Of a stretch of 50,369 nt of DNA, positions 1 through 50,369 are shown one piece after another. The notes beneath the pieces were generated by a model. The model ran no database searches. It was not told where the DNA came from and saw nothing but the letters and a program-made list of their open reading frames with translations. How positions within the stretch are numbered: the first letter of the stretch is position 1; each line of letters starts with the position of its first letter. The position numbers were made by a program, and so were the translations under genes. Origin of the DNA: a virus; IMG/VR virus record IMGVR_UViG_3300031669_005085, positions 1 through 50,369 of that record. One strand, written 5' to 3'.

Positions 1-177
1 AAAAATGCCAAGGAACAAAATAAAATGTCAGAATTTAATGTTATTACCTGTTATATTATGAAAAGACTTGATGTATGGATAGGTGATTATAATGCCTAAC
101 ATTAATGTAACTAAATTTTAAATTTGGTATAAACTTAACAAAAGACCACAAAGACAATGTTTTATACATGTTGATAT
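1..177 (+). other. Partial cassette-array leader with attC-like 3' half
   Basis: No gene is seen here. Positions 95-123 (CTAACATTAATGTAACTAA...) recur almost unchanged at 441-469, giving a direct repeat either side of the first gene. Positions 122-172 resemble the 3' half of the attC-like site at 14634-14753 (shared TATAAACTTAA...AAGACCACA...CAATG). The matching 5' arm is not obvious, so this is probably a degenerate or rearranged cassette junction. Confidence 0.35.
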
Positions 178-192
178 GTGGCGTTAATTATT

Positions 193-408
193 ATGAGATT
201 TCACGTAAATAAATGGAACAAACGAGAGAAGGATTATACTATGTTAATTCTCACAGAGGAAGATATTGAGAACGAAAGTAATAAACATGTTGGTGCTGGT
301 TATGAAATATTAATTCTACCATCTAAGTATAAGGAAGTTCATTCTCAATATCTGGATATGGTTAGAATGTTGGCAACTGTTAGATGTGGTGAGGTAATCT
401 ACGTTTAA
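193..408 (+). CDS. Cassette-type hypothetical protein, 71 aa
   Basis: Soluble 71-residue orphan with an acidic centre and a hydrophobic C-terminal half (EILILPSKYKE). A GTG at 178 would lie inside the preceding attC-like GTT core, so the ATG at 193 is preferred; ATG 241 is possible. It is the first gene of the left cassette array. I do not recognise the family and infer no function. Confidence 0.55.
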   Translation: MRFHVNKWNKREKDYTMLILTEEDIENESNKHVGAGYEILILPSKYKEVHSQYLDMVRMLATVRCGEVIYV

Positions 409-482
409 TGCCACATAACGTTGAGTAGATGAAATGTGGCTAACATTAATGTAACTAATTTTTAAATTTAACGTATAATCAA

Positions 483-662
483 ATGGAAACAACTATTAAA
501 CAATTTTTATGTGATGTTTGTGGAAAAATAAAAATTGGAAATAAACATAAAATGTATGATGAAAATTGGAATTTAATATCTGGCTGTTACGAATGTGATG
601 ATTGTTTTAAAAATAGATTAAACACACAGATTAGTGATGATGACGGTTTAGAATATAAGTAA
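483..662 (+). CDS. Small zinc-ribbon-like protein, 59 aa
   Basis: Residues 10-13 form CDVC and residues 35-41 form CYECDDC, a spacing that suggests a small zinc ribbon. Such folds often bind nucleic acid, but nothing else shows a role. The last codons and stop lie inside the 5' arm of the next attC-like site (641-768), so the C-terminus (GLEYK) is encoded by that site. Confidence 0.6.
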   Translation: METTIKQFLCDVCGKIKIGNKHKMYDENWNLISGCYECDDCFKNRLNTQISDDDGLEYK

Positions 663-768
663 TAACCGATTTGAAACGATAAATTTGAAATTAAAAATAA
701 ATGTTAAACAGAAGTAGTAACTTAAATAAACAACATAACTCGGTTATTACTTATACACTTTGTTAGAC
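641..768 (+). other. attC-like cassette recombination site
   Basis: Arms ACGGTTTAGAATATAAGTAA and TTACTTATACACTTTGTTAG can pair across about 125 bases. The usual TAAC core is TGAC here. It is clearly homologous to the site at 48633-48762 in the right array, although the flanking genes differ. Confidence 0.65.
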
Positions 769-778
769 ACAGTTTATT

Positions 779-1027
779 ATGGCATATAGAATTTACACTG
801 AACGAAATTTGGCGGACACGACCAGAGACCCAGATGAAATGGTATTTGAAGAATTGGGGTATAGGTTTGATTTAGATGAAGCAAAGTCAGTTGCGACTAA
901 CTATATCAAAACAAAGTTCTTCCATAAAGATACTGAACTTAGAGAACGAAAGGATGGTACATATACTGCAACTGATTTTGCGAGTTATGGTGTAACAGTT
1001 ATAATAGAACCGATTACCATTTCATAA
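779..1027 (+). CDS. Cassette hypothetical protein, 82 aa
   Basis: Acidic soluble protein lying between two attC-like sites. Its ATG is 11 bases after the GTT core of the upstream site and its stop precedes the TAAC of the next. It has no signal peptide or membrane segment, and I do not recognise the family. Confidence 0.7.
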   Translation: MAYRIYTERNLADTTRDPDEMVFEELGYRFDLDEAKSVATNYIKTKFFHKDTELRERKDGTYTATDFASYGVTVIIEPITIS

Positions 1028-1032
1028 ATTGT

Positions 1033-1128
1033 GCATAACGGTTGGCGATATGGTTATGTGTGCCTACTATATCGCTGTCAATTTACTACAAACTTTCAAA
1101 GGCACATTAATTATATCGCTTGTTAGCG
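1033..1128 (+). other. attC-like site
   Basis: GCATAACGGTTGGCGATAT pairs with ATATCGCTTGTTAGCGG. Internal GTGTGCC/GGCACA arms are also complementary. The organisation is that of an integron attC (5' AAC core, two arms, 3' GTT core). Confidence 0.75.
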
Positions 1129-1146
1129 GTTGTTTTTGAGTAAATT

Positions 1147-1281
1147 ATGGATATAAGAATAGTTGATAGAAAATATTTAATCGGTGGCAAATGGCTACGA
1201 TTTCAGAAAATGAACGGAGTAAAGTTAGTTGGTTGGAAAATCGCAATAGGTCGTTACGAAATACGGTTCTATTTAAAATAA
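1147..1281 (+). CDS. Cassette hypothetical protein, 44 aa
   Basis: Very basic 44-residue peptide (begins MDIRIVDRKYL, ends EIRFYLK) that fills the space between two attC-like sites. The ATG is 19 bases after the GTT core, and the stop TAA directly precedes CGCTAAC. The Lys/Arg and aromatic richness would suit nucleic-acid binding, but that is only a guess. Confidence 0.55.
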   Translation: MDIRIVDRKYLIGGKWLRFQKMNGVKLVGWKIAIGRYEIRFYLK

Positions 1282-1282
1282 C

Positions 1283-1404
1283 CGCTAACGGCTACGTGTA
1301 TGGCACGTTGCTAACACAAAATTAAATTAGAATTACAAACTTAAAATAAATTAAAATGGAAAATACGAAGAATGAAAAGCAATGTGCTATACACGATGTT
1401 AGCA
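1283..1404 (+). other. attC-like site with long spacer
   Basis: GCTAACGGCTACGTGTATGG and the arm ending in GCTATACACGATGTTAGC are complementary. The 3' arm lies inside the longer form of the next open reading frame, which argues that the true start of that gene is downstream of the site. Confidence 0.65.
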
Positions 1405-1427
1405 ACAGTTATTGCGTAAGAAGACAT

Positions 1428-1562
1428 ATGTTTTTTGCTGTAACAAATCCAATTATGTGTGAAAATTTAACCAAAGATGAAGCAGAAGCATTATGCGAAA
1501 AACTGAATTATGAGGAATTGGATAATACATATGTTCACTATGAGGTGCATAATTGTTACTAA
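1428..1562 (+). CDS. Cassette hypothetical protein, 44 aa (68 aa if started at 1356)
   Basis: The frame opens at ATG 1356, but codons 1-16 or so fall inside the attC-like arm and GTT core. The ATG at 1428 is the first after the site and gives an acidic 44-residue protein with a short predicted helix (LTKDEAEALCEKL). The stop TAA is part of the next TACTAAC core. No family recognised. Confidence 0.55.
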   Translation: MFFAVTNPIMCENLTKDEAEALCEKLNYEELDNTYVHYEVHNCY

Positions 1563-1647
1563 CGGTTGAGGCTAAGAGCAGTTGCCTTAAATACTGCTCA
1601 AAATTTGCACTATGCTTGATGGCAATTGCTTTTAGCCTTTGTTAGTG
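1557..1647 (+). other. attC-like site
   Basis: CTAACGGTTGAGGCTAAGAG faces CTTTTAGCCTTTGTTAGTGG, with inner arms CAGTTGCC/GGCAATTG. It overlaps the stop codon of the upstream gene. Confidence 0.78.
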
Positions 1648-1671
1648 GCTGGTGCGGTAAATTAAACTAAA

Positions 1672-1905
1672 ATGAAAATAGAACTTAAAGATTTAGAAGT
1701 GGGTAACAAAGTGTGGTGTGGTGGTGATAGCGGATTTTGCCACGATGACATAGAGCAAGTTGATAAAATTGATTGGAAATTCGATGAAGATACTGGTGAA
1801 AAATACAAGGTAATTATTTTGAGTGGTGGTCGAAAATTTGATAGCAGAGATGGAAATCCAATGACACCACCAACGGCATACTATCTTATGGCAACGGAAC
1901 AATAG
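1672..1905 (+). CDS. Cassette hypothetical protein, 77 aa
   Basis: Acidic soluble protein starting MKIELKDLEVGNKVW, with alternating hydrophobic strands and Gly turns that suggest a small beta-barrel. This N-terminal pattern is common in small proteins of mixed function, so no role is assigned. It stands alone between two attC-like sites. Confidence 0.7.
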   Translation: MKIELKDLEVGNKVWCGGDSGFCHDDIEQVDKIDWKFDEDTGEKYKVIILSGGRKFDSRDGNPMTPPTAYYLMATEQ

Positions 1906-1912
1906 CACTTGC

Positions 1913-2005
1913 CACTAACGTATGGTTGTATGAAACGTAGCCTTGCACGACACTTAACATTAAACACTAACCTTAATTGGCTATGTTTTATACAACGTGT
2001 TAGGT
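1913..2005 (+). other. attC-like site
   Basis: CACTAACGTATGGTTGTATG pairs with TATACAACGTGTTAGGTG, with inner arms ACGTAGCC/GGCTATGT. It lies 7 bases after the upstream stop codon. Confidence 0.75.
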
Positions 2006-2050
2006 GCTGTACGGTAAATAACCGATAAACTTAATTAAAAGAACAAAACT

Positions 2051-2320
2051 ATGAGTAAGCAGAAAACTAAAAAAGAAGCACGGAAGAAGCAATTGAATAT
2101 ACACGCTGTTATATGCAGTACTTTGAACGATTTTAGAAACAACGGTGCTGCTTGGCAAAGTCAAATAATGGCTGACCGATTATTGATAAAATTAAAAGAA
2201 TTACTACCTAAAGATGACTGGTGGAAATTAAAAGTAGCACACAGCCATTATTTGACTGGTGAAGGTGCTGAGGAACTATATGATGTATGTAAGGAGCTTA
2301 GTGAAAAGTATTGCATATAA
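2051..2320 (+). CDS. Cassette hypothetical protein, 89 aa
   Basis: Lys-rich N-terminus (MSKQKTKKEARKKQ) followed by a predicted helical body (residues 15-85) without membrane segments. The stop TAA is the TAA of the following ATATAAC core. A charged tail plus small helical domain is compatible with nucleic-acid binding, but I recognise no family. Confidence 0.7.
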   Translation: MSKQKTKKEARKKQLNIHAVICSTLNDFRNNGAAWQSQIMADRLLIKLKELLPKDDWWKLKVAHSHYLTGEGAEELYDVCKELSEKYCI

Positions 2321-2435
2321 CGGTTGCAAATATAAGCAGTTATTAACCAAAGTTAATTAGAAGAACAAAAATTAATATTAACCAACAACATTTATTTGAA
2401 AGTAATGAAATAATTGCTTATATTTGTTGTTATAA
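2315..2435 (+). other. attC-like site
   Basis: ATAACGGTTGCAAATATAAG pairs with CTTATATTTGTTGTTATAAA. The arms are near-perfect and the spacer is about 70 bases. It supplies the stop codon of the upstream gene. Confidence 0.75.
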
Positions 2436-2446
2436 ACAGTATTTTT

Positions 2447-2593
2447 ATGAATGAACTTGGAGAGTATTTAAAAGTAATAAATGATAATATATTTATTGTT
2501 ATTGTGCTAATATCAGTTATTATTGTTGGTGTTATGATAACAATAAATATTGGTAAATGGTTAATTAAGATGTTTAAAAAATATTGTTTATAA
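2447..2593 (+). CDS. Single-pass membrane micro-protein, 48 aa
   Basis: Residues 15-36 (FIVIVLISVIIVGVMITINI) form one clear transmembrane helix with a short N-terminal region and a basic C-terminal tail (KWLIKMFKKYCL). The size and charge pattern resemble membrane-active toxins or small membrane regulators found in cassette arrays, but that is inference. Its stop TAA is the TAA of the next TTATAAC core. Confidence 0.6.
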   Translation: MNELGEYLKVINDNIFIVIVLISVIIVGVMITINIGKWLIKMFKKYCL

Positions 2594-2681
2594 CGGTTGG
2601 GTGTATGAGAAGGTTTGCTTAGATGGACTTTCAATTTACCACAACTGCCGATAGCAAACTTTCTTATACACCTTGTTATGC
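2588..2681 (+). other. attC-like site
   Basis: TAACGGTTGGGTGTATGAGA pairs with TCTTATACACCTTGTTATGC, with inner AGGTTTGCT/AGCAAACTT arms. It is one of the clearest sites in the window. Confidence 0.8.
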
Positions 2682-2792
2682 TCTCGTGCCGACTTATTAA
2701 GAACAAAACTTAATTTGAAACACGAAAGAAAAACAAAAAGAATTTTAGGGTGGATTTTTTAAAATTGAATATTTATATATAAATATAAAACT

Positions 2793-3233
2793 ATGAGTGA
2801 AGATATACGCAAAATGATTGATAAGGTAAAAAACTTTAAGCAATTTGTGAATGAACAAGTTGAAACTTTGGAAGATAGATTGAAAACTAAATTACTTTCA
2901 ATTGGTGGAAATGATGTTAAATTAGGATTAGATACCGAAGAAGAACAAAGTAGAATGCTTAATGATGGTAGAATATATAGTGAAAAAGTAAATTTTGTTA
3001 GTGGAATACCAAACCAATGCCACAGAAATGTATCTGATAAATATCAGAAATCTGCTAAACATGGATTTAAAATTGTAAGTGGGTATGCGTTAAATAATGG
3101 TGGTTGGTTACAACATTCATGGGGATTTAATAAAAATGGTATTATTGAAACAACTAAAATAAAATTTGATGCTTATTATGGATATGAATTAACACCAGAA
3201 GAAAGTGATGAATTTTGTTTTTCAAATTATTAA
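2793..3233 (+). CDS. Cassette protein, 146 aa, possible Cys-His hydrolase fold
   Basis: Largest gene of the left array. Residues 1-40 are a predicted amphipathic helix. The rest has conserved-looking features: CHRNV (Cys76-His77), GWLQHSWG (His108) and IIETT (Glu119). That order could be a papain- or transglutaminase-like Cys-His-acid triad, but I cannot show it. There is no signal peptide. The gap 2682-2792 holds only the leader; after the stop, 3237-3302 is non-coding up to the next site. Confidence 0.7.
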   Translation: MSEDIRKMIDKVKNFKQFVNEQVETLEDRLKTKLLSIGGNDVKLGLDTEEEQSRMLNDGRIYSEKVNFVSGIPNQCHRNVSDKYQKSAKHGFKIVSGYALNNGGWLQHSWGFNKNGIIETTKIKFDAYYGYELTPEESDEFCFSNY

Positions 3234-3302
3234 AGTGCGTTGGGAAAATTCTTTTTGTTTTCATCACGAAACTCAAATTGAAATACTGAACTAAGGCATG
3301 GA

Positions 3303-3431
3303 GCATAACGTTTCGCAGGTATAACCAGTAAAGGATTAAAAACAATAAATTTTAAAATATGAAAAAGTTAATAGAAAAGATTAAGGCTAAATTCAGCAGA
3401 AACCCTTTATTGGTTATACCTGCTGTTAGCG
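3303..3431 (+). other. attC-like site of the duplicated cassette
   Basis: GCATAACGTTTCGCAGGTAT pairs with ATACCTGCTGTTAGCGG, and the inner arms AACCAGTAAAGG/CCTTTATTGGTT continue the stem. The identical arm pair occurs on the opposite strand at 13907-14035. Confidence 0.8.
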
Positions 3432-3602
3432 GTAGTTGTGAACAGCCACAATCTAAAGGAGATTTAGTTCCGCTTATTTGGATGATTGAAGAATTACGAA
3501 GAAGAGAAGGTGGTTGCACAATGAATGAACTTATTGCAGAGGCAAAGCGGAACTTTGAAGGTATTGAACAGATTAAACACCGTACAATCAATTACCGCTA
3601 AC
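3306..3602 (+). repeat. Duplicated cassette unit, copy A (297 bp, inverted copy at 13736-14032)
   Basis: From TAACGTTTCG to the closing CGCTAAC the 297 bases read the same as the reverse complement of 13736-14032, by eye without mismatch. Similarity stops exactly at the TAAC cores: the left flank is GCA here and AAC there, the right flank GCCATAG here and TCGTTTA there. The unit contains an attC-like site followed by a gene, not a gene followed by attC. Confidence 0.9.
3482..3601 (+). CDS. Duplicated cassette protein, 39 aa (80 aa from ATG 3359)
   Basis: A frame is open from ATG 3359, giving 80 residues, but its first 24 codons fall inside the attC-like arms. ATG 3482 is a conservative start that yields a helical Arg/Glu-rich 39-mer (MIEELRRREGG...). 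An AAGGAG lies at 3457-3462. The stop TAA is supplied by the following CGCTAAC core. An identical copy is at 13737-13856. Function unknown. Confidence 0.5.
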   Translation: MIEELRRREGGCTMNELIAEAKRNFEGIEQIKHRTINYR

Positions 3603-3730
3603 GCCATAGCAGCTTTGCGTTCGTGCTGCATTTAAAAAACGAACGCTTCACTTAAAAACAAATTTTGATATGAAAACGAAACTTGACAACACCACTAAAC
3701 CGCAGCATGACGCAAAACTGCCTGTTATAA
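3596..3730 (+). other. attC-like site with long spacer
   Basis: CTAACGCCATAGCAGCTTTG with the arm GCGTTCGTGCTGC can pair with GCAGCATGACGCAAAACTGC followed by CTGTTATAAG. The 3' arm lies inside the coding frame of the next gene. Confidence 0.6.
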
Positions 3731-3876
3731 GCCGTGCTTCTAAGATTAAGAAAGCAAGGGATATAGCTGGTAAAATATTCGTGTTGTATGATGAAAAGGA
3801 CAAGACAGGTGATTGGGAGCTGAACAAGGCCACAGATGCTATTTACGCTTACATAAAGGAATTGGAGCAGTCATAG
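3670..3876 (+). CDS. Cassette hypothetical protein, 68 aa
   Basis: The ATG at 3670 lies in the spacer of the preceding attC-like site, so about 20 N-terminal residues are encoded by its 3' arm. There is no later in-frame ATG. The remaining part (residues 22-68) is a predicted helical domain (ASKIKKARDIAGKIF...AIYAYIKELEQS). Last gene of the left array; no family recognised. Confidence 0.55.
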   Translation: MKTKLDNTTKPQHDAKLPVISRASKIKKARDIAGKIFVLYDEKDKTGDWELNKATDAIYAYIKELEQS

Positions 3877-3885
3877 CATGGCTTA

Positions 3886-3953
3886 TAACTCGTTTATATA
3901 TACACTTTTACTTAGGAACAATTATCTTAATATCAGTATATTATACCATAAAA
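3886..3953 (+). repeat. Array/phage junction repeat with truncated gene start
   Basis: TAACTCGTTTATATATACAC followed by TTTACTTAGGAACAAT and ATATCAG...TTATACCATAAAA matches, in reverse, the leader and first codons of the gene at 47433-47654. Here the start codon is lost (ATTATC instead of ATGACC), so this is a broken 5' remnant of that gene family. Confidence 0.8.
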
Positions 3954-3961
3954 AATCAACT

Positions 3962-4396
3962 ATGGAAAAGCAATTTGTTAATCATGAAATAGCATTAAAA
4001 TTTAAAGAATTAGATTTTAATGAACCGTGTTTGGGTGCATATATGGGGAATAAATTAGTGATTTTAGGTGATAGTCCACTAGAATTATCTATAAAGGCAC
4101 GTGAAATTAATAACTATATTAAAGCACCACTTTGGCAGCAAGCAATTCAATGGTTTATTGATAAACATAATATCTGGATTGGAGTAGACACTTCATTAAT
4201 CCGTTTTTATAATGATAGTCATGAATTATTACCTCGTAAGTTTCAATTTGTTATTGAAGATTTAAATGATAATGATTCTAACTATTTATATCATTCAGCA
4301 GATGAAGATATGTTTTTTGATAATCCTATAGAAGCAAATACTCAAGCAATTTTAAAAATGATTAAGATAATTAGCAATAAGCAAAAAATTTTGTAA
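3962..4396 (+). CDS. Phage-type hypothetical protein, 144 aa
   Basis: Soluble protein with the pattern (IALKFKELDF...APLWQQAIQWFIDKHNIWI...ANTQAILKMIKII) shared with the two genes at 15295-15657 and 15647-16066: an opening 'ALKF/AKLA' helix, an aromatic helix ending in (F/L)R(E/D)(K/E)HNI, and a closing helix. I know this family as small proteins common in Bacteroidota phages; the role is unknown. An ATG at 3878 would start within the junction repeat, so ATG 3962 is chosen. Confidence 0.75.
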   Translation: MEKQFVNHEIALKFKELDFNEPCLGAYMGNKLVILGDSPLELSIKAREINNYIKAPLWQQAIQWFIDKHNIWIGVDTSLIRFYNDSHELLPRKFQFVIEDLNDNDSNYLYHSADEDMFFDNPIEANTQAILKMIKIISNKQKIL

Positions 4397-4420
4397 CAAA
4401 ATCAAATTTCTTTCGTAGAG
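4392..4420 (+). promoter_or_regulatory. Possible + strand copy of the shared promoter element
   Basis: TGTAAC, 16 bases, CGTAGAG: same spacer as the - strand elements but a weaker downstream box. It precedes the 4520-5606 gene pair by about 100 bases. Confidence 0.4.
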
Positions 4421-4519
4421 GATAAAAACAATTTGTTGAAACAGTTATAAGTATATTATATAAATAACTTGCAGGTTTCAATATTTCTCAATACATTTAC
4501 AAACACAAAAATTAAATAT

Positions 4520-4765
4520 ATGAAATTTTTACTTGGAATTAGAAACAACGTTAAAAGATTATGGTATTCAGTCATATACATGATTGTAAACTTCATAGTC
4601 ATTTTTGGATTAGTATGTCCATATCTTATTAGCTATGATGACGATGCAATGGTATTCATAGGTGTATTCGTATTTATTGCGGATATTTCGCATCTAATGT
4701 TCTTTTTTGTTAAACTAATTAAATCCTTTAACTTAAATAAAAATGAAAATGAGAAAAATTCTTAA
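4520..4765 (+). CDS. Two-helix membrane protein, 81 aa
   Basis: Two hydrophobic segments (about residues 16-38 and 43-66) separated by an acidic loop (SYDDDAM), with a Lys/Asn-rich C-terminal tail. The frame is open from 4469, but ATG 4520 gives a more natural N-terminus with a basic start. It overlaps the SPFH lipoprotein gene by 17 bases, so the two are probably translated together and may act together at the host membrane. Confidence 0.65.
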   Translation: MKFLLGIRNNVKRLWYSVIYMIVNFIVIFGLVCPYLISYDDDAMVFIGVFVFIADISHLMFFFVKLIKSFNLNKNENEKNS

Positions 4766-5606
4766 ATTGATGTTGGTAATGATGACAACCACTTTAATGC
4801 TATCAAGTTGTTCGAAAGTTCCAGCAGGTTATGTTGGTGTTAAAGTTTACCTTTATGGTGGCAATAAGGGTGTTGACCAAGAAGTTCTGGGTGTTGGTCG
4901 ATACTGGATTGGTATGAACAAGGAATTGTATATCTATCCCACCTTTATGATGGTTTATCCATTTACTCAGGATAAGACCGAAGGCAGTCCAAATGATGAG
5001 AGCATTAGATTTCAATCATTAGAAGGTATTAGTTGTAATGTTGATGTTGCAGTAATGTGTCATGCAAATCCAGCAAAGGTAGCAACACTATTTCAAAAGT
5101 ATCGAGAATCAATGCCTGACATTATTAAGAATTTTATACGACAGGACATCAGTAATTACTTTGTTGAAAATAGTAGCAAATTAAGCATTTCTGATCTCTA
5201 TAGTTCTAAAAAAATTGAACTGATTAGAGGCGTGAAAAATGAACTACGCACAAAGTTAGATACATTTGGTTTAATAATTGACGATATTGCATATAAGTCA
5301 GATATTAGATTTCCAAAGGAAGTGTCTGCAGCAATTATTGCTAAAATACAAGCAACCCAAATTGCAATTCAAAAACAGAATGAGTTGGTTCAAGCACAGG
5401 CTGATGCTAATAAAGCAGTTGCACAAGCAGAGGGACAAGCAAAATCAATTCTTGAGGTAGCCACTGCGCAAGCACAGGCAAATAGATTGCTGAATGCTAG
5501 TATTACTTCAACTCTGGTTAACTATAAAGCAATTGAAAAGTGGAATGGACAACTACCTACCTACACTGGTGGTGGAGCAATACCTTTTCTAAATCTTAAA
5601 CAATAG
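4749..5606 (+). CDS. SPFH/prohibitin-type lipoprotein
   Basis: From ATG 4749 the 285-residue protein starts with a lipoprotein signal (MRKILKLMLVMM...LSSC, lipid-modified Cys21). An SPFH/band-7 domain follows (about 25-200), then an Ala/Gln-rich coiled coil (about 200-255). Such proteins form membrane-bound rings or scaffolds, and prohibitins associate with FtsH-type proteases. This window also encodes an AAA/M41 protease (35265-37205), so a partnership is a reasonable inference. An upstream ATG at 4743 adds two residues. Confidence 0.88.
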   Translation: MRKILKLMLVMMTTTLMLSSCSKVPAGYVGVKVYLYGGNKGVDQEVLGVGRYWIGMNKELYIYPTFMMVYPFTQDKTEGSPNDESIRFQSLEGISCNVDVAVMCHANPAKVATLFQKYRESMPDIIKNFIRQDISNYFVENSSKLSISDLYSSKKIELIRGVKNELRTKLDTFGLIIDDIAYKSDIRFPKEVSAAIIAKIQATQIAIQKQNELVQAQADANKAVAQAEGQAKSILEVATAQAQANRLLNASITSTLVNYKAIEKWNGQLPTYTGGGAIPFLNLKQ

Positions 5607-5626
5607 TATTAAACTGTTGTAGCAAT

Positions 5627-5657
5627 AAAAAAGGAACCATTTAGGTTCCTTTTTTTA
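5627..5657 (+). terminator. Rho-independent terminator
   Basis: Stem AAGGAACC/GGTTCCTT with loop ATTTA, followed by a run of seven T. It closes the + strand SPFH operon and is also A-rich on the other side, so it may work in both directions between convergent genes. Confidence 0.85.
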
Positions 5658-5675
5658 TTTGTAATATATGTGAAT

Positions 5676-6095
5676 TTAAAATCCCTTTGGTTCGTCAAAG
5701 ATAACATTCCAGTCGTTTAGTGATTGCCAACCGCTATTTTTTGTTAATATTTCTAATTTTGTGGATGGAATTGCATCGAAAGTAATATACTCATCACCTT
5801 TATTATTTTTTATCCTTGGTGAGAGCATAAATTCATCATCTAACTTAGTTCGTAAAACAACCATATTGGTATTACCACCTTTTGCATTGGCATAATAATT
5901 GGCGTAATTTAAATCGTTTGTAAATGAAATGGATGGATATGCTTCGCCAGTTCTATTAGGCTTCATATACCCATCCTTTTGTATGTTTAATGCCTGTCCT
6001 TTGCCTGTTCCATGATAAATATATTTATCATGCTGATTGTTTTCATTTAAAAATTCGATGATTATATTTGAAATGAATTTTCTATTATATTTCAT
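5676..6095 (-). CDS. ADP-ribosyltransferase-like protein, about 140 aa
   Basis: Carries YHGT near the start, GYMKPNRTGEAYPSISFTND in the middle and GDEYITFDAIP near the end. The H...(S)xSFT...E order resembles the ART fold (ADP-ribosyltransferases and RNA 2'-phosphotransferases), as seen in several phage effectors. Enzyme activity is inferred only. The frame also opens upstream (GTG 6131, ATG 6104) in a tandem duplication; ATG 6095 (MKYNRKF) is chosen. Confidence 0.6.
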   Translation of the reverse strand: MKYNRKFISNIIIEFLNENNQHDKYIYHGTGKGQALNIQKDGYMKPNRTGEAYPSISFTNDLNYANYYANAKGGNTNMVVLRTKLDDEFMLSPRIKNNKGDEYITFDAIPSTKLEILTKNSGWQSLNDWNVIFDEPKGF

Positions 6096-6214
6096 ATTAC
6101 GCATTTGTGTATAAATAGTGTTTTTTATCACAAAATTCGATGATTATATTTGAAATGAATTTTCTATTATATTTCATATTACGCATTTGTGTATAAATAG
6201 TGTTTTTTATCACA
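6051..6214. repeat. Tandem 82-bp direct duplication
   Basis: 6051-6132 and 6133-6214 are the same 82-base sequence by eye. The unit contains the 5' end and leader of the ART-like gene and extends to the 3' end of the IS-disrupted gene. Lack of visible divergence suggests a recent event. Confidence 0.9.
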
Positions 6215-6572
6215 AAAACGGACTATTTATTGTATCCTCCATATCTTCATCAGCAAGTTCTTTTAGTCTATCTGCAATCATATATAAACCTTCGGGTCCA
6301 TATTTATCTAACAGTGCATTAAAATTGATTTCCCTATCCATATCTTCCAATATTTCACGTAACCCATCTTCATTCACGGACTGCTTTAGCATATTTTTAA
6401 TATCTTCCATATCTTGGGGTTTATTTTTGGATTCTATTTCTCCTAAAACTAAATCTGTAATATCTTCATCATAAAGATAGGTGTCAGTACCATCCCAAAT
6501 TGACCACGAATACTTATATCCAAGTAAATCGAAGCATTCTGCTCCATCATAAGTATTTTGACATAAATATAC
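6210..6572 (-). pseudogene. 3' part of IS-disrupted phage gene
   Basis: An open frame without start runs from the transposon edge: VYLCQNTYDGAECFDLLGY..., then a Glu/Asp-rich helical tail. Together with the 31 codons at 8789-8881 it rebuilds an uninterrupted protein of about 151 residues. The (Y/F)LCQN..DGA.C...LGYKYSW signature belongs, as I recall it, to a small beta-rich protein family widespread in Bacteroidota phages, of unknown function. An internal ATG at 6410 could still allow the C-terminal 66 residues to be made. Confidence 0.75.
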
Positions 6573-6585
6573 CGTTCAAAAAAAT

Positions 6586-7848
6586 CTAAGAAAAATTATG
6601 TATCTTAGTTTTTTCTTCTTGTTTCAACCAACCACTACTTTTTAGTACCTCATTACTGAGTTTGTCATCCATAGTTGGGTTGTCCACAAGCGTAAATTCG
6701 GGATAACGTGTCCCTATTTGTTCGTTATATATTCTAACTCCCTCTCTTTCAATATTGATTGCTGCGTTCATATCACGGTCAATAACATTTCCACATTCTT
6801 CACAGACAAATTCTCTATCTTTTAATGTTAAATTGTTATTTTTCCATCCACATTCACAACAAGTTTTTGATGATGGAAACCACCTACTAACAAATATTAA
6901 TTCTCTTCCATACCACTTTGATTTATATTCCAATTGTCGCCTCATTTCGTATAAACCAAGTTCTTGAATAGACTTAGCTAATTTATGGTTTTTCATCATC
7001 CCACTAACATTCAAATCTTCCAATACTATAATTTGATTTTCGTTAATTATATTGATTGTAATGTTATGAAGGAAATCTTGTTTTTGATTTTTAATACTTT
7101 CGTGTAACTTAGCGAGTTTTAATCTTACTTTATTACGATTGTTACTACCTTTTATTTTTTTGGATAGTTGTTTCTGTACCTTTTTTAACTTCTTTTCGTT
7201 AGTTTTAATCCATCTTGGATTATCAATGGTTTTACCGTCAGAAAACGTTAATAGTGTTTTAATACCTAAATCAATACCTACCGATTTATTTGTTGGTTTA
7301 ACTGTTCTTAACAAATCACCATCAATTAATAATGTCGCAAAGTATTTGTTTGATTTTGTCTTAGTAATTGTAACAGATTTAATACCTTGTTTGTTTTTAT
7401 ATAGATATTGTTTATCTCTGTCAGAACATTCAAATTTTAATCCTTTAATTGTTTTAGTTAGATTCAGTCTTGAAGTTTCTTCATCAAATGTTTTAGATGC
7501 AACAGCTTCTTGTGGAAATCTAACTTTTTGTTCATCGTGCTTAGATTTAAACTTAGGGAAACCTTTATGTTGTTTAAAGAAATTCTTGTAAGCTACTTCT
7601 AAGTTGATTATGGACTGTTTCAGAACTTTAGTGTTATGTTCTCTCAACCAATCATATTCAGTCCTTAAATCACCGTGGAAATAATGACCTAAATCAGATA
7701 AGGAAGTGTTTTTCTTATCTGCTTCGTAATTAAGTTTTTTGTAAGCAAGACATTGATTATAGACAAAACGATAAGACCCAAGCAAACTATTGATATTGTT
7801 TGTCTGTTCATTGTTTAAATATAGTCTTACTTTTATCGATTTTAACAT
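6586..7848 (-). CDS. tnpB: TnpB RNA-guided nuclease of IS607-like element
   Basis: 420 aa. N-terminal wedge/REC part, then a split RuvC domain: GIDLGIK (Asp193), IIVLEDLN (Glu277), zinc ribbon CCEC...CEEC (Cys330, 333, 349, 352) and DRDMNAA (Asp359). All catalytic residues are present. TnpB proteins use an RNA from the element's own right end to cut DNA beside a short motif, which helps the element persist. The start directly abuts the tnpA stop. The guide would begin at the junction with the host gene (6573 downward). Confidence 0.93.
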   Translation of the reverse strand: MLKSIKVRLYLNNEQTNNINSLLGSYRFVYNQCLAYKKLNYEADKKNTSLSDLGHYFHGDLRTEYDWLREHNTKVLKQSIINLEVAYKNFFKQHKGFPKFKSKHDEQKVRFPQEAVASKTFDEETSRLNLTKTIKGLKFECSDRDKQYLYKNKQGIKSVTITKTKSNKYFATLLIDGDLLRTVKPTNKSVGIDLGIKTLLTFSDGKTIDNPRWIKTNEKKLKKVQKQLSKKIKGSNNRNKVRLKLAKLHESIKNQKQDFLHNITINIINENQIIVLEDLNVSGMMKNHKLAKSIQELGLYEMRRQLEYKSKWYGRELIFVSRWFPSSKTCCECGWKNNNLTLKDREFVCEECGNVIDRDMNAAINIEREGVRIYNEQIGTRYPEFTLVDNPTMDDKLSNEVLKSSGWLKQEEKTKIHNFS

Positions 7849-8499
7849 TTAATTATTGGTTACTTTTTCGTTATTTTTATCTTCTTTTTTCTTTCTTCTA
7901 CGTTCAGCACTTCGTTTTCCATAAACCTTTCCACTAAAACTCGCCATTAATGAAATAATATCAGTAACCAAATCTTCTTGTTCACCAACATCATTATTTT
8001 CAATATGTATTATTTCAACACCATAACTTTTAAACATTTTTTCAATAAAGTTATATTGAAATCTTGTTAATCTATCCTTGTGCTCAATAATGATTTTACT
8101 TACCTTCTTTTCAATAACTAAGTTAGTTAACCTAATAAAACCATTTCTCGTATCAGATAAACCTGAACCCACATCTTTAATTATAAAACCAACATTTAGT
8201 TTTTTCTTGGCACAGTATTCACTCAAACGTTGTGATTGTCTATCCAAATCACCTTTTTGTTTTTGTTCGTGTGAACTTACACGAGAGTATGTTACAACTA
8301 AATCAGACGTTTCTACAATACTTCTACCAATTCCAATATATTCGTCCAACAGTTCTTGTTGATAACGTCTATGACCACCTGTTGTGGTCAACGGAACTAA
8401 TTTATTAGATTTATTCCATTTTCGTAAAGTATCGGCACTTACATTAAGATATTCTGCTGCCTGTTTTGTTGTTAATAACTTACTCATTCTTACTTTCAA
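7849..8499 (-). CDS. tnpA: IS607-family serine recombinase TnpA
   Basis: 216 aa. Residues 7-46 form a MerR-like winged helix (TKQAAEYLNVSADTLRKW...TGGHRRY) that binds the transposon ends. Residues 67-200 are a small serine-recombinase catalytic domain with YSRVSS (Ser75 the likely nucleophile), GDLDRQ, DVGSG and EHKDRLTR. The Lys-rich tail follows. Its start overlaps the accessory gene by 20 bases. 23-30% G+C by eye, matching its neighbours, so long resident or from a similar genome. Confidence 0.93.
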   Translation of the reverse strand: MKVRMSKLLTTKQAAEYLNVSADTLRKWNKSNKLVPLTTTGGHRRYQQELLDEYIGIGRSIVETSDLVVTYSRVSSHEQKQKGDLDRQSQRLSEYCAKKKLNVGFIIKDVGSGLSDTRNGFIRLTNLVIEKKVSKIIIEHKDRLTRFQYNFIEKMFKSYGVEIIHIENNDVGEQEDLVTDIISLMASFSGKVYGKRSAERRRKKKEDKNNEKVTNN

Positions 8500-8692
8500 T
8501 TTTTTTCATATGGGATAGAATCAATGTCTTAGATTCATCTAATATACTTTGAAACTCTTCAACAGTTATATCTTCATCCAATTCAAAAACATTTGGATAT
8601 GTATCGCCATTTTCAAGTTCATATTCGGTTTTAGTAACACGAACCACTTTCATATTTTTATCTTCCATTATTTTTATTAGTTTGTTCTTCAT
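8480..8692 (-). CDS. IS607 accessory protein, 70 aa
   Basis: Acidic protein, clearly related to the one at 28305-28520: both read KVVRV.K.E.EL.NGD.YP..FELD.(D)..VEEFQ.ILD.SK. Both overlap the following tnpA by 20 bases. Conservation in two diverged IS607 copies suggests a real role in the element, perhaps modulating TnpA, but this is inference. I know no named family. Confidence 0.75.
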   Translation of the reverse strand: MKNKLIKIMEDKNMKVVRVTKTEYELENGDTYPNVFELDEDITVEEFQSILDESKTLILSHMKKIESKNE

Positions 8693-8761
8693 ATAAATAG
8701 TTTCTTTTTCGTAAAAAGTTTAATTATTTGTATATATATTATTATTTTTTCATAGTTTTTC

Positions 8762-8881
8762 TTAATTTCTATTGAACTGTTGGTTAACCCGTGAATCTTC
8801 TATCTGAACCTTACCTTCAACTACCTGTCCCCGCATCTTACAGGTGAACTGCTGTCCTGCTTTGTAGTCTTTAAATTCCAT
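8762..8881 (-). pseudogene. 5' part of IS-disrupted phage gene
   Basis: ATG 8881 opens MEFKDYKAGQQFTCKMRGQ... and the native sequence runs to codon 31 (8789). The last eight codons and the stop at 8762 come from the transposon end. Joined to 6572-6210 it restores GKVQIEDSRVYLCQN. The upstream leader and start are intact, so a 39-residue truncated product could be made. Confidence 0.75.
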
Positions 8882-8917
8882 AGTAGTTATTTATTAGTTG
8901 TTTTCATTTTTTATATA

Positions 8918-9016
8918 TTAAAGTCTATCAACTTGAACCTCGGTATTTTCAAACCCAAGTCCATTATCTTCATCTCGATACTCCTTAAGAAATTTATCAA
9001 AACATTTAGATTCCAT
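8918..9016 (-). CDS. Possible acidic micro-protein, 32 aa
   Basis: MESKCFDKFLKEYRDEDNGL... to a TAA at 8918. It overlaps the 3' end of the upstream gene by 11 bases, as other genes do here. The composition is gene-like (acidic, no low complexity), but the length makes it uncertain. Confidence 0.4.
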   Translation of the reverse strand: MESKCFDKFLKEYRDEDNGLGFENTEVQVDRL

Positions 9017-9185
9017 TTTGCTTAATTAACATACTCAATCTCTTCAAATCATCAACTATGATGTTTAATAATTCAAGTTCATTTTTTTTAATTAGTTTTG
9101 ATTTGCCCAATTTTACTAGATTGCCAATTCGTCCATTAATTGACGCATATACTTGTTTTCTATAATCAAAATATGTTTTATGCAT
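9006..9185 (-). CDS. Hypothetical helical protein, 59 aa
   Basis: Basic, mostly helical (GRIGNLVKLGKSKLIKKNELELLNIIVDDLKRLSMLIKQ). It sits in the dense - strand run of small phage genes, overlapping the next one. No family recognised. Confidence 0.55.
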   Translation of the reverse strand: MHKTYFDYRKQVYASINGRIGNLVKLGKSKLIKKNELELLNIIVDDLKRLSMLIKQNGI

Positions 9186-9191
9186 AGTAAA

Positions 9192-9596
9192 TTAGTTTTG
9201 TTTATGCTCATTGTAATAACAATAATTACATAATTCATCCATCATTTGTTCATGTTTATGGCACTTTTTACAAAGTAAAACGATTGTTTTACTTTGATTA
9301 GAGTCAATATTTGAATTATTTTCTGTTGGCAATGTTGGTATTAAAAATATATTACCGAAGTATAGGGGATTTATTTTCTTCTTCAAATAGTACTCATTTT
9401 TCAAATATTTTGGTTTAATAATGAAGTGCTTTATCTTCAATAAAAAATTTTTCCATCTATTTGCATACCATACTGTTTCATCATTAATTGATGACTTTGT
9501 TGATTTAAGTACATATGGCACATATACATATCCTTTATTGATGAATGAATTATCGTTAACTATCGATATGTTATATTCTTCGTCTTGTGATTTCAT
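9192..9596 (-). CDS. Hypothetical protein with C-terminal zinc motif, 134 aa
   Basis: Residues about 108-127 carry LLCKKCHKHEQMMDELCNYC: two CxxC pairs, a probable zinc finger. The central part is basic and aromatic. It may bind nucleic acid. It lies in the - strand operon-like run with short gaps on both sides. Confidence 0.65.
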   Translation of the reverse strand: MKSQDEEYNISIVNDNSFINKGYVYVPYVLKSTKSSINDETVWYANRWKNFLLKIKHFIIKPKYLKNEYYLKKKINPLYFGNIFLIPTLPTENNSNIDSNQSKTIVLLCKKCHKHEQMMDELCNYCYYNEHKQN

Positions 9597-9617
9597 ATTA
9601 TTATTTCTATTTTCATG

Positions 9618-9857
9618 TTAAGAAACTATATCAATCTCAGAAAGATTATGATATGACTTTTGAAATCCATTTGTAAATTTTATGTCAATTGTTGTCCAAT
9701 CTCTTGATGGTGGCCACCAATCATTTTCTCTCGTTGCTGGTGCTAAATCTTCGCTGTGGTGAGTTTCTTCGGCAGTTTCAATTTCTAGTTGAACGACAAC
9801 CTTTGCATCAGTCATAACATTAACCAATTTTCCCTTTAATAAATCTCCAATTTTCAT
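9618..9857 (-). CDS. Hypothetical protein, 79 aa
   Basis: Starts MKIGDLLKGKLVNV and looks like a small beta-barrel with strands alternating to about residue 35 and again at 55-75. A His/Glu/Trp-rich loop (THHSEDL...DWWPPSRDW) lies between. No known family. Confidence 0.65.
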   Translation of the reverse strand: MKIGDLLKGKLVNVMTDAKVVVQLEIETAEETHHSEDLAPATRENDWWPPSRDWTTIDIKFTNGFQKSYHNLSEIDIVS

Positions 9858-9877
9858 TTTATATCTAAAATTAATAT

Positions 9878-10300
9878 TTATTCAGGTTTTTTAACTTTTC
9901 TCATTGTTTCCGTATCGTAATACCAAATACCCATACTTCCTTTTTCAGGTATTGGAGTTTTCCAACGATCAATTTTTTCAAGAAACAGACCATATCTTTT
10001 TGTATTGCATTCAATCAATGCCATTTGCGCTGCATTGGAAGTCAATTCTCTAAAATCACTTACAAAAACACTTCCCAATATATATCCATTAACTATTTCA
10101 GTGGGTTTATATTGGAGTTGTTCTTTAGTAAGATAAGAATTATTAAATGCTTCCTTATCCGTCATACGTCCTGCATGAATCAATATTGTTTGACCATCGA
10201 GGCATGCAAATCTATCATGAGTTCTGGTTTCAATTGTTTTCCATTCTCTCATAATCCATGTTGCCCACGGCTGATATAATGTAATTACTGGATAAATCAT
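9878..10300 (-). CDS. ASCH-domain (PUA-like) protein
   Basis: 140 aa. Opens with the ASCH signature TLYQPWATWI...KTIETR, followed by the strand ILIHAGR and the loop YILGSVFVSDF. ASCH domains are PUA-like and bind RNA or modified nucleotides; some are RNases or nucleoside amidohydrolases. This length and pattern match single-domain phage ASCH proteins. Substrate unknown. Confidence 0.85.
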   Translation of the reverse strand: MIYPVITLYQPWATWIMREWKTIETRTHDRFACLDGQTILIHAGRMTDKEAFNNSYLTKEQLQYKPTEIVNGYILGSVFVSDFRELTSNAAQMALIECNTKRYGLFLEKIDRWKTPIPEKGSMGIWYYDTETMRKVKKPE

Positions 10301-10316
10301 AATTTATTAATTAATA

Positions 10317-10526
10317 CTATTCTGATTTTACTTGATTCATTTCATTCTCCAATTTCAATACTCTTTTTTCCAATTCCTTTTCTTTGCCCATCCACTGAAA
10401 AGCAATATCATAGTATGTATCTACAGTCCATTCTCGATTAGGATACTTCCATTCAGAATGTTTTTGCAACCGATTAACTAAAGAATATAGACTATTAGTT
10501 GTAATTGTTTTAGTAAAATTCTTCAT
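10317..10526 (-). CDS. Hypothetical protein with coiled-coil end, 69 aa
   Basis: The C-terminal residues 45-66 (KEKELEKRVLKLENEMNQVK) form a short coiled coil, suggesting oligomerisation. The N-terminal half is basic and aromatic (SEWKYPNREWTVDTYYDIAF). No family recognised. Confidence 0.6.
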   Translation of the reverse strand: MKNFTKTITTNSLYSLVNRLQKHSEWKYPNREWTVDTYYDIAFQWMGKEKELEKRVLKLENEMNQVKSE

Positions 10527-10530
10527 TGGT

Positions 10531-10710
10531 TTAATTATTATTATTATGATATAGTATTGTTGTTATGATTTTATTAATTTCTTCTAATGTGTGTTTGCCT
10601 TCAGTTTGGCTAACACCACTAGAAGAATATAAATCATACCATCCATACTTGGATATTCTAATAGTCCATCCTTTTAGACCACCACTTTTAATTCTTTTAT
10701 ATATTTTCAT
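10531..10710 (-). CDS. Hypothetical protein, 59 aa
   Basis: MKIYKRIKSGGLKGWTIRIS... reads like a compact beta-meander (strands around YKRIKS, WTIRIS, WYDLYSS) followed by a helix (TLEEINKIITTIL) and an Asn tail. Its codon use resembles its neighbours. It directly precedes the 10317 gene. Confidence 0.55.
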   Translation of the reverse strand: MKIYKRIKSGGLKGWTIRISKYGWYDLYSSSGVSQTEGKHTLEEINKIITTILYHNNNN

Positions 10711-10774
10711 AGTAATTCTAGCATTACATCCATTCCATCATTTTATATTACGCGTTTATTAGATTTCATAGTAA

Positions 10775-11140
10775 TTACCACCATAATCCCATAAATATTT
10801 TCGTAAATTTCTTAAGTCCTTGCTTAATTTGTTTTTCTTCCGCATCATCATAAATTGCAATTCCATTATTTCTTGCAATTAATTTCATTGCAGTTAAAAA
10901 CTGTGTAATTTCCTCAGTTTCCTTTGTATTATTAACATAATTTTCAGATACTTCCAAATATCTTTCAAGTCTTGGAATAATAAATTTGGCAATGGTATCT
11001 CTTAGACTCCAAGTTTCGCTATCATCGAATCCTCGGCTCAACCGTTGTTGCTTAAATTCTACTTCTCTCTCATCATTGTCATCTGTTAACGAAAAGCAAA
11101 TATTGGGTATTCCCATATATTTAATATCATTTTTTTCCAT
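10775..11140 (-). CDS. Hypothetical protein, 121 aa
   Basis: Resembles conserved phage proteins of the form '...W(S)LRDTIAKFIIPRLERYLEVSENY...' that sit among small accessory genes: a central segment with TIAKFIIPRLERY, an acidic helix and a C-terminal KQGLKKFTKIFMGLWW. No catalytic motif; function unknown. Confidence 0.7.
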   Translation of the reverse strand: MEKNDIKYMGIPNICFSLTDDNDEREVEFKQQRLSRGFDDSETWSLRDTIAKFIIPRLERYLEVSENYVNNTKETEEITQFLTAMKLIARNNGIAIYDDAEEKQIKQGLKKFTKIFMGLWW

Positions 11141-11152
11141 AGTAATACTATT

Positions 11153-11428
11153 TTAAATAGGTGCAACCACATCGATTATAATATCATAATCCACATTAAA
11201 TTTCTCTTTAGTAACAGTCTTTACTTCATTACCAATAATAAGAACATTGCCATTATTTAATGCGGTATAATTTTCAGGAAAGAGAATTAAATATCCTTGA
11301 TCTTCACAACCTTTATATGCAACAACACCCCTAAAAAATCTACTATGTTCATCTCGTGGTGTTAGTTCTGTCTCAAATTCCTCATACGTGAGGAATTCAA
11401 CATTTTCTCGTTTTATTGCTTGTCCCAT
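11153..11428 (-). CDS. Hypothetical protein, 91 aa
   Basis: Beta-rich small protein (GVVAYKGCEDQGYLILFPENYT...GNVLIIGNEVKTV) beginning MGQAIKRENVEFLTYEEFE. It is followed by a 12-base gap to the 10775 gene, so probably the same transcript. No recognised family. Confidence 0.65.
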   Translation of the reverse strand: MGQAIKRENVEFLTYEEFETELTPRDEHSRFFRGVVAYKGCEDQGYLILFPENYTALNNGNVLIIGNEVKTVTKEKFNVDYDIIIDVVAPI

Positions 11429-11433
11429 ATAGT

Positions 11434-11574
11434 TTAATTATTTTTATTATCTAATTGTTTTGTTTTAATACGTCTTCTGAATTTAGTCCATAGAAATTTG
11501 TTGTAATTATAACCAATTTCCTTTAATCTACCAAATTCTTTAGAATTTATTTTTTCTTTTCTATGTGTTTTCAT
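11434..11574 (-). CDS. Basic micro-protein, 46 aa
   Basis: MKTHRKEKINSKEFGRLKEI... with 15 or so Lys/Arg residues. It abuts the stop of the upstream gene (11575) with no gap, suggesting coupling. Likely nucleic-acid or acidic-partner binding, as inference from charge only. Confidence 0.5.
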   Translation of the reverse strand: MKTHRKEKINSKEFGRLKEIGYNYNKFLWTKFRRRIKTKQLDNKNN

Positions 11575-11937
11575 TTATTTACCATATTTTAATCCAATAT
11601 TAATTCCTTCAATAATTATTTGCCGAAGAATTTTATCACTAACTTCATTCAGTACAGAATTTTGAGTTGCAAGTGCTTTCATTTCTGACAATCTAATTCC
11701 AGCCAACCTATCTTTTTCAATCCAAGACAACTTATTTATGTGCAATGTGTTCACTACTCCAGAAGGATATTCAATATCAATAAATTCCCTTATACTACCA
11801 TCTTGATTAATGACCAATTCTTTTGGTATTTTGCATATTCTTAATGCACAAATGCCCTTTTCATTATTAAGGCGTAAAACCATTCCATTTGGTTTTTCAT
11901 CTATTTGAAATTCGAATATTCCACTAAATGTTTCCAT
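11575..11937 (-). CDS. Hypothetical protein, 120 aa
   Basis: The N-terminal half is beta-rich (SGIFEFQIDEKPNGMVLRLNN), then a helical end (LRQIIIEGINIGLKYGK). No membrane segment. Function unknown; first gene after the 11975 gene in the same direction. Confidence 0.65.
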   Translation of the reverse strand: METFSGIFEFQIDEKPNGMVLRLNNEKGICALRICKIPKELVINQDGSIREFIDIEYPSGVVNTLHINKLSWIEKDRLAGIRLSEMKALATQNSVLNEVSDKILRQIIIEGINIGLKYGK

Positions 11938-11974
11938 AATTATTTTTATATATACATTAATTTATATTATACCA

Positions 11975-12256
11975 CTACCACTCTATTGACTGCTCTTCTT
12001 GTCTTAATCGTTTCGCAGACATTTCTAATTTGTCTGCCAATGCCAATTTTGCTTCCTGATATGTTTTTAAATCTTGATCTAAAATTGCCTGTAATTTTTC
12101 ACCATAGATTCTAATTGGGTTTTCACTGGCATCAATTAAAATGTGATATTTTCCATGTCCTGTTGGATGTATGCACAAATATTTATAATGTTTTACTCGT
12201 TCAGAGTCAATATCATAAATTTTGTCACCTTGGTTTAATTCGCACAACTGTTTCAT
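11975..12256 (-). CDS. Hypothetical protein, 93 aa
   Basis: N-terminal beta segment (LNQGDKIYDIDSERVKHYKYLCIHPTGHGKYHIL) then a charged coiled coil (YQEAKLALADKLEMSAKRLRQEEQSIEW). The shared promoter element lies 33 bases upstream of the start, so this gene probably begins the transcript that runs to about 9000. Confidence 0.7.
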   Translation of the reverse strand: MKQLCELNQGDKIYDIDSERVKHYKYLCIHPTGHGKYHILIDASENPIRIYGEKLQAILDQDLKTYQEAKLALADKLEMSAKRLRQEEQSIEW

Positions 12257-12288
12257 ATTGGTTTATGTATTTGTTAATATCTTACACA

Positions 12289-12318
12289 CTATACGAATAA
12301 AATTCTAATTAGTTACAT
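12289..12318 (-). promoter_or_regulatory. Shared phage promoter element
   Basis: On the - strand TGTAAC, 16 bases, CGTATAG; 33 bases before the start at 12256. Confidence 0.75.
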
Positions 12319-12338
12319 TAGCATGAAATTATTTTGTA

Positions 12339-12388
12339 ATTTCTTCTTTTCACAATTATTATTTTTTAGAAATCATTACTAAATTACT
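12339..12388. repeat. 50-bp direct repeat, copy 1 (copy 2 at 12865-12914)
   Basis: Identical 50 bases by eye. Copy 2 holds the 3' end of the 12886-13131 gene (NLVMISKK-stop); copy 1 is a cut-off duplicate of it downstream of the 12425 gene. The pair brackets that gene exactly. Confidence 0.85.
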
Positions 12389-12424
12389 TCACCAATTTCA
12401 TTATTACAGATAATTTTAATACGA

Positions 12425-12844
12425 TTAGTTAGAATGCCATTTAGAAACATCATCGCCATTTTTGAAACTATTAAGAATTAGTTTATTTTCAAGTGTATAT
12501 CTGAAATCAAGTTTATGTAATTTTATATACCAGTTCACAAAATCAATTACCTTATCGTCATTCCAGATGAAGTTGTTATTTGCGCTGCCATCGTATGGTT
12601 GTTTTTGTGGTTTATTTAAACTATCTGTGACAGCAATTTTTAAATCATCCACCGATTGTGTGGTAAAAATGCTTAAAATTTCAAACTCCCAATCCTCAGT
12701 TGGCTTTGATAAATGTTTAATTAGTGTTGATTGAGTTCGTTGCCACTGCAATGATTCTTCTGGTGCTTTATAGGATGCATCATCAAAATTCCATCGAAGG
12801 TCTTTAATTAGTTCTGTTTTGTCTTGTGGTATTTTCACCATCAT
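12425..12844 (-). CDS. Hypothetical protein bracketed by a 50-bp repeat, 139 aa
   Basis: Acidic, Trp-rich helical protein (LIKDLRWNFDDASYKAPEESLQWQRTQ...). ATG 12844 is preferred; the frame also opens at GTG 12880, which overlaps the direct repeat. A KVIDFVNWYIKLHKLDFRYTLENKL stretch is typical of phage proteins that I cannot name. The repeats on either side suggest that the gene was inserted between duplicated ends of its neighbour. Confidence 0.65.
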   Translation of the reverse strand: MMVKIPQDKTELIKDLRWNFDDASYKAPEESLQWQRTQSTLIKHLSKPTEDWEFEILSIFTTQSVDDLKIAVTDSLNKPQKQPYDGSANNNFIWNDDKVIDFVNWYIKLHKLDFRYTLENKLILNSFKNGDDVSKWHSN

Positions 12845-12864
12845 TTCCGCTATTACTGCACAAC

Positions 12865-12914
12865 AATTTCTTCTTTTCACAATTATTATTTTTTAGAAAT
12901 CATTACTAAATTAC
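12865..12914. repeat. 50-bp direct repeat, copy 2
   Basis: Holds the natural 3' end of the 12886 gene plus leader of the 12425 gene; see copy 1 at 12339-12388. Confidence 0.85.
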
Positions 12915-13131
12915 TAATACCATTAAATGTTTTATTGTCTACAAGGCGAGCATAACCAGAATACTTGTTTCCATCAATATCCTCAAACAATAAATAGAAA
13001 TGCATAAATAATCTTGAGTTGGTTTGATGCAGCAATGCATCAGGTTCTATTGTGGCAGTTGTTAATTTCCAACTCATAATGTCTTTATAGATATATACAG
13101 GTAATTTATTTGAATCACACTTCTCAATCAC
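12886..13131 (-). CDS. Hypothetical protein, possibly the frameshifted C-terminal half of the 13209 gene
   Basis: 81 aa from GTG 13131. The frame is open further upstream to about 13214 (YDDDTLCNFIFKKVKCEVEILFDNV), with no ATG, overlapping the end of the 13209-13424 gene in another frame. Either an unusual start is used or one frameshift near 13205-13215 split a longer gene. The sequence is beta-rich (MHFYLLFEDIDGNKYSGYARLV). Function unknown. Confidence 0.5.
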   Translation of the reverse strand: MIEKCDSNKLPVYIYKDIMSWKLTTATIEPDALLHQTNSRLFMHFYLLFEDIDGNKYSGYARLVDNKTFNGISNLVMISKK

Positions 13132-13208
13132 GTTATCAAAAAGTATTTCAACCTCGCATTTTACTTTTTTGAAGATAAAATTACACAGAGTGTCGTCATC
13201 ATAAATCT

Positions 13209-13424
13209 TTAAATTAATGCCATTGATTCAGTAATACAAATATGAGTTTTTTTTTCATTATCATAGCCATAGTAATACCCAATAGCATCGCCATTCACAA
13301 TATCATTTTTCATTGAGTTATCATATTTCAGCATGTTGTTAATATACATAACAACAGTTGCTTTAAATAGGGTCGTTCCATCGTTAAGAACAATCCATCT
13401 TGTCGGGAATTCTTTCATAATCAT
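13209..13424 (-). CDS. Hypothetical protein, possibly N-terminal half of a split gene, 71 aa
   Basis: MIMKEFPTRWIVLNDGTTLFKATVVMY... is beta-rich and ends abruptly at MALI. In the other frame the coding pattern continues without a break into 12886-13131. It has a promoter-like element upstream (13435-13464). Confidence 0.55.
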   Translation of the reverse strand: MIMKEFPTRWIVLNDGTTLFKATVVMYINNMLKYDNSMKNDIVNGDAIGYYYGYDNEKKTHICITESMALI

Positions 13425-13434
13425 ATTTTTTACA

Positions 13435-13464
13435 AATATATAAAAATAATTTCAATTAGTTACA
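13435..13464 (-). promoter_or_regulatory. Variant of the shared promoter element
   Basis: On the - strand TGTAAC then 18 bases then TATATA; it lacks the CG before the downstream box. It precedes the 13209-13424 gene. Confidence 0.45.
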
Positions 13465-13479
13465 AAATCATAGTATGTT

Positions 13480-13704
13480 CTAAAATGGACATGCATTGTT
13501 AGTAATTTTTACTAAATGGCTGCGCAAGTATTGTAATGAATAAAATTTACTTCGAATATTATATCCAATACATCTGGCATTCATCACTTGCTTTAAAACT
13601 ACATTTCTTTTTGTATTAATACAAATGCCATCAATTGTCCACTTATATTCAGGAGCAAAATCTAGTTCCCAAACCACAGCATAATTAATTGATACTGAAT
13701 TCAT
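13480..13704 (-). CDS. Small phage protein of the '..LRxHL..CPF' family, 74 aa
   Basis: Homologous to 47433-47654: (S)(V/I)S...DFAP(E/Q)Y.W..(D/E).C.N.K......KQV....CIGY.I..KF.SL..LR.HL......CPF. The layout (a short beta hairpin followed by 'IGY...GKF.SL..LR') recalls small proteins I associate with Bacteroidota phages; role unknown. It directly follows the cassette-array junction sequence TAACTCGTTTATATAT. Confidence 0.7.
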   Translation of the reverse strand: MNSVSINYAVVWELDFAPEYKWTIDGICINTKRNVVLKQVMNARCIGYNIRSKFYSLQYLRSHLVKITNNACPF

Positions 13705-13718
13705 TTTGCTTGTGCTTT

Positions 13719-13739
13719 ATTGCATATATAAACGAGTTA
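13719..13739 (-). repeat. Array/phage junction repeat, second copy
   Basis: On the - strand TAACTCGTTTATATATGCA, the same junction found at 3886 (+) and 47671-47689 (-). Here it joins the duplicated cassette unit to the 13480 gene. Confidence 0.8.
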
Positions 13740-14032
13740 GCGGTAATTGATTGTACGGTGTTTAATCTGTTCAATACCTTCAAAGTTCCGCTTTGCCTCT
13801 GCAATAAGTTCATTCATTGTGCAACCACCTTCTCTTCTTCGTAATTCTTCAATCATCCAAATAAGCGGAACTAAATCTCCTTTAGATTGTGGCTGTTCAC
13901 AACTACCGCTAACAGCAGGTATAACCAATAAAGGGTTTCTGCTGAATTTAGCCTTAATCTTTTCTATTAACTTTTTCATATTTTAAAATTTATTGTTTTT
14001 AATCCTTTACTGGTTATACCTGCGAAACGTTA
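13736..14032 (-). repeat. Duplicated cassette unit, copy B (297 bp)
   Basis: Reverse-complement twin of 3306-3602, identical by eye and bounded by the same TAAC cores. Two identical units in opposite orientation about 10 kb apart could also recombine to invert the segment between them. Confidence 0.9.
13737..13856 (-). CDS. Duplicated cassette protein, copy B, 39 aa (80 aa from 13979)
   Basis: Identical protein to the one at 3482-3601, with the same choice of starts. The stop TAA again uses the TAAC of the neighbouring junction, which here belongs to a different sequence. The stop is therefore supplied by whatever unit follows. Confidence 0.5.
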   Translation of the reverse strand: MIEELRRREGGCTMNELIAEAKRNFEGIEQIKHRTINYR

Positions 14033-14035
14033 GTT
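13907..14035 (-). other. attC-like site of cassette copy B
   Basis: Same arms as 3303-3431. The AAC core continues the stop codon of the 14030 gene (GATTGCAAC-TAACG). Confidence 0.8.
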
Positions 14036-14335
14036 GCAATCTTGCAAATATCTCTTATCACCTTTCTTACATGTGCAATATGCTGTTTCTCCGTATTTGG
14101 TTTTTACCAAGCCGTTATCACATAATTTGCAAGACTGTTCGCTTCGCCAACTAACACGTAATATAAATAATAAAAATACTAAGCAGTCTGCTATAATATC
14201 AAACAGTAGTATTAATATTAAAATTGGCAATCCACCAACTGCAATTATCCACCATTTCCAGTTAGTTAAATAAAGCTTGTAATAAGTTTTTAATGTGTTT
14301 ATTGTTCTCATTTTATCCGTATTTTTAAAATTCAT
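14030..14335 (-). CDS. Membrane protein with cytosolic zinc motif, 101 aa
   Basis: Two hydrophobic segments (about residues 29-48 and 49-62, WWIIAVGGLPILILILLFDII...CLVFLLFILRV) and a C-terminal CKLCDNGLVKTKYGETAYCTC, a rubredoxin/DnaJ-like zinc pattern. Cassette gene of the middle array; stop TAA lies in the duplicated unit's TAAC core. Function unknown. Confidence 0.65.
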   Translation of the reverse strand: MNFKNTDKMRTINTLKTYYKLYLTNWKWWIIAVGGLPILILILLFDIIADCLVFLLFILRVSWRSEQSCKLCDNGLVKTKYGETAYCTCKKGDKRYLQDCN

Positions 14336-14352
14336 ATTACTATCCGTTATGG

Positions 14353-14616
14353 TTAATTAACCACCTCACGTTTAATCCTAACCCATTTTTCATATTTAAC
14401 CCATTCATACTTACTAAATGCAGGGTGATAAAATGGTCTACCATCTTCTGATACAATATTTTCAACTGGTTGAATCTCTCTTTGTTTTAACTGTTGATAT
14501 TCATACGTATCTTTATATGTTTTCAACCAGATAAATTTATTACCCTTTAGTTTATTACTCATTTTTATTGGGAATAATGCAAATTTTATTCTTTCTTTTT
14601 TATCTCCTATTTTCAT
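14353..14616 (-). CDS. Cassette hypothetical protein, 87 aa
   Basis: Basic soluble protein (MKIGDKKERIKFALFPIKMS...) ending WVKYEKWVRIKREVVN. Stop TAA precedes CCATAACGG, an AAC-type core; its GTT partner is not evident. No recognised family. Confidence 0.65.
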   Translation of the reverse strand: MKIGDKKERIKFALFPIKMSNKLKGNKFIWLKTYKDTYEYQQLKQREIQPVENIVSEDGRPFYHPAFSKYEWVKYEKWVRIKREVVN

Positions 14617-14633
14617 ACGTCAAAAATAACTAA

Positions 14634-14753
14634 CCATAACAATGTATATAAGGCATTGCCTCTGTGGTCTTTTTTAAGTTTATACTAAATTTATAATTCC
14701 GTTCATTTTATCAAAGTCAGTTAGGGCAACGCCTCATATACTAGACGTTAGGC
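14634..14753 (-). other. attC-like site
   Basis: On the - strand GCCTAACGTCTAGTATATGA and TATATACATTGTTATGG are the outer arms, with AGGCGTTGCC/GGCAATGCCT inside. Its 3' half resembles 122-172 in the left array. Confidence 0.78.
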
Positions 14754-14759
14754 AACATA

Positions 14760-14960
14760 CTAATAGTCACCCGACAAGTATTCGATAATTTGAGGCTCTT
14801 TTAAAGCCAATTCATTTACAACTATTTCGGTTGTATGAGTTATCGTTTTACGTGCCATTTCTTCGGCTTGTTCCTGGTTGTATGCTGCTAATACCAAACA
14901 ATTTCCAACTGGATATAACCCTTTAAATTCTACTCTGAATATTTTTAATTTTTTGTTCAT
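14760..14960 (-). CDS. Cassette hypothetical protein, 66 aa
   Basis: The open frame reaches back to 15053, but those 31 codons lie in the attC-like site; ATG 14960 follows it. The protein starts MNKKLKIFRVEFKGLYPVGN and then has EQAEEMARKTI, a pattern like small 'KIFRVEFxGxYPVG..LVxAxxxEEA' proteins of unknown function. Stop precedes GCCTAAC. Confidence 0.65.
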   Translation of the reverse strand: MNKKLKIFRVEFKGLYPVGNCLVLAAYNQEQAEEMARKTITHTTEIVVNELALKEPQIIEYLSGDY

Positions 14961-14972
14961 AAAAGTACGATT

Positions 14973-15065
14973 GCCTAACACGGTGTATTTGCCATGCCAG
15001 ATAGTTTTAGTCGTGATTTGAAAGTTCTGCGTTTGGCACGGCACATACACCAAACGCTGTTATAA
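14973..15065 (-). other. attC-like site
   Basis: On the - strand TTATAACAGCGTTTGGTGTA pairs with AATACACCGTGTTAGGC, with inner TGCCGTGCC/GGCATGGCA. It separates the tRNA-like sequence from the 14760 gene. Confidence 0.8.
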
Positions 15066-15074
15066 GTAATAGAA

Positions 15075-15164
15075 AGTGGTGGTTGGCGTTCATTCCCAAC
15101 GTACCTCCGTCCCACGGGTTGGTTACCGTGCTGGGTGCTCCTATACTTTCTGAGCTACACCACT
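15075..15164 (-). tRNA. Degenerate tRNA-like sequence inside a cassette
   Basis: On the - strand AGTGGTG/CACCACT forms a 7-bp acceptor stem (extendable to 10), followed by TA and a GCTC/GAGC D stem. A CACGG/CCGTG stem and a GTTGG/CCAAC stem follow in the places of the anticodon and T arms. Loop sizes are wrong (8 and 9 bases), GG is missing from the D loop and the T loop lacks TTCRANT, so no anticodon is assigned. It lies between two attC-like sites. Confidence 0.35.
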
Positions 15165-15175
15165 TTCAAAACTAC

Positions 15176-15240
15176 TTATAACAACAAATATAAAACATTT
15201 TATTCTTCTTTCAAAATAAAGTTTATATTAATTGTTAAGT
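15176..15240 (-). other. Short attC-like site
   Basis: On the - strand CTTAACAATTAATATAAAC pairs with TTTTATATTTGTTGTTATAA. It is the last recognisable site of the middle array; 15241-15294 holds only AT-rich spacer. Confidence 0.6.
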
Positions 15241-15294
15241 TATTCGTTTTATTTTAATTTAGTTTTTAAATTACTGTTAACAAAAATATTATTC

Positions 15295-15657
15295 TTATTT
15301 AAAAAATTTTTTACTCTTCTTCATATCATCTACAATATTAATACAATGAAATATTGCATTTTCTAGCACGTAATAGTAATCGCCTAAAATTGGATTATCC
15401 ACAAATTTATGACTATTGACATATAAGTTTGTAGTATGAATTCTATATTCATATTCTCTCTTTATCCATGAATTGATTATGATTTGAATATGAATATCAT
15501 GTTTTTCTCTAAACCAATCTTGAACTTCATTGAGAGTTAGTTTAGGGTAAAGTTCACCTACTCCATCTATTTTAATTGGTTGCTGAATATCGTATCGACT
15601 AAAGTTTATTGTATCTAACTTTAATGCTAGTTCTTCTGAAACTAGATTACTTTTCAT
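15295..15657 (-). CDS. Phage hypothetical protein, 120 aa
   Basis: Paralogue of 3962-4396 and 15647-16066: opening helix (SEELALKLDTINF), 'LNEVQDWFREKHDIHIQI', and closing helix (VLENAIFHCINIV). The gene overlaps its upstream paralogue by 11 bases. Bacteroidota-phage family of unknown function. Confidence 0.72.
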   Translation of the reverse strand: MKSNLVSEELALKLDTINFSRYDIQQPIKIDGVGELYPKLTLNEVQDWFREKHDIHIQIIINSWIKREYEYRIHTTNLYVNSHKFVDNPILGDYYYVLENAIFHCINIVDDMKKSKKFFK

Positions 15658-16066
15658 TGTCTTCTTTTTTAGATATCAATAGTAATGCCTGATATAACCC
15701 ATCTTCAAGGGCTTCTTCAAAATTAATAAAGTCAACTTCAGCGTTTGCCCAAACTCCATCTTTAAATAGGAAATAGGAGTAAGATTTATTAGGAAGGTAT
15801 AGTTCAAAATTGTCAGTTCGGTATCCCTCAACAAATGGCTGTGCCCATACATCAATGTTATGTTCTTCTCTAAGCCATTTCTGAAGAAGAGATTGGGTTG
15901 GTGCTGAATATAAACTTACATTCCATAATTCTGAACAATTATGATTATACAAAGCACCTCCAACAATATCTGAATCTTCACCTTGGTATCTCCAAAGTGT
16001 TTTCCAATCAAACCCTTTCTCTTTAGCCAGCTTGGCTGTTATAAATGTGATTAATGGTTCATTCAT
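15647..16066 (-). CDS. Phage hypothetical protein, 139 aa
   Basis: MNEPLITFITAKLAKEKGFDW..., then APTQSLLQKWLREEHNIDVWAQP and EEALEDGLYQALLLI. This is the best-conserved member of the trio and matches a family I know from Bacteroidota phages and prophages as hypothetical proteins. A promoter element lies 23 bases upstream; it is followed by its overlapping paralogue. Confidence 0.78.
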   Translation of the reverse strand: MNEPLITFITAKLAKEKGFDWKTLWRYQGEDSDIVGGALYNHNCSELWNVSLYSAPTQSLLQKWLREEHNIDVWAQPFVEGYRTDNFELYLPNKSYSYFLFKDGVWANAEVDFINFEEALEDGLYQALLLISKKEDNEK

Positions 16067-16088
16067 GGTATTTTATTTTTATTATTAA

Positions 16089-16117
16089 TAATACGAGAGT
16101 ATTTTCATTTTGTTGCA
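16089..16117 (-). promoter_or_regulatory. Shared phage promoter element
   Basis: On the - strand TGCAAC, 16 bases, CGTATTA; 23 bases before the start at 16066. Confidence 0.7.
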
Positions 16118-16129
16118 AAACAAATGTAA

Positions 16130-16462
16130 TTAAACATTATTTTCGTTAGATTTAAAAGATTCTGGATATTGAGACTTAGCCAATTCAATCCAATGCAAAA
16201 AATTTTCTCTTTTATCTTCTGTTCTCATTATGATTTGCATTGTCAATGACATTTCGTACCATGCCTTTCCAATTAAAAATGCATTATAGTTATCTATTTC
16301 CTTATCATCCAAGTATACTTCCTGTCTATAGCCTTTATATTCATTATAGGCATCCTTAAGTACAACATCTGGAAATTTTTCCTTTACTTCTTTTATAAAA
16401 TCTGTTTGGTATTTTAATGATGTTTCATCATCTTCATTACCAAAATAAACAACATCCATCAT
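16130..16462 (-). CDS. Hypothetical protein, 110 aa
   Basis: MMDVVYFGNEDDETSLKYQTDFIKEVKEKFPDV... has an alpha/beta pattern with acidic character. Two ATGs are adjacent at the start. No known family or motif. Confidence 0.65.
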   Translation of the reverse strand: MMDVVYFGNEDDETSLKYQTDFIKEVKEKFPDVVLKDAYNEYKGYRQEVYLDDKEIDNYNAFLIGKAWYEMSLTMQIIMRTEDKRENFLHWIELAKSQYPESFKSNENNV

Positions 16463-16482
16463 AATATTTTAAATTAAATTTA

Positions 16483-16710
16483 TCATTTTCTTTCAGCATT
16501 AATCCAGTCCGACACAAATTTAAATTGTTCTGTATTTAGGCGAATTTCAGTACAACTTCTAATATCAATACCAAAATCTCCCTTTTTATATCGTTTAATT
16601 ACCATAACATTTTGACTGCTTTTTTCTTGAACCTTTAATAAGTTGTCTGTTGCAGCTAGAATACTTAATGCTGTAGTATCATTTGAATGTAGTAATTCGC
16701 TAATATTCAT
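16483..16710 (-). CDS. Hypothetical protein, 75 aa
   Basis: MNISELLHSNDTTALSILAATDNLLKVQEKSSQNVMVIKRYKKGDFGIDIRSCTEIRL...: an N-terminal helical part followed by beta strands. Likely in one transcript with 16725-16892 (14-base gap). Function unknown. Confidence 0.62.
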   Translation of the reverse strand: MNISELLHSNDTTALSILAATDNLLKVQEKSSQNVMVIKRYKKGDFGIDIRSCTEIRLNTEQFKFVSDWINAERK

Positions 16711-16724
16711 ATCTTATATCTATA

Positions 16725-16892
16725 TTATTCAATTTCTGTTTTGTGGCTTGATTCGAGATAGTCTGCAGCATCATATAAGCCCAATTTATTGGCTGCTATG
16801 CGAAGTTCTCTGAGTTGGGCATACAAATCATAACGAACCTGATTTAATTGTGGCATTTCGCCAATTACATTCAATACTGTTTTTTTATTCAT
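16725..16892 (-). CDS. Small helical protein, 55 aa
   Basis: MNKKTVLNVIGEMPQLNQVRYDLYAQLRELRIAANKLGLYDAADYLES... is amphipathic helix throughout. It has the shared promoter element 16 bases before its start and shares a leader (AAAAAATTGCAATG) with the 16958-17350 gene. Confidence 0.65.
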   Translation of the reverse strand: MNKKTVLNVIGEMPQLNQVRYDLYAQLRELRIAANKLGLYDAADYLESSHKTEIE

Positions 16893-16907
16893 TGCAATTT
16901 TTTATTC

Positions 16908-16936
16908 TTATACGATATAAAATTGAAAATGTTACA
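16908..16936 (-). promoter_or_regulatory. Shared phage promoter element
   Basis: On the - strand TGTAAC, 16 bases, CGTATAA; almost the same bases as the copy at 17366-17394, including the leader after it. Confidence 0.85.
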
Positions 16937-16957
16937 AAATATTATATATCAACAATA

Positions 16958-17350
16958 CTATTTTGCATAATATTTAACAACAGTTTTTGCGCTTAAATTA
17001 TTATGAAAAAAATATAAACCTCTTGGATAGTCACCATTATCAATCAATTTCTGAAGAACTTTTAATGTTTCAGGATGTTGTGGTACTAATTTTGTTTGGC
17101 GACATGCTCGTTTTATCAAAGAACAATACCATTTTGTTACTTTTCCATTTTTAGCATTTTGACCATCCTTTTGTGCTTTAGATAGTATTATTCTATACTT
17201 TTTAATTGCACGTATTTCAATCTCAGATAATCCAGTGAAAGACATTAATTTACGAAGCACTGCAGCCTCATCCTTATTAGGATAATGTTTGGTGGAATCA
17301 TGCAATATTTTTTGCATCTTCTTTATACTTCCTTTACAGTAAGTTTCCAT
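16958..17350 (-). CDS. Hypothetical basic protein, 130 aa
   Basis: Helical, Lys-rich (AAVLRKLMSFTGLSEIEIRAIKKYRIILSKAQKDG...). The centre resembles a helix-turn-helix (SFTGLSEIEIRAIKKYRII), but I cannot assign a family. Its start carries the shared promoter 16 bases upstream, which lies inside the 3' end of the next gene. Confidence 0.65.
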   Translation of the reverse strand: METYCKGSIKKMQKILHDSTKHYPNKDEAAVLRKLMSFTGLSEIEIRAIKKYRIILSKAQKDGQNAKNGKVTKWYCSLIKRACRQTKLVPQHPETLKVLQKLIDNGDYPRGLYFFHNNLSAKTVVKYYAK

Positions 17351-17553
17351 TGCAATTTTTTATTCTTATACGATATGAAATTGAAAATGTTACAGATGTA
17401 ATGATAATTATTAAAAACCAGTCTGTGTCGTATAAAAATTAATATTTTGCCCCAATAATTTTCATTAATTGCTTCAAGTAGTTGTTCTTTAGTAAGTTTG
17501 GTAACAGTAGTATTACCATCACTGTTTGAAATTACAAAATATGTCTCTTCCAT
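17323..17553 (-). CDS. Hypothetical protein, 76 aa, 3' end overlaps a promoter
   Basis: MEETYFVISNSDGNTTVTKLTKEQLLEAINENYWG is the conserved-looking part ('YFVISNSDG.T.V...TKEELL..I'), as in small phage proteins of unknown function. The remaining 40 residues run through the promoter and start of the 16958 gene and look non-native, so the natural C-terminus may have been lost. ATG 17553 fits the promoter 26 bases upstream; an ATG at 17577 would be too close. Confidence 0.6.
   Translation of the reverse strand: MEETYFVISNSDGNTTVTKLTKEQLLEAINENYWGKILIFIRHRLVFNNYHYICNIFNFISYKNKKLQWKLTVKEV
17366..17394 (-). promoter_or_regulatory. Shared phage promoter element
   Basis: On the - strand TGTAAC, 16 bases, CGTATAA; 16 bases before the start at 17350, inside the 3' part of the 17323 gene. 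Confidence 0.85.
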
Positions 17554-17578
17554 ATTCATAGGTTTAGTTCTATGCAAT

Positions 17579-17606
17579 ATTACGAAAATTATTTTAATTT
17601 GTTACT
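17579..17606 (-). promoter_or_regulatory. Shared phage promoter element
   Basis: On the - strand AGTAAC, 16 bases, CGTAAT; 26 bases before ATG 17553. Confidence 0.65.
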
Positions 17607-17622
17607 AATTTTAAGGAATATT

Positions 17623-18171
17623 TTATATTGAAACAATGTTTTTATCAATAATCTTTGATTTTCTTTCAATAATAATGTAGGGCGGTTGTTCATAAACAAT
17701 ATAGTCTGGTCGCATATTTTGCTTAATATATGCCATATACATGTGGTATCTTCTTAAATCATTTTCATAGTTTTGTTCTGGTTTGACAAAAATGCCGTTG
17801 GGTTTATACCTATCAATAAAATCATTGGTTATTCTTAACACAGTTGACATGACCCTCTCTCGTCTTCCTTTATTCATGACAACGTCCTTATCCTGACCAA
17901 CAGCGTTGAATTGCATATCCCAAATTTTCTTAATTCTATCTGTCATTCTAAACTTAACAATATATTCGTCCTCTTCCGTATCAAAATTAAAATCAACTTC
18001 AAAATCGCTATAATTATCAATAGTATATTCATAAGGTGGAACATTACCTTCACCATATTCATCTAAATTTAAAAGACGTTCCCCAAATTCAGGATAGTTT
18101 GCAACATTATCACTAATTTCTTCAAAAAATTTTTGAACTTCTTCTTTAAGAATTTTTAATATATTATGCAT
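17623..18171 (-). CDS. Hypothetical phage protein, 182 aa
   Basis: Acidic N-terminal beta region (YEYTIDNYSDFEVDFNFDTEEDEYIVKFRM) followed by RRERVMSTVLRITNDFIDRYKPNGIFVKPEQ...RRYHMYMAYIK. This second part recalls phage and plasmid proteins with 'VMSTV..I..DF(I/L)..Y.PNGI', of unknown function. Divergent from the 18241 gene. Confidence 0.7.
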   Translation of the reverse strand: MHNILKILKEEVQKFFEEISDNVANYPEFGERLLNLDEYGEGNVPPYEYTIDNYSDFEVDFNFDTEEDEYIVKFRMTDRIKKIWDMQFNAVGQDKDVVMNKGRRERVMSTVLRITNDFIDRYKPNGIFVKPEQNYENDLRRYHMYMAYIKQNMRPDYIVYEQPPYIIIERKSKIIDKNIVSI

Positions 18172-18240
18172 ATAATATTTTTTAACATAAATACTCTAAA
18201 CTTCATTACAAATACAGTATTTATAGTAAAATTAATAACT

Positions 18241-18792
18241 ATGGATATAAGTGAAATAAAAACAGGTGACTCCTTCTTAGTAAGAGGAAATTCTTGGATT
18301 AGTAAAACTATTTGTGCTGTAATGAAGCATTGGGGCAAAAAAAATAAACAACCAATATCTCCGATTTATAGCCATGCTGGAAGATTTATTTGGATTGCGG
18401 GTGAACTATATCTATTTGGTAGTGTAGAAAATGGGTATAATCCAATATTATTTAAAAATCATTATGATTGGAATGCAGATGATTTTGCTATTATGAGACG
18501 CAAAACACCCCTAAGTGATATTGAAACAAATCAAACCACTAACTATGTATTACATCTTGATACAGTAAGTATTAGTTACCAGTATTGGAATTTCATTCAA
18601 TGGCTGATGCTGGTCTATCTTAACATTAACACATTTAAAAAAGATAGCGATAAATTTACGTATTGCTATGAAAGTGAAAGAATGGCAAGAAAAAATTTAA
18701 ATCCAGAATGGTATGGAAATGTTGCTGAAACAGATATTTTTGAATTGCTTTATGACCCAAATTATGACATTATTTACAAATCAAAACAATAA
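18241..18792 (+). CDS. NlpC/P60-like (YiiX type) cysteine hydrolase
   Basis: 183 aa. GDSFLVRGNSWISKTI and YSHAG (His45) followed far downstream by FTYCYESERMA (Cys142, Glu144/146) match the circularly permuted NlpC/P60 papain-like fold of YiiX-type proteins, which hydrolyse lipids or amide bonds. There is no signal peptide, so it acts inside the cell. It is one of few + strand genes in this block, with its own terminator. ATG 18241 is chosen over an upstream ATG at 18166 because the N-terminal part there overlaps the divergent leader. Confidence 0.75.
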   Translation: MDISEIKTGDSFLVRGNSWISKTICAVMKHWGKKNKQPISPIYSHAGRFIWIAGELYLFGSVENGYNPILFKNHYDWNADDFAIMRRKTPLSDIETNQTTNYVLHLDTVSISYQYWNFIQWLMLVYLNINTFKKDSDKFTYCYESERMARKNLNPEWYGNVAETDIFELLYDPNYDIIYKSKQ

Positions 18793-18795
18793 ATA

Positions 18796-18822
18796 AAAAC
18801 CCACAGATATGTGGGTTTTTTA
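18796..18822 (+). terminator. Rho-independent terminator
   Basis: Stem AAACCCACA/TGTGGGTTT with GATA loop and T-run, between convergent genes; A-rich on the other side, so it may serve both. Confidence 0.85.
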
Positions 18823-18830
18823 AATTATGG

Positions 18831-19481
18831 TTACATATTTATTTCAAAAATAGTCAAATCATATTTTAATTTAGAGTAATCGGTAATATTGTCATTAGAA
18901 TCTTTAACAATTGATGTACTTCCATATTCATCATAAGTATATTCACACGAATAACCCCTAGAATCCTTATATGTTAACTTATTTCCATTTTCATCATAGG
19001 TATACACTTCAGTATAACCACTTGAATCCTTAACAGTTAATAAATTTCCTTTTTCATCATAGGTATATTCATATGAATAACCCCTAGAATCCTTATATGT
19101 TAACTTATTTCCATTTTCATCATAGGTATACACTTCAGTATAACCATTAGAATTCTTAGTAGTTAATAAATTTCCTTTTTCATCATAGGTATATTCTTCA
19201 GAATAACCAGTTGAATCCTTAGCAGTTAACTTATTTCCATTATCATAAGTCATTTCTGACCAATAACCATCAGAACCTTTATAGGTTAACTTTCTAACAG
19301 GCAGTTTACCTTTTAACTTATTAACTAACCAACCAATATCATTAAATAATGATACATCACCAACTGTAATTTCAGTTGATTTTTCAATATTAACTGAATG
19401 TAGTTCAGGTGTATTGCTAAACTTAGCGATTGCTTCATCACAAGCCTTAATTGCCAGAAGATAATCTGTTGTAATTTTCAT
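18831..19481 (-). CDS. YD-repeat (Rhs-like) protein, short form, 216 aa
   Basis: A 65-residue N-terminal domain (MKITTDYLLAIKACDEAIAKF...) is followed by six repeats of 20-21 residues with the pattern T.KDS.GY..EYTYDE.GN.L, then an unusual end KYDLTIFEI. These are YD/Rhs-type repeats, which in other proteins build a beta-cage. No toxin or transport domain is attached. Paralogous to 20464-21870, with the same N- and C-terminal caps. No signal peptide. Confidence 0.85.
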   Translation of the reverse strand: MKITTDYLLAIKACDEAIAKFSNTPELHSVNIEKSTEITVGDVSLFNDIGWLVNKLKGKLPVRKLTYKGSDGYWSEMTYDNGNKLTAKDSTGYSEEYTYDEKGNLLTTKNSNGYTEVYTYDENGNKLTYKDSRGYSYEYTYDEKGNLLTVKDSSGYTEVYTYDENGNKLTYKDSRGYSCEYTYDEYGSTSIVKDSNDNITDYSKLKYDLTIFEINM

Positions 19482-19511
19482 AGGTTTTTATGATTTGTTA
19501 GTTAATGCTAG

Positions 19512-19540
19512 TTATACGAAAATGATTGTAATTTGTTACA
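19512..19540 (-). promoter_or_regulatory. Shared phage promoter element
   Basis: On the - strand TGTAAC, 16 bases, CGTATAA; 31 bases before the start at 19481. The same element precedes the long paralogue at 21900-21928. Confidence 0.85.
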
Positions 19541-20101
19541 TTATTTATCCAAATATAATAGGCAGCATTGTTTATATTTTTTACCTGAACCGCAAGGACA
19601 CATATCATTTCTTTGGGGATTTTTCATAGTTGGCAATTTATAATCACGGTCTACAACTGTTTCTGCAACACCATTAAGATGATTGATTTCATGCTGCCAA
19701 ATTTGTGCAGCAAAACCTTTAATTGTTTCGACATGTGCATTTCCATCAATATCCTGATAACTAACATCGATTGCACGACTTCTTTGCGCAACAATTAGTT
19801 TACCATTCCAAGTAAGACAACCTTCAAGATGTAATTCTACCATTCCGATGTTGTTGAGAACGTTAGGATTAACAATTAGTCTCCAACCATTATTTTTCAT
19901 ATCACGCAATGCAAATAGATTATGCATAAATCTATTATTATCAAGACTACACTGATTGGCTGCAAGACCAACTGCATTATTATGCTTTGAAGCAAACTCA
20001 AGAAATGAATTATATGTTTCTTTATTGGCGATTAATTCTTCTGGTAATACCAAATTATGAATACATGGTGTTTGTTCGTTAGGTATAATTTTAAAATTCA
20101 T
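19541..20101 (-). CDS. def: Peptide deformylase with C-terminal SEC-C motif
   Basis: 186 aa. Contains the three deformylase motifs: GLAANQ (45-50), EGCLTW (93-98, Cys95) and HEINH (137-141), which bind the metal and remove the formyl group from nascent proteins. Residues 168-180 are a SEC-C zinc motif (CPCGSGKKYKQCC), normally found at the end of SecA and other proteins that contact ribosome or SecB. Phage deformylases are known; the SEC-C fusion is the unusual part. Confidence 0.92.
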   Translation of the reverse strand: MNFKIIPNEQTPCIHNLVLPEELIANKETYNSFLEFASKHNNAVGLAANQCSLDNNRFMHNLFALRDMKNNGWRLIVNPNVLNNIGMVELHLEGCLTWNGKLIVAQRSRAIDVSYQDIDGNAHVETIKGFAAQIWQHEINHLNGVAETVVDRDYKLPTMKNPQRNDMCPCGSGKKYKQCCLLYLDK

Positions 20102-20127
20102 ATTTTTTGTTTTAGTTTAAAAAAAGT

Positions 20128-20420
20128 CACTTAATAACAGGTTTATATAGATAAAAACAATGATAATGTCACAGACAATGACCTTCTCTTGCGCAAAGTA
20201 AAATACAAAGGCAATGTCGTTTTTTCGAATTAATTATCTTCAACCTATGTTGAAGTAACTTAACCCAAATCAAGGTTGTTTTATCAAAACACCTTAAAAA
20301 ACTTGAGTTTGCAAGAGAAGCGATGTTTTCTGTCACACACTATTCGCATCACGTATGATGCAAATAGTTTGCAATATCGTAAGTTTTTATATTATATTTA
20401 AAAGAACCTGTTATTAAGTG
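20128..20420. ncRNA. Candidate structured RNA, about 293 nt
   Basis: The ends CACTTAATAACAGGTT and AACCTGTTATTAAGTG form a perfect 16-bp closing helix 293 nt apart. Inside are ATAGATAAAAAC/GTTTTTATATTAT, TTCTCTTGC/GCAAGAGAA, hairpin CTTCAACctatGTTGAAG, and GCATCAcgtaTGATGC. There is no coding frame. It fills the gap between deformylase and the long YD-repeat gene. The TAAC/GTTA cores at the ends also allow a giant attC-like site as an alternative. Strand of transcription unknown. Confidence 0.55.
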
Positions 20421-20421
20421 T

Positions 20422-20462
20422 AAAAAGAAATTGATTATGCTTATGCTTTGTCAATTTCTTAC
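20422..20462. terminator. Hairpin at the 3' end of the YD-repeat gene
   Basis: AAGAAATTGA/TCAATTTCTT, 10 bp with a 16-nt loop; T-rich end on the - strand side (TTTTTAC). It probably ends the 20464-21870 transcript or caps the structured RNA. Confidence 0.55.
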
Positions 20463-20463
20463 C

Positions 20464-21870
20464 TTATTTTATTTCAAAAATGGTTAAATCGTATTTTAAT
20501 TTAGAGTAATCGGTAATATTACCATCAGAGTTCTTATAAGTTAATAAATTTCCTCTTTCATCATAGGTATACTCTTCAGTCCTACCACCTGAATTCTTAG
20601 CAGTTAACTTATTTCCTCTTTCATCATAGGTATACTCAACAGAATAACCATTTGAATTCTTATAAGTTAACTCATTCCCTCTTTCATCATAGGTATATTC
20701 TTCTGAATAACCTGTTGAATTCTTATAAGTTAACTCATTCCCTTTTTCATCATAGGTATACTCTTTAGTATAACCATTAGAATCCTTAACAGTTTGTATA
20801 TTTCCTCTTTCATCATAGGTATACTCTTCAGTTTTACCTTTTGAATTCTTAAAAGTTAATACCTTTCCTTTTTCATCATAGGTTCTCTCTTCAGCATTAC
20901 CATCTGAATTCTTATATGTTAACTTATTTCCTCTTTCATCATAGGTATACTCTTCTGAATAACCTTTTGAATCCTTATAAGTTAATGCATTTCCTTTTTC
21001 ATCATAGGTATGCTCATACCAATAACCATCTGAATTCTTATATGTTAACTTATTTCCTCTTTCATCATAGGTATACTCTTCTGAATAACCTTTTGAATCC
21101 TTATAAGTTAATGCATTTCCTTTTTCATCATAGGTATGCTCATACCAATAACCATCAGAATTCTTATAAGTTAACCTATTTCCTTTTTCATCATAGGTTC
21201 TCTCTTCAGCATTACCATCAGAATTCTTATAAGTTAACTTATTTCCTTTTTCATCATAGGTATACTCTTCAGTATTACCATTTGAATTCTTATAAGTTAA
21301 TGCATTTCCTCTTTCATCATAGGTATACTCTTCTGAATAACCTTTTGAATCCTTATAAGTTAACTTATTCCCTCTTTCATCATAGGTATACTCATATGTA
21401 TAACCACTTGAATTCTTAAAAGTTAACATATTTCCTCTTTCATCATAGGTATACTCATACGAATAACCATCAGAATTCTTGAAAGTTAATACCTTTCCTC
21501 TTTCATCATAGGTATACTCAACAGTATTACCATTTGAATCCTTAAATGTTAACATATTTCCATTTTCATCATAGGTATACTCATATGTATAACCACTTGA
21601 ATTCTTAAAAGTTAACATATTTCCTCTTTCATCATAGGTTCTCTCTTCAGTATAACCTTTAGAATCTTTATAAGTTAACTTATTAACAGGTAATTTACCT
21701 TTTAATTTATTAACTAACCAATTAATATGATTAAATAGTGATTCATCACCAGTAATAATTTCAATTGGTTTTTCAATATCAACAGAATGAAGTTCAGGTG
21801 TATTATTAAACTTAGCGATAGCTACATCACAAGCCTTAATTGCCAGAAGATAATCAGTTGTTATTTTCAT
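20464..21870 (-). CDS. YD-repeat (Rhs-like) protein, long form, 468 aa
   Basis: The same 65-residue N-terminal cap as 18831-19481, then eighteen consecutive 21-residue repeats (consensus TYKNSDGYSEEYTYDERGNKL with variation at positions 4-12), then the cap KYDLTIFEIK. Repeats differ little and several are identical, e.g. the alternating GYWYEH and GYSEEY pairs, which points to recent expansion by slippage or recombination. No toxin, protease or signal peptide. Presumably an elongated solenoid or shell; role unknown. Confidence 0.88.
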   Translation of the reverse strand: MKITTDYLLAIKACDVAIAKFNNTPELHSVDIEKPIEIITGDESLFNHINWLVNKLKGKLPVNKLTYKDSKGYTEERTYDERGNMLTFKNSSGYTYEYTYDENGNMLTFKDSNGNTVEYTYDERGKVLTFKNSDGYSYEYTYDERGNMLTFKNSSGYTYEYTYDERGNKLTYKDSKGYSEEYTYDERGNALTYKNSNGNTEEYTYDEKGNKLTYKNSDGNAEERTYDEKGNRLTYKNSDGYWYEHTYDEKGNALTYKDSKGYSEEYTYDERGNKLTYKNSDGYWYEHTYDEKGNALTYKDSKGYSEEYTYDERGNKLTYKNSDGNAEERTYDEKGKVLTFKNSKGKTEEYTYDERGNIQTVKDSNGYTKEYTYDEKGNELTYKNSTGYSEEYTYDERGNELTYKNSNGYSVEYTYDERGNKLTAKNSGGRTEEYTYDERGNLLTYKNSDGNITDYSKLKYDLTIFEIK

Positions 21871-21899
21871 TGTTTTTATGATTTTTTAGTTAATACTAG

Positions 21900-21928
21900 T
21901 TATACGAAAATGATTGTAATTTGTTATG
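21900..21928 (-). promoter_or_regulatory. Shared phage promoter element
   Basis: On the - strand CATAAC, 16 bases, CGTATAA; 30 bases before the start at 21870. The spacer is the same as at 19512. Confidence 0.75.
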
Positions 21929-21941
21929 GCATTTCTACAAT

Positions 21942-22883
21942 TTATTCTTGTGCTTGAAGTTGGTTTAAGAAAATATTTATTACTTCTTGAAATCTTGAAT
22001 CGATTTCAATTCTCATGCTTGCAATTTCCTTAATCTTTGCTTGACGAATTTTTTCAAATTCTGCTTTTGCCGTATTAATTGATTCATTTATTTTCTTAAT
22101 TTCAGTTTCATAAGCAATCTGCATATTATTATTTTCTTTTTCTGCAATAATCTGTGCATCAGCATTCTGTTTTGCAATTTCGGCATTACGTTCAGTGACA
22201 AGATTTTTTACCTTTGCTTTAAAGTAGTTTACTTTCTGTTCATGAACACGATGAATGGCAGCAAGTTCTTCATGAATTCCCAATAATTCCTCAGACGTGT
22301 GATGCACAGTTATAATAACAGGTGATTTAGTACCATCGCCCTTAACTACTTGCCATTCAATGGCAGGGATACTATTAATTTCATTACGAAGTCCAGCAAG
22401 AATTGATTTTTCATGAATAAATTGACCAATATGTGAAGCATATGCTTCTGCTTCCAAATATTCATTGAATTCATTAGCACTTAATTGCTCCCAACCATAA
22501 TCCTCAGTTACTTCAGGCAAACGTTTAGGCACAATAAATGCTGGTGTTTTGGGCATAGTAGATTTCAATTCATCAGGAATTTGATATGCCTCATTTTTGG
22601 TTATATTCAACATCCTTTCCTTCGCCTTCATATTTTCCATTAAAAATGCTTGACAAGCATGTAGTTTTGCTTTTTCATTAAGCAAATCAACAATGTTTGT
22701 AGGAATTTTGATACCTCTAACTGTTTCATACGAAATTCCATCAACAGTTATGAATTTACTGTAATTATTAACAGCAATTAATTGTTTAGCGATTTCGCTT
22801 GCTCTTTGATTACAAAGATTTGAAATTGATTGTGCCTGTGAAAGGCTTAGACCCTTATTTGGTGTCAATGAATTCTTTTTCAT
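21942..22883 (-). CDS. Hypothetical coiled-coil phage protein, 313 aa
   Basis: The N-terminal domain (residues 10-110) is helical with 'LSLSQAQSISNLCNQRASEIAKQL'. A central region (115-215) has mixed structure, and residues 215-305 form a long coiled coil (KAKVKNLVTERNAEIAKQNADAQ...). Nothing catalytic is visible. Relatives that I know of in Bacteroidota phages are annotated as hypothetical. Probably a structural or scaffolding-type cytosolic protein. Confidence 0.72.
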   Translation of the reverse strand: MKKNSLTPNKGLSLSQAQSISNLCNQRASEIAKQLIAVNNYSKFITVDGISYETVRGIKIPTNIVDLLNEKAKLHACQAFLMENMKAKERMLNITKNEAYQIPDELKSTMPKTPAFIVPKRLPEVTEDYGWEQLSANEFNEYLEAEAYASHIGQFIHEKSILAGLRNEINSIPAIEWQVVKGDGTKSPVIITVHHTSEELLGIHEELAAIHRVHEQKVNYFKAKVKNLVTERNAEIAKQNADAQIIAEKENNNMQIAYETEIKKINESINTAKAEFEKIRQAKIKEIASMRIEIDSRFQEVINIFLNQLQAQE

Positions 22884-22954
22884 ATATTTCAGTTTTAGTT
22901 TTTCTTAATTGTGACTGCAAAGATAGTATAATTTCTTAAATCTATGGCATATTT

Positions 22955-23287
22955 TTATTTTGCTACAAAATAATAGTTAAATTTTCCCTCCACACCAAAT
23001 TTTTCAAATACCTGTTGCTGAACAATCAGTTCATCAATTTTATTTAAATTGGGTATAATGAATGGTTTGTCAGTACCAAAACTATCACTCTCTACTAAAA
23101 TTTTACCAAGAATAATAAACTTGCCATCTCTACCATAAAATATTCCAAAAATATCATTTTGTTGCCCATACATTTCAATCAATTCTTTCATATATGGAAC
23201 AACAATTCCATAGATAATATATTGTCTTTTATCTATATTCCAGTCACTATCACTATTTTCATCCCAATTACTTCCAAAAAATGACAT
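22955..23287 (-). CDS. Hypothetical protein, 110 aa
   Basis: Acidic start (MSFFGSNWDENSDSDWNIDKRQ) then alternating beta/alpha (YIIYGIVVPYMKELIEMYGQQNDIFGIFYGRDGKFIILGKIL). Three bases separate it from the DUF3307 gene, suggesting joint translation. No family known. Confidence 0.68.
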   Translation of the reverse strand: MSFFGSNWDENSDSDWNIDKRQYIIYGIVVPYMKELIEMYGQQNDIFGIFYGRDGKFIILGKILVESDSFGTDKPFIIPNLNKIDELIVQQQVFEKFGVEGKFNYYFVAK

Positions 23288-23290
23288 ATG

Positions 23291-23698
23291 TTAATATATA
23301 ATTTGGTATACTAAATACATTATTATTAAATGCAAACTGTTATCTGTAATGGTATAGACTAATGAAGCAAATCCACCTTCAAGCATATCATAACGATTAA
23401 GAACAACATTTTGTTTGTCTTTAAGTAGATAGTCCTTCATTCCACTACCTTTAATATAGTGCATATATTTTTCTGCAAGACCAAATTTATCGATTGGAAA
23501 GTGTGATAGAAATACAACAATAATCCAAATCATATCAAAATTTTGCATAAACATGCATATTGAAAATGTATAAATTATACAATGAACAAAAGCAGCAAGC
23601 CAACCAATCCAACTATTCTTAGATTTATTAAGTGCCATCCATTGATTTTGGAGCAAGTAGTCACCGAGTAGGTGACCAAGTAATAGTTTTTCAAACAT
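23291..23698 (-). CDS. DUF3307 membrane protein
   Basis: 135 aa. Starts MFEKLLLGHLLGDYLLQNQWMALNKS, the DUF3307 signature (LLLGHLLGDFxLQ..WMAxxK), with hydrophobic segments at about residues 34-52, 55-70 and 115-133. These integral membrane proteins occur in bacteria and phages without a known biochemical role. The start directly follows TnpB DNA, so its promoter may have been changed by that insertion. Confidence 0.85.
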   Translation of the reverse strand: MFEKLLLGHLLGDYLLQNQWMALNKSKNSWIGWLAAFVHCIIYTFSICMFMQNFDMIWIIVVFLSHFPIDKFGLAEKYMHYIKGSGMKDYLLKDKQNVVLNRYDMLEGGFASLVYTITDNSLHLIIMYLVYQIIY

Positions 23699-23730
23699 TG
23701 CAATAGTTAATTAGTTGTAGATTTATACCG

Positions 23731-24867
23731 TTAAAATAAATCTGCACAAACTTGCACATCCTTTATTTCCTTGTAACGAGCACCGTATTGTCCCGTGAGA
23801 AATCGATTCAAAATATTCTTACCTGCATTTATATCTGCATTGTCTTTGTGACCACAACTGAGACACAAGAACACTTCTCCTAATCGATTTCCCCTATCAG
23901 AATGACCACATGCTGGACAGGTAGTACTGGTATAATAAGGTGCTACGCTGCGAAAACTAACACGGTTAATTTCGCATTGTGCTTCTAACCTTTTCAACCA
24001 ATACTTCCAATTCCAAGTTCCGATAGAACGCCTGATACTTTTAGCCAACAGGCGTTTGGCTTTACTCTTAAATCCCATCTTCTTTAGTTGCTCCACAACA
24101 ATCAAATCTGGGTTTTCTTTTACTAATATTTCTTTTGCTGTTTCATCAATCCTTTGTTTCAATGCTCTCTTAGCAACATAATAACCTTTAGACTTCTGCT
24201 TACATCTTTTAATTCTCTCAATACAACCTTTGATGTCCTTACCGTATTGATTGCCGTTGTTTAATGATGCAAGAGCATTGATGCCTGTGTCAATACCAAT
24301 ACACTTCAGACCTTCTTTCTTAGGTTGTGTTATAATCTCAAAACTGAACTGAACATAGTTCTTAGTAATGATATACGAATTCAACCTCTTACCGAGATTA
24401 TTGTATTTGTTGAAATGCTTATGGTATTTAATAGGTAAGTCCATTATCATCTTATTACCAACTGAGGCTATGTGTAACCAAGCATCAAATAACCTGCTGT
24501 CTTCGGTTTTATAACCATTGTTTTTAGTTGATACTAAGTCAGCAATGGTACAACTAACATACATTCTATTACCTTTGTGAACTGGCTTAACTGCTTTCTC
24601 TTTCCACCTTTGCTTCGAAGCATTAATCATATCGATGGCTTCTCTTGCTGCAACCTTGCGTAATCGTGCCGATAACCAACTTTCTTGCGGTAAATCTACA
24701 ATAGGTTTAAGGAGTTCTCCTTTTGTTGCTTTCTCAGGATTCAACCAGAAATAGTCAATGAAGATATTAACCACCTTTGAGTATTCACTCAAGATAGTTA
24801 ATAAATCATTTCGCTTCTTTGTTGTTGCGAATTTCAAACTACATTTGGTTGAACGGATTAGTTTCAT
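23731..24867 (-). CDS. tnpB: TnpB-type RNA-guided nuclease, second copy
   Basis: From ATG 24867, 378 aa; a longer frame reaching 25047 only overlaps the upstream gene. RuvC residues: GIDTGI (Asp193), LIVVEQLK (Glu259), zinc ribbon CPAC...CLSC (Cys317, 320, 335, 338) and NADINAGKN (Asp345). All active-site residues are intact. It is distantly related to the TnpB at 6586. No TnpA of the tyrosine (Y1) type is nearby. It is either a stand-alone insertion or the last gene of a five-gene unit starting at 28520. G+C is visibly higher than its neighbours. Confidence 0.9.
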   Translation of the reverse strand: MKLIRSTKCSLKFATTKKRNDLLTILSEYSKVVNIFIDYFWLNPEKATKGELLKPIVDLPQESWLSARLRKVAAREAIDMINASKQRWKEKAVKPVHKGNRMYVSCTIADLVSTKNNGYKTEDSRLFDAWLHIASVGNKMIMDLPIKYHKHFNKYNNLGKRLNSYIITKNYVQFSFEIITQPKKEGLKCIGIDTGINALASLNNGNQYGKDIKGCIERIKRCKQKSKGYYVAKRALKQRIDETAKEILVKENPDLIVVEQLKKMGFKSKAKRLLAKSIRRSIGTWNWKYWLKRLEAQCEINRVSFRSVAPYYTSTTCPACGHSDRGNRLGEVFLCLSCGHKDNADINAGKNILNRFLTGQYGARYKEIKDVQVCADLF

Positions 24868-24886
24868 TATTGTTAGTGATTTCTTA

Positions 24887-25330
24887 TTAAAATCCCGAAA
24901 ATTTAGAAATTTTTGAGGTGTCGATAAGAATTTTCTCAAACGATTCCTGTGACCAAAATTTTGGATGCATATAACCATGTACTGTACTATTCCTATTATC
25001 ACCCTCATCAAATCTTGACGAACTTTTAAAGTATTTTTTGATTTCATTTAAACACTTTAAATATTCTTCATTATCTTGATTTTCACTAATTGCTAAATTA
25101 ATTAATTTTATTCCTACTCTTTTTCTTTCACCATCTAATTGACAGCCATATTCCGATGTTGTACTTCTAATTATTTCTTCTAATAGTGAATATATAAATG
25201 GAGTTAGAATGGAATATGAATTAGGAAATTGTTTATAAATCTTTTTTGTTAATTCAATATCAGGACACCAATTCCAAAAATGGGAGTGTTCATAAATAGT
25301 ATTAAATGCTTCTTCCAATTCTTTTTTCAT
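24887..25330 (-). CDS. HEPN-like protein, possible RNase, 147 aa
   Basis: All-helical protein. Near the end RNSTVHGY gives the HEPN motif RxxxxH (Arg113, His118) with Asn after the Arg, the hallmark of HEPN ribonucleases in defence and toxin systems. The context (RNSTVHGYMHPKFWSQESFEKI) is typical of standalone HEPN proteins. It lies between a helicase gene (29-base gap) and tnpB (19-base gap). It is extremely AT-rich, unlike either neighbour. Confidence 0.65.
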   Translation of the reverse strand: MKKELEEAFNTIYEHSHFWNWCPDIELTKKIYKQFPNSYSILTPFIYSLLEEIIRSTTSEYGCQLDGERKRVGIKLINLAISENQDNEEYLKCLNEIKKYFKSSSRFDEGDNRNSTVHGYMHPKFWSQESFEKILIDTSKISKFSGF

Positions 25331-25359
25331 AAAAACTTTTTATTATTTAATCTAATAAT

Positions 25360-27675
25360 TTATTTCATGTGTTGAACACATTCATCAAACCACCCATTTC
25401 TTTTTGCTGCTGCATAGGCACTATGAGCATTTTTTAACCAATCAGCAGTTGTTTCGTATTTTAATGAGCAATCAAAGCATAACTCTTTTGTCCATATAAA
25501 TTTTCTTTTCATATGTGTTGTGGCATCTTTAAACCAACCATTTCTATACGCAGCATTAAACGATGCTCCATCATTTTTTTGCCATTGAGAAGATGTATTG
25601 TATTTTAATGCACATTCAAAAACCTTTTCTTTTGTCCAATAGCCATCAGGATTTGATTTTAATGGTTTTGTCATGTGTGAAGTACATTCATCCAACCAAT
25701 TATTTTGACGAGCAATATCATACGCCCAATTTTCATTCTTTTTCCAATCATTTCTTTTATCATATCTTAATGCGCTTTCAAAAACTCTTTCTTTTGTCCA
25801 ATATCCATTTGGTTTGTGTTGCGGTTTTTCATCCATATGTGAAGTACATTCATCCAACCAATTATTTTTTCTGGCAATATTATATGCTCCGCCATCATAT
25901 TTCGCCCATTCACTTCTTTTATTAAATTTTAACGCACTTTCAAAAACCTTTTCTTTTGTCCAAGAATTCATTATTGTTTCCATATGAGCATAACATTCAT
26001 CTAACCACCCATTAATATATGATGCGCCATATGCACCACGTTCATTATCCTGAAATTCTTTTCTTGTTTGATAATTTTGAGCGGTTTCAATACATTTTTC
26101 TTTCGTCCATTTTCCTTTAGTAATTATCATATGTTTGGTACATTCTTCAATCCATCCATTTTTCTTTGCAACATTATACGCTCCCATATTACTTACAATC
26201 CAACGCCCAATTTTATTATATTGTAGTGCATTTTCAATACACTTTTCTTTTGTCCAATAACCATTTGGCATTTGTTTCATAAATTCGGCTCTTACATCCC
26301 TTATTGTTGTGTATGTATATATATGGAGTAGAGCATCCTTTTTATGATAAAGGTCTTTAAAAAACTCAAACACATGTAGACCTTCAAAATCAATTGGTTT
26401 TAATGTCTTCGGTCTTGGTTTACTTCCACCATTATTATTTGGCTCGTGATGCTCCCTTTTGGTTTTTATAACGGGAATAATCATATCTGAAAAATTCTTA
26501 CCATTGAATTTAGTGAAGAAGGTTTCATCTGCAAGTGAAAGTACTGCGGTCATTATGTATTTGTAGTAATCGCTATGGATGTTCGGGGCAACCTTAAAGA
26601 ACAATTTTTTGTGACCTTCAGGATGCTTGCGGATGACACGACATAATAATTGGTATATCCTGTCAACATTTTGTGATGTAGTCATATCCACGACATTCAC
26701 AAGTTCAGGGTAGTTAAAGCCAAGTATACCACGACCTACAACAATAAGAATAAGACAGTCTGATTCGTTTTTAAATCTCTCAATCTCTTTACTATCGTAG
26801 TCAATATCAGATATACTGAGAGCCGATGTCACACCAATTTTATCGAAATACGATTTAACCTGCATCGCTTGATGTTGACTACGGCAAGCAATCATAGTCT
26901 TCTGTAATTTCTTCAAGGTCGGTAGCCATTCAGGAAGTAAATTCTGATATGGGTTATCTTTTATGCTCTTGAGTCTATCAACAATCTTACTTATAAGGTC
27001 ATCAAGAGTTTTTTTAGTTTCAGATTCTTTTATATAAACACCTGTTTTAAGTTCGTCATCCCTATTAAAATCCGTCATCGGGTCAATGGTATATGAAGAT
27101 GTTGCTATTTCAACAAACAAGTCAGAAATCATACCTTCATCGAAAATTGTGTTGAGTGTAATGGGAATGATTTTAAAACCTTTTCTAATGAACGGTGATG
27201 GCGTACCAGTTAATAACAGTTGTTTCTTCGGTTTGGCTTGTTTGATGATTTCCTTCATCATCTTCTCAGCGAAGTAAAATTGATGTGCTTCATCGACTAT
27301 GAGAAGGTCAATTTTATCGAGAACATTTCCTGCGAGAGTCTGAGGAAGACAGATATTAACATCTGCGGTGACATCATACTGAGTGAATTTCTCAACAAGG
27401 TTGTAAGTGAAATTTGGTTTAGTTTCTTTAAGAACATCATGAAATTGTGTACGGAGAATTGTTGTACCGTGAGCCAGCACCATTATCTTACTATTGGGAT
27501 TCTGATGAAGCCACTCTTCCATCATGTAAATTGTCATCAGAGTTTTCCCTGCTGACGGACAAGCAGCGAGGACTGTTATCTCACGCTGTTCAAGACTTTC
27601 TTGTACTTTAGTAATTGCGGTATCTTGGTATGTTAATACTCTCAGATTTCTACTTTCAAACCACTGGTTGTTCAT
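25360..27675 (-). CDS. Superfamily 2 helicase with six C-terminal W-T-K-E repeats
   Basis: 771 aa. Helicase core about residues 10-400: LRVLTYQ (Q-like motif), CPSAGKT (Walker A, 39-45), VDEAH (127-131), TGTPSP, and QLLCRVIRKH (motif VI). This resembles phage UvsW/D10-type DNA-RNA remodelling helicases. From about residue 485 come six 45-residue repeats, (G/N)xWTKE(K/R)...A..Y..R..W......AY..A..NGWL(D/E)ECT.HM. Such repeats occur at the ends of phage helicases and homing endonucleases and probably bind nucleic acid. Start overlaps the tnpA stop by 20 bases (translational coupling). Confidence 0.88.
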   Translation of the reverse strand: MNNQWFESRNLRVLTYQDTAITKVQESLEQREITVLAACPSAGKTLMTIYMMEEWLHQNPNSKIMVLAHGTTILRTQFHDVLKETKPNFTYNLVEKFTQYDVTADVNICLPQTLAGNVLDKIDLLIVDEAHQFYFAEKMMKEIIKQAKPKKQLLLTGTPSPFIRKGFKIIPITLNTIFDEGMISDLFVEIATSSYTIDPMTDFNRDDELKTGVYIKESETKKTLDDLISKIVDRLKSIKDNPYQNLLPEWLPTLKKLQKTMIACRSQHQAMQVKSYFDKIGVTSALSISDIDYDSKEIERFKNESDCLILIVVGRGILGFNYPELVNVVDMTTSQNVDRIYQLLCRVIRKHPEGHKKLFFKVAPNIHSDYYKYIMTAVLSLADETFFTKFNGKNFSDMIIPVIKTKREHHEPNNNGGSKPRPKTLKPIDFEGLHVFEFFKDLYHKKDALLHIYTYTTIRDVRAEFMKQMPNGYWTKEKCIENALQYNKIGRWIVSNMGAYNVAKKNGWIEECTKHMIITKGKWTKEKCIETAQNYQTRKEFQDNERGAYGASYINGWLDECYAHMETIMNSWTKEKVFESALKFNKRSEWAKYDGGAYNIARKNNWLDECTSHMDEKPQHKPNGYWTKERVFESALRYDKRNDWKKNENWAYDIARQNNWLDECTSHMTKPLKSNPDGYWTKEKVFECALKYNTSSQWQKNDGASFNAAYRNGWFKDATTHMKRKFIWTKELCFDCSLKYETTADWLKNAHSAYAAAKRNGWFDECVQHMK

Positions 27676-28324
27676 CTTTTTCTTTTAATTGTTGTAATTT
27701 CAATTTTTCTTCTTTCAGTTCCTTTTTACGCTTCACACTACGCTTCCCGTAAAGTTTTCCAGAGAAGGAAGCCATTAACATCATAATATCGTTCACAAAT
27801 TCTTCCTCATTGGATATATTGTTGTTATCCACACATTCCAGTTCAACATCATAACTGTTAAAGAAAGTCTTTATCAGGTTATATTGAAATCTGGTAAGAC
27901 GGTCTTTGTTTTCGATTACAATTTTACTAATTTTTTTCTTAATAACCAAATCCACGAGTTTAACAAATCCAGTTCGGGTGTCCGAAAGTCCAGACCCGAC
28001 ATCTTTAATGATGTGTTCCACGCTATATTTTTTCTTCGCACAATATTCAGAAATCCTCTGTGATTGTCTGTCCAAATCTCCTTTAGTTTTCTGTTCATGT
28101 GAACTGACACGACTGTATGTGGCGACGCCTGTTATTACTACTTCAACATTGTGTTCACCCATATAGTTGTTAATGTCTTCTTCACGGTATTTACGGTGTC
28201 CACCAACGGTTTTAACAGATATGAGTTTACCTTCGTTATCCCATATCCTTAATGTTTTCTTGGTGACACCAAGAGTCAGAGATACTTGTTGTATGGATAA
28301 TAACTTATTCATTTGACTGTTCAA
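27656..28324 (-). CDS. tnpA: IS607-family serine recombinase TnpA, second copy
   Basis: 222 aa. MerR-like HTH (LLSIQQVSLTLGVTKKTLRIWDNEG...GGHRKYREE), catalytic domain with YSRVSS, GDLDRQ, KDVGSG and ENKDRLTR, and Lys-rich tail. All active-site features are present. Related to but distinct from the copy at 7849 and clearly richer in G+C, so a separate arrival. In place of tnpB, its downstream overlapping partner is a helicase. Confidence 0.92.
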   Translation of the reverse strand: MNSQMNKLLSIQQVSLTLGVTKKTLRIWDNEGKLISVKTVGGHRKYREEDINNYMGEHNVEVVITGVATYSRVSSHEQKTKGDLDRQSQRISEYCAKKKYSVEHIIKDVGSGLSDTRTGFVKLVDLVIKKKISKIVIENKDRLTRFQYNLIKTFFNSYDVELECVDNNNISNEEEFVNDIMMLMASFSGKLYGKRSVKRKKELKEEKLKLQQLKEKDEQPVV

Positions 28325-28520
28325 GTATCTTTAGCATCAGTTCTTTTGACGAATCCAGAATCTTCTGAAATTCTTCAACGCAGATATCTTCATCAACATC
28401 CAATTCGAAAGGTATTGGATATACATCGCCATTATCAAGTTCGAACTCGTGTTTATCAACACGGACAACTTTCAACGATTGGTTCTTCAAATTTTCCATA
28501 ATTTTGTCAATCTTTTTCAT
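28305..28520 (-). CDS. IS607 accessory protein, second copy, 71 aa
   Basis: Homologue of 8480-8692 (shared VVRV.K.E.ELDNGD.YP.PFELD...VEEFQ.ILDSSK). It overlaps tnpA by 20 bases exactly as in the other element. Acidic, no known family; role in transposition inferred from linkage. Confidence 0.75.
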   Translation of the reverse strand: MKKIDKIMENLKNQSLKVVRVDKHEFELDNGDVYPIPFELDVDEDICVEEFQKILDSSKELMLKILEQSNE

Positions 28521-28559
28521 ATAAATAGTATATTTTTTGTAAAAGTACGAAAAATTTTG

Positions 28560-28763
28560 TTAATTATTATTAATTTTTGTATAATTTTGTGAAATATTAT
28601 CGTAGCAGTTGATTAACCCATTAACAATTTTACCGAAAAATTCACCAATCATTTCTGGATGTAGAAATGGTGCTACAATTCCTACAATTATTGCAATGAT
28701 CATTAGAATATTAACAATAATAATAATCTTAACACCAAGCCTAATTCCAATATGTCTCATCAT
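28560..28763 (-). CDS. Single-pass membrane protein, 67 aa
   Basis: Residues 12-34 form one hydrophobic helix (IIIIVNILMIIAIIVGIVAPFL), with an amphipathic C-terminal half ending KINNN. The shared promoter lies 13 bases upstream. The IS607-type genes begin 40 bases after its stop, so the transposon entered just behind it or trimmed its end. Confidence 0.65.
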   Translation of the reverse strand: MMRHIGIRLGVKIIIIVNILMIIAIIVGIVAPFLHPEMIGEFFGKIVNGLINCYDNISQNYTKINNN

Positions 28764-28775
28764 ATTTTTTATTTA

Positions 28776-28804
28776 TTATACGAATATAATTGAATTATGT
28801 TACA
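28776..28804 (-). promoter_or_regulatory. Shared phage promoter element
   Basis: On the - strand TGTAAC, 16 bases, CGTATAA; 13 bases before the start at 28763. Confidence 0.85.
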
Positions 28805-28820
28805 AAAAAATTGTAATGTG

Positions 28821-29306
28821 TTAACTATTATAGTCAATTTCATTACATTGTTTTTTATAAAATATTGTTGCTTCATCTAAATTGGCAGCGTAAATTACCT
28901 CATTATAATCTTCACCACTAGCTAATATTACAATTCCTCTTTTTAATCCTTTGAGTGTTTGCTTAAGTGTTATAAAATTATTTGTTGTGTGATATTTACC
29001 CAGAAAAACAGTTATTGTATTCACTGGCTTACCAATTTCAATTATTGGCATTTTTTTATTTCTAGGCAATAACATTTTGTAGGGAGGATTTACAATATCA
29101 TTATCAATATCATAAATAAATTGTTGTTCAAGAACAAATCTAACTTTATTTAGTGGAACATGATTTTCGTTTAGAATTTTTCTACAGTTTTTAATAAGAA
29201 CCTTTTGGTTATTAGTCAACTTATTATCATTATAAATAACTGTTTCAAAACCAAAAGGTTCTTTAGTAAAAATAAAAAACGGAAATCTTTTAACCAACGA
29301 AATCAT
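28821..29306 (-). CDS. Hypothetical protein, 161 aa
   Basis: Basic alpha/beta protein (RFPFFIFTKEPFGFETVIYNDNKLTNNQKVLIKNCRKILN...). A C-terminal segment IVILASGEDYNEVIYAANLDEATIFYKK looks like a nucleotide- or partner-binding alpha/beta unit, but no motif is decisive. Three bases separate it from the kinase-like gene upstream. Confidence 0.68.
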   Translation of the reverse strand: MISLVKRFPFFIFTKEPFGFETVIYNDNKLTNNQKVLIKNCRKILNENHVPLNKVRFVLEQQFIYDIDNDIVNPPYKMLLPRNKKMPIIEIGKPVNTITVFLGKYHTTNNFITLKQTLKGLKRGIVILASGEDYNEVIYAANLDEATIFYKKQCNEIDYNS

Positions 29307-29309
29307 ATA

Positions 29310-29733
29310 TTAAAGTTTAATTTCAAATTTATTTCTCATTTTATCGAGCGTTTCATCTGGAACAGAATGTATGTTTTTTGTTGACATTCTATTCTCGACA
29401 ATAATACTAAACACGTTATATCCGTATTCTTTTGCCATATCAAAATATGGCTGCATTGACTTTGCAGTTACATTGGTATTGGCAATAACTATGCGCTCTG
29501 CACCAATTTGCATATACCTATTACATTTACGCTGACACCAATTATGTGCATCGCCAATATGCTTATAATTCCAAACATATGTGCCATTTCGCATAAACCA
29601 GTCGTCTGCACAGCAAATTGCTTTCCCTAGCAATTCAGCAAATGTTGATTTACCACTTCCTGATTTAAGGAAGACCTCTCAAAATGATAACACACTTCGA
29701 AAGGTCTTCTTTTCTATTTACAATTCTTTTCAT
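29310..29733 (-). pseudogene. Polynucleotide-kinase-like P-loop gene split by a frameshift in Walker A
   Basis: ATG 29733 opens a 22-codon frame ending VIILRGLP then TAA (29665). After about seven extra bases (TAAATCA) the frame continues GSGKSTFAELLGKAICCADDW...YVWNYKHIGDAHNWC...VIVANTN. Joined, this is a typical 'VIxLRGLPGSGKST...ADDxF' kinase of the phage PNK/NEDD4BP2-like type, about 140 aa. The promoter 23 bases before ATG 29733 shows that it is the native start. Unless recoded or a sequencing error, the gene is inactive. Confidence 0.72.
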
Positions 29734-29755
29734 AAAAAAATTATTATTCATATTA

Positions 29756-29784
29756 TGATACGAAAAACATTAAATATTGTTACA
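29756..29784 (-). promoter_or_regulatory. Shared phage promoter element
   Basis: On the - strand TGTAAC, 16 bases, CGTATCA; 23 bases before ATG 29733. Confidence 0.75.
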
Positions 29785-29831
29785 AAATATTTATTCTCGT
29801 AGTTTCAGTTAATTAAATTTTTGGTATATTT

Positions 29832-30083
29832 TTAAACATATATTAACACCCAATCAATAAATTCTCCAACAGTATTAAAAGAAAGTTCATCATAACCTTC
29901 ATCATCAATATTGATATAAAAATTTTTTTCTATTTCGATTACTAATCCAACAAAATCAAATGTGTCATAGCATAATCTATAAAATAATGAATCTTCATTT
30001 ATTTCCACATTATCATTTGACACATTTCGACAAATAAATAATATGCGTTCTCTAACGCTATTTTCATGATTTTCGGTTCCCAT
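29832..30083 (-). CDS. Acyl-carrier-protein-like protein
   Basis: 83 aa from ATG 30083 (frame open to 30110). Pattern ERILFICRN...LFYRLCYDTFDFVGLVIEIEKNFYINI...TVGEFIDWVL matches acyl carrier proteins over their whole length. The phosphopantetheine-bearing DSLD motif reads DTFD here: Thr41 replaces Ser, so loading with the usual prosthetic group is doubtful. Phage ACPs are known, but their partners are not. It may act as an unloaded mimic. Confidence 0.82.
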   Translation of the reverse strand: MGTENHENSVRERILFICRNVSNDNVEINEDSLFYRLCYDTFDFVGLVIEIEKNFYINIDDEGYDELSFNTVGEFIDWVLIYV

Positions 30084-30114
30084 TTTATTTAATGCTATTT
30101 TAATATTCAATAAT

Positions 30115-30456
30115 TTAATCTATCTTTTCAAAATAAATGGTTTCTGGAAAATCACCCAATACGTGCTTAGTTACATTACAAAGCCAAACATCTAACTTTA
30201 GCTGATAATTCTTATACATATCAATTTTATAGTCAGCACCATTAAACCAACATTTCTTAATCAAATCCAAATGACTTGCACCTTCAAATTCCATTGTATC
30301 TGCAAGTATTGTAACTTCACGTCTACCTTCAGCCATATAGTCGAGCAATATATCTGCACCGCTAACCATTTGAAGTGCAGATTTTTTTCCCATCCAGTCT
30401 GGCAAATCAATATACCATTTATTGCTAGATTCTTTTACAAATTTCAGTATCATCAT
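30115..30456 (-). CDS. DUF6717-like phage protein, about 113 aa
   Basis: FVKESSNKWYIDLPDWMGKKSALQMVSGADILLDYM is the characteristic 'WYIDLP.W.G....L.MV.GAD..L' of small phage proteins that I associate with DUF6717. ATG 30456 (or 30453) is chosen because the promoter -10 box covers the upstream ATG at 30477. The name is from memory; function unknown. Confidence 0.7.
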   Translation of the reverse strand: MMILKFVKESSNKWYIDLPDWMGKKSALQMVSGADILLDYMAEGRREVTILADTMEFEGASHLDLIKKCWFNGADYKIDMYKNYQLKLDVWLCNVTKHVLGDFPETIYFEKID

Positions 30457-30474
30457 AAATTTATATTTACTAAT

Positions 30475-30503
30475 CAATACGAGATGTAATGGATTTTGTT
30501 ACA
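30475..30503 (-). promoter_or_regulatory. Shared phage promoter element
   Basis: On the - strand TGTAAC, 16 bases, CGTATTG; 19 bases before ATG 30456. Confidence 0.72.
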
Positions 30504-30517
30504 ACAATAAGCATATA

Positions 30518-30778
30518 TTAACAATCCATTCCATGTTTTTCTTTTACAATTTCATTGAAAATATCAATTGTTTCCTGTGGTGCTGGTAATATCATAATTC
30601 TGTCAGCAATGTCAACCAATCCAAAATCAGAGTTGGTCTTTATTTCTTTTTCGTATTCGATAAACTCTTCTCTGGTAGGTGCTTCCCATAGTCCAATGAA
30701 GTGCACAACCGCCATATTATCTTCTTCGTCCAACTCTAAGGTGTCTACTGCAATAATTCCAAAAGTAAATTTTTCCAT
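30518..30778 (-). CDS. Hypothetical acidic protein, 86 aa
   Basis: MEKFTFGIIAVDTLELDEEDNMAVVHFIGLWEAPTREEFIEYEKEIKT...: beta strands then helix, acidic. The start overlaps the stop of the helicase gene by one base, so it is the next gene in the same operon. No family known. Confidence 0.65.
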   Translation of the reverse strand: MEKFTFGIIAVDTLELDEEDNMAVVHFIGLWEAPTREEFIEYEKEIKTNSDFGLVDIADRIMILPAPQETIDIFNEIVKEKHGMDC

Positions 30779-33330
30779 TATTTATCAATTTTTGTTGTTA
30801 ATATGTGTGCTGTTAAACTAGGTCGAGTTAATGCTACATATAAAATTTGATTTCTTTCCTTAGCAAGCCAATTTTCGTAAATATCATTTTCCAGTACAAA
30901 TACATGTGAATATGTACTACCTTGAGATTTATGTGCAGTGATTGCATACCCATAATCCAAATCTTTTACAATAACATCTGCTGAACTTCTATATAAACCA
31001 TTTTTATATTTATCAATAGTCTTCATCAGTAAATTATTGCGCCTGAATTCATAATATTTATTCCATGCCTTTTTATTGGCTTTACCCATATCACGAAAAA
31101 AATCATGCATTTGTGCATATAGATGTAGATTTTCATAATCATTGGTGTCAATAACAAATACATCCTGAAATTTAAATTGACCTTTTGCTAAATCCTCTCT
31201 TAACTTAACGTTATATCCTAAAATACCATACTGATTTTCTTCTTTAGCTGTCTTATCTACAACACGATAATCTGCACTATTTTCTATTATATTATATCTT
31301 TGATTTTCTGCACTAACGCTTCTATATCCCATAAGTATATCACCAACTTCGATAATATCAACATTGCCAGAAAATAACTCATCTCTAATCACCCTATTTG
31401 ACTTCATAATTGTATCATTTTTCCATCCAATTACCTTAGCAAAATCAGTGTCTTTCTTAAATTCCTCAGAACTATACTTATCTAATATTGCTTTTCGAAA
31501 CATCCGCTTATTGATAGTGAAATTAGCACCTTCACCCAAATCGTTCATTACTGTACGTCTGATAATACCACCATCTAATTTAGATAAGTTATTTCTTAGT
31601 GCATCGTAAATAAATGCAAGTGGATTGGTATCATTTTGTCTTTCAACTTTAGTTAGTTGATGAAATTCACCAATTTCAGTATGTTGATTAAACACTGCAC
31701 TTATTTTTTCACCTACAGGTGGAATTTGTGCTGGGTCACCCATAAATAGTACTTTAGTTTTACTCTCACGTGTTTTGTCAACAATTAGGTTATATAATTC
31801 CTGATTCACCATACTGGCTTCATCAATAATAACAAAGTTATAATCGGTAATTCTAGGAATTGCAATAGGATTAAATTTGGGGTCATTCGGATTAAAATTA
31901 TCCAAATCAACATCAGGTCTTAGTCCAAGTAATGAATGTAATGTTTGACCATTTTTATTTGTTGTATTCATTACAACTTTCTTAGCCTTATGTGTTGGTG
32001 CAGATACAACTACACCAAAACGATAGGAATCTAATATTTTTTTTATTATCGTGGTATTATGCGTAACAGTGAAATTATCAGTGAGATATAAATTATCCTC
32101 CGCTTCTACCTCAATACATTGCTGTTCAACATCACTAATATATTTGATTTCAGTTATATATCTCGGTGTTTTATATTTTGTCTTATTATGAACTAGATTT
32201 TGTTTTCTACTTAGTGAAAATATATTAAAATCATTTGTCTGATTAATACTAATAATATAGCAACCTTGATAATTATTTGATTTATGGTTAATTTTTGCTA
32301 CACATCCTAATGATTGTACCAATTCACACATATCGTTAGCAAGTTTAAATGAAGTTGTAGCATATGAAATATAACATCCACGTTTATCAACAGTTCCATC
32401 AGTATCCATCAATCCCTGTAATAAACTAACCCTATCATCAATCGAAGAATATTTGTATATATCAGGAATAAATTTTTTTTCTGATTTAACTGTAAGATTT
32501 AACTTACGTAAATTCTCAAGTAGTTCATTTTTTTTACCTTTAACGCCTGAAATTGAATATCCAATAGTATTTGATATTTGTTTCAAAGTTAAATCACAAT
32601 ATGTTGAACCAACGATATTATATATTCTATTAACAATTTCATTATCTGCTGTAGTAAATTTTACACTACCTTGAGTTAATCCACCATCACCAATCAATAC
32701 ACCTAATAAATATGGGTCAATTGGTAAACATTTCTTTTTAAAATTAACTGGAGAATTTACCTGTATTTTATAGTTTAACTGAATACTTTCATTGTTTCGA
32801 ATATGATATATATTATCAATCATATCTTTAGTCGATAAAATTGAATAGTATTCTTTTTGTTTATTAAACTTATGTATAAAACTTCTTTGACAATTTCTAT
32901 CGTTAAATGTTTTTATTTTCCATAAATGGTCTTCACAACAATCCACATGAAAACCATCAGAAAATGTTACTCTATACATTGGTTTAATTCCTTGTGGAAA
33001 CACATTTATTACTTTTGTTGGTTCACCATTACTACCAATTACAAAATCACCAATCTTTACATCACCCATAGTAATATAACCATCTGGAGTATATAATTTA
33101 GAATAAAGTGGTTGTGCTTTTCCAGTACCTGCATATCCAGCTAACGTAAAAAATGTATGATTTCCTTTTGCACTAAGCCAATCATTAATCTTTTTCAAGC
33201 CCTCAAACTGTTCATCATTAAACGTAATTAACTTACCATTTGGAAGCAATAACTGGTTATCAATTGTTTCAATTTTAGGTAATTTATGTTCGTATAATGA
33301 TTTAATTATATCATCATCAAATTCAATCAT
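30778..33330 (-). CDS. Dda-like superfamily 1 helicase containing an intein
   Basis: 850 aa including a 354-residue intein. The host protein: FNDEQFEGLKKINDWL, FTLAGYAGTGK (Walker A, 63-71), interrupted, then TTIIKKIL, SAPTHKAKK (motif Ia), IIDEASM (II), GDPAQIPPV (III), and AITAHKSQGST (V). Dda/RecD-type 5'-3' helicases start replication and displace proteins. About 496 residues without the intein, close to T4 Dda (439) plus a longer end. Overlaps the Nudix gene by 4 bases. Confidence 0.92.
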   Translation of the reverse strand: MIEFDDDIIKSLYEHKLPKIETIDNQLLLPNGKLITFNDEQFEGLKKINDWLSAKGNHTFFTLAGYAGTGKAQPLYSKLYTPDGYITMGDVKIGDFVIGSNGEPTKVINVFPQGIKPMYRVTFSDGFHVDCCEDHLWKIKTFNDRNCQRSFIHKFNKQKEYYSILSTKDMIDNIYHIRNNESIQLNYKIQVNSPVNFKKKCLPIDPYLLGVLIGDGGLTQGSVKFTTADNEIVNRIYNIVGSTYCDLTLKQISNTIGYSISGVKGKKNELLENLRKLNLTVKSEKKFIPDIYKYSSIDDRVSLLQGLMDTDGTVDKRGCYISYATTSFKLANDMCELVQSLGCVAKINHKSNNYQGCYIISINQTNDFNIFSLSRKQNLVHNKTKYKTPRYITEIKYISDVEQQCIEVEAEDNLYLTDNFTVTHNTTIIKKILDSYRFGVVVSAPTHKAKKVVMNTTNKNGQTLHSLLGLRPDVDLDNFNPNDPKFNPIAIPRITDYNFVIIDEASMVNQELYNLIVDKTRESKTKVLFMGDPAQIPPVGEKISAVFNQHTEIGEFHQLTKVERQNDTNPLAFIYDALRNNLSKLDGGIIRRTVMNDLGEGANFTINKRMFRKAILDKYSSEEFKKDTDFAKVIGWKNDTIMKSNRVIRDELFSGNVDIIEVGDILMGYRSVSAENQRYNIIENSADYRVVDKTAKEENQYGILGYNVKLREDLAKGQFKFQDVFVIDTNDYENLHLYAQMHDFFRDMGKANKKAWNKYYEFRRNNLLMKTIDKYKNGLYRSSADVIVKDLDYGYAITAHKSQGSTYSHVFVLENDIYENWLAKERNQILYVALTRPSLTAHILTTKIDK
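32056..33117 (-). other. Intein with LAGLIDADG endonuclease in the helicase P-loop
   Basis: Residues 72-425 of the helicase. It begins AQPLYSKLYTPDGYITMGDV (Ala in place of the usual Cys/Ser at position 1) and ends YLTDNFTVTHN before Thr. LAGLIDADG-type segments LLGVLIGDGG and LLQGLMDTDG show a homing endonuclease. Insertion between GTGK and T of Walker A blocks the helicase until splicing. Other Ala1-type 'AQPL' inteins are known to splice by direct attack on the downstream residue. Confidence 0.9.
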
Positions 33331-33926
33331 TCTCCAAAATGTTTATTATAGAACTGTAATGCAGATTTAATTGTTTCGTCATGATTAAATGCCCATTTCT
33401 GTTCGACAGATGTATTGTAAAATTCTAATAGTGGTAACCATTTTACCCAAGCAGTTTCAACACAAGTATATTTTTCAATTTCTGTTGGAAATTTATCCGC
33501 ATTTCCACGAAAATCGTAAACACTGACATATAGTTGTGAAACATTTTGACGTTTATCTTCGTTAGGATTATCTTTAATACGAAATGGCTGTTTATCATTA
33601 TCAAATATAAGAAATTTCCTATAATCTGGAAGATATAGTGATGTTTCTTCATATACTTCACGTATCATTGCATCATGACAACTTTCCTCCCAATCAAGAT
33701 AGCCACAAGGCACACCTAACTTACCTGCTTCATCATACATTTTACTAGACCTTTTTGTAATCAACACACTAATTGAATTAATATCAGTCATAGCAAATAT
33801 TACGCCTACAACAGCAACGGCACGACTAATCCAATAGTCATGGCTGGTTACTCTATGATATTCATCAGAAAAGTAATATTTAACGTGTGAATTAGGCCGA
33901 TTGTTAAATTTTTTTATCTCTACCAT
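33327..33926 (-). CDS. Nudix hydrolase
   Basis: 199 aa. Complete Nudix box at residues 75-97: G-x5-E-x7-REVYEETSL. The enzyme hydrolyses a nucleoside diphosphate linked to another group. The surrounding sequence (ISRAVAVVGVIFAMTDINSISVLITKRSSKMYDEAGKLGVPCGYLDW) is of the general NTP/NAD pyrophosphatase sort; substrate unknown. It overlaps the neighbouring genes on both sides, in an operon of nucleic-acid enzymes. Confidence 0.93.
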   Translation of the reverse strand: MVEIKKFNNRPNSHVKYYFSDEYHRVTSHDYWISRAVAVVGVIFAMTDINSISVLITKRSSKMYDEAGKLGVPCGYLDWEESCHDAMIREVYEETSLYLPDYRKFLIFDNDKQPFRIKDNPNEDKRQNVSQLYVSVYDFRGNADKFPTEIEKYTCVETAWVKWLPLLEFYNTSVEQKWAFNHDETIKSALQFYNKHFGE

Positions 33927-34416
33927 TTCTTATATTTTTCTCCTTTAAACTCCAAATCCTCATTGCACCCAATCTAGCAATTTTCATTTGCTCACGTTCA
34001 GTTAAAATTCTGGCATCTTTAATTCTTTTTGCTCTTTTCTTTAAACTAGCCGTGATAATTTCAACATTTTTGTAATTTGAATGCTTTTCACATATAATAA
34101 TTCCTGCACTATCTGGTATTATATCCCTACAACTTTCATATAAATAATTTGGTAATGCGTAGTAGAATTCAGCAATTCTATGTTTTACATCATAATGATT
34201 ATGCTCTTTCTTAAAATCTTTTAATAAATCAGATCGGCTAATTTTAATTTCAACTTCAACTGCAAATCCTGAATTACGTATTACAAATAAGTCGCATTCA
34301 TGTATATCAAATCCCCACGAAATATTTGGTACAATAATATTTTTTCTAAAATTGAAATACTTAGCGATTGCAACCTCCATTTCAATCGTTGTAATTAATG
34401 TCGGTTTAGCCTTCAT
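33904..34416 (-). CDS. Putative PD-(D/E)XK nuclease (MmcB-like), 170 aa
   Basis: MEVAIAKYFNFRKNIIVPNISWGFDIHECDLFVIRNSGFAVEVEIKISRSDLLKDF has D...ExK (HECD then EVEIK), the core of PD-(D/E)XK nucleases; the 'HExDLLxxxxSGxxxEVEIK.S..D...D' form resembles MmcB-like and phage DUF endonucleases. It may act on DNA ends or phage replication intermediates; not proven. A basic C-terminal tail (RNGRDKKI) follows. Confidence 0.68.
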   Translation of the reverse strand: MKAKPTLITTIEMEVAIAKYFNFRKNIIVPNISWGFDIHECDLFVIRNSGFAVEVEIKISRSDLLKDFKKEHNHYDVKHRIAEFYYALPNYLYESCRDIIPDSAGIIICEKHSNYKNVEIITASLKKRAKRIKDARILTEREQMKIARLGAMRIWSLKEKNIRNGRDKKI

Positions 34417-34678
34417 TAAATTTTATCTTAGATTTTACTTGCATTTCTTTTAATGTTATTTTTAAATTAGGTTTAATCGCATTAGCTTTTTCCTCAAAAT
34501 TACTACTTTCTTGTTTGTAATAGCGTAGTATTTCGTCTTTCGCATATTCAGGGTGATTTTCAAGTGATAGTTCAACCTCATAACCGCTTTTACTCAAAAG
34601 CCTTTCAAGTTCAAGCATTATTGTAGATTTTCCGCTACCAGTATTTCCTGCAACAATTATTGTTAATTCTCTATTCAT
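34406..34678 (-). CDS. Small P-loop protein, 90 aa
   Basis: MNRELTIIVAGNTGSGKSTIMLELERLLSKSGYEVEL has a perfect Walker A (GNTGSGKST). At 90 residues it lacks the remainder of any known kinase. Similar mini P-loop proteins occur in phages near nucleotide-metabolism genes. It overlaps the 33904 gene by 11 bases. Confidence 0.78.
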   Translation of the reverse strand: MNRELTIIVAGNTGSGKSTIMLELERLLSKSGYEVELSLENHPEYAKDEILRYYKQESSNFEEKANAIKPNLKITLKEMQVKSKIKFNEG

Positions 34679-34700
34679 AAATTTTCTAATTTAACGTTAG

Positions 34701-35216
34701 TTATGCCAAATTTTTATCACGAATTAGTTCACGAAGGAATACATTCTTAAGTCCGCCTACAAAACGTATCCATTCCTTATAGAAATCGGGATGTAATTCA
34801 GATGCTAATGCATTACACTCAGGTTTAGATTCTAACAACCAATCATTAAAATCTGGATATTTTTTTGTGTTAAAAACTCTTTCATCGCAAATAAAGCAAA
34901 TTGCGGTTAACGCATTATTTAAATCTGGTTCATTAAAGAATGAAAATGTTATACCATTTTGATGCAATTCTTCTCCAATTTGATTAAGACTACCAATATA
35001 TTGATTATCATATTTTTGCAAATCATTTGTGGTTCCACCATTAAGAATAATCCAAGTTTTCCAATTTGATATAAAATCAATAAATTCTTCTGATTGCCCA
35101 TATTCGTGAGCATATTCTAATGCAGCATGACCACATTGAATTCCTGCTTGAATACCTTTTAATTGATAGATTGTAAAAAAATACATTCTTAGTTCAAGTG
35201 GTTGATAATTTTCCAT
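34701..35216 (-). CDS. Peptidyl-tRNA hydrolase II-like protein
   Basis: 171 aa. YQLKGIQAGIQCGHAALEYAHEY...WIILNGGTTNDL...GSLNQIGEELHQNGITFSFFNEPDLNNALTAICFICDERVF follows the PTH2 fold (Lys/Gly-rich first loop 'KG..GQ..H', G-G-T-(S/T) strand, 'EPDLN.ALTAI'). PTH2 releases peptides from tRNA; phage homologues are known. The C-terminal 40 residues are an addition. Catalytic function is inferred. Confidence 0.8.
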   Translation of the reverse strand: MENYQPLELRMYFFTIYQLKGIQAGIQCGHAALEYAHEYGQSEEFIDFISNWKTWIILNGGTTNDLQKYDNQYIGSLNQIGEELHQNGITFSFFNEPDLNNALTAICFICDERVFNTKKYPDFNDWLLESKPECNALASELHPDFYKEWIRFVGGLKNVFLRELIRDKNLA

Positions 35217-35264
35217 GTTTAAATGTTTTAAATGATACTACAAATATATAAAAAAGAATCTATT

Positions 35265-37205
35265 TTATTCTAAAAATTTTTTTAATTTTTGATCATATGA
35301 ATATATAAGTCTATCATTAATGTTTTTTTGTATTAATTGCATGCCATGTTCATTACATATGGTTATGAATTGCTCGGATGAAATACGATTTAAGCCACTT
35401 GCAAATCGAATAAGTTCTTTAAATACTAATATATTTCTATTTAACAAATCTCTCGCACGATTTTTCTCTTCAAATAATATGTTTTCAATAACATTATTTG
35501 TTTCGTCAACACTATAATTTAATTCAGATGTTGATGGTGTATGTTGTTTTATAATTCTTGATACATAGCCATCCATTCCATATGCTCTAACATAGTTACC
35601 TGCAACGCTAGTTGCAATGGAAATATCTGAAGCAGCACCATTTGATTTAAATTCTTCACCAAATACAATTTCCTCTGCAACCAATCCTGCTAAATATATT
35701 GCAATTTGATTTCGAATAAATGTTTTGTTGTCAATAGATGCATGGTTAATTACAAATCCATCAGAAAATCCAGAACTATTAAGTATTATTTGCCTTGGTG
35801 GTGTATTAAATAAAAGTGCGTATAGTAATGCATGTCCTAGTTCATGAACAACAACCAATGTTTTTTCATCAACCGATTTATTTTCACGAATACTATCGAT
35901 TTCTAATATAATTTCCTTACTATATTCATGTTTACCAATTTTTGCAAATAATTTTTTATCATTAAAGTCAATGTATAAGTCATTGACATTGTTAATTAAT
36001 GCATAATACATAAAGTATGGTAAATTACTACCAAGTATATTTGAAACTGTTGATATTACAGGTCTTACTCCTTGAGTTGGAAATACGCCATTTCTATATA
36101 TTATATCATATATAAGATTAGATAGCGTAATTTTAATGTCGTGCTCTTTTGCAATTCTATCGAGAATAAAATCACAATTCATTTTAATTATTTTATAGTA
36201 ACTTTGTTTATCTAAACAAGGATAAATAATATGATTATTACCAAATCTAGCTATTTGTTCTGGTTTAAATTTTACTGAAAGTGCATTTTTTATGTGAATG
36301 ATATTAATTCTTTTGCTTAATTCATGATAAATATCTGCATCACGTTCGCTATCCTCAACATCCTCAGCCATTCTAAACGCTTCATCAAGATTACCAGAAA
36401 TAAAAATTAAAAGTTTTTCATACGATTTACCTTCATTAAGACTACTTGACTTTAAGCTACTTTCCATAATTTCCATACGCTGCTCAATATCCATCTCCAT
36501 AATTTCATCAACAGGAATTTTTAAACCAAGTATTTTTCTAAATCTATTTGCTGTCCAATACGATGTTTTAAATTTATAATTTTTAGATTTATTTTCGACA
36601 TTATTTGTAGGCGTATCTGGCACAGATTCAGAATTAGAATTGTTTGTTGTTTCTTTAGGTCCATCATTATCATCTCTTCTATCATAATAATATTTTTCAT
36701 CCAACAATAATTCAATAATTTCAATTCTTCGTTGAGAATTATTCTGAAATTTTCCATCAGATAATAGCATCCAAACATCATTAAAATACTTATTATCAAT
36801 TTGATGCCCCATTTCATCAAGTGTTCTAAAACGTTGTATTTCATCAAGTAATAGTATGGCAGGTTCATTACAGTCAACTCCACTATTTTCCAAATAATTT
36901 TCAATATTTTTTGAAAAATCGTTTTTCAAATCCATTTGAATTTCAATAAATTTATCGGTAAAGTCCAATAGATTTACTAAAGTACGAACTAAATCAGTCT
37001 TGCCCACACCAGTAATTCCCCATAATGATATGATTAATGGTTTAAATTGAATTTCTGGTGTTAAATACCATAATGATATATTATCAATAATTTTATCAAT
37101 AACTTCGTCAATGCCAATAAACTTATTTTTTAGAATTGATTTTACTTCTTCAAGTTTCTGTTTTCTCAGGGTAATTTTTTCAATAAATTCAGATTTTGTT
37201 GTCAT
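35265..37205 (-). CDS. FtsH-like AAA protease (AAA + M41 peptidase)
   Basis: 646 aa. N-terminal AAA domain with Walker A GITGVGKT (63-70) and Walker B AILLLDEIQRF (117-126); residues 160-215 are a long low-complexity insert (DDNDGPKETTNNSN...) where AAA sensors would lie. The peptidase has HELGH (454-458) and GAASDISIATSVAGNYVRAYGM with the third zinc ligand, as in FtsH M41. There is no membrane segment, so it is soluble, unlike FtsH. With the SPFH lipoprotein it may form a phage-encoded quality-control machine. Confidence 0.85.
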   Translation of the reverse strand: MTTKSEFIEKITLRKQKLEEVKSILKNKFIGIDEVIDKIIDNISLWYLTPEIQFKPLIISLWGITGVGKTDLVRTLVNLLDFTDKFIEIQMDLKNDFSKNIENYLENSGVDCNEPAILLLDEIQRFRTLDEMGHQIDNKYFNDVWMLLSDGKFQNNSQRRIEIIELLLDEKYYYDRRDDNDGPKETTNNSNSESVPDTPTNNVENKSKNYKFKTSYWTANRFRKILGLKIPVDEIMEMDIEQRMEIMESSLKSSSLNEGKSYEKLLIFISGNLDEAFRMAEDVEDSERDADIYHELSKRINIIHIKNALSVKFKPEQIARFGNNHIIYPCLDKQSYYKIIKMNCDFILDRIAKEHDIKITLSNLIYDIIYRNGVFPTQGVRPVISTVSNILGSNLPYFMYYALINNVNDLYIDFNDKKLFAKIGKHEYSKEIILEIDSIRENKSVDEKTLVVVHELGHALLYALLFNTPPRQIILNSSGFSDGFVINHASIDNKTFIRNQIAIYLAGLVAEEIVFGEEFKSNGAASDISIATSVAGNYVRAYGMDGYVSRIIKQHTPSTSELNYSVDETNNVIENILFEEKNRARDLLNRNILVFKELIRFASGLNRISSEQFITICNEHGMQLIQKNINDRLIYSYDQKLKKFLE

Positions 37206-37218
37206 ATTTATAATTTAT

Positions 37219-38583
37219 TTAATTATTATCGTCGTTATGAATACTATTAGTTATAACCCAAATATTTACTCCAACACTAACAATTAATGCCAATATATAT
37301 ACAATAATAATTGCAGTTGTTGATGGTTCAACGTCAAGATAATCAAATTCTTTAAACGTTCTTCTCTTAAATCTATTAAGATTTTGATTTAAATAATTAT
37401 AATAATCATTCCAAGTCACTTCATTCAAAACTGGTGAATTTGATTTAATTTTAATTGTTGTATCAGTTTTTGATTGAATCGGAATTGGTAAAATATGTGC
37501 AGGTAAATTTTTGCCTACTTTGCCCAATATTTTATTTTGAATTTTATGTGTTACTGGAAATACTGCCAATGCTGGTTTTTTAACAACGCTATCTCTATAT
37601 GTATATAAATTTAATACTTCATTTTGAACTGCAGATGTTAGTTCATCTGATAACGACCAAGAAAATGCACGTGACCACATAATTTCATCACACCTTTTTC
37701 CAATACATATTACCAATTCGTTCATATTACCACCAACCCAATAATTTTTTTGATAGTCTACAATTGACATTGGTTTATTCTCAAAAACTAGTATCCATAA
37801 ACGTAATTGATTACTTACACCAAACTTACCATTTAATCTTTTAAACTTTTCTTGTACTTCACTACTTACATTTCCACCTAAAATTGTGGGATAGTTAATG
37901 CCAGTATTATACTCAGGATAATTAAATAATCCAAGGCTATCTGCCTGTTTTTTATTAACTACTGTCATATTAAATATTGATAAGTCAGTGGCCTTAATCT
38001 TATTTATATATGAATGTCTACTCGTATATGCTTCACGAGTATCATCACTACCACTCCAAGAAGTTTGATAAACATAGGATATTTCGCCCACACGCTTGCC
38101 TTCAAATTTAGTGCCTCTGCTTCCACTACATTTATCTCTTGGTGAATAATTATGCCGTGAATTTATAATAGTTTTATGTGTTCCAAATTGCGCAACAAGC
38201 TTATCATGAAGTTTTTCAGAAATATTAATTTTTTCATTTAAATTCGTTACTGCATACCATTCTGGACCTTCATCAACTTGATGTGAACAGTCATAATAGT
38301 GTGTAGTTGAATGACCTTTACCATCACTAGTGGTGTAACTACAGGTTTGATGATGCCAATAATTATATGGCTCTTCCTCATAGACTGCAGTTATTGTTGA
38401 ACCCCAATACTCTGTAAAATATATGCTACTCGTTTCAATAATCACATGTGAAACAATTATTGCAATAAGTGTTGCAGCAATTGGAATAAAAAATTCCCAC
38501 CAAGCAAATTCTCGTGGTTTTAAGAAATAAAAAATTCCTGTTATAAACAATGGAATTAGAAGTGCTAAATAAAGTATTGACAT
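37219..38583 (-). CDS. Large membrane protein of Bacteroidota phages, 454 aa
   Basis: Two N-terminal membrane helices (about 2-18 and 28-50) and one near the C-terminus (about 422-446) enclose a 370-residue Tyr/Ser-rich domain with CSYTTSDGKGHSTTHYYDC, Cys pairs that could bind a metal or form a disulfide. The topology places the large domain on one side, most likely outside. I have seen similar proteins in Bacteroidota phages; function unknown. The shared promoter is 18 bases upstream. Confidence 0.7.
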   Translation of the reverse strand: MSILYLALLIPLFITGIFYFLKPREFAWWEFFIPIAATLIAIIVSHVIIETSSIYFTEYWGSTITAVYEEEPYNYWHHQTCSYTTSDGKGHSTTHYYDCSHQVDEGPEWYAVTNLNEKINISEKLHDKLVAQFGTHKTIINSRHNYSPRDKCSGSRGTKFEGKRVGEISYVYQTSWSGSDDTREAYTSRHSYINKIKATDLSIFNMTVVNKKQADSLGLFNYPEYNTGINYPTILGGNVSSEVQEKFKRLNGKFGVSNQLRLWILVFENKPMSIVDYQKNYWVGGNMNELVICIGKRCDEIMWSRAFSWSLSDELTSAVQNEVLNLYTYRDSVVKKPALAVFPVTHKIQNKILGKVGKNLPAHILPIPIQSKTDTTIKIKSNSPVLNEVTWNDYYNYLNQNLNRFKRRTFKEFDYLDVEPSTTAIIIVYILALIVSVGVNIWVITNSIHNDDNN

Positions 38584-38600
38584 AACTTAAGTTTTTATAT

Positions 38601-38629
38601 TAATACGAAAAAGATTCCTGCTTGTTACA
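38601..38629 (-). promoter_or_regulatory. Shared phage promoter element overlapping a terminator
   Basis: On the - strand TGTAAC, 16 bases, CGTATTA; 18 bases before the start at 38583. The TGTAAC lies in the loop of the terminator hairpin at 38608-38646. Confidence 0.75.
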
Positions 38630-38646
38630 ATAGCAGGAATCTTTTT
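38608..38646 (-). terminator. Rho-independent terminator of the Thg1-like gene
   Basis: AAGATTCCTGC/GCAGGAATCTT with loop TATTGTAACAA, followed by T-runs on both sides. It ends the transcript of the 38645 gene and contains part of the next promoter. Confidence 0.8.
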
Positions 38647-39457
38647 ATAGATTTTTTGGGATATATTTTAATAAAAATTCCCTATCTTTTGTAAATGTTG
38701 GTGGTTCAATAACTGTCCATACATGCCTCGTATAGATATGTTGTATCTTATCCTCAGCAACAAATGGTGTATTTAATTGAACTTCTTGCCTACAAATAAC
38801 TCTACCTCTTTTATATTTGGGCGCAAAATCATTCCAATTAATTCCCTTTTGAAATATCATTTCTTGCTGCACATTCATATTCTTACCTTCAAGTTCTTTG
38901 TGACTATAAAGACTTTGTGCAACGCTTGAAATACTGTTTCTTACCGTATCTTGCTGCCTAAAGATGAAGTAATTTTCAACTTCATAGCCACTAGGAATTG
39001 TGAATACACGTGCATCAAATTCTGCTAGATTTTGATTTAATATTTTATTATATGCTGTTTCACCATGCGCATCAACATCAATACCATTAAATGTTCTCAA
39101 CATTCTTAATTGATTAAATTTAGCAGTTGCCATTGAAGCAGCAACACTAGTAATTTTCTGAATATTACCATCAAACCAAGCATCAGTACCAATCTTATCA
39201 AAATCTGTTAGTAGTATACTAATTTCATCTGACTGCACAAATGCAAACTTTGCACCCTGTATCTTTCTACAAAGATAAGATGCTGTTTCATTCATATCGT
39301 TCATAAAATCATCGTCAAATGGTTTATTTAAACCACTTGTATATGTGTGAAATGCTTTGCCATCAATACGAATGATAGTATATGTTCTACGAGGAAGAGT
39401 TATACGAGTTCTATTCTCATAATAGTTCTTCATTCTGTCTCCAAGTTCGTCTTTCAT
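38645..39457 (-). CDS. Thg1-like 3'-5' nucleotidyltransferase
   Basis: 270 aa from ATG 39457 (the frame is open to 39499). RIDGKAFHTYT (metal-binding Asp32) and VQSDEISILL (Asp77-Glu78) are the hallmark Thg1/TLP motifs. Thg1 family proteins add nucleotides in the 3'-5' direction; bacterial and phage members (TLPs) repair 5'-truncated tRNAs. Located next to an RNA ligase, so tRNA repair is the likely pathway. It overlaps the small 39454 gene by 4 bases. Confidence 0.9.
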   Translation of the reverse strand: MKDELGDRMKNYYENRTRITLPRRTYTIIRIDGKAFHTYTSGLNKPFDDDFMNDMNETASYLCRKIQGAKFAFVQSDEISILLTDFDKIGTDAWFDGNIQKITSVAASMATAKFNQLRMLRTFNGIDVDAHGETAYNKILNQNLAEFDARVFTIPSGYEVENYFIFRQQDTVRNSISSVAQSLYSHKELEGKNMNVQQEMIFQKGINWNDFAPKYKRGRVICRQEVQLNTPFVAEDKIQHIYTRHVWTVIEPPTFTKDREFLLKYIPKNL

Positions 39458-39657
39458 GATTGTAATTTTAAATGTAACGTTTTTGTTTTTCTTTCCCATG
39501 AAATAATTTCAATGTCATCCAAATCAATACTTTTAATATCAATCTCAGGATTATTCTTTTTATCTTTTAACGTTTTATTATTAAGATAAACCAAATTGCA
39601 TTTTGTTATAAACTTTAGTAATTCAGTTTTAGAATTTTGTTTTTTATTTTTTCTCAT
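39454..39657 (-). CDS. Basic hypothetical protein, 67 aa
   Basis: MRKNKKQNSKTELLKFITKCNLVYLNNKTLKDKKNNPEIDIKSIDLDDIEIISWERKTKTLHLKL: basic head, acidic middle, beta end. It sits between RNA ligase (2-base gap) and the Thg1-like gene (overlap), so it may serve the same RNA-repair job, by context only. Confidence 0.65.
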   Translation of the reverse strand: MRKNKKQNSKTELLKFITKCNLVYLNNKTLKDKKNNPEIDIKSIDLDDIEIISWERKTKTLHLKLQS

Positions 39658-39659
39658 GA

Positions 39660-40661
39660 TTATAGTTCTTGTGAATTAAGATAATTTAGCCAATACTGTT
39701 TTGCTTTAGCACTAATTGCACTTCCGACTTTCTTGGCATCAATACCATTTTCATTCATCGTATCGCTTTCCTCTTTAACCACATCATTATATACCCATCT
39801 CAAGTAATCACCAGTAGATTTCATTTCCAATGCAATACCCATTTCTTTCATTTTATCAATGCCTTGTGCCAATCTGTTTTCGGTTACAGCATATTCCACA
39901 AATTCATTTATATTTTGAATTGCCTCAACATCCACCGCACTAATAGTTTTTACTTTAGATGAACTATGTTTTATTCCTTTAGACTTAAACACGTATCTAC
40001 CTAGTGTACTATTATGCTCAAATACGATACCTTCACCAACACCAATAACACCAAAATACTTTCCAACAGGGCATTCATTTTCAACTTCCAGTGTCATATC
40101 AATGATATCATTTTGAACCAATTCTGGTTGATTAATGTCAATATTAATTTCATATGTCTTAAATTGCAAAATATTATAAATGTTTTGCTCAGGAATCATT
40201 AAATGCTTAAAATTATTCATTTCTTGATAAACATCATCGATTCTAACTGCAAAAATTACAAACATTTTAGGTAAACCAGTAATTGCAACACCCCTTTGAA
40301 TATTATTTCCGCACCATTCACCATAAATTACACAGGATTCATTAAATTGAATACCATCAAATAATTTTGAATAGTCTTTCTTTAGCATTTCACGTAAAAA
40401 TCCACTATTATCAAAGTCTAATGATAACTCACGTTCACGAGATTGAAATCTGTATGCTTGATTTCCATCAGAATCCCTATATAGTGCAATTGCTGAATTA
40501 GTACCATGTAACTTAATGGTTCCTCTAAATTTAAGTATTGGATATGGCTTATCATGAACATAAATTGCATCCCCATTATCATCTTTACCCTGATAATCAC
40601 AATGAGATTTAATTTCTCTAATTGCTTGTCTAAATTGTCCAATTTCTGTAAATTTTTTCAT
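39660..40661 (-). CDS. RNA ligase (Rnl2-like family)
   Basis: 333 aa. Motif I TIKLHGTNSAI (Lys50 the adenylylation site), motif III VIYGEWCG (112-118) and IVFEHNSTLGRYVFKSKGIKHS (motifs IV/V). The length matches Rnl2-type ligases of phages, which seal nicks in tRNA or in double-stranded RNA. Next to Thg1-like and downstream of a broken kinase, it belongs to a phage RNA-repair set. Confidence 0.9.
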   Translation of the reverse strand: MKKFTEIGQFRQAIREIKSHCDYQGKDDNGDAIYVHDKPYPILKFRGTIKLHGTNSAIALYRDSDGNQAYRFQSRERELSLDFDNSGFLREMLKKDYSKLFDGIQFNESCVIYGEWCGNNIQRGVAITGLPKMFVIFAVRIDDVYQEMNNFKHLMIPEQNIYNILQFKTYEINIDINQPELVQNDIIDMTLEVENECPVGKYFGVIGVGEGIVFEHNSTLGRYVFKSKGIKHSSSKVKTISAVDVEAIQNINEFVEYAVTENRLAQGIDKMKEMGIALEMKSTGDYLRWVYNDVVKEESDTMNENGIDAKKVGSAISAKAKQYWLNYLNSQEL

Positions 40662-40906
40662 CTTAAATATTTTATTTGTAACTTATGTTTTTGTCTTTCA
40701 TTTTCTTTTAATTCTTTACCGTTTCTACCTAAATGCCATTTCTTACAAATGTTACATTTATATGGCACAACCTTATGTATTACGTGATCTTGTGAATTAA
40801 CAAACTTAGCAAATTCAATTGCATCATCCTGTGTATTAAATGCTTTTTTTGGCTTATAAATAGGATTATGATCATCGTCATATTTCATAAGTGTCTGACA
40901 TTCCAT
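40658..40906 (-). CDS. Small zinc-finger-like protein, 82 aa
   Basis: MECQTLMKYDDDHNPIYKPKKAFNTQDDAIEFAKFVNSQDHVIHKVVPYKCNICKKWHLGRNGKEL: CNICKKWHLG resembles the treble-clef part of ribosomal or phage 'YxCxxCxxWHxG' proteins, as in NinG-like or L36-type fingers. It overlaps the RNA ligase by 4 bases. Confidence 0.72.
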   Translation of the reverse strand: MECQTLMKYDDDHNPIYKPKKAFNTQDDAIEFAKFVNSQDHVIHKVVPYKCNICKKWHLGRNGKELKENERQKHKLQIKYLR

Positions 40907-41052
40907 AACAATGAATTTTAATTAAAAACTACTTTCATTTATCAAGGTAGCAAAGTTAGGTTTAGTCGCGAACTTTCCTTTCAGTCGGTGCTTCTTTAAT
41001 TATGGCATGTTATCCAACAATTTCAATACGTAGCCATCGTATTAGCAATCGT

Positions 41053-41163
41053 GCATGGAGTGAGATTCGAACCCACACGTTAGGCAGTTAATATTTGGTG
41101 CACCATCTGCCGTAGACCTTCGCTCTTTCGGGCGAGTACAATTACCAGTTCTGTCATCCATGC
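41053..41163 (-). tRNA. tRNA-like sequence with intact T-arm and acceptor
   Basis: On the - strand GCATGGA/TCCATGC is a 7-bp acceptor stem and GTGGGTTCGAATCTCAC a canonical T arm with TTCGAAT. A TCGC/GCGA stem with an 8-nt loop (CCGAAAGA) and a GGCAG/CTGCC stem lie between; the D arm is poor. At 111 nt it could be a long-variable-arm tRNA, a tRNA with an insert or a tmRNA-like remnant. No amino acid is assigned. Confidence 0.45.
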
Positions 41164-41189
41164 AAGTTGTGGGATTGCTCCCACGAGTT

Positions 41190-41747
41190 TTACTTCTGTG
41201 GTCGTGCAAGTGGGTCATCATTATCTTGACCCGATTTGAATGCAGCCTCTGTCTTAGCACTCGTTACCAATTTAATTTCTAAATCAGGACGATTACCAAT
41301 AATAAGGCTGTTTGGAAATGTTGCTTTCAATGCCTTGTGTTGCCTATCGATATCGATAAGTTTTTCTTGCTGAAAAGTAAATTCTTTACGACTGCCTTCG
41401 ATTGTATTCATCAAAGTCTTGTAAATGCTGGCATCTAATGTTGGATTGCTTTCGGTAACCCATTTCATTAATGTTTCTTTTCCTGCAGCACTGTCGTTAG
41501 CATAACGTGCATTCATAATACCGACATAAATTTCCTTAAAGGCATCTTTGTAGTTATCAGTAACGTGTGCTTCATCACGAATTGTCTTCCAAGTATTGTC
41601 AAAGATAACCTCAGTTTGTTGCTGAACTGCCTTACCAGATAGGTAAAGTTTCTTCTCAGTATTTGACAATCCGATTGCCCACATAGCAAACCATGCGCTA
41701 ATAAATAGAATTACACCTAGTGTGATTAAAATTCCAGTTTTTCTCAT
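41190..41747 (-). CDS. LemA-family membrane-anchored protein
   Basis: 185 aa. Signal-anchor helix (ILITLGVILFISAWFAMWAIG, residues 5-26) then a long helical domain (EVIFDNTWKTIRDEAHVTDNYKDAFKEIYVGIMNARYAND...LIIGNRPDLEIKLVTSAKTEAAF) as in LemA. LemA proteins are cell-envelope proteins of uncertain role, found in several Bacteroidota phages. Together with the SPFH lipoprotein and AAA protease it points to phage control of host membrane. Promoter 35 bases upstream. Confidence 0.85.
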   Translation of the reverse strand: MRKTGILITLGVILFISAWFAMWAIGLSNTEKKLYLSGKAVQQQTEVIFDNTWKTIRDEAHVTDNYKDAFKEIYVGIMNARYANDSAAGKETLMKWVTESNPTLDASIYKTLMNTIEGSRKEFTFQQEKLIDIDRQHKALKATFPNSLIIGNRPDLEIKLVTSAKTEAAFKSGQDNDDPLARPQK

Positions 41748-41781
41748 TTTTTTAAATTAAGTTAGTGTTTGAATATTTTAA

Positions 41782-41810
41782 TTATACGACAAAGATATTA
41801 AAATGTTACA
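41782..41810 (-). promoter_or_regulatory. Shared phage promoter element
   Basis: On the - strand TGTAAC, 16 bases, CGTATAA; 35 bases before the start at 41747. Confidence 0.85.
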
Positions 41811-41837
41811 AATAATTTAGAATTATTTTTAAAATAA

Positions 41838-42155
41838 TTAGTTTAATGCTATATCAACCATAGTAAGCATACTTTCACAAGTCCAGATAGCACCACCGCT
41901 AAAGCATCTAATCGTATACCATTTCTCATTTAATTGTTCTATTGTGAATGGAATTTCTTGTAAATTTAACCAAGCATCCTTGGGGTCTCCGTTTATTATC
42001 TTTTCAATAGCATCCATTTTTTCGCTTTCATCATCAGGGTCAATTGTCACAAATTGTTGTTTAGTTTTTAAATCATTCCAACTAACAAATGTTTCAACTA
42101 CCATTCCAGTATATCCATACTTTTTTTCTTTAACAATATTTCCATTTTGATACAT
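41838..42155 (-). CDS. Hypothetical protein, 105 aa
   Basis: Begins MYQNGNIVKEKKYGYTGMVVETFVSWNDLKTKQQFVTIDPDDE, a KOW/SH3-like beta-barrel pattern, followed by a helix and a Trp/Cys-rich end (WYTIRCFSGGAIWTCE). It may bind protein or RNA. No named family. Confidence 0.65.
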   Translation of the reverse strand: MYQNGNIVKEKKYGYTGMVVETFVSWNDLKTKQQFVTIDPDDESEKMDAIEKIINGDPKDAWLNLQEIPFTIEQLNEKWYTIRCFSGGAIWTCESMLTMVDIALN

Positions 42156-42186
42156 TAGGCGCTATGTAATGTTAAGTAAATTAATT

Positions 42187-42600
42187 TTAATGCCAAAATT
42201 TAATATTTTTATCTGATTTACTATTTGGACAATTTTGATTATCACATTTTCTCTTACCAAACAATCCCAAAAATCCATTTTTTGATGCAGTTGAACCGCA
42301 ATTATTACAAAAATATCCAACACCCTCTCTGATTATTCTAGTTAATGGTGGTGATGGTTTTGGTGTCAAATTATCATTAAAATCAATGTCGTTTCTACTA
42401 AACGTAAAATTAACTACAATATGTTCAATAGGTTTAATTGGTTGATAGTATATATCTAATATTTCTTCATTACATTCTTTCATAAAAATTCTACCAATTA
42501 GTTCATTTTTATAATAGCAATCATTTCCACATATCATATAATTTTGTGTATTTTGTAAATCATTACAAAAATATGCTAATATTGTATTAGTTATTATCAT
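42187..42600 (-). CDS. Hypothetical protein with C-terminal zinc ribbon, 137 aa
   Basis: From ATG 42600 (GTG 42612 also open). N-terminal beta-rich part, then GYFCNNCGSTASKNGFLGLFGKRKCDNQNC at the end: CxxC...CxxxxC zinc ribbon. The FLGLFGKRKC part is typical of phage zinc-ribbon proteins. Role unknown. Confidence 0.65.
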   Translation of the reverse strand: MIITNTILAYFCNDLQNTQNYMICGNDCYYKNELIGRIFMKECNEEILDIYYQPIKPIEHIVVNFTFSRNDIDFNDNLTPKPSPPLTRIIREGVGYFCNNCGSTASKNGFLGLFGKRKCDNQNCPNSKSDKNIKFWH

Positions 42601-42721
42601 TTTATCTTTCACTTCCTATTTTAAAATAGCAGTAACTACTGCATTCAAATATTTCTTATTTTTACTGGTTACTTCTAGTTCCCAACTTTGAGCATTAGAA
42701 TTTTATTTGCATCCATCATAA

Positions 42722-42859
42722 TCATATTTTTTGGCTTTTCATTCTATTAAACTCTTTTTCATTAGCATATATAATATTTTGAAGCTTTCCTCTAAATATC
42801 ATCTTATTAATTTTTAACTCAATTTTTCTTATTTTTTTATACGTTTTATTTTGTAACAT
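42722..42859 (-). CDS. Basic micro-protein, 45 aa
   Basis: MLQNKTYKKIRKIELKINKMIFRGKLQNIIYANEKEFNRMKSQKI, helical and Lys-rich, 1 base after the stop of the 42861 gene, so likely co-translated. The stretch 42613-42721 between it and the zinc-ribbon gene holds no clear gene. Tentative. Confidence 0.45.
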   Translation of the reverse strand: MLQNKTYKKIRKIELKINKMIFRGKLQNIIYANEKEFNRMKSQKI

Positions 42860-42860
42860 A

Positions 42861-43214
42861 TTATTTTAAATTTGTCAAATGTAAACAATGCTTTTGGAAT
42901 AATTCCATTGCCATATAAATTTGAATTGAATATCCTGCATCTAATGCTGCACGTTGAATAAGTCTGATTGCTTCAACACGTTTATTATCATTATAATCAA
43001 CATGTTCATTCCAAATCAATTCTGCTTTGGAACGTACATCATTTGTCAGCCATTCAGGAACACTATTATTTTCTTTAGATATTTCTAATAATTTCCTAAG
43101 TTCTTCCAATAAGTCTTGCTTATCATGCCAACTACTCATTGGATATTGATCATCATCAAATTTCCAATAAGTATCTACCAATTCTATTATCTTATTATTC
43201 ATAAAACTATACAT
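42861..43214 (-). CDS. Hypothetical protein, 117 aa
   Basis: Helical, acidic protein (WKFDDDQYPMSSWHDKQDLLEELRKLLEISKENNSVPEWLTNDVRSKAELIWNEHV). No motif. The start is ATG 43214 or 43202; the shared promoter is 23 bases before the first. Confidence 0.65.
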   Translation of the reverse strand: MYSFMNNKIIELVDTYWKFDDDQYPMSSWHDKQDLLEELRKLLEISKENNSVPEWLTNDVRSKAELIWNEHVDYNDNKRVEAIRLIQRAALDAGYSIQIYMAMELFQKHCLHLTNLK

Positions 43215-43236
43215 TTGTATTGAACTTCTTAACCAA

Positions 43237-43265
43237 TTATACGAAAATATTTTAATTTAGTTACG
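43237..43265 (-). promoter_or_regulatory. Shared phage promoter element
   Basis: On the - strand CGTAAC, 16 bases, CGTATAA; 23 bases before 43214. Confidence 0.75.
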
Positions 43266-43334
43266 TTAATTTAAAACCAATATTATTTCCTTTTTGATAC
43301 TTCAACCAACTTCATTCCATAGTTATACACAACC

Positions 43335-43913
43335 TTAAAATTGCGTCCGTGCTTTTCTTTCGACTGTGCAAATTGTATCATTATGTTGCCCACCATGAGC
43401 AACCGTGAGAATCTCAATAATTTCAAATCCTTTTGTTTTACCAATTCCGTTGGTATTCCAGCCAAATGAAATTACTATTCCATCTGGTTTCGTTATTCGT
43501 GCTATTTCTTTTTTTAAGTTTCCCCAAAAACTTGCCTGTGTTGTTTGCATGTTTACAGTTTTACCTAGTTTCTTATAGCACTCACTTACTTGTCTTGGAC
43601 TGTACGGTGGGTCATATAAAACAAAATCCATACTATTGTCAGCAAATTGTTTTAAAAAATCCAAAGCATCCATACAATAATCTGCTTTCATTTCAGGGTC
43701 TAAATCATTGGTTATTTTAGCAATCCTGTTTTTATTAGCAAACGGGTCTATGCTTTCATATTCAGGCTTAAAATATTTATATATCAATTTGCCAATACAT
43801 TTAATATCAAAAGTATTTGAATTAGGCATTTCCCAAACACGTGAAAACAAAGGCTGTGTATAACACGTGGTATAGTTAATTGGGGTTGTATCTGTATTCA
43901 TAATTTTCTGCAT
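43335..43913 (-). CDS. Adenine-specific DNA methyltransferase-like protein
   Basis: 192 aa. SIDPFANKNRIAKITNDLDP (SAM-binding side) and FVLYDPPYSPRQVSECY (DPPY, residues 101-104, catalytic) mark an N6-adenine or N4-cytosine methyltransferase of the small phage type. DGIVISFGWNTNGIGKTKGFEIIEIL is the following beta-alpha unit. No cognate endonuclease is nearby, so it may protect phage DNA or alter regulation. Recognition sequence cannot be read. Confidence 0.88.
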   Translation of the reverse strand: MQKIMNTDTTPINYTTCYTQPLFSRVWEMPNSNTFDIKCIGKLIYKYFKPEYESIDPFANKNRIAKITNDLDPEMKADYCMDALDFLKQFADNSMDFVLYDPPYSPRQVSECYKKLGKTVNMQTTQASFWGNLKKEIARITKPDGIVISFGWNTNGIGKTKGFEIIEILTVAHGGQHNDTICTVERKARTQF

Positions 43914-43925
43914 TTTATTAAGTTT

Positions 43926-44228
43926 CTACTCGGTGGATAGGTTAATGGTTTCTAATCCCCAACTAACCATACCACCAACGTTATTAATTACATCTGGAAT
44001 GCATAGATTTTCTTTCAAAATAAGTTTATTTACTTTGAATGGTTTGTAGTTTACCTGATGATGCCATCGATTGAATTTCCAAACAACTTTTACAATATAT
44101 GGATGTTGTTGCTGTAAACTTTCTGCAAACGCTCTTCTTTGATCACCTGTATTATAGATGGTATCTGTATTACCACCTTTCATTCTCAACGTAGTCACCT
44201 TTCCAATGTGTTTGCCATTCGTTTTCAC
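43926..44228 (-). CDS. Hypothetical protein, 100 aa
   Basis: MKTNGKHIGKVTTLRMKGGNTDTIYNTGDQRRAFAESLQQQHPYIVKVVWKFNRWHHQVNYKPFKVNKL has a basic beta pattern with two aromatic clusters, a possible nucleic-acid binding surface. 12 bases upstream of the methyltransferase, same strand, so probably one operon. Confidence 0.62.
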   Translation of the reverse strand: MKTNGKHIGKVTTLRMKGGNTDTIYNTGDQRRAFAESLQQQHPYIVKVVWKFNRWHHQVNYKPFKVNKLILKENLCIPDVINNVGGMVSWGLETINLSTE

Positions 44229-44253
44229 TCATCTTTTATTTCTATCTAGGTTA

Positions 44254-44430
44254 TTATTCTAATTTCAGTTGCTCTTCCTTGAAATCTACAATCTCATTAG
44301 TTTTATTTAAAGTTGCCTTCCTAATTTTCACATCATACTTGTGTCCCCAAATTTGACGTTCTCTTATTTTTACAATTGTACCTGTTTCATTAAACGGTAA
44401 CAATACTTTATCATGAATTTTAAATGGCAT
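44254..44430 (-). CDS. Small KOW/Tudor-like protein, 58 aa
   Basis: MPFKIHDKVLLPFNETGTIVKIRERQIWGHKYDVKIRKATLNKTNEIVDFKEEQLKLE follows the SH3/KOW barrel pattern ('G..V.....G.V..I......YDV.......I..F.EEQL'). Such domains bind protein tails or nucleic acid. Six bases after the upstream gene. Confidence 0.62.
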   Translation of the reverse strand: MPFKIHDKVLLPFNETGTIVKIRERQIWGHKYDVKIRKATLNKTNEIVDFKEEQLKLE

Positions 44431-44436
44431 CCTAAC

Positions 44437-44772
44437 TTATTTTTTGTTAATTTTTCTCATATAAGAATTAAATTCCTTTAAATCACCAAACATTACTGGA
44501 CTATACTTACCTTCAACAATAGGAAAATTAAAATCTAATTCAGATTTATCCTTTTCAAAATATCCAATAAACTTATATTCTGTATTCAAATCACAATAAT
44601 TTATTGGAAGTAAACGATATGGTTCATTATCGTCTTCAGCATCTGTTGTTACCATAGCCCATAATACCAAATCTCCAATTTTTTTTGGTTTACCGTTGGC
44701 GTAAAATTTCGATTTTAGTAAACTGAAATTTTCTTCAGTTAACTCAACGCATTGTTCACGTAAATTTTTCAT
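44437..44772 (-). CDS. Hypothetical protein, 111 aa
   Basis: MKNLREQCVELTEENFSLLKSKFYANGKPKKIGDLVLWAMVTTDAEDDNEPYRLLPINYCDLNTEYKFIGYFEKDKSE: helical start then beta strands; acidic. Twelve bases after 44785-44973. Unknown. Confidence 0.62.
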   Translation of the reverse strand: MKNLREQCVELTEENFSLLKSKFYANGKPKKIGDLVLWAMVTTDAEDDNEPYRLLPINYCDLNTEYKFIGYFEKDKSELDFNFPIVEGKYSPVMFGDLKEFNSYMRKINKK

Positions 44773-44784
44773 GCTTATGTATAT

Positions 44785-44973
44785 TTAGTTTTCATTATTT
44801 TTCACAATTTCATTAACTTTTTTGCACAACAGTTTAAACTTATTGGCCTCTTCTTCATTCTCAATATCTATTTCACAAAGAGGTAGCGGAAATTTATTTC
44901 TAACCTCTTTTATAGTTGGAAATCCACAATCTCCTGATGATTGCTCCCACACACATTTTCCAGAATAACACAT
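44785..44973 (-). CDS. Small hypothetical protein, 62 aa
   Basis: MCYSGKCVWEQSSGDCGFPTIKEVRNKFPLPLCEIDIENEEEA...: the start CYSGKC.WE...GDC is a recognisable small phage protein opening ('MC(Y/F)SGKCIWE...GDC') of unknown function, with Cys residues that may bind metal. It overlaps the ligase start by 1 base. Confidence 0.68.
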   Translation of the reverse strand: MCYSGKCVWEQSSGDCGFPTIKEVRNKFPLPLCEIDIENEEEANKFKLLCKKVNEIVKNNEN

Positions 44974-46142
44974 TATATATCCTCTCTAAATCTTAATCCA
45001 ACAGGAAATCTTGGTTTACCATACTTAGTTAATCCCTGATATTTTACTGTAAGTATTTTTCCAATAACAAGGCTAGGTTCTTCGGCATATCGAATTAATT
45101 CGTCCATATTACCTTTTAACTTACAATCAAAAGTATTAACTGTATTAGGAATTTCACAAGTAAATACTGCTTTACCTGCCATACTTCCTTTATTACCAAC
45201 CTTAATACCTACAATCTTAAATTCAGAATCATCAAATTCTTTTACCTTTTGAAGGTCATATGAACGTTTATTAACATACATACCATTTGCATTTCTTACC
45301 ATACAACCTTCATATCCCAATTCAATAAAATGGTCAAATGCTTCCATTAATTCATCCTCATTATTAACAATAATGGTTTCAACAATATGAATTGGAGTAT
45401 TAATAAATCTTTTTGTTAGTAATGCAAGTGCTGTTGCTCGTTCTAAATTTGTCATTGACCCATCAGGTATATCATATACGTGATACTGAACTACCTCATG
45501 ACCTTCCATTGGTTTATCCTGACGAATTAATGAAGTTATTTTTTCAAACGTTATTTTTTCCTTTGGAAAATTAAAATTTGATTCGTTTTTAATTACATTA
45601 ATATCTGGATGCCAAAGTTCTCCATCCAAATATTTATATGGAAGACTTGCTGCTTTTAATGCTTTAATAATATGTGGAACACTTTTAATTGGTTTTCTCG
45701 TTCTACTCCATAGAGAAACCTCATCAGTATTTTGACTAATACACCTATGTCCATCCAGTTTTGGCTGGGCAAGTGCTGGATATTTTATTTTATCACCCTG
45801 CTCTGAAAATTTATGTGCAAGCATTGGAAAAATGCCACCTTCAATAATTTCATCAATTTTACCCGCCATAGCATCCTCAATGCTATTTACATATCCCTTT
45901 TTTAACTGTTTTTCTCTCCTAGCCTTAGCCTGTGCCACTGCTTGTTCTATTGCAGTAGTGGCATTTGCTTTACCAGTATTTTTGCCTTCAAAAACCTGTT
46001 CACGGCTTTCTTGAATCTTTCCACCAACCTGACCATAGTAATTTATTATATTAGGTATGTCATTGATGATATCAACACGTATTTGCCACTCTTGAATAGC
46101 ACCAGTGCTTGTTTTTTTATAAAGTTTTGGAAATTCTATCAT
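44973..46142 (-). CDS. ATP-dependent DNA ligase with N-terminal WGR-like domain
   Basis: 389 aa. Residues 1-85 look like a WGR-type domain (ATSTGAIQEWQIRVD...YGQVGGKIQESREQVFEGKNTGKANATTAIEQA). The catalytic domain has AQPKLDGHRC (Lys128 the AMP site), GEL(W)HP, then EGCMVRNANGMY and KVKEFDDSEFKIVG in order as motifs IIIa, IV and V. It seals nicks in DNA during phage replication. The first bases are duplicated at 47116-47185 by a neighbouring insertion. Confidence 0.92.
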   Translation of the reverse strand: MIEFPKLYKKTSTGAIQEWQIRVDIINDIPNIINYYGQVGGKIQESREQVFEGKNTGKANATTAIEQAVAQAKARREKQLKKGYVNSIEDAMAGKIDEIIEGGIFPMLAHKFSEQGDKIKYPALAQPKLDGHRCISQNTDEVSLWSRTRKPIKSVPHIIKALKAASLPYKYLDGELWHPDINVIKNESNFNFPKEKITFEKITSLIRQDKPMEGHEVVQYHVYDIPDGSMTNLERATALALLTKRFINTPIHIVETIIVNNEDELMEAFDHFIELGYEGCMVRNANGMYVNKRSYDLQKVKEFDDSEFKIVGIKVGNKGSMAGKAVFTCEIPNTVNTFDCKLKGNMDELIRYAEEPSLVIGKILTVKYQGLTKYGKPRFPVGLRFREDI

Positions 46143-46183
46143 TACATTAATTAATTATTCACAAATATACTGCTATATTTTGA
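46110..46183. repeat. Direct repeat, copy 1 (ligase 5' end)
   Basis: The native ligase leader and first codons. It is 74 bases and matches 47116-47185 with one substitution and a four-base gap. Confidence 0.9.
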
Positions 46184-46301
46184 CAAAAATATGTGATTGA
46201 TATGTAATTTAAACATATAAATAAATTTTGAAATTTTTTTCAAATAAAAAACCGTATTATACGTTCAAACATAATAGTCAACACTACATTATATATTCTA
46301 A

Positions 46302-47108
46302 TTAAGATTCCATTTCAAAATTTTTTAAAAATTCATCCAATTCTTTTTTTGTGACTGTTTTTTTATTTTCAAAATTTTCAATGAAAGAATTTTTCATGTT
46401 GTTTGGTAGGTATTTTTTTTCCAGTTTAATACCTATTGTATTATCTTCATTTAAAACATTATTGAAATATGTGATCATAAAATGTTTTTGGTTGCCATAA
46501 TCTAAATTCAAATTACCAATTTCTTCTTTATATGTTTCATCATTAATAGTAATCTCATCAAAAATACCTCTCACCATAAAAAAACGCTCACCTTTAACTC
46601 GATAATCTTCTGGTGAATCTAAAACATTTTTGAATAACTCAATTAATTTTTCTTTTTTATTACCTTCATTATTTACCAAATCATCCTGAATTTCTTCTGG
46701 TGAAAATTCAATACATATCTTCCTTGTAGGTTTAAATGATTGTGGATCATAAATAGTTGGAGTTATACAAGCACCATCTTTTACTGGATTATGTATGGTA
46801 TCGAGATTAAAAACTTCTGGTGACATATTTATTGAATGTATATAACATTTATTTCCGAATTTCGTATCATCTGTTAATTTAAAATATTTTGATTCAATAA
46901 TTTCGCCTTTTTCGTTTTCGACATCAGGTATTTCAATAATATCAAAATTTTCAATAGTTTTTAAGTCATCACATTCTAATAAATATTGTTTAATGTTTAA
47001 TAGACATTCGTGGTCTAAAAAATCTAATTTTTCTTTGTTCATTTCAAACAAATCTAATTTTTCTTTGTTTATTTCAAACAAATCTACTAATAAATCAATT
47101 AGTTTCAT
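46302..47108 (-). CDS. Hypothetical protein inserted beside the ligase gene, 268 aa
   Basis: Starts MKLIDLLVDLFEINKEKLDLFEMNKEKLDFL, with a 10-residue direct repeat (LFE(I/M)NKEKLD). The rest is acidic with mixed structure (GACITPTIYDPQSFKPTRKICIEFSPEEIQDD...). No domain recognised. It sits between two copies of the ligase 5' end, so it was probably added by an event that also copied those bases; 46184-46301 is non-coding. Confidence 0.68.
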   Translation of the reverse strand: MKLIDLLVDLFEINKEKLDLFEMNKEKLDFLDHECLLNIKQYLLECDDLKTIENFDIIEIPDVENEKGEIIESKYFKLTDDTKFGNKCYIHSINMSPEVFNLDTIHNPVKDGACITPTIYDPQSFKPTRKICIEFSPEEIQDDLVNNEGNKKEKLIELFKNVLDSPEDYRVKGERFFMVRGIFDEITINDETYKEEIGNLNLDYGNQKHFMITYFNNVLNEDNTIGIKLEKKYLPNNMKNSFIENFENKKTVTKKELDEFLKNFEMES

Positions 47109-47115
47109 ATTTTTA

Positions 47116-47185
47116 TGTTTTTTTATAAAGTTTTGGAAATTCTATCATTACATTAATTATTCACAAATATATTGCTATATTTTGA
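47116..47185. repeat. Direct repeat, copy 2 (vestigial ligase start)
   Basis: Encodes MIEFPKLYKKT followed by TAA on the - strand: eleven codons of the ligase, cut off exactly where the inserted gene's leader begins. Confidence 0.9.
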
Positions 47186-47223
47186 TAATAGCAAACGATT
47201 TATAAACAATATTGGTTAATGAA

Positions 47224-47286
47224 CTAATCTATCTTAATGTTATATCTATATCCATCCAGCAATTTTAAATGCTTAGGAATTGGCAT
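47224..47286 (-). CDS. Possible micro-ORF, 20 aa
   Basis: MPIPKHLKLLDGYRYNIKID; four bases after the stop of the 47290 gene. Very short; listed only because the composition is coding-like. Confidence 0.25.
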   Translation of the reverse strand: MPIPKHLKLLDGYRYNIKID

Positions 47287-47289
47287 ATC

Positions 47290-47415
47290 TTAAAACATCA
47301 TTTCAATATCATGTTTTAATTTAGATTTTAAATCTTTAATTAATTCATTTTTTTTTGATTCAGTAAAATTAGCAATTGTGCTTAATTTTACATTTACATT
47401 CAAGTTAATTTTCAT
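47290..47415 (-). CDS. Micro-protein, 41 aa
   Basis: MKINLNVNVKLSTIANFTESKKNELIKDLKSKLKHDIEMMF: a beta start and an amphipathic helix. Between the 47433 gene and the ligase-repeat; in line with its neighbours. No function inferred. Confidence 0.45.
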   Translation of the reverse strand: MKINLNVNVKLSTIANFTESKKNELIKDLKSKLKHDIEMMF

Positions 47416-47432
47416 TATTTTTTTTGTTAACA

Positions 47433-47654
47433 TTAAAATGGACATATATATTCTACTGGATGAATCAGGTGTTTTCTTAATGTTTTCAAACTTTTAAATT
47501 TTCCACATATACAATATCCAATGCTTCCATTAGAATAAACTTGTTTAATTTTTCTTCCAGTTTTAATGTTAAAACATTGCTCTCCACAGAAACCATACTG
47601 AGGCGCAAAGTCAATTACATATTTTATGGTATAACATGCTGATATTGAGGTCAT
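47433..47654 (-). CDS. Small phage protein of the '..LRxHL..CPF' family, 73 aa
   Basis: Homologue of the 13480 gene (see there): DFAPQYGFCGEQCFNIKTGRKIKQVYSNGSIGYCICGKFKSLKTLRKHL...YICPF. Its leader and first 10 codons are repeated, broken, at 3886-3953 in reverse. Last gene of the phage block before the right cassette array. Confidence 0.72.
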   Translation of the reverse strand: MTSISACYTIKYVIDFAPQYGFCGEQCFNIKTGRKIKQVYSNGSIGYCICGKFKSLKTLRKHLIHPVEYICPF

Positions 47655-47690
47655 TGTTCCTAAGTAAAGGTGTATATATAAACGAGTTAT
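47620..47690 (-). repeat. Array/phage junction repeat, third copy
   Basis: On the - strand TAACTCGTTTATATATACAC, then CTTTACTTAGGAACAATG and the first codons of the 47433 gene. It matches 3886-3953 over nearly 70 bases with few differences. Confidence 0.85.
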
Positions 47691-47729
47691 AAAACATTAA
47701 AACGATTTTATAACAAAGTATAAATTCAA

Positions 47730-47903
47730 TTAAAAATTATATTTAACTGTTCTGCTTTTTAAGAACTTTGTTATTTTCCTTGAACAAAATAATCGTTCAA
47801 ACCAATTTAGTTCCATTATAAACTTTTCAGCATCTATATACCTTTCGGTAAGTTGTTCCATTTTGTTCAATGAAAATTCTGCAATCTTTTTTGTATTTTC
47901 CAT
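47730..47903 (-). CDS. Hypothetical protein, 57 aa
   Basis: MENTKKIAEFSLNKMEQLTERYIDAEKFIMELNWFERLFCSRKITKFLKSRTVKYNF: helical, then basic and aromatic, perhaps membrane-surface bound. It is the first gene of the right array after the junction; GCCTAACGG at 47936 (on the - strand) lies upstream, its GTT partner is not evident. Confidence 0.55.
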   Translation of the reverse strand: MENTKKIAEFSLNKMEQLTERYIDAEKFIMELNWFERLFCSRKITKFLKSRTVKYNF

Positions 47904-47936
47904 ATTATAATTTTTAACTAAATTTATACCCGACCG

Positions 47937-48212
47937 TTAGGCACAATACAACTTACGCAAGTCATCAACTTTGTACCAATATTTTTTAGTTCTGCCACCA
48001 TAATCTAAACAGATGCAACGTAAATTATTATCTGTTTCAAATTTCTGTTTAAGAGTTTTTGCATCATCTAATTTGCGTGAATCAATTCCAAGTGCATCAA
48101 TTTGTGTAAAGTGCATTCCGCTTAGTTCGGTCGATGAAATAAATCCATCAAGTTTCATTTCTTTAGAATATTCTCTTTTCTTTGTCCAGTCAGCTTTTTT
48201 AATTGAAATCAT
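47937..48212 (-). CDS. Cassette hypothetical protein, 91 aa
   Basis: MISIKKADWTKKREYSKEMKLDGFISSTELSGMHFTQIDALGIDSRKL...CICLDYGGRTKKYWYKVDDLRKLYCA: basic, with a winged-helix-like order. Stop TAA is the TAA of the GCCTAACGG core. No recognised family. Confidence 0.68.
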   Translation of the reverse strand: MISIKKADWTKKREYSKEMKLDGFISSTELSGMHFTQIDALGIDSRKLDDAKTLKQKFETDNNLRCICLDYGGRTKKYWYKVDDLRKLYCA

Positions 48213-48227
48213 AACTTAAAGTACTGT

Positions 48228-48323
48228 GCCTAACAAGCGGTCATAAAGCATACCGCAGAAAGGCTTGTTAATAATTGGAAGCGTTCTACAATGCGGTACG
48301 CTTCATACCGCCAGCCGTTATGC
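48228..48323 (-). other. attC-like site
   Basis: On the - strand GCATAACGGCTGGCGGTATG and GACCGCTTGTTAGGC with inner GAAGCGTACCGC/GCGGTATGCTTT. It is closely similar to the site at 49576-49668, and looks like textbook integron attC. Confidence 0.85.
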
Positions 48324-48339
48324 ACCATTTAGCGTAGTG

Positions 48340-48621
48340 CTAATAATTAATGCGTAGTATTATCCAACTTGGTTGTGAGTTAAAAAAGTTTTCATCACAA
48401 GTAATTGTTGCCCACTCTTGGTCAATACCCCAATTTATGTAATTTTCATTTACATCTACTTTCCACCCAGTATTATTACTTGTGTTGTATTCATCAATTA
48501 ACATCTTTAGTTCACTTAATTGTGTATGTTTTGATAACCATATTGCATCACCATCACCACATTCAAAATGAATTGATGAATAAATTAAATCTAAAACTTT
48601 TTTATTAATATTTGTATTCAT
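48340..48621 (-). CDS. Cassette hypothetical protein, 93 aa
   Basis: Start ATG 48621 (the frame reaches 48636 inside the attC core). MNTNINKKVLDLIYSSIHFECGDGDAIWLSKHTQLSELKMLIDEYNTSNNTGWKVDVNENYINWGIDQEWATITCDENF: a compact alpha/beta acidic protein. No family known. Confidence 0.7.
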   Translation of the reverse strand: MNTNINKKVLDLIYSSIHFECGDGDAIWLSKHTQLSELKMLIDEYNTSNNTGWKVDVNENYINWGIDQEWATITCDENFFNSQPSWIILRINY

Positions 48622-48632
48622 AATTAAACGGT

Positions 48633-48762
48633 GCATAACAAAGAATATAAGTAATAACCGAGTTATACTGTTTATTTAAGTTATTACTTTTGTTTAACAT
48701 TATACGTAATTTTAAGTTTTTTGTTTCAAATTGGTTACTACTTATATTCTCAACCGTTATCG
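48633..48762 (-). other. attC-like site
   Basis: On the - strand ATAACGGTTGAGAATATAAG pairs with CTTATATTCTTTGTTATGC. Homologous along its length to the site at 641-768 (shared GATTTGAAAC-like and TAACTTAAATAAACA spacer). Confidence 0.82.
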
Positions 48763-48768
48763 CCAATT

Positions 48769-49218
48769 TTAATAGCGGCATCGCAATTGCGGATTTGTTA
48801 TATCCATTTTATATTTTGGTTTTGGTTCTGTAAGTTGAACATATTCCAATTCTTTTATGATTTTTATATTCTTTACTACTGGTTCGCCATAACTACCAAT
48901 TCCAACTTGTTCTGCTTCTATTAAATACGCTGGTATTCTACCTTCTTGTAAATCATCCAAAAATCCAATTAAATCATATAAAAATCCTATACTTATTGAA
49001 GAAAGAACAATATTATAATTTTCACCTTGTTGTATAAACTGATAACAAGAAACACCTAATTCATCTCGTATTTTACCGCAATCTCCATCATATACACCAC
49101 TTATTTCATTTTCTGGAATATTCTTAAATCGGATAAAAAACTGGCGATAACACGGTATAAAATCAATAGCGGTTTCATCGGTTATTGTTTCATCGGTGCT
49201 TGTATTTAAGTTTTTCAT
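48769..49218 (-). CDS. Cassette hypothetical protein, 149 aa (N-terminus inside attC)
   Basis: The ATG 49218 lies in the upstream attC-like site, and the 3' arm encodes about residues 12-26 (TAIDFIPCYRQ). There is no alternative ATG nearby, so the protein probably includes site-encoded residues. The centre (EISGVYDGDCGKIRDELGVSCYQFIQQGENYNIVLSS) is mixed alpha/beta. It ends at the next core. Function unknown. Confidence 0.65.
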   Translation of the reverse strand: MKNLNTSTDETITDETAIDFIPCYRQFFIRFKNIPENEISGVYDGDCGKIRDELGVSCYQFIQQGENYNIVLSSISIGFLYDLIGFLDDLQEGRIPAYLIEAEQVGIGSYGEPVVKNIKIIKELEYVQLTEPKPKYKMDITNPQLRCRY

Positions 49219-49276
49219 AATTTGATAATTTAGTTTTCAAAATCCGCTACTGGTCTTATACCCAACGTTGTTATAG
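49145..49276 (-). other. attC-like site overlapping a gene start
   Basis: On the - strand CTATAACAACGTTGGGTATA with GACCAGTAGCGG pairs with CCGCTATTGATTTTATACCG followed by TGTTATCG. The 3' half is coding for the 48769 gene. Confidence 0.7.
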
Positions 49277-49277
49277 G

Positions 49278-49550
49278 TTATTTAAAACCCAACGCACTCA
49301 AACGTTCATCATCTGGCTTCTTACCATCTTCTTTTTCGTCAATGTATTGCTTTGCTAATCTCTCAGCATCTTGTACGCACAATTCTAAAAATCTATCTTT
49401 AACTTCCTCTTTTTTATAGTAGTTATCAAAGTCCATACAATTAACTGTTACTGTATGCCATCGCTCGCCATCCATTCGCCTTTCAGCTCTTGTATTAAGT
49501 TCAACCTTAATATTAAACTTATATCCTCTGTAATCAAATTCTTTATTCAT
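49278..49550 (-). CDS. Cassette hypothetical protein, 90 aa
   Basis: ATG 49550 (MNKEFDYRGYKFNIKVELNTRAERRMDGERWHTVTVNCMD...) is chosen; ATG 49559 with an AAAGGA just before it is possible. A beta-rich first half then an acidic helix (KKEEVKDRFLELCVQDAERLAKQYID). It resembles 'YRGYKFNIKVELNT...ERR.(D)G.R.HTV' proteins that I have seen in integron cassettes and Bacteroidota genomes, function unknown. Confidence 0.72.
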   Translation of the reverse strand: MNKEFDYRGYKFNIKVELNTRAERRMDGERWHTVTVNCMDFDNYYKKEEVKDRFLELCVQDAERLAKQYIDEKEDGKKPDDERLSALGFK

Positions 49551-49575
49551 AACGCTCATTCCTTTAAAAAACAAC

Positions 49576-49668
49576 CTATAACAAGCGGTCATAAAACATG
49601 CCTGTCAAAGCCTGTGCATAACTTGAAACGTTCTACATCGGCACGTTTCATACCGCCAGCCGTTAGGC
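49576..49668 (-). other. attC-like site
   Basis: On the - strand GCCTAACGGCTGGCGGTATG and GACCGCTTGTTATAGG; inner GAAACGTGCC/GGCATGTTTT. Near relative of 48228-48323. Confidence 0.85.
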
Positions 49669-49815
49669 ATAATTACTATCAATCCATTGTTCTAAATCAT
49701 GCCTATACTGTCCATGTGTTATTATATAGTTATTGAAAGTTACATACCATCTACCATCTTTTAACATTCGCTGAAACCTAAAGTGTGTTTTATAAACGTA
49801 TTCATCACTTATCAT
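49663..49815 (-). CDS. Cassette hypothetical protein, 50 aa (73 aa from 49884)
   Basis: The longer frame begins at ATG 49884 within the attC-like spacer and reads through the arm and GTTAGGC core. ATG 49815 is the first after the site: MISDEYVYKTHFRFQRMLKDGRWYVTFNNYIITHGQYRHDLEQWIDSNYA. The beta-rich YVYKTHFRFQ...GRWYVTFNNY is gene-like. Stop TAA is in the next GCCTAAC-type core. Confidence 0.6.
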   Translation of the reverse strand: MISDEYVYKTHFRFQRMLKDGRWYVTFNNYIITHGQYRHDLEQWIDSNYA

Positions 49816-49826
49816 GTCGCAACTAT

Positions 49827-49956
49827 GCCTAACAATGTGTAAATTGCATTGCTCGTTTTGTAGGTTATTGTTGTTTTCTTCCATTTTATAAAGTATTTAA
49901 GTTATTCAAAATTAGTGCTTTCTATTCGCAACGTCAACTTACACTCCACGTTAGAC
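49827..49956 (-). other. attC-like site
   Basis: On the - strand GTCTAACGTGGAGTGTAAGT with TGACGTTGCGAATAG pairs with CGAGCAATGCAATTTACACA followed by TTGTTAGGC. Confidence 0.75.
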
Positions 49957-49970
49957 ACAATAAAAATATA

Positions 49971-50132
49971 TCAACCATCGTCATTTTTAATGTCAATATA
50001 TTCTTCACTTATTGTTTCATCTTCTAACTTTAGTTTTACCTCTAAGTGCGAGCCATTAAAACCAAATGACTTTTCGCATATCTCTAAACTTAGGTTGTTA
50101 ATCAAGTATTCTTTTATTTCATCCTTATTCAT
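49971..50132 (-). CDS. Cassette hypothetical protein, 53 aa
   Basis: ATG 50132 (the frame extends to 50159 inside the core). MNKDEIKEYLINNLSLEICEKSFGFNGSHLEVKLKLEDETISEEYIDIKNDDG: helix, then a beta hairpin 'HLEVKLKLEDETISEEYIDI', like small phage- and cassette-borne acidic proteins of unknown role. Confidence 0.65.
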   Translation of the reverse strand: MNKDEIKEYLINNLSLEICEKSFGFNGSHLEVKLKLEDETISEEYIDIKNDDG

Positions 50133-50150
50133 AATTATATTTTTACAGAT

Positions 50151-50268
50151 GCCTAACAAACAATATAAAACAGCTTGTCGTGTATCTAATTAATATTTGT
50201 GTTTAATTATTATTTCTTCTCATTTTTCAACGGTGGTTTTAGCCGTTTCATATTGCAATACGTTATGG
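50151..50268 (-). other. attC-like site
   Basis: On the - strand CCATAACGTATTGCAATATG with AAACGGC pairs with CAAGCTGTTTTATATTGTTT followed by GTTAGGC. Confidence 0.75.
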
Positions 50269-50280
50269 TTAATTAAAAAA

Positions 50281-50369
50281 TTATTTCGAGAGTTGTCCAA
50301 GAAAAAACATATTAACTAACGCTCTTTTTACTTCATCATATCTTTCTATCTCACCTAATTCAGACAAGA
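50281..50369 (-). CDS. 3' end of a cassette gene (partial)
   Basis: The frame LSELGEIERYDEVKRALVNM... runs in from the window edge and stops at 50281, just before the CCATAAC core. Helical; the start lies outside the window. Confidence 0.55.
   Translation of the reverse strand, partial: LSELGEIERYDEVKRALVNMFFLGQLSK

Follow-up and report, generated by a model that had tools for sequence, protein, structure and literature searches.

Precedents exist for large phage RNAs of unassigned function. GOLLD and ROOL are large structured RNAs of phages and prophages that are often found near tRNA islands; the linkers of GOLLD sometimes hold tRNAs, and ROOL has no known protein partner (PMC12286853). 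Among cellular RNAs, the OLE RNA of Bacillota (~600 nt) is likewise large and structured, and its gene is co-localised with that of a single partner, the membrane protein OapA; it was through this gene co-localisation that the link was first spotted (PMC12054373). The bacterial Y RNA YrlA (90-150 nt) pairs with Ro/Rsr. In YrlA a tRNA-like domain is carried on the stem that joins the 5' and 3' ends (PMC8394870).

The RNA described here, of 300-400 letters, strongly conserved and previously undescribed, was found in a 50,369-nt virus record of IMG/VR (IMGVR_UViG_3300031669_005085), the whole of which is referred to as the window, and in relatives of this virus. It resembles OLE in that the gene of a large structured RNA lies with that of one protein, but it is shorter, is encoded by phages and is partnered by an orphan protein. 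With GOLLD and ROOL it shares the phage setting, the unassigned function and, in several members, a tRNA-island context, but it is smaller, has no sequence or model match to either and is strictly tied to one protein gene. In common with YrlA it has a helix joining its ends and, in two members (L109 and L110), a tRNA-like domain of D, T and acceptor arms, whereas most members lack a tRNA arm.

By all membership tests run, the RNA belongs to no described RNA class. The first-pass annotation, made from the letters alone, had proposed a structured non-coding RNA for which it could name no class, and indeed Rfam 15 gives nothing for the window at the gathering threshold or at E<=1; its hits in the relatives are limited to tRNA, tmRNA and a hatchet ribozyme, all outside the RNA. 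The GOLLD and ROOL covariance models have no match in the window or in relatives. The OLE model has none in the window, and by Pfam the neighbouring protein is no OapA homologue, its members sharing no family. Assignment to the Y RNAs was rejected, no Ro/Rsr (TROVE) gene being found in any of 10 large phage records (the search covered phage records only). The RNA does fall within a familiar broad kind, that of phage-encoded, structured, covarying non-coding RNAs without a conserved ORF. No description of it was found in the open literature, a search that took in little of the subscription literature or of bioRxiv.

Genomic setting

The RNA occupies a gap of 362 nt (20102-20463) that contains no gene, as had been claimed in the first-pass annotation. 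The gap is flanked by an ORF with RHS repeats (20464-21870, minus strand) and, downstream of the RNA, by a gene for a peptide deformylase with a C-terminal SEC-C zinc motif (19541-20101, minus strand). The element was originally placed at 20128-20420, where it does lie, but this extent proved too narrow: the covariance-model match spans 20122-20467 on the minus strand (E 5e-68), and conservation extends to a covarying hairpin, H0 (20425-20460), that falls outside the earlier limits. The element occurs once in the record, as it does in each phage. Just 3' of the closing helix, a terminator-like run, ACUUUUUUU (20119-20127, minus strand), is a feature of the sub-clade of the window and is not universal.

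Several other features of the window were recorded. The deformylase-SEC-C fusion is common to many huge-phage contigs. On either side of it are RHS-repeat paralogues with 21-aa repeats and the same N-terminus (18831-19481 and 20464-21870). Two modules are IS607-like by sequence, each with a MerR-type serine recombinase and a TnpB-like protein (6586-8499 and 23731-28324); in the second, these two components are separated by other genes, including one for a large helicase. A Dda-like helicase (30778-33330) matches several unrelated PHROG families over residues ~50-435, a segment that is probably an intein. A tRNA-His guanylyltransferase is encoded at 38645-39499 (phrog_4717, E 6e-81), yet the window has no tRNA gene.

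Fold and covariation

The perfect 16-bp inverted repeat reported in the first-pass annotation is present (20128-20143 with 20405-20420). In dinucleotide shuffles of the gap the longest inverted repeat averaged 9.1 and reached at most 12, and the folding energy of the gap is 9.0 SD (plus strand) and 9.9 SD (minus strand) lower than that of shuffles, none of 200 being as stable.

In the minus-strand sense, the RNA begins with H0, an 11-bp stem (97.5% paired, with changes to both partners in 10 of the 11 pairs) whose loop, GCAYAAGC, holds a conserved mini-stem, GC-AUAA-GC (20439-20446). The closing helix P1 (5' strand 20405-20420, 3' strand 20128-20143) encloses P2 (5' strand 20312-20320, 3' strand 20183-20191), which is 98-99.7% paired with changes on both sides at 9 of 9 pairs. 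Further hairpins comprise one in the variable arm (20339-20368), P3 (20272-20295), which most other members replace by a CUGAGAUAGAACUC hairpin, and an inner hairpin (20230-20263) with a conserved internal loop, AAGUUAC / GAUAAUU. The internal helices that had been proposed are real, P2 and P3 both showing covariation.

Compensating changes in the closing helix, on which the first-pass annotation had staked its reading, are kept in homologues: both-side changes were seen in all P1 pairs, 15 of 15 counted in a set of 18 window-like sequences and 16 of 16 in a set of 68. Over the 46 pairs of H0, its mini-stem, P1, P2 and P3, the smaller set is 97.1% paired, with both-side changes at 41 of the pairs; its covariation score was reached by none of 500 shuffles, and slid controls pair at ~40-50%. 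In the set of 68, standard pairs fill 96.7% of the paired cells, both sides have changed at 44 of the 48 pairs of the model structure, and the covariation score is 0.823 against 0.293 in shuffles; because these sequences were aligned to the model, the result is biased towards it, whereas the 18-sequence alignment was made with plain MAFFT. A search for the P1 pattern with the exact bases of the window returned no matches, as expected of a helix that covaries. The existence of a structured RNA is very secure.

The minus strand is the sense of this RNA, a point absent from the first-pass annotation. Read in that sense, G-U and A-C pairs stand at 74:4. The other strand would turn each G-U into an A-C mismatch, and therefore the selected molecule is the minus-strand RNA.

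Hexamer arrays

Two arrays of a UUUGNN-type hexamer lie in the 3' half of the molecule. Array 1, GACAUUGCCUUUGUAUUUUACUUUGC (20193-20218, minus strand), comes just before the 3' strand of P2, and array 2 (20151-20182, minus strand) comes after it and opens with GGUC. In 50 members, G follows GGUC at positions 8, 14, 20 and 26, each preceded by UUU, and the array gives way to a conserved CUAUA (20146-20150, minus strand, in the window). Autocorrelation at lag 6 far exceeds that of shuffles (z=15 for T, 22 for G), and a few mis-anchored segments in the set (L037, L046) can only have weakened this signal. Between the two arrays, the spacing from G to G was measured in 41 members and is 24 or 25 nt in all but one of them. 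Both arrays are mostly unpaired in the consensus, although the minimum-energy fold of the window pairs part of array 2.

In a few members the arrays resemble an open frame when read by eye. At lag 3 the autocorrelation lies below that of shuffles, and codon periodicity is therefore excluded. A conserved ORF was rejected on the further grounds that the array frame lacks a start and is not maintained across P2', where it shifts; sense ORFs of at least 40 aa occur in only 8 of 50 members.

Evenly spaced short repeats are also found in the leader RNA bound by TRAP, a ring protein that reads (G/U)AG repeats at about 5 nt. In the present RNA the repeat is UUUGNN at 6 nt, and its binding by a protein is putative.

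Linkage to an orphan protein gene

With the deformylase as query, a first scan of viral contigs yielded 25 loci, two of which (L018 and L010) matched the gap by blastn with 62-64% identity over ~370 nt. In both, ~1.5 kb separates the RNA from the deformylase, and the gene immediately upstream of the RNA encodes a 312-aa protein. The relative of this protein in the window, of 313 aa, is encoded at 21942-22883 (minus strand), and only the RHS-repeat ORF of 20464-21870 separates its gene from the RNA. This ORF, the larger of the RHS paralogues, is inserted at this point in the window and is missing from it in relatives.

A scan with the partner protein gave 80 viral loci and one contig of a metagenome-assembled genome (MAG), and the same RNA was found in the gene-free gap past the stop codon at nearly all of them; a second scan, from distant members, gave 206 protein relatives. 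Overall, homologues come from more than 100 viral contigs of up to 373 kb and the one MAG. A covariance model (R1) placed the RNA directly downstream of the protein gene in 80 of 81 and 79 of 80 loci (E 1e-86 to 1e-14; 1e-38 to 1e-65 for members outside model building). The exception is the same contig in both sets, and it ends at the stop codon. Conversely, a degenerate DNA pattern based on the arrays, and independent of the protein, matched 93 viral contigs, of which 91 have the partner gene directly upstream on the same strand; the other two are truncated by contig or locus ends, L118 at the end of its contig, and the protein of the L188 contig was found separately. When eight deformylase-bearing or MAG records were searched with both queries, three held protein and RNA and five held neither.

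The deformylase gene, in contrast, is only a neighbour, without a general link to the RNA: phages that share the deformylase and lack the partner protein also lack the RNA. A riboswitch of the deformylase gene was rejected, since in relatives the RNA is followed by other genes and most deformylase loci have no adjoining RNA. Since the next downstream gene differs widely among members, the pairing of protein and RNA, as judged from gene order, goes beyond what ordinary synteny would give. The members all come from a single loose lineage of phages, however, and the fixed gene order could therefore be partly inherited.

The spacing between partner gene and RNA varies in some members. L062 has a 95-aa ORF in between, and L097, L099, L207 and L225 have ~125-160 nt, with structured-looking inserts of 125-155 nt at 3607-3760 (L097), 3419-3555 (L207) and 3419-3545 (L225). 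Rfam has no match to the insert in L099 (which shares that of L097), L207 or L225.

By the tests run, the partner protein lies outside described protein families and solved folds. Forty members, down to 41% identity to the window copy, have many invariant residues in common; they share no Pfam family, and Pfam and PHROGs give only weak, scattered matches. AlphaFold2 predicts a structure with pLDDT 88 and pTM 0.80, for which Foldseek has no match in the PDB at E<=0.001, and hence no known RNA-binding protein was identified; in BFVD its single match is a homologue encoded by an uncultured Caudovirales phage. The protein is mildly acidic (pI 5.6-6.3) and not basic overall. A number of its Lys, Arg and His positions are conserved, and K86, K88, K222, K224, K226, R280, R291 and R297 are so in at least 90% of members.

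Variable arm

The length and content of the variable arm differ freely among members, and L111 has lost both P3 and the inner hairpin in an arm deletion. In L109 and L110 the arm consists of a T-arm, a capped acceptor stem of 5-7 bp and a D-arm, with an anticodon stem as its base (L109:5008-5080 and L110:5036-5110). ARAGORN calls a tRNA in both once the halves are restored to normal order (the input had reordered halves, a neutral loop and an added ACCA tail). The arm is thus a circularly permuted tRNA fold, with no free CCA end possible as it stands. Of the members read, only these two have such a domain.

Carrier phages

Neither DNA nor protein searches revealed known phage relatives, and the partner protein was not found in 50,697 deposited phage records. 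In a group of huge phages without any representative in these records, the RNA appears to be near-universal. The terminases are 26-39% identical to those of Flavobacterium phage immuto, Prevotella Lak phages and uncultured huge phages, a likeness from which the carriers are judged to be, probably, T4-like huge phages; their hosts are perhaps Bacteroidota. Among 287 genomes of the phylum of the MAG, the partner protein occurs only in that MAG, and its contig is therefore taken to be a phage that is either resident or mis-binned.

tRNA islands surround several members (19 ARAGORN calls in 9 kb for L048, 18 for L054), and most members, the window among them, have no neighbouring tRNA. In L110 a phage-encoded tmRNA (6127-6500, tag VETSNVSFGGNVDSLLAEIFGEVAMAA) is found close to the RNA, and in the related phage L099 a hatchet ribozyme (Rfam RF02678, 77.7 bits; 1407-1544) lies ~3.5 kb upstream of it.

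Possible functions

The leading reading, to which we would give an even chance, is that of a new class of phage non-coding RNA, ~300-400 nt in length, that works in trans by scaffolding a ribonucleoprotein of which the orphan protein is the other part. It has a precedent in OLE and OapA, which were likewise brought together by the co-localisation of their genes (PMC12054373). The RNA would be transcribed in the minus-strand sense, downstream of the orphan protein gene, and would form a separate transcript with which the protein assembles, its fold being held by P1, P2 and H0. The unpaired UUUGNN arrays would offer evenly spaced sites for repeated protein subunits, which might oligomerise on them, and the variable arm might be a swappable add-on, even a tRNA mimic. 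Such a particle may have a role in host takeover or in translation. The acidic pI of the protein, the want of any solved structure like it and the partly inherited gene order that a single lineage could produce speak against this reading. A more specific version, which we put forward only tentatively, is that the one RNA per genome serves as a ruler, with protein bound at sites spaced by 6 nt and an exchangeable effector arm that in some members is a permuted tRNA mimic.

It is possible, if rather unlikely, that the RNA works without the neighbouring protein, as a particle like GOLLD or ROOL, a decoy for tRNA nucleases or a tether like Y RNA, its position being simply inherited. The tRNA islands around several members recall GOLLD and ROOL (PMC12286853), and the permuted tRNA arm of two members recalls the tRNA-like domain of YrlA (PMC8394870). 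Against this, the pairing persists to ~41% protein identity while the next downstream gene differs widely, no Ro/TROVE gene occurs in the 10 large records, and most members stand apart from tRNA genes.

Less probable still is a cis-acting 3' element of the partner mRNA, with a function in stability, processing or autoregulation. The RNA does usually begin within ~30 nt of the partner stop codon, on the same strand. In the window, however, the 1.4-kb RHS-repeat ORF intervenes, as do the ORF of L062 and the ~125-160 nt of L097, L099, L207 and L225, and a multi-branched fold of 300-400 nt with arrays is excessive for a 3' UTR.

An element acting as folded single-stranded DNA, such as an attC-like site, the ends of a transposon (MITE) or a replication origin, is very improbable and, as far as sequence can show, is rejected. 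The first-pass annotation had left open a giant attC-like site on the strength of TAAC/GTTA at the ends; there is indeed a terminal inverted repeat and, by eye, a possible 6-bp AAAAAG repeat on both flanks. These flanks are, however, low-complexity A-runs, and the ends, where attC sites have conserved R/L core boxes, are not conserved. The excess of G-U over A-C pairs on one strand points to RNA and not to folded DNA, and there is one copy in the record, fixed beside one gene. The least credible candidate is a retron or other RNA linked to a reverse transcriptase, for which the long complementarity of the ends would suit a1/a2-type closing ends, but no RVT_1 gene is present in the window record or in 10 relatives, some >320 kb, and a telomerase-like RNA was rejected with it.

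The presence of this RNA beside one uncharacterised protein gene suggests a viral RNA-protein machine. Only a small number of large structured RNAs still have no assigned function, and the want of a partner has made every one of them difficult to solve. The present RNA has a genetically fixed protein partner, a distinctive periodic sequence and natural variants with an arm deletion (L111) or a permuted tRNA in the arm (L109 and L110), and its function is thus directly testable.
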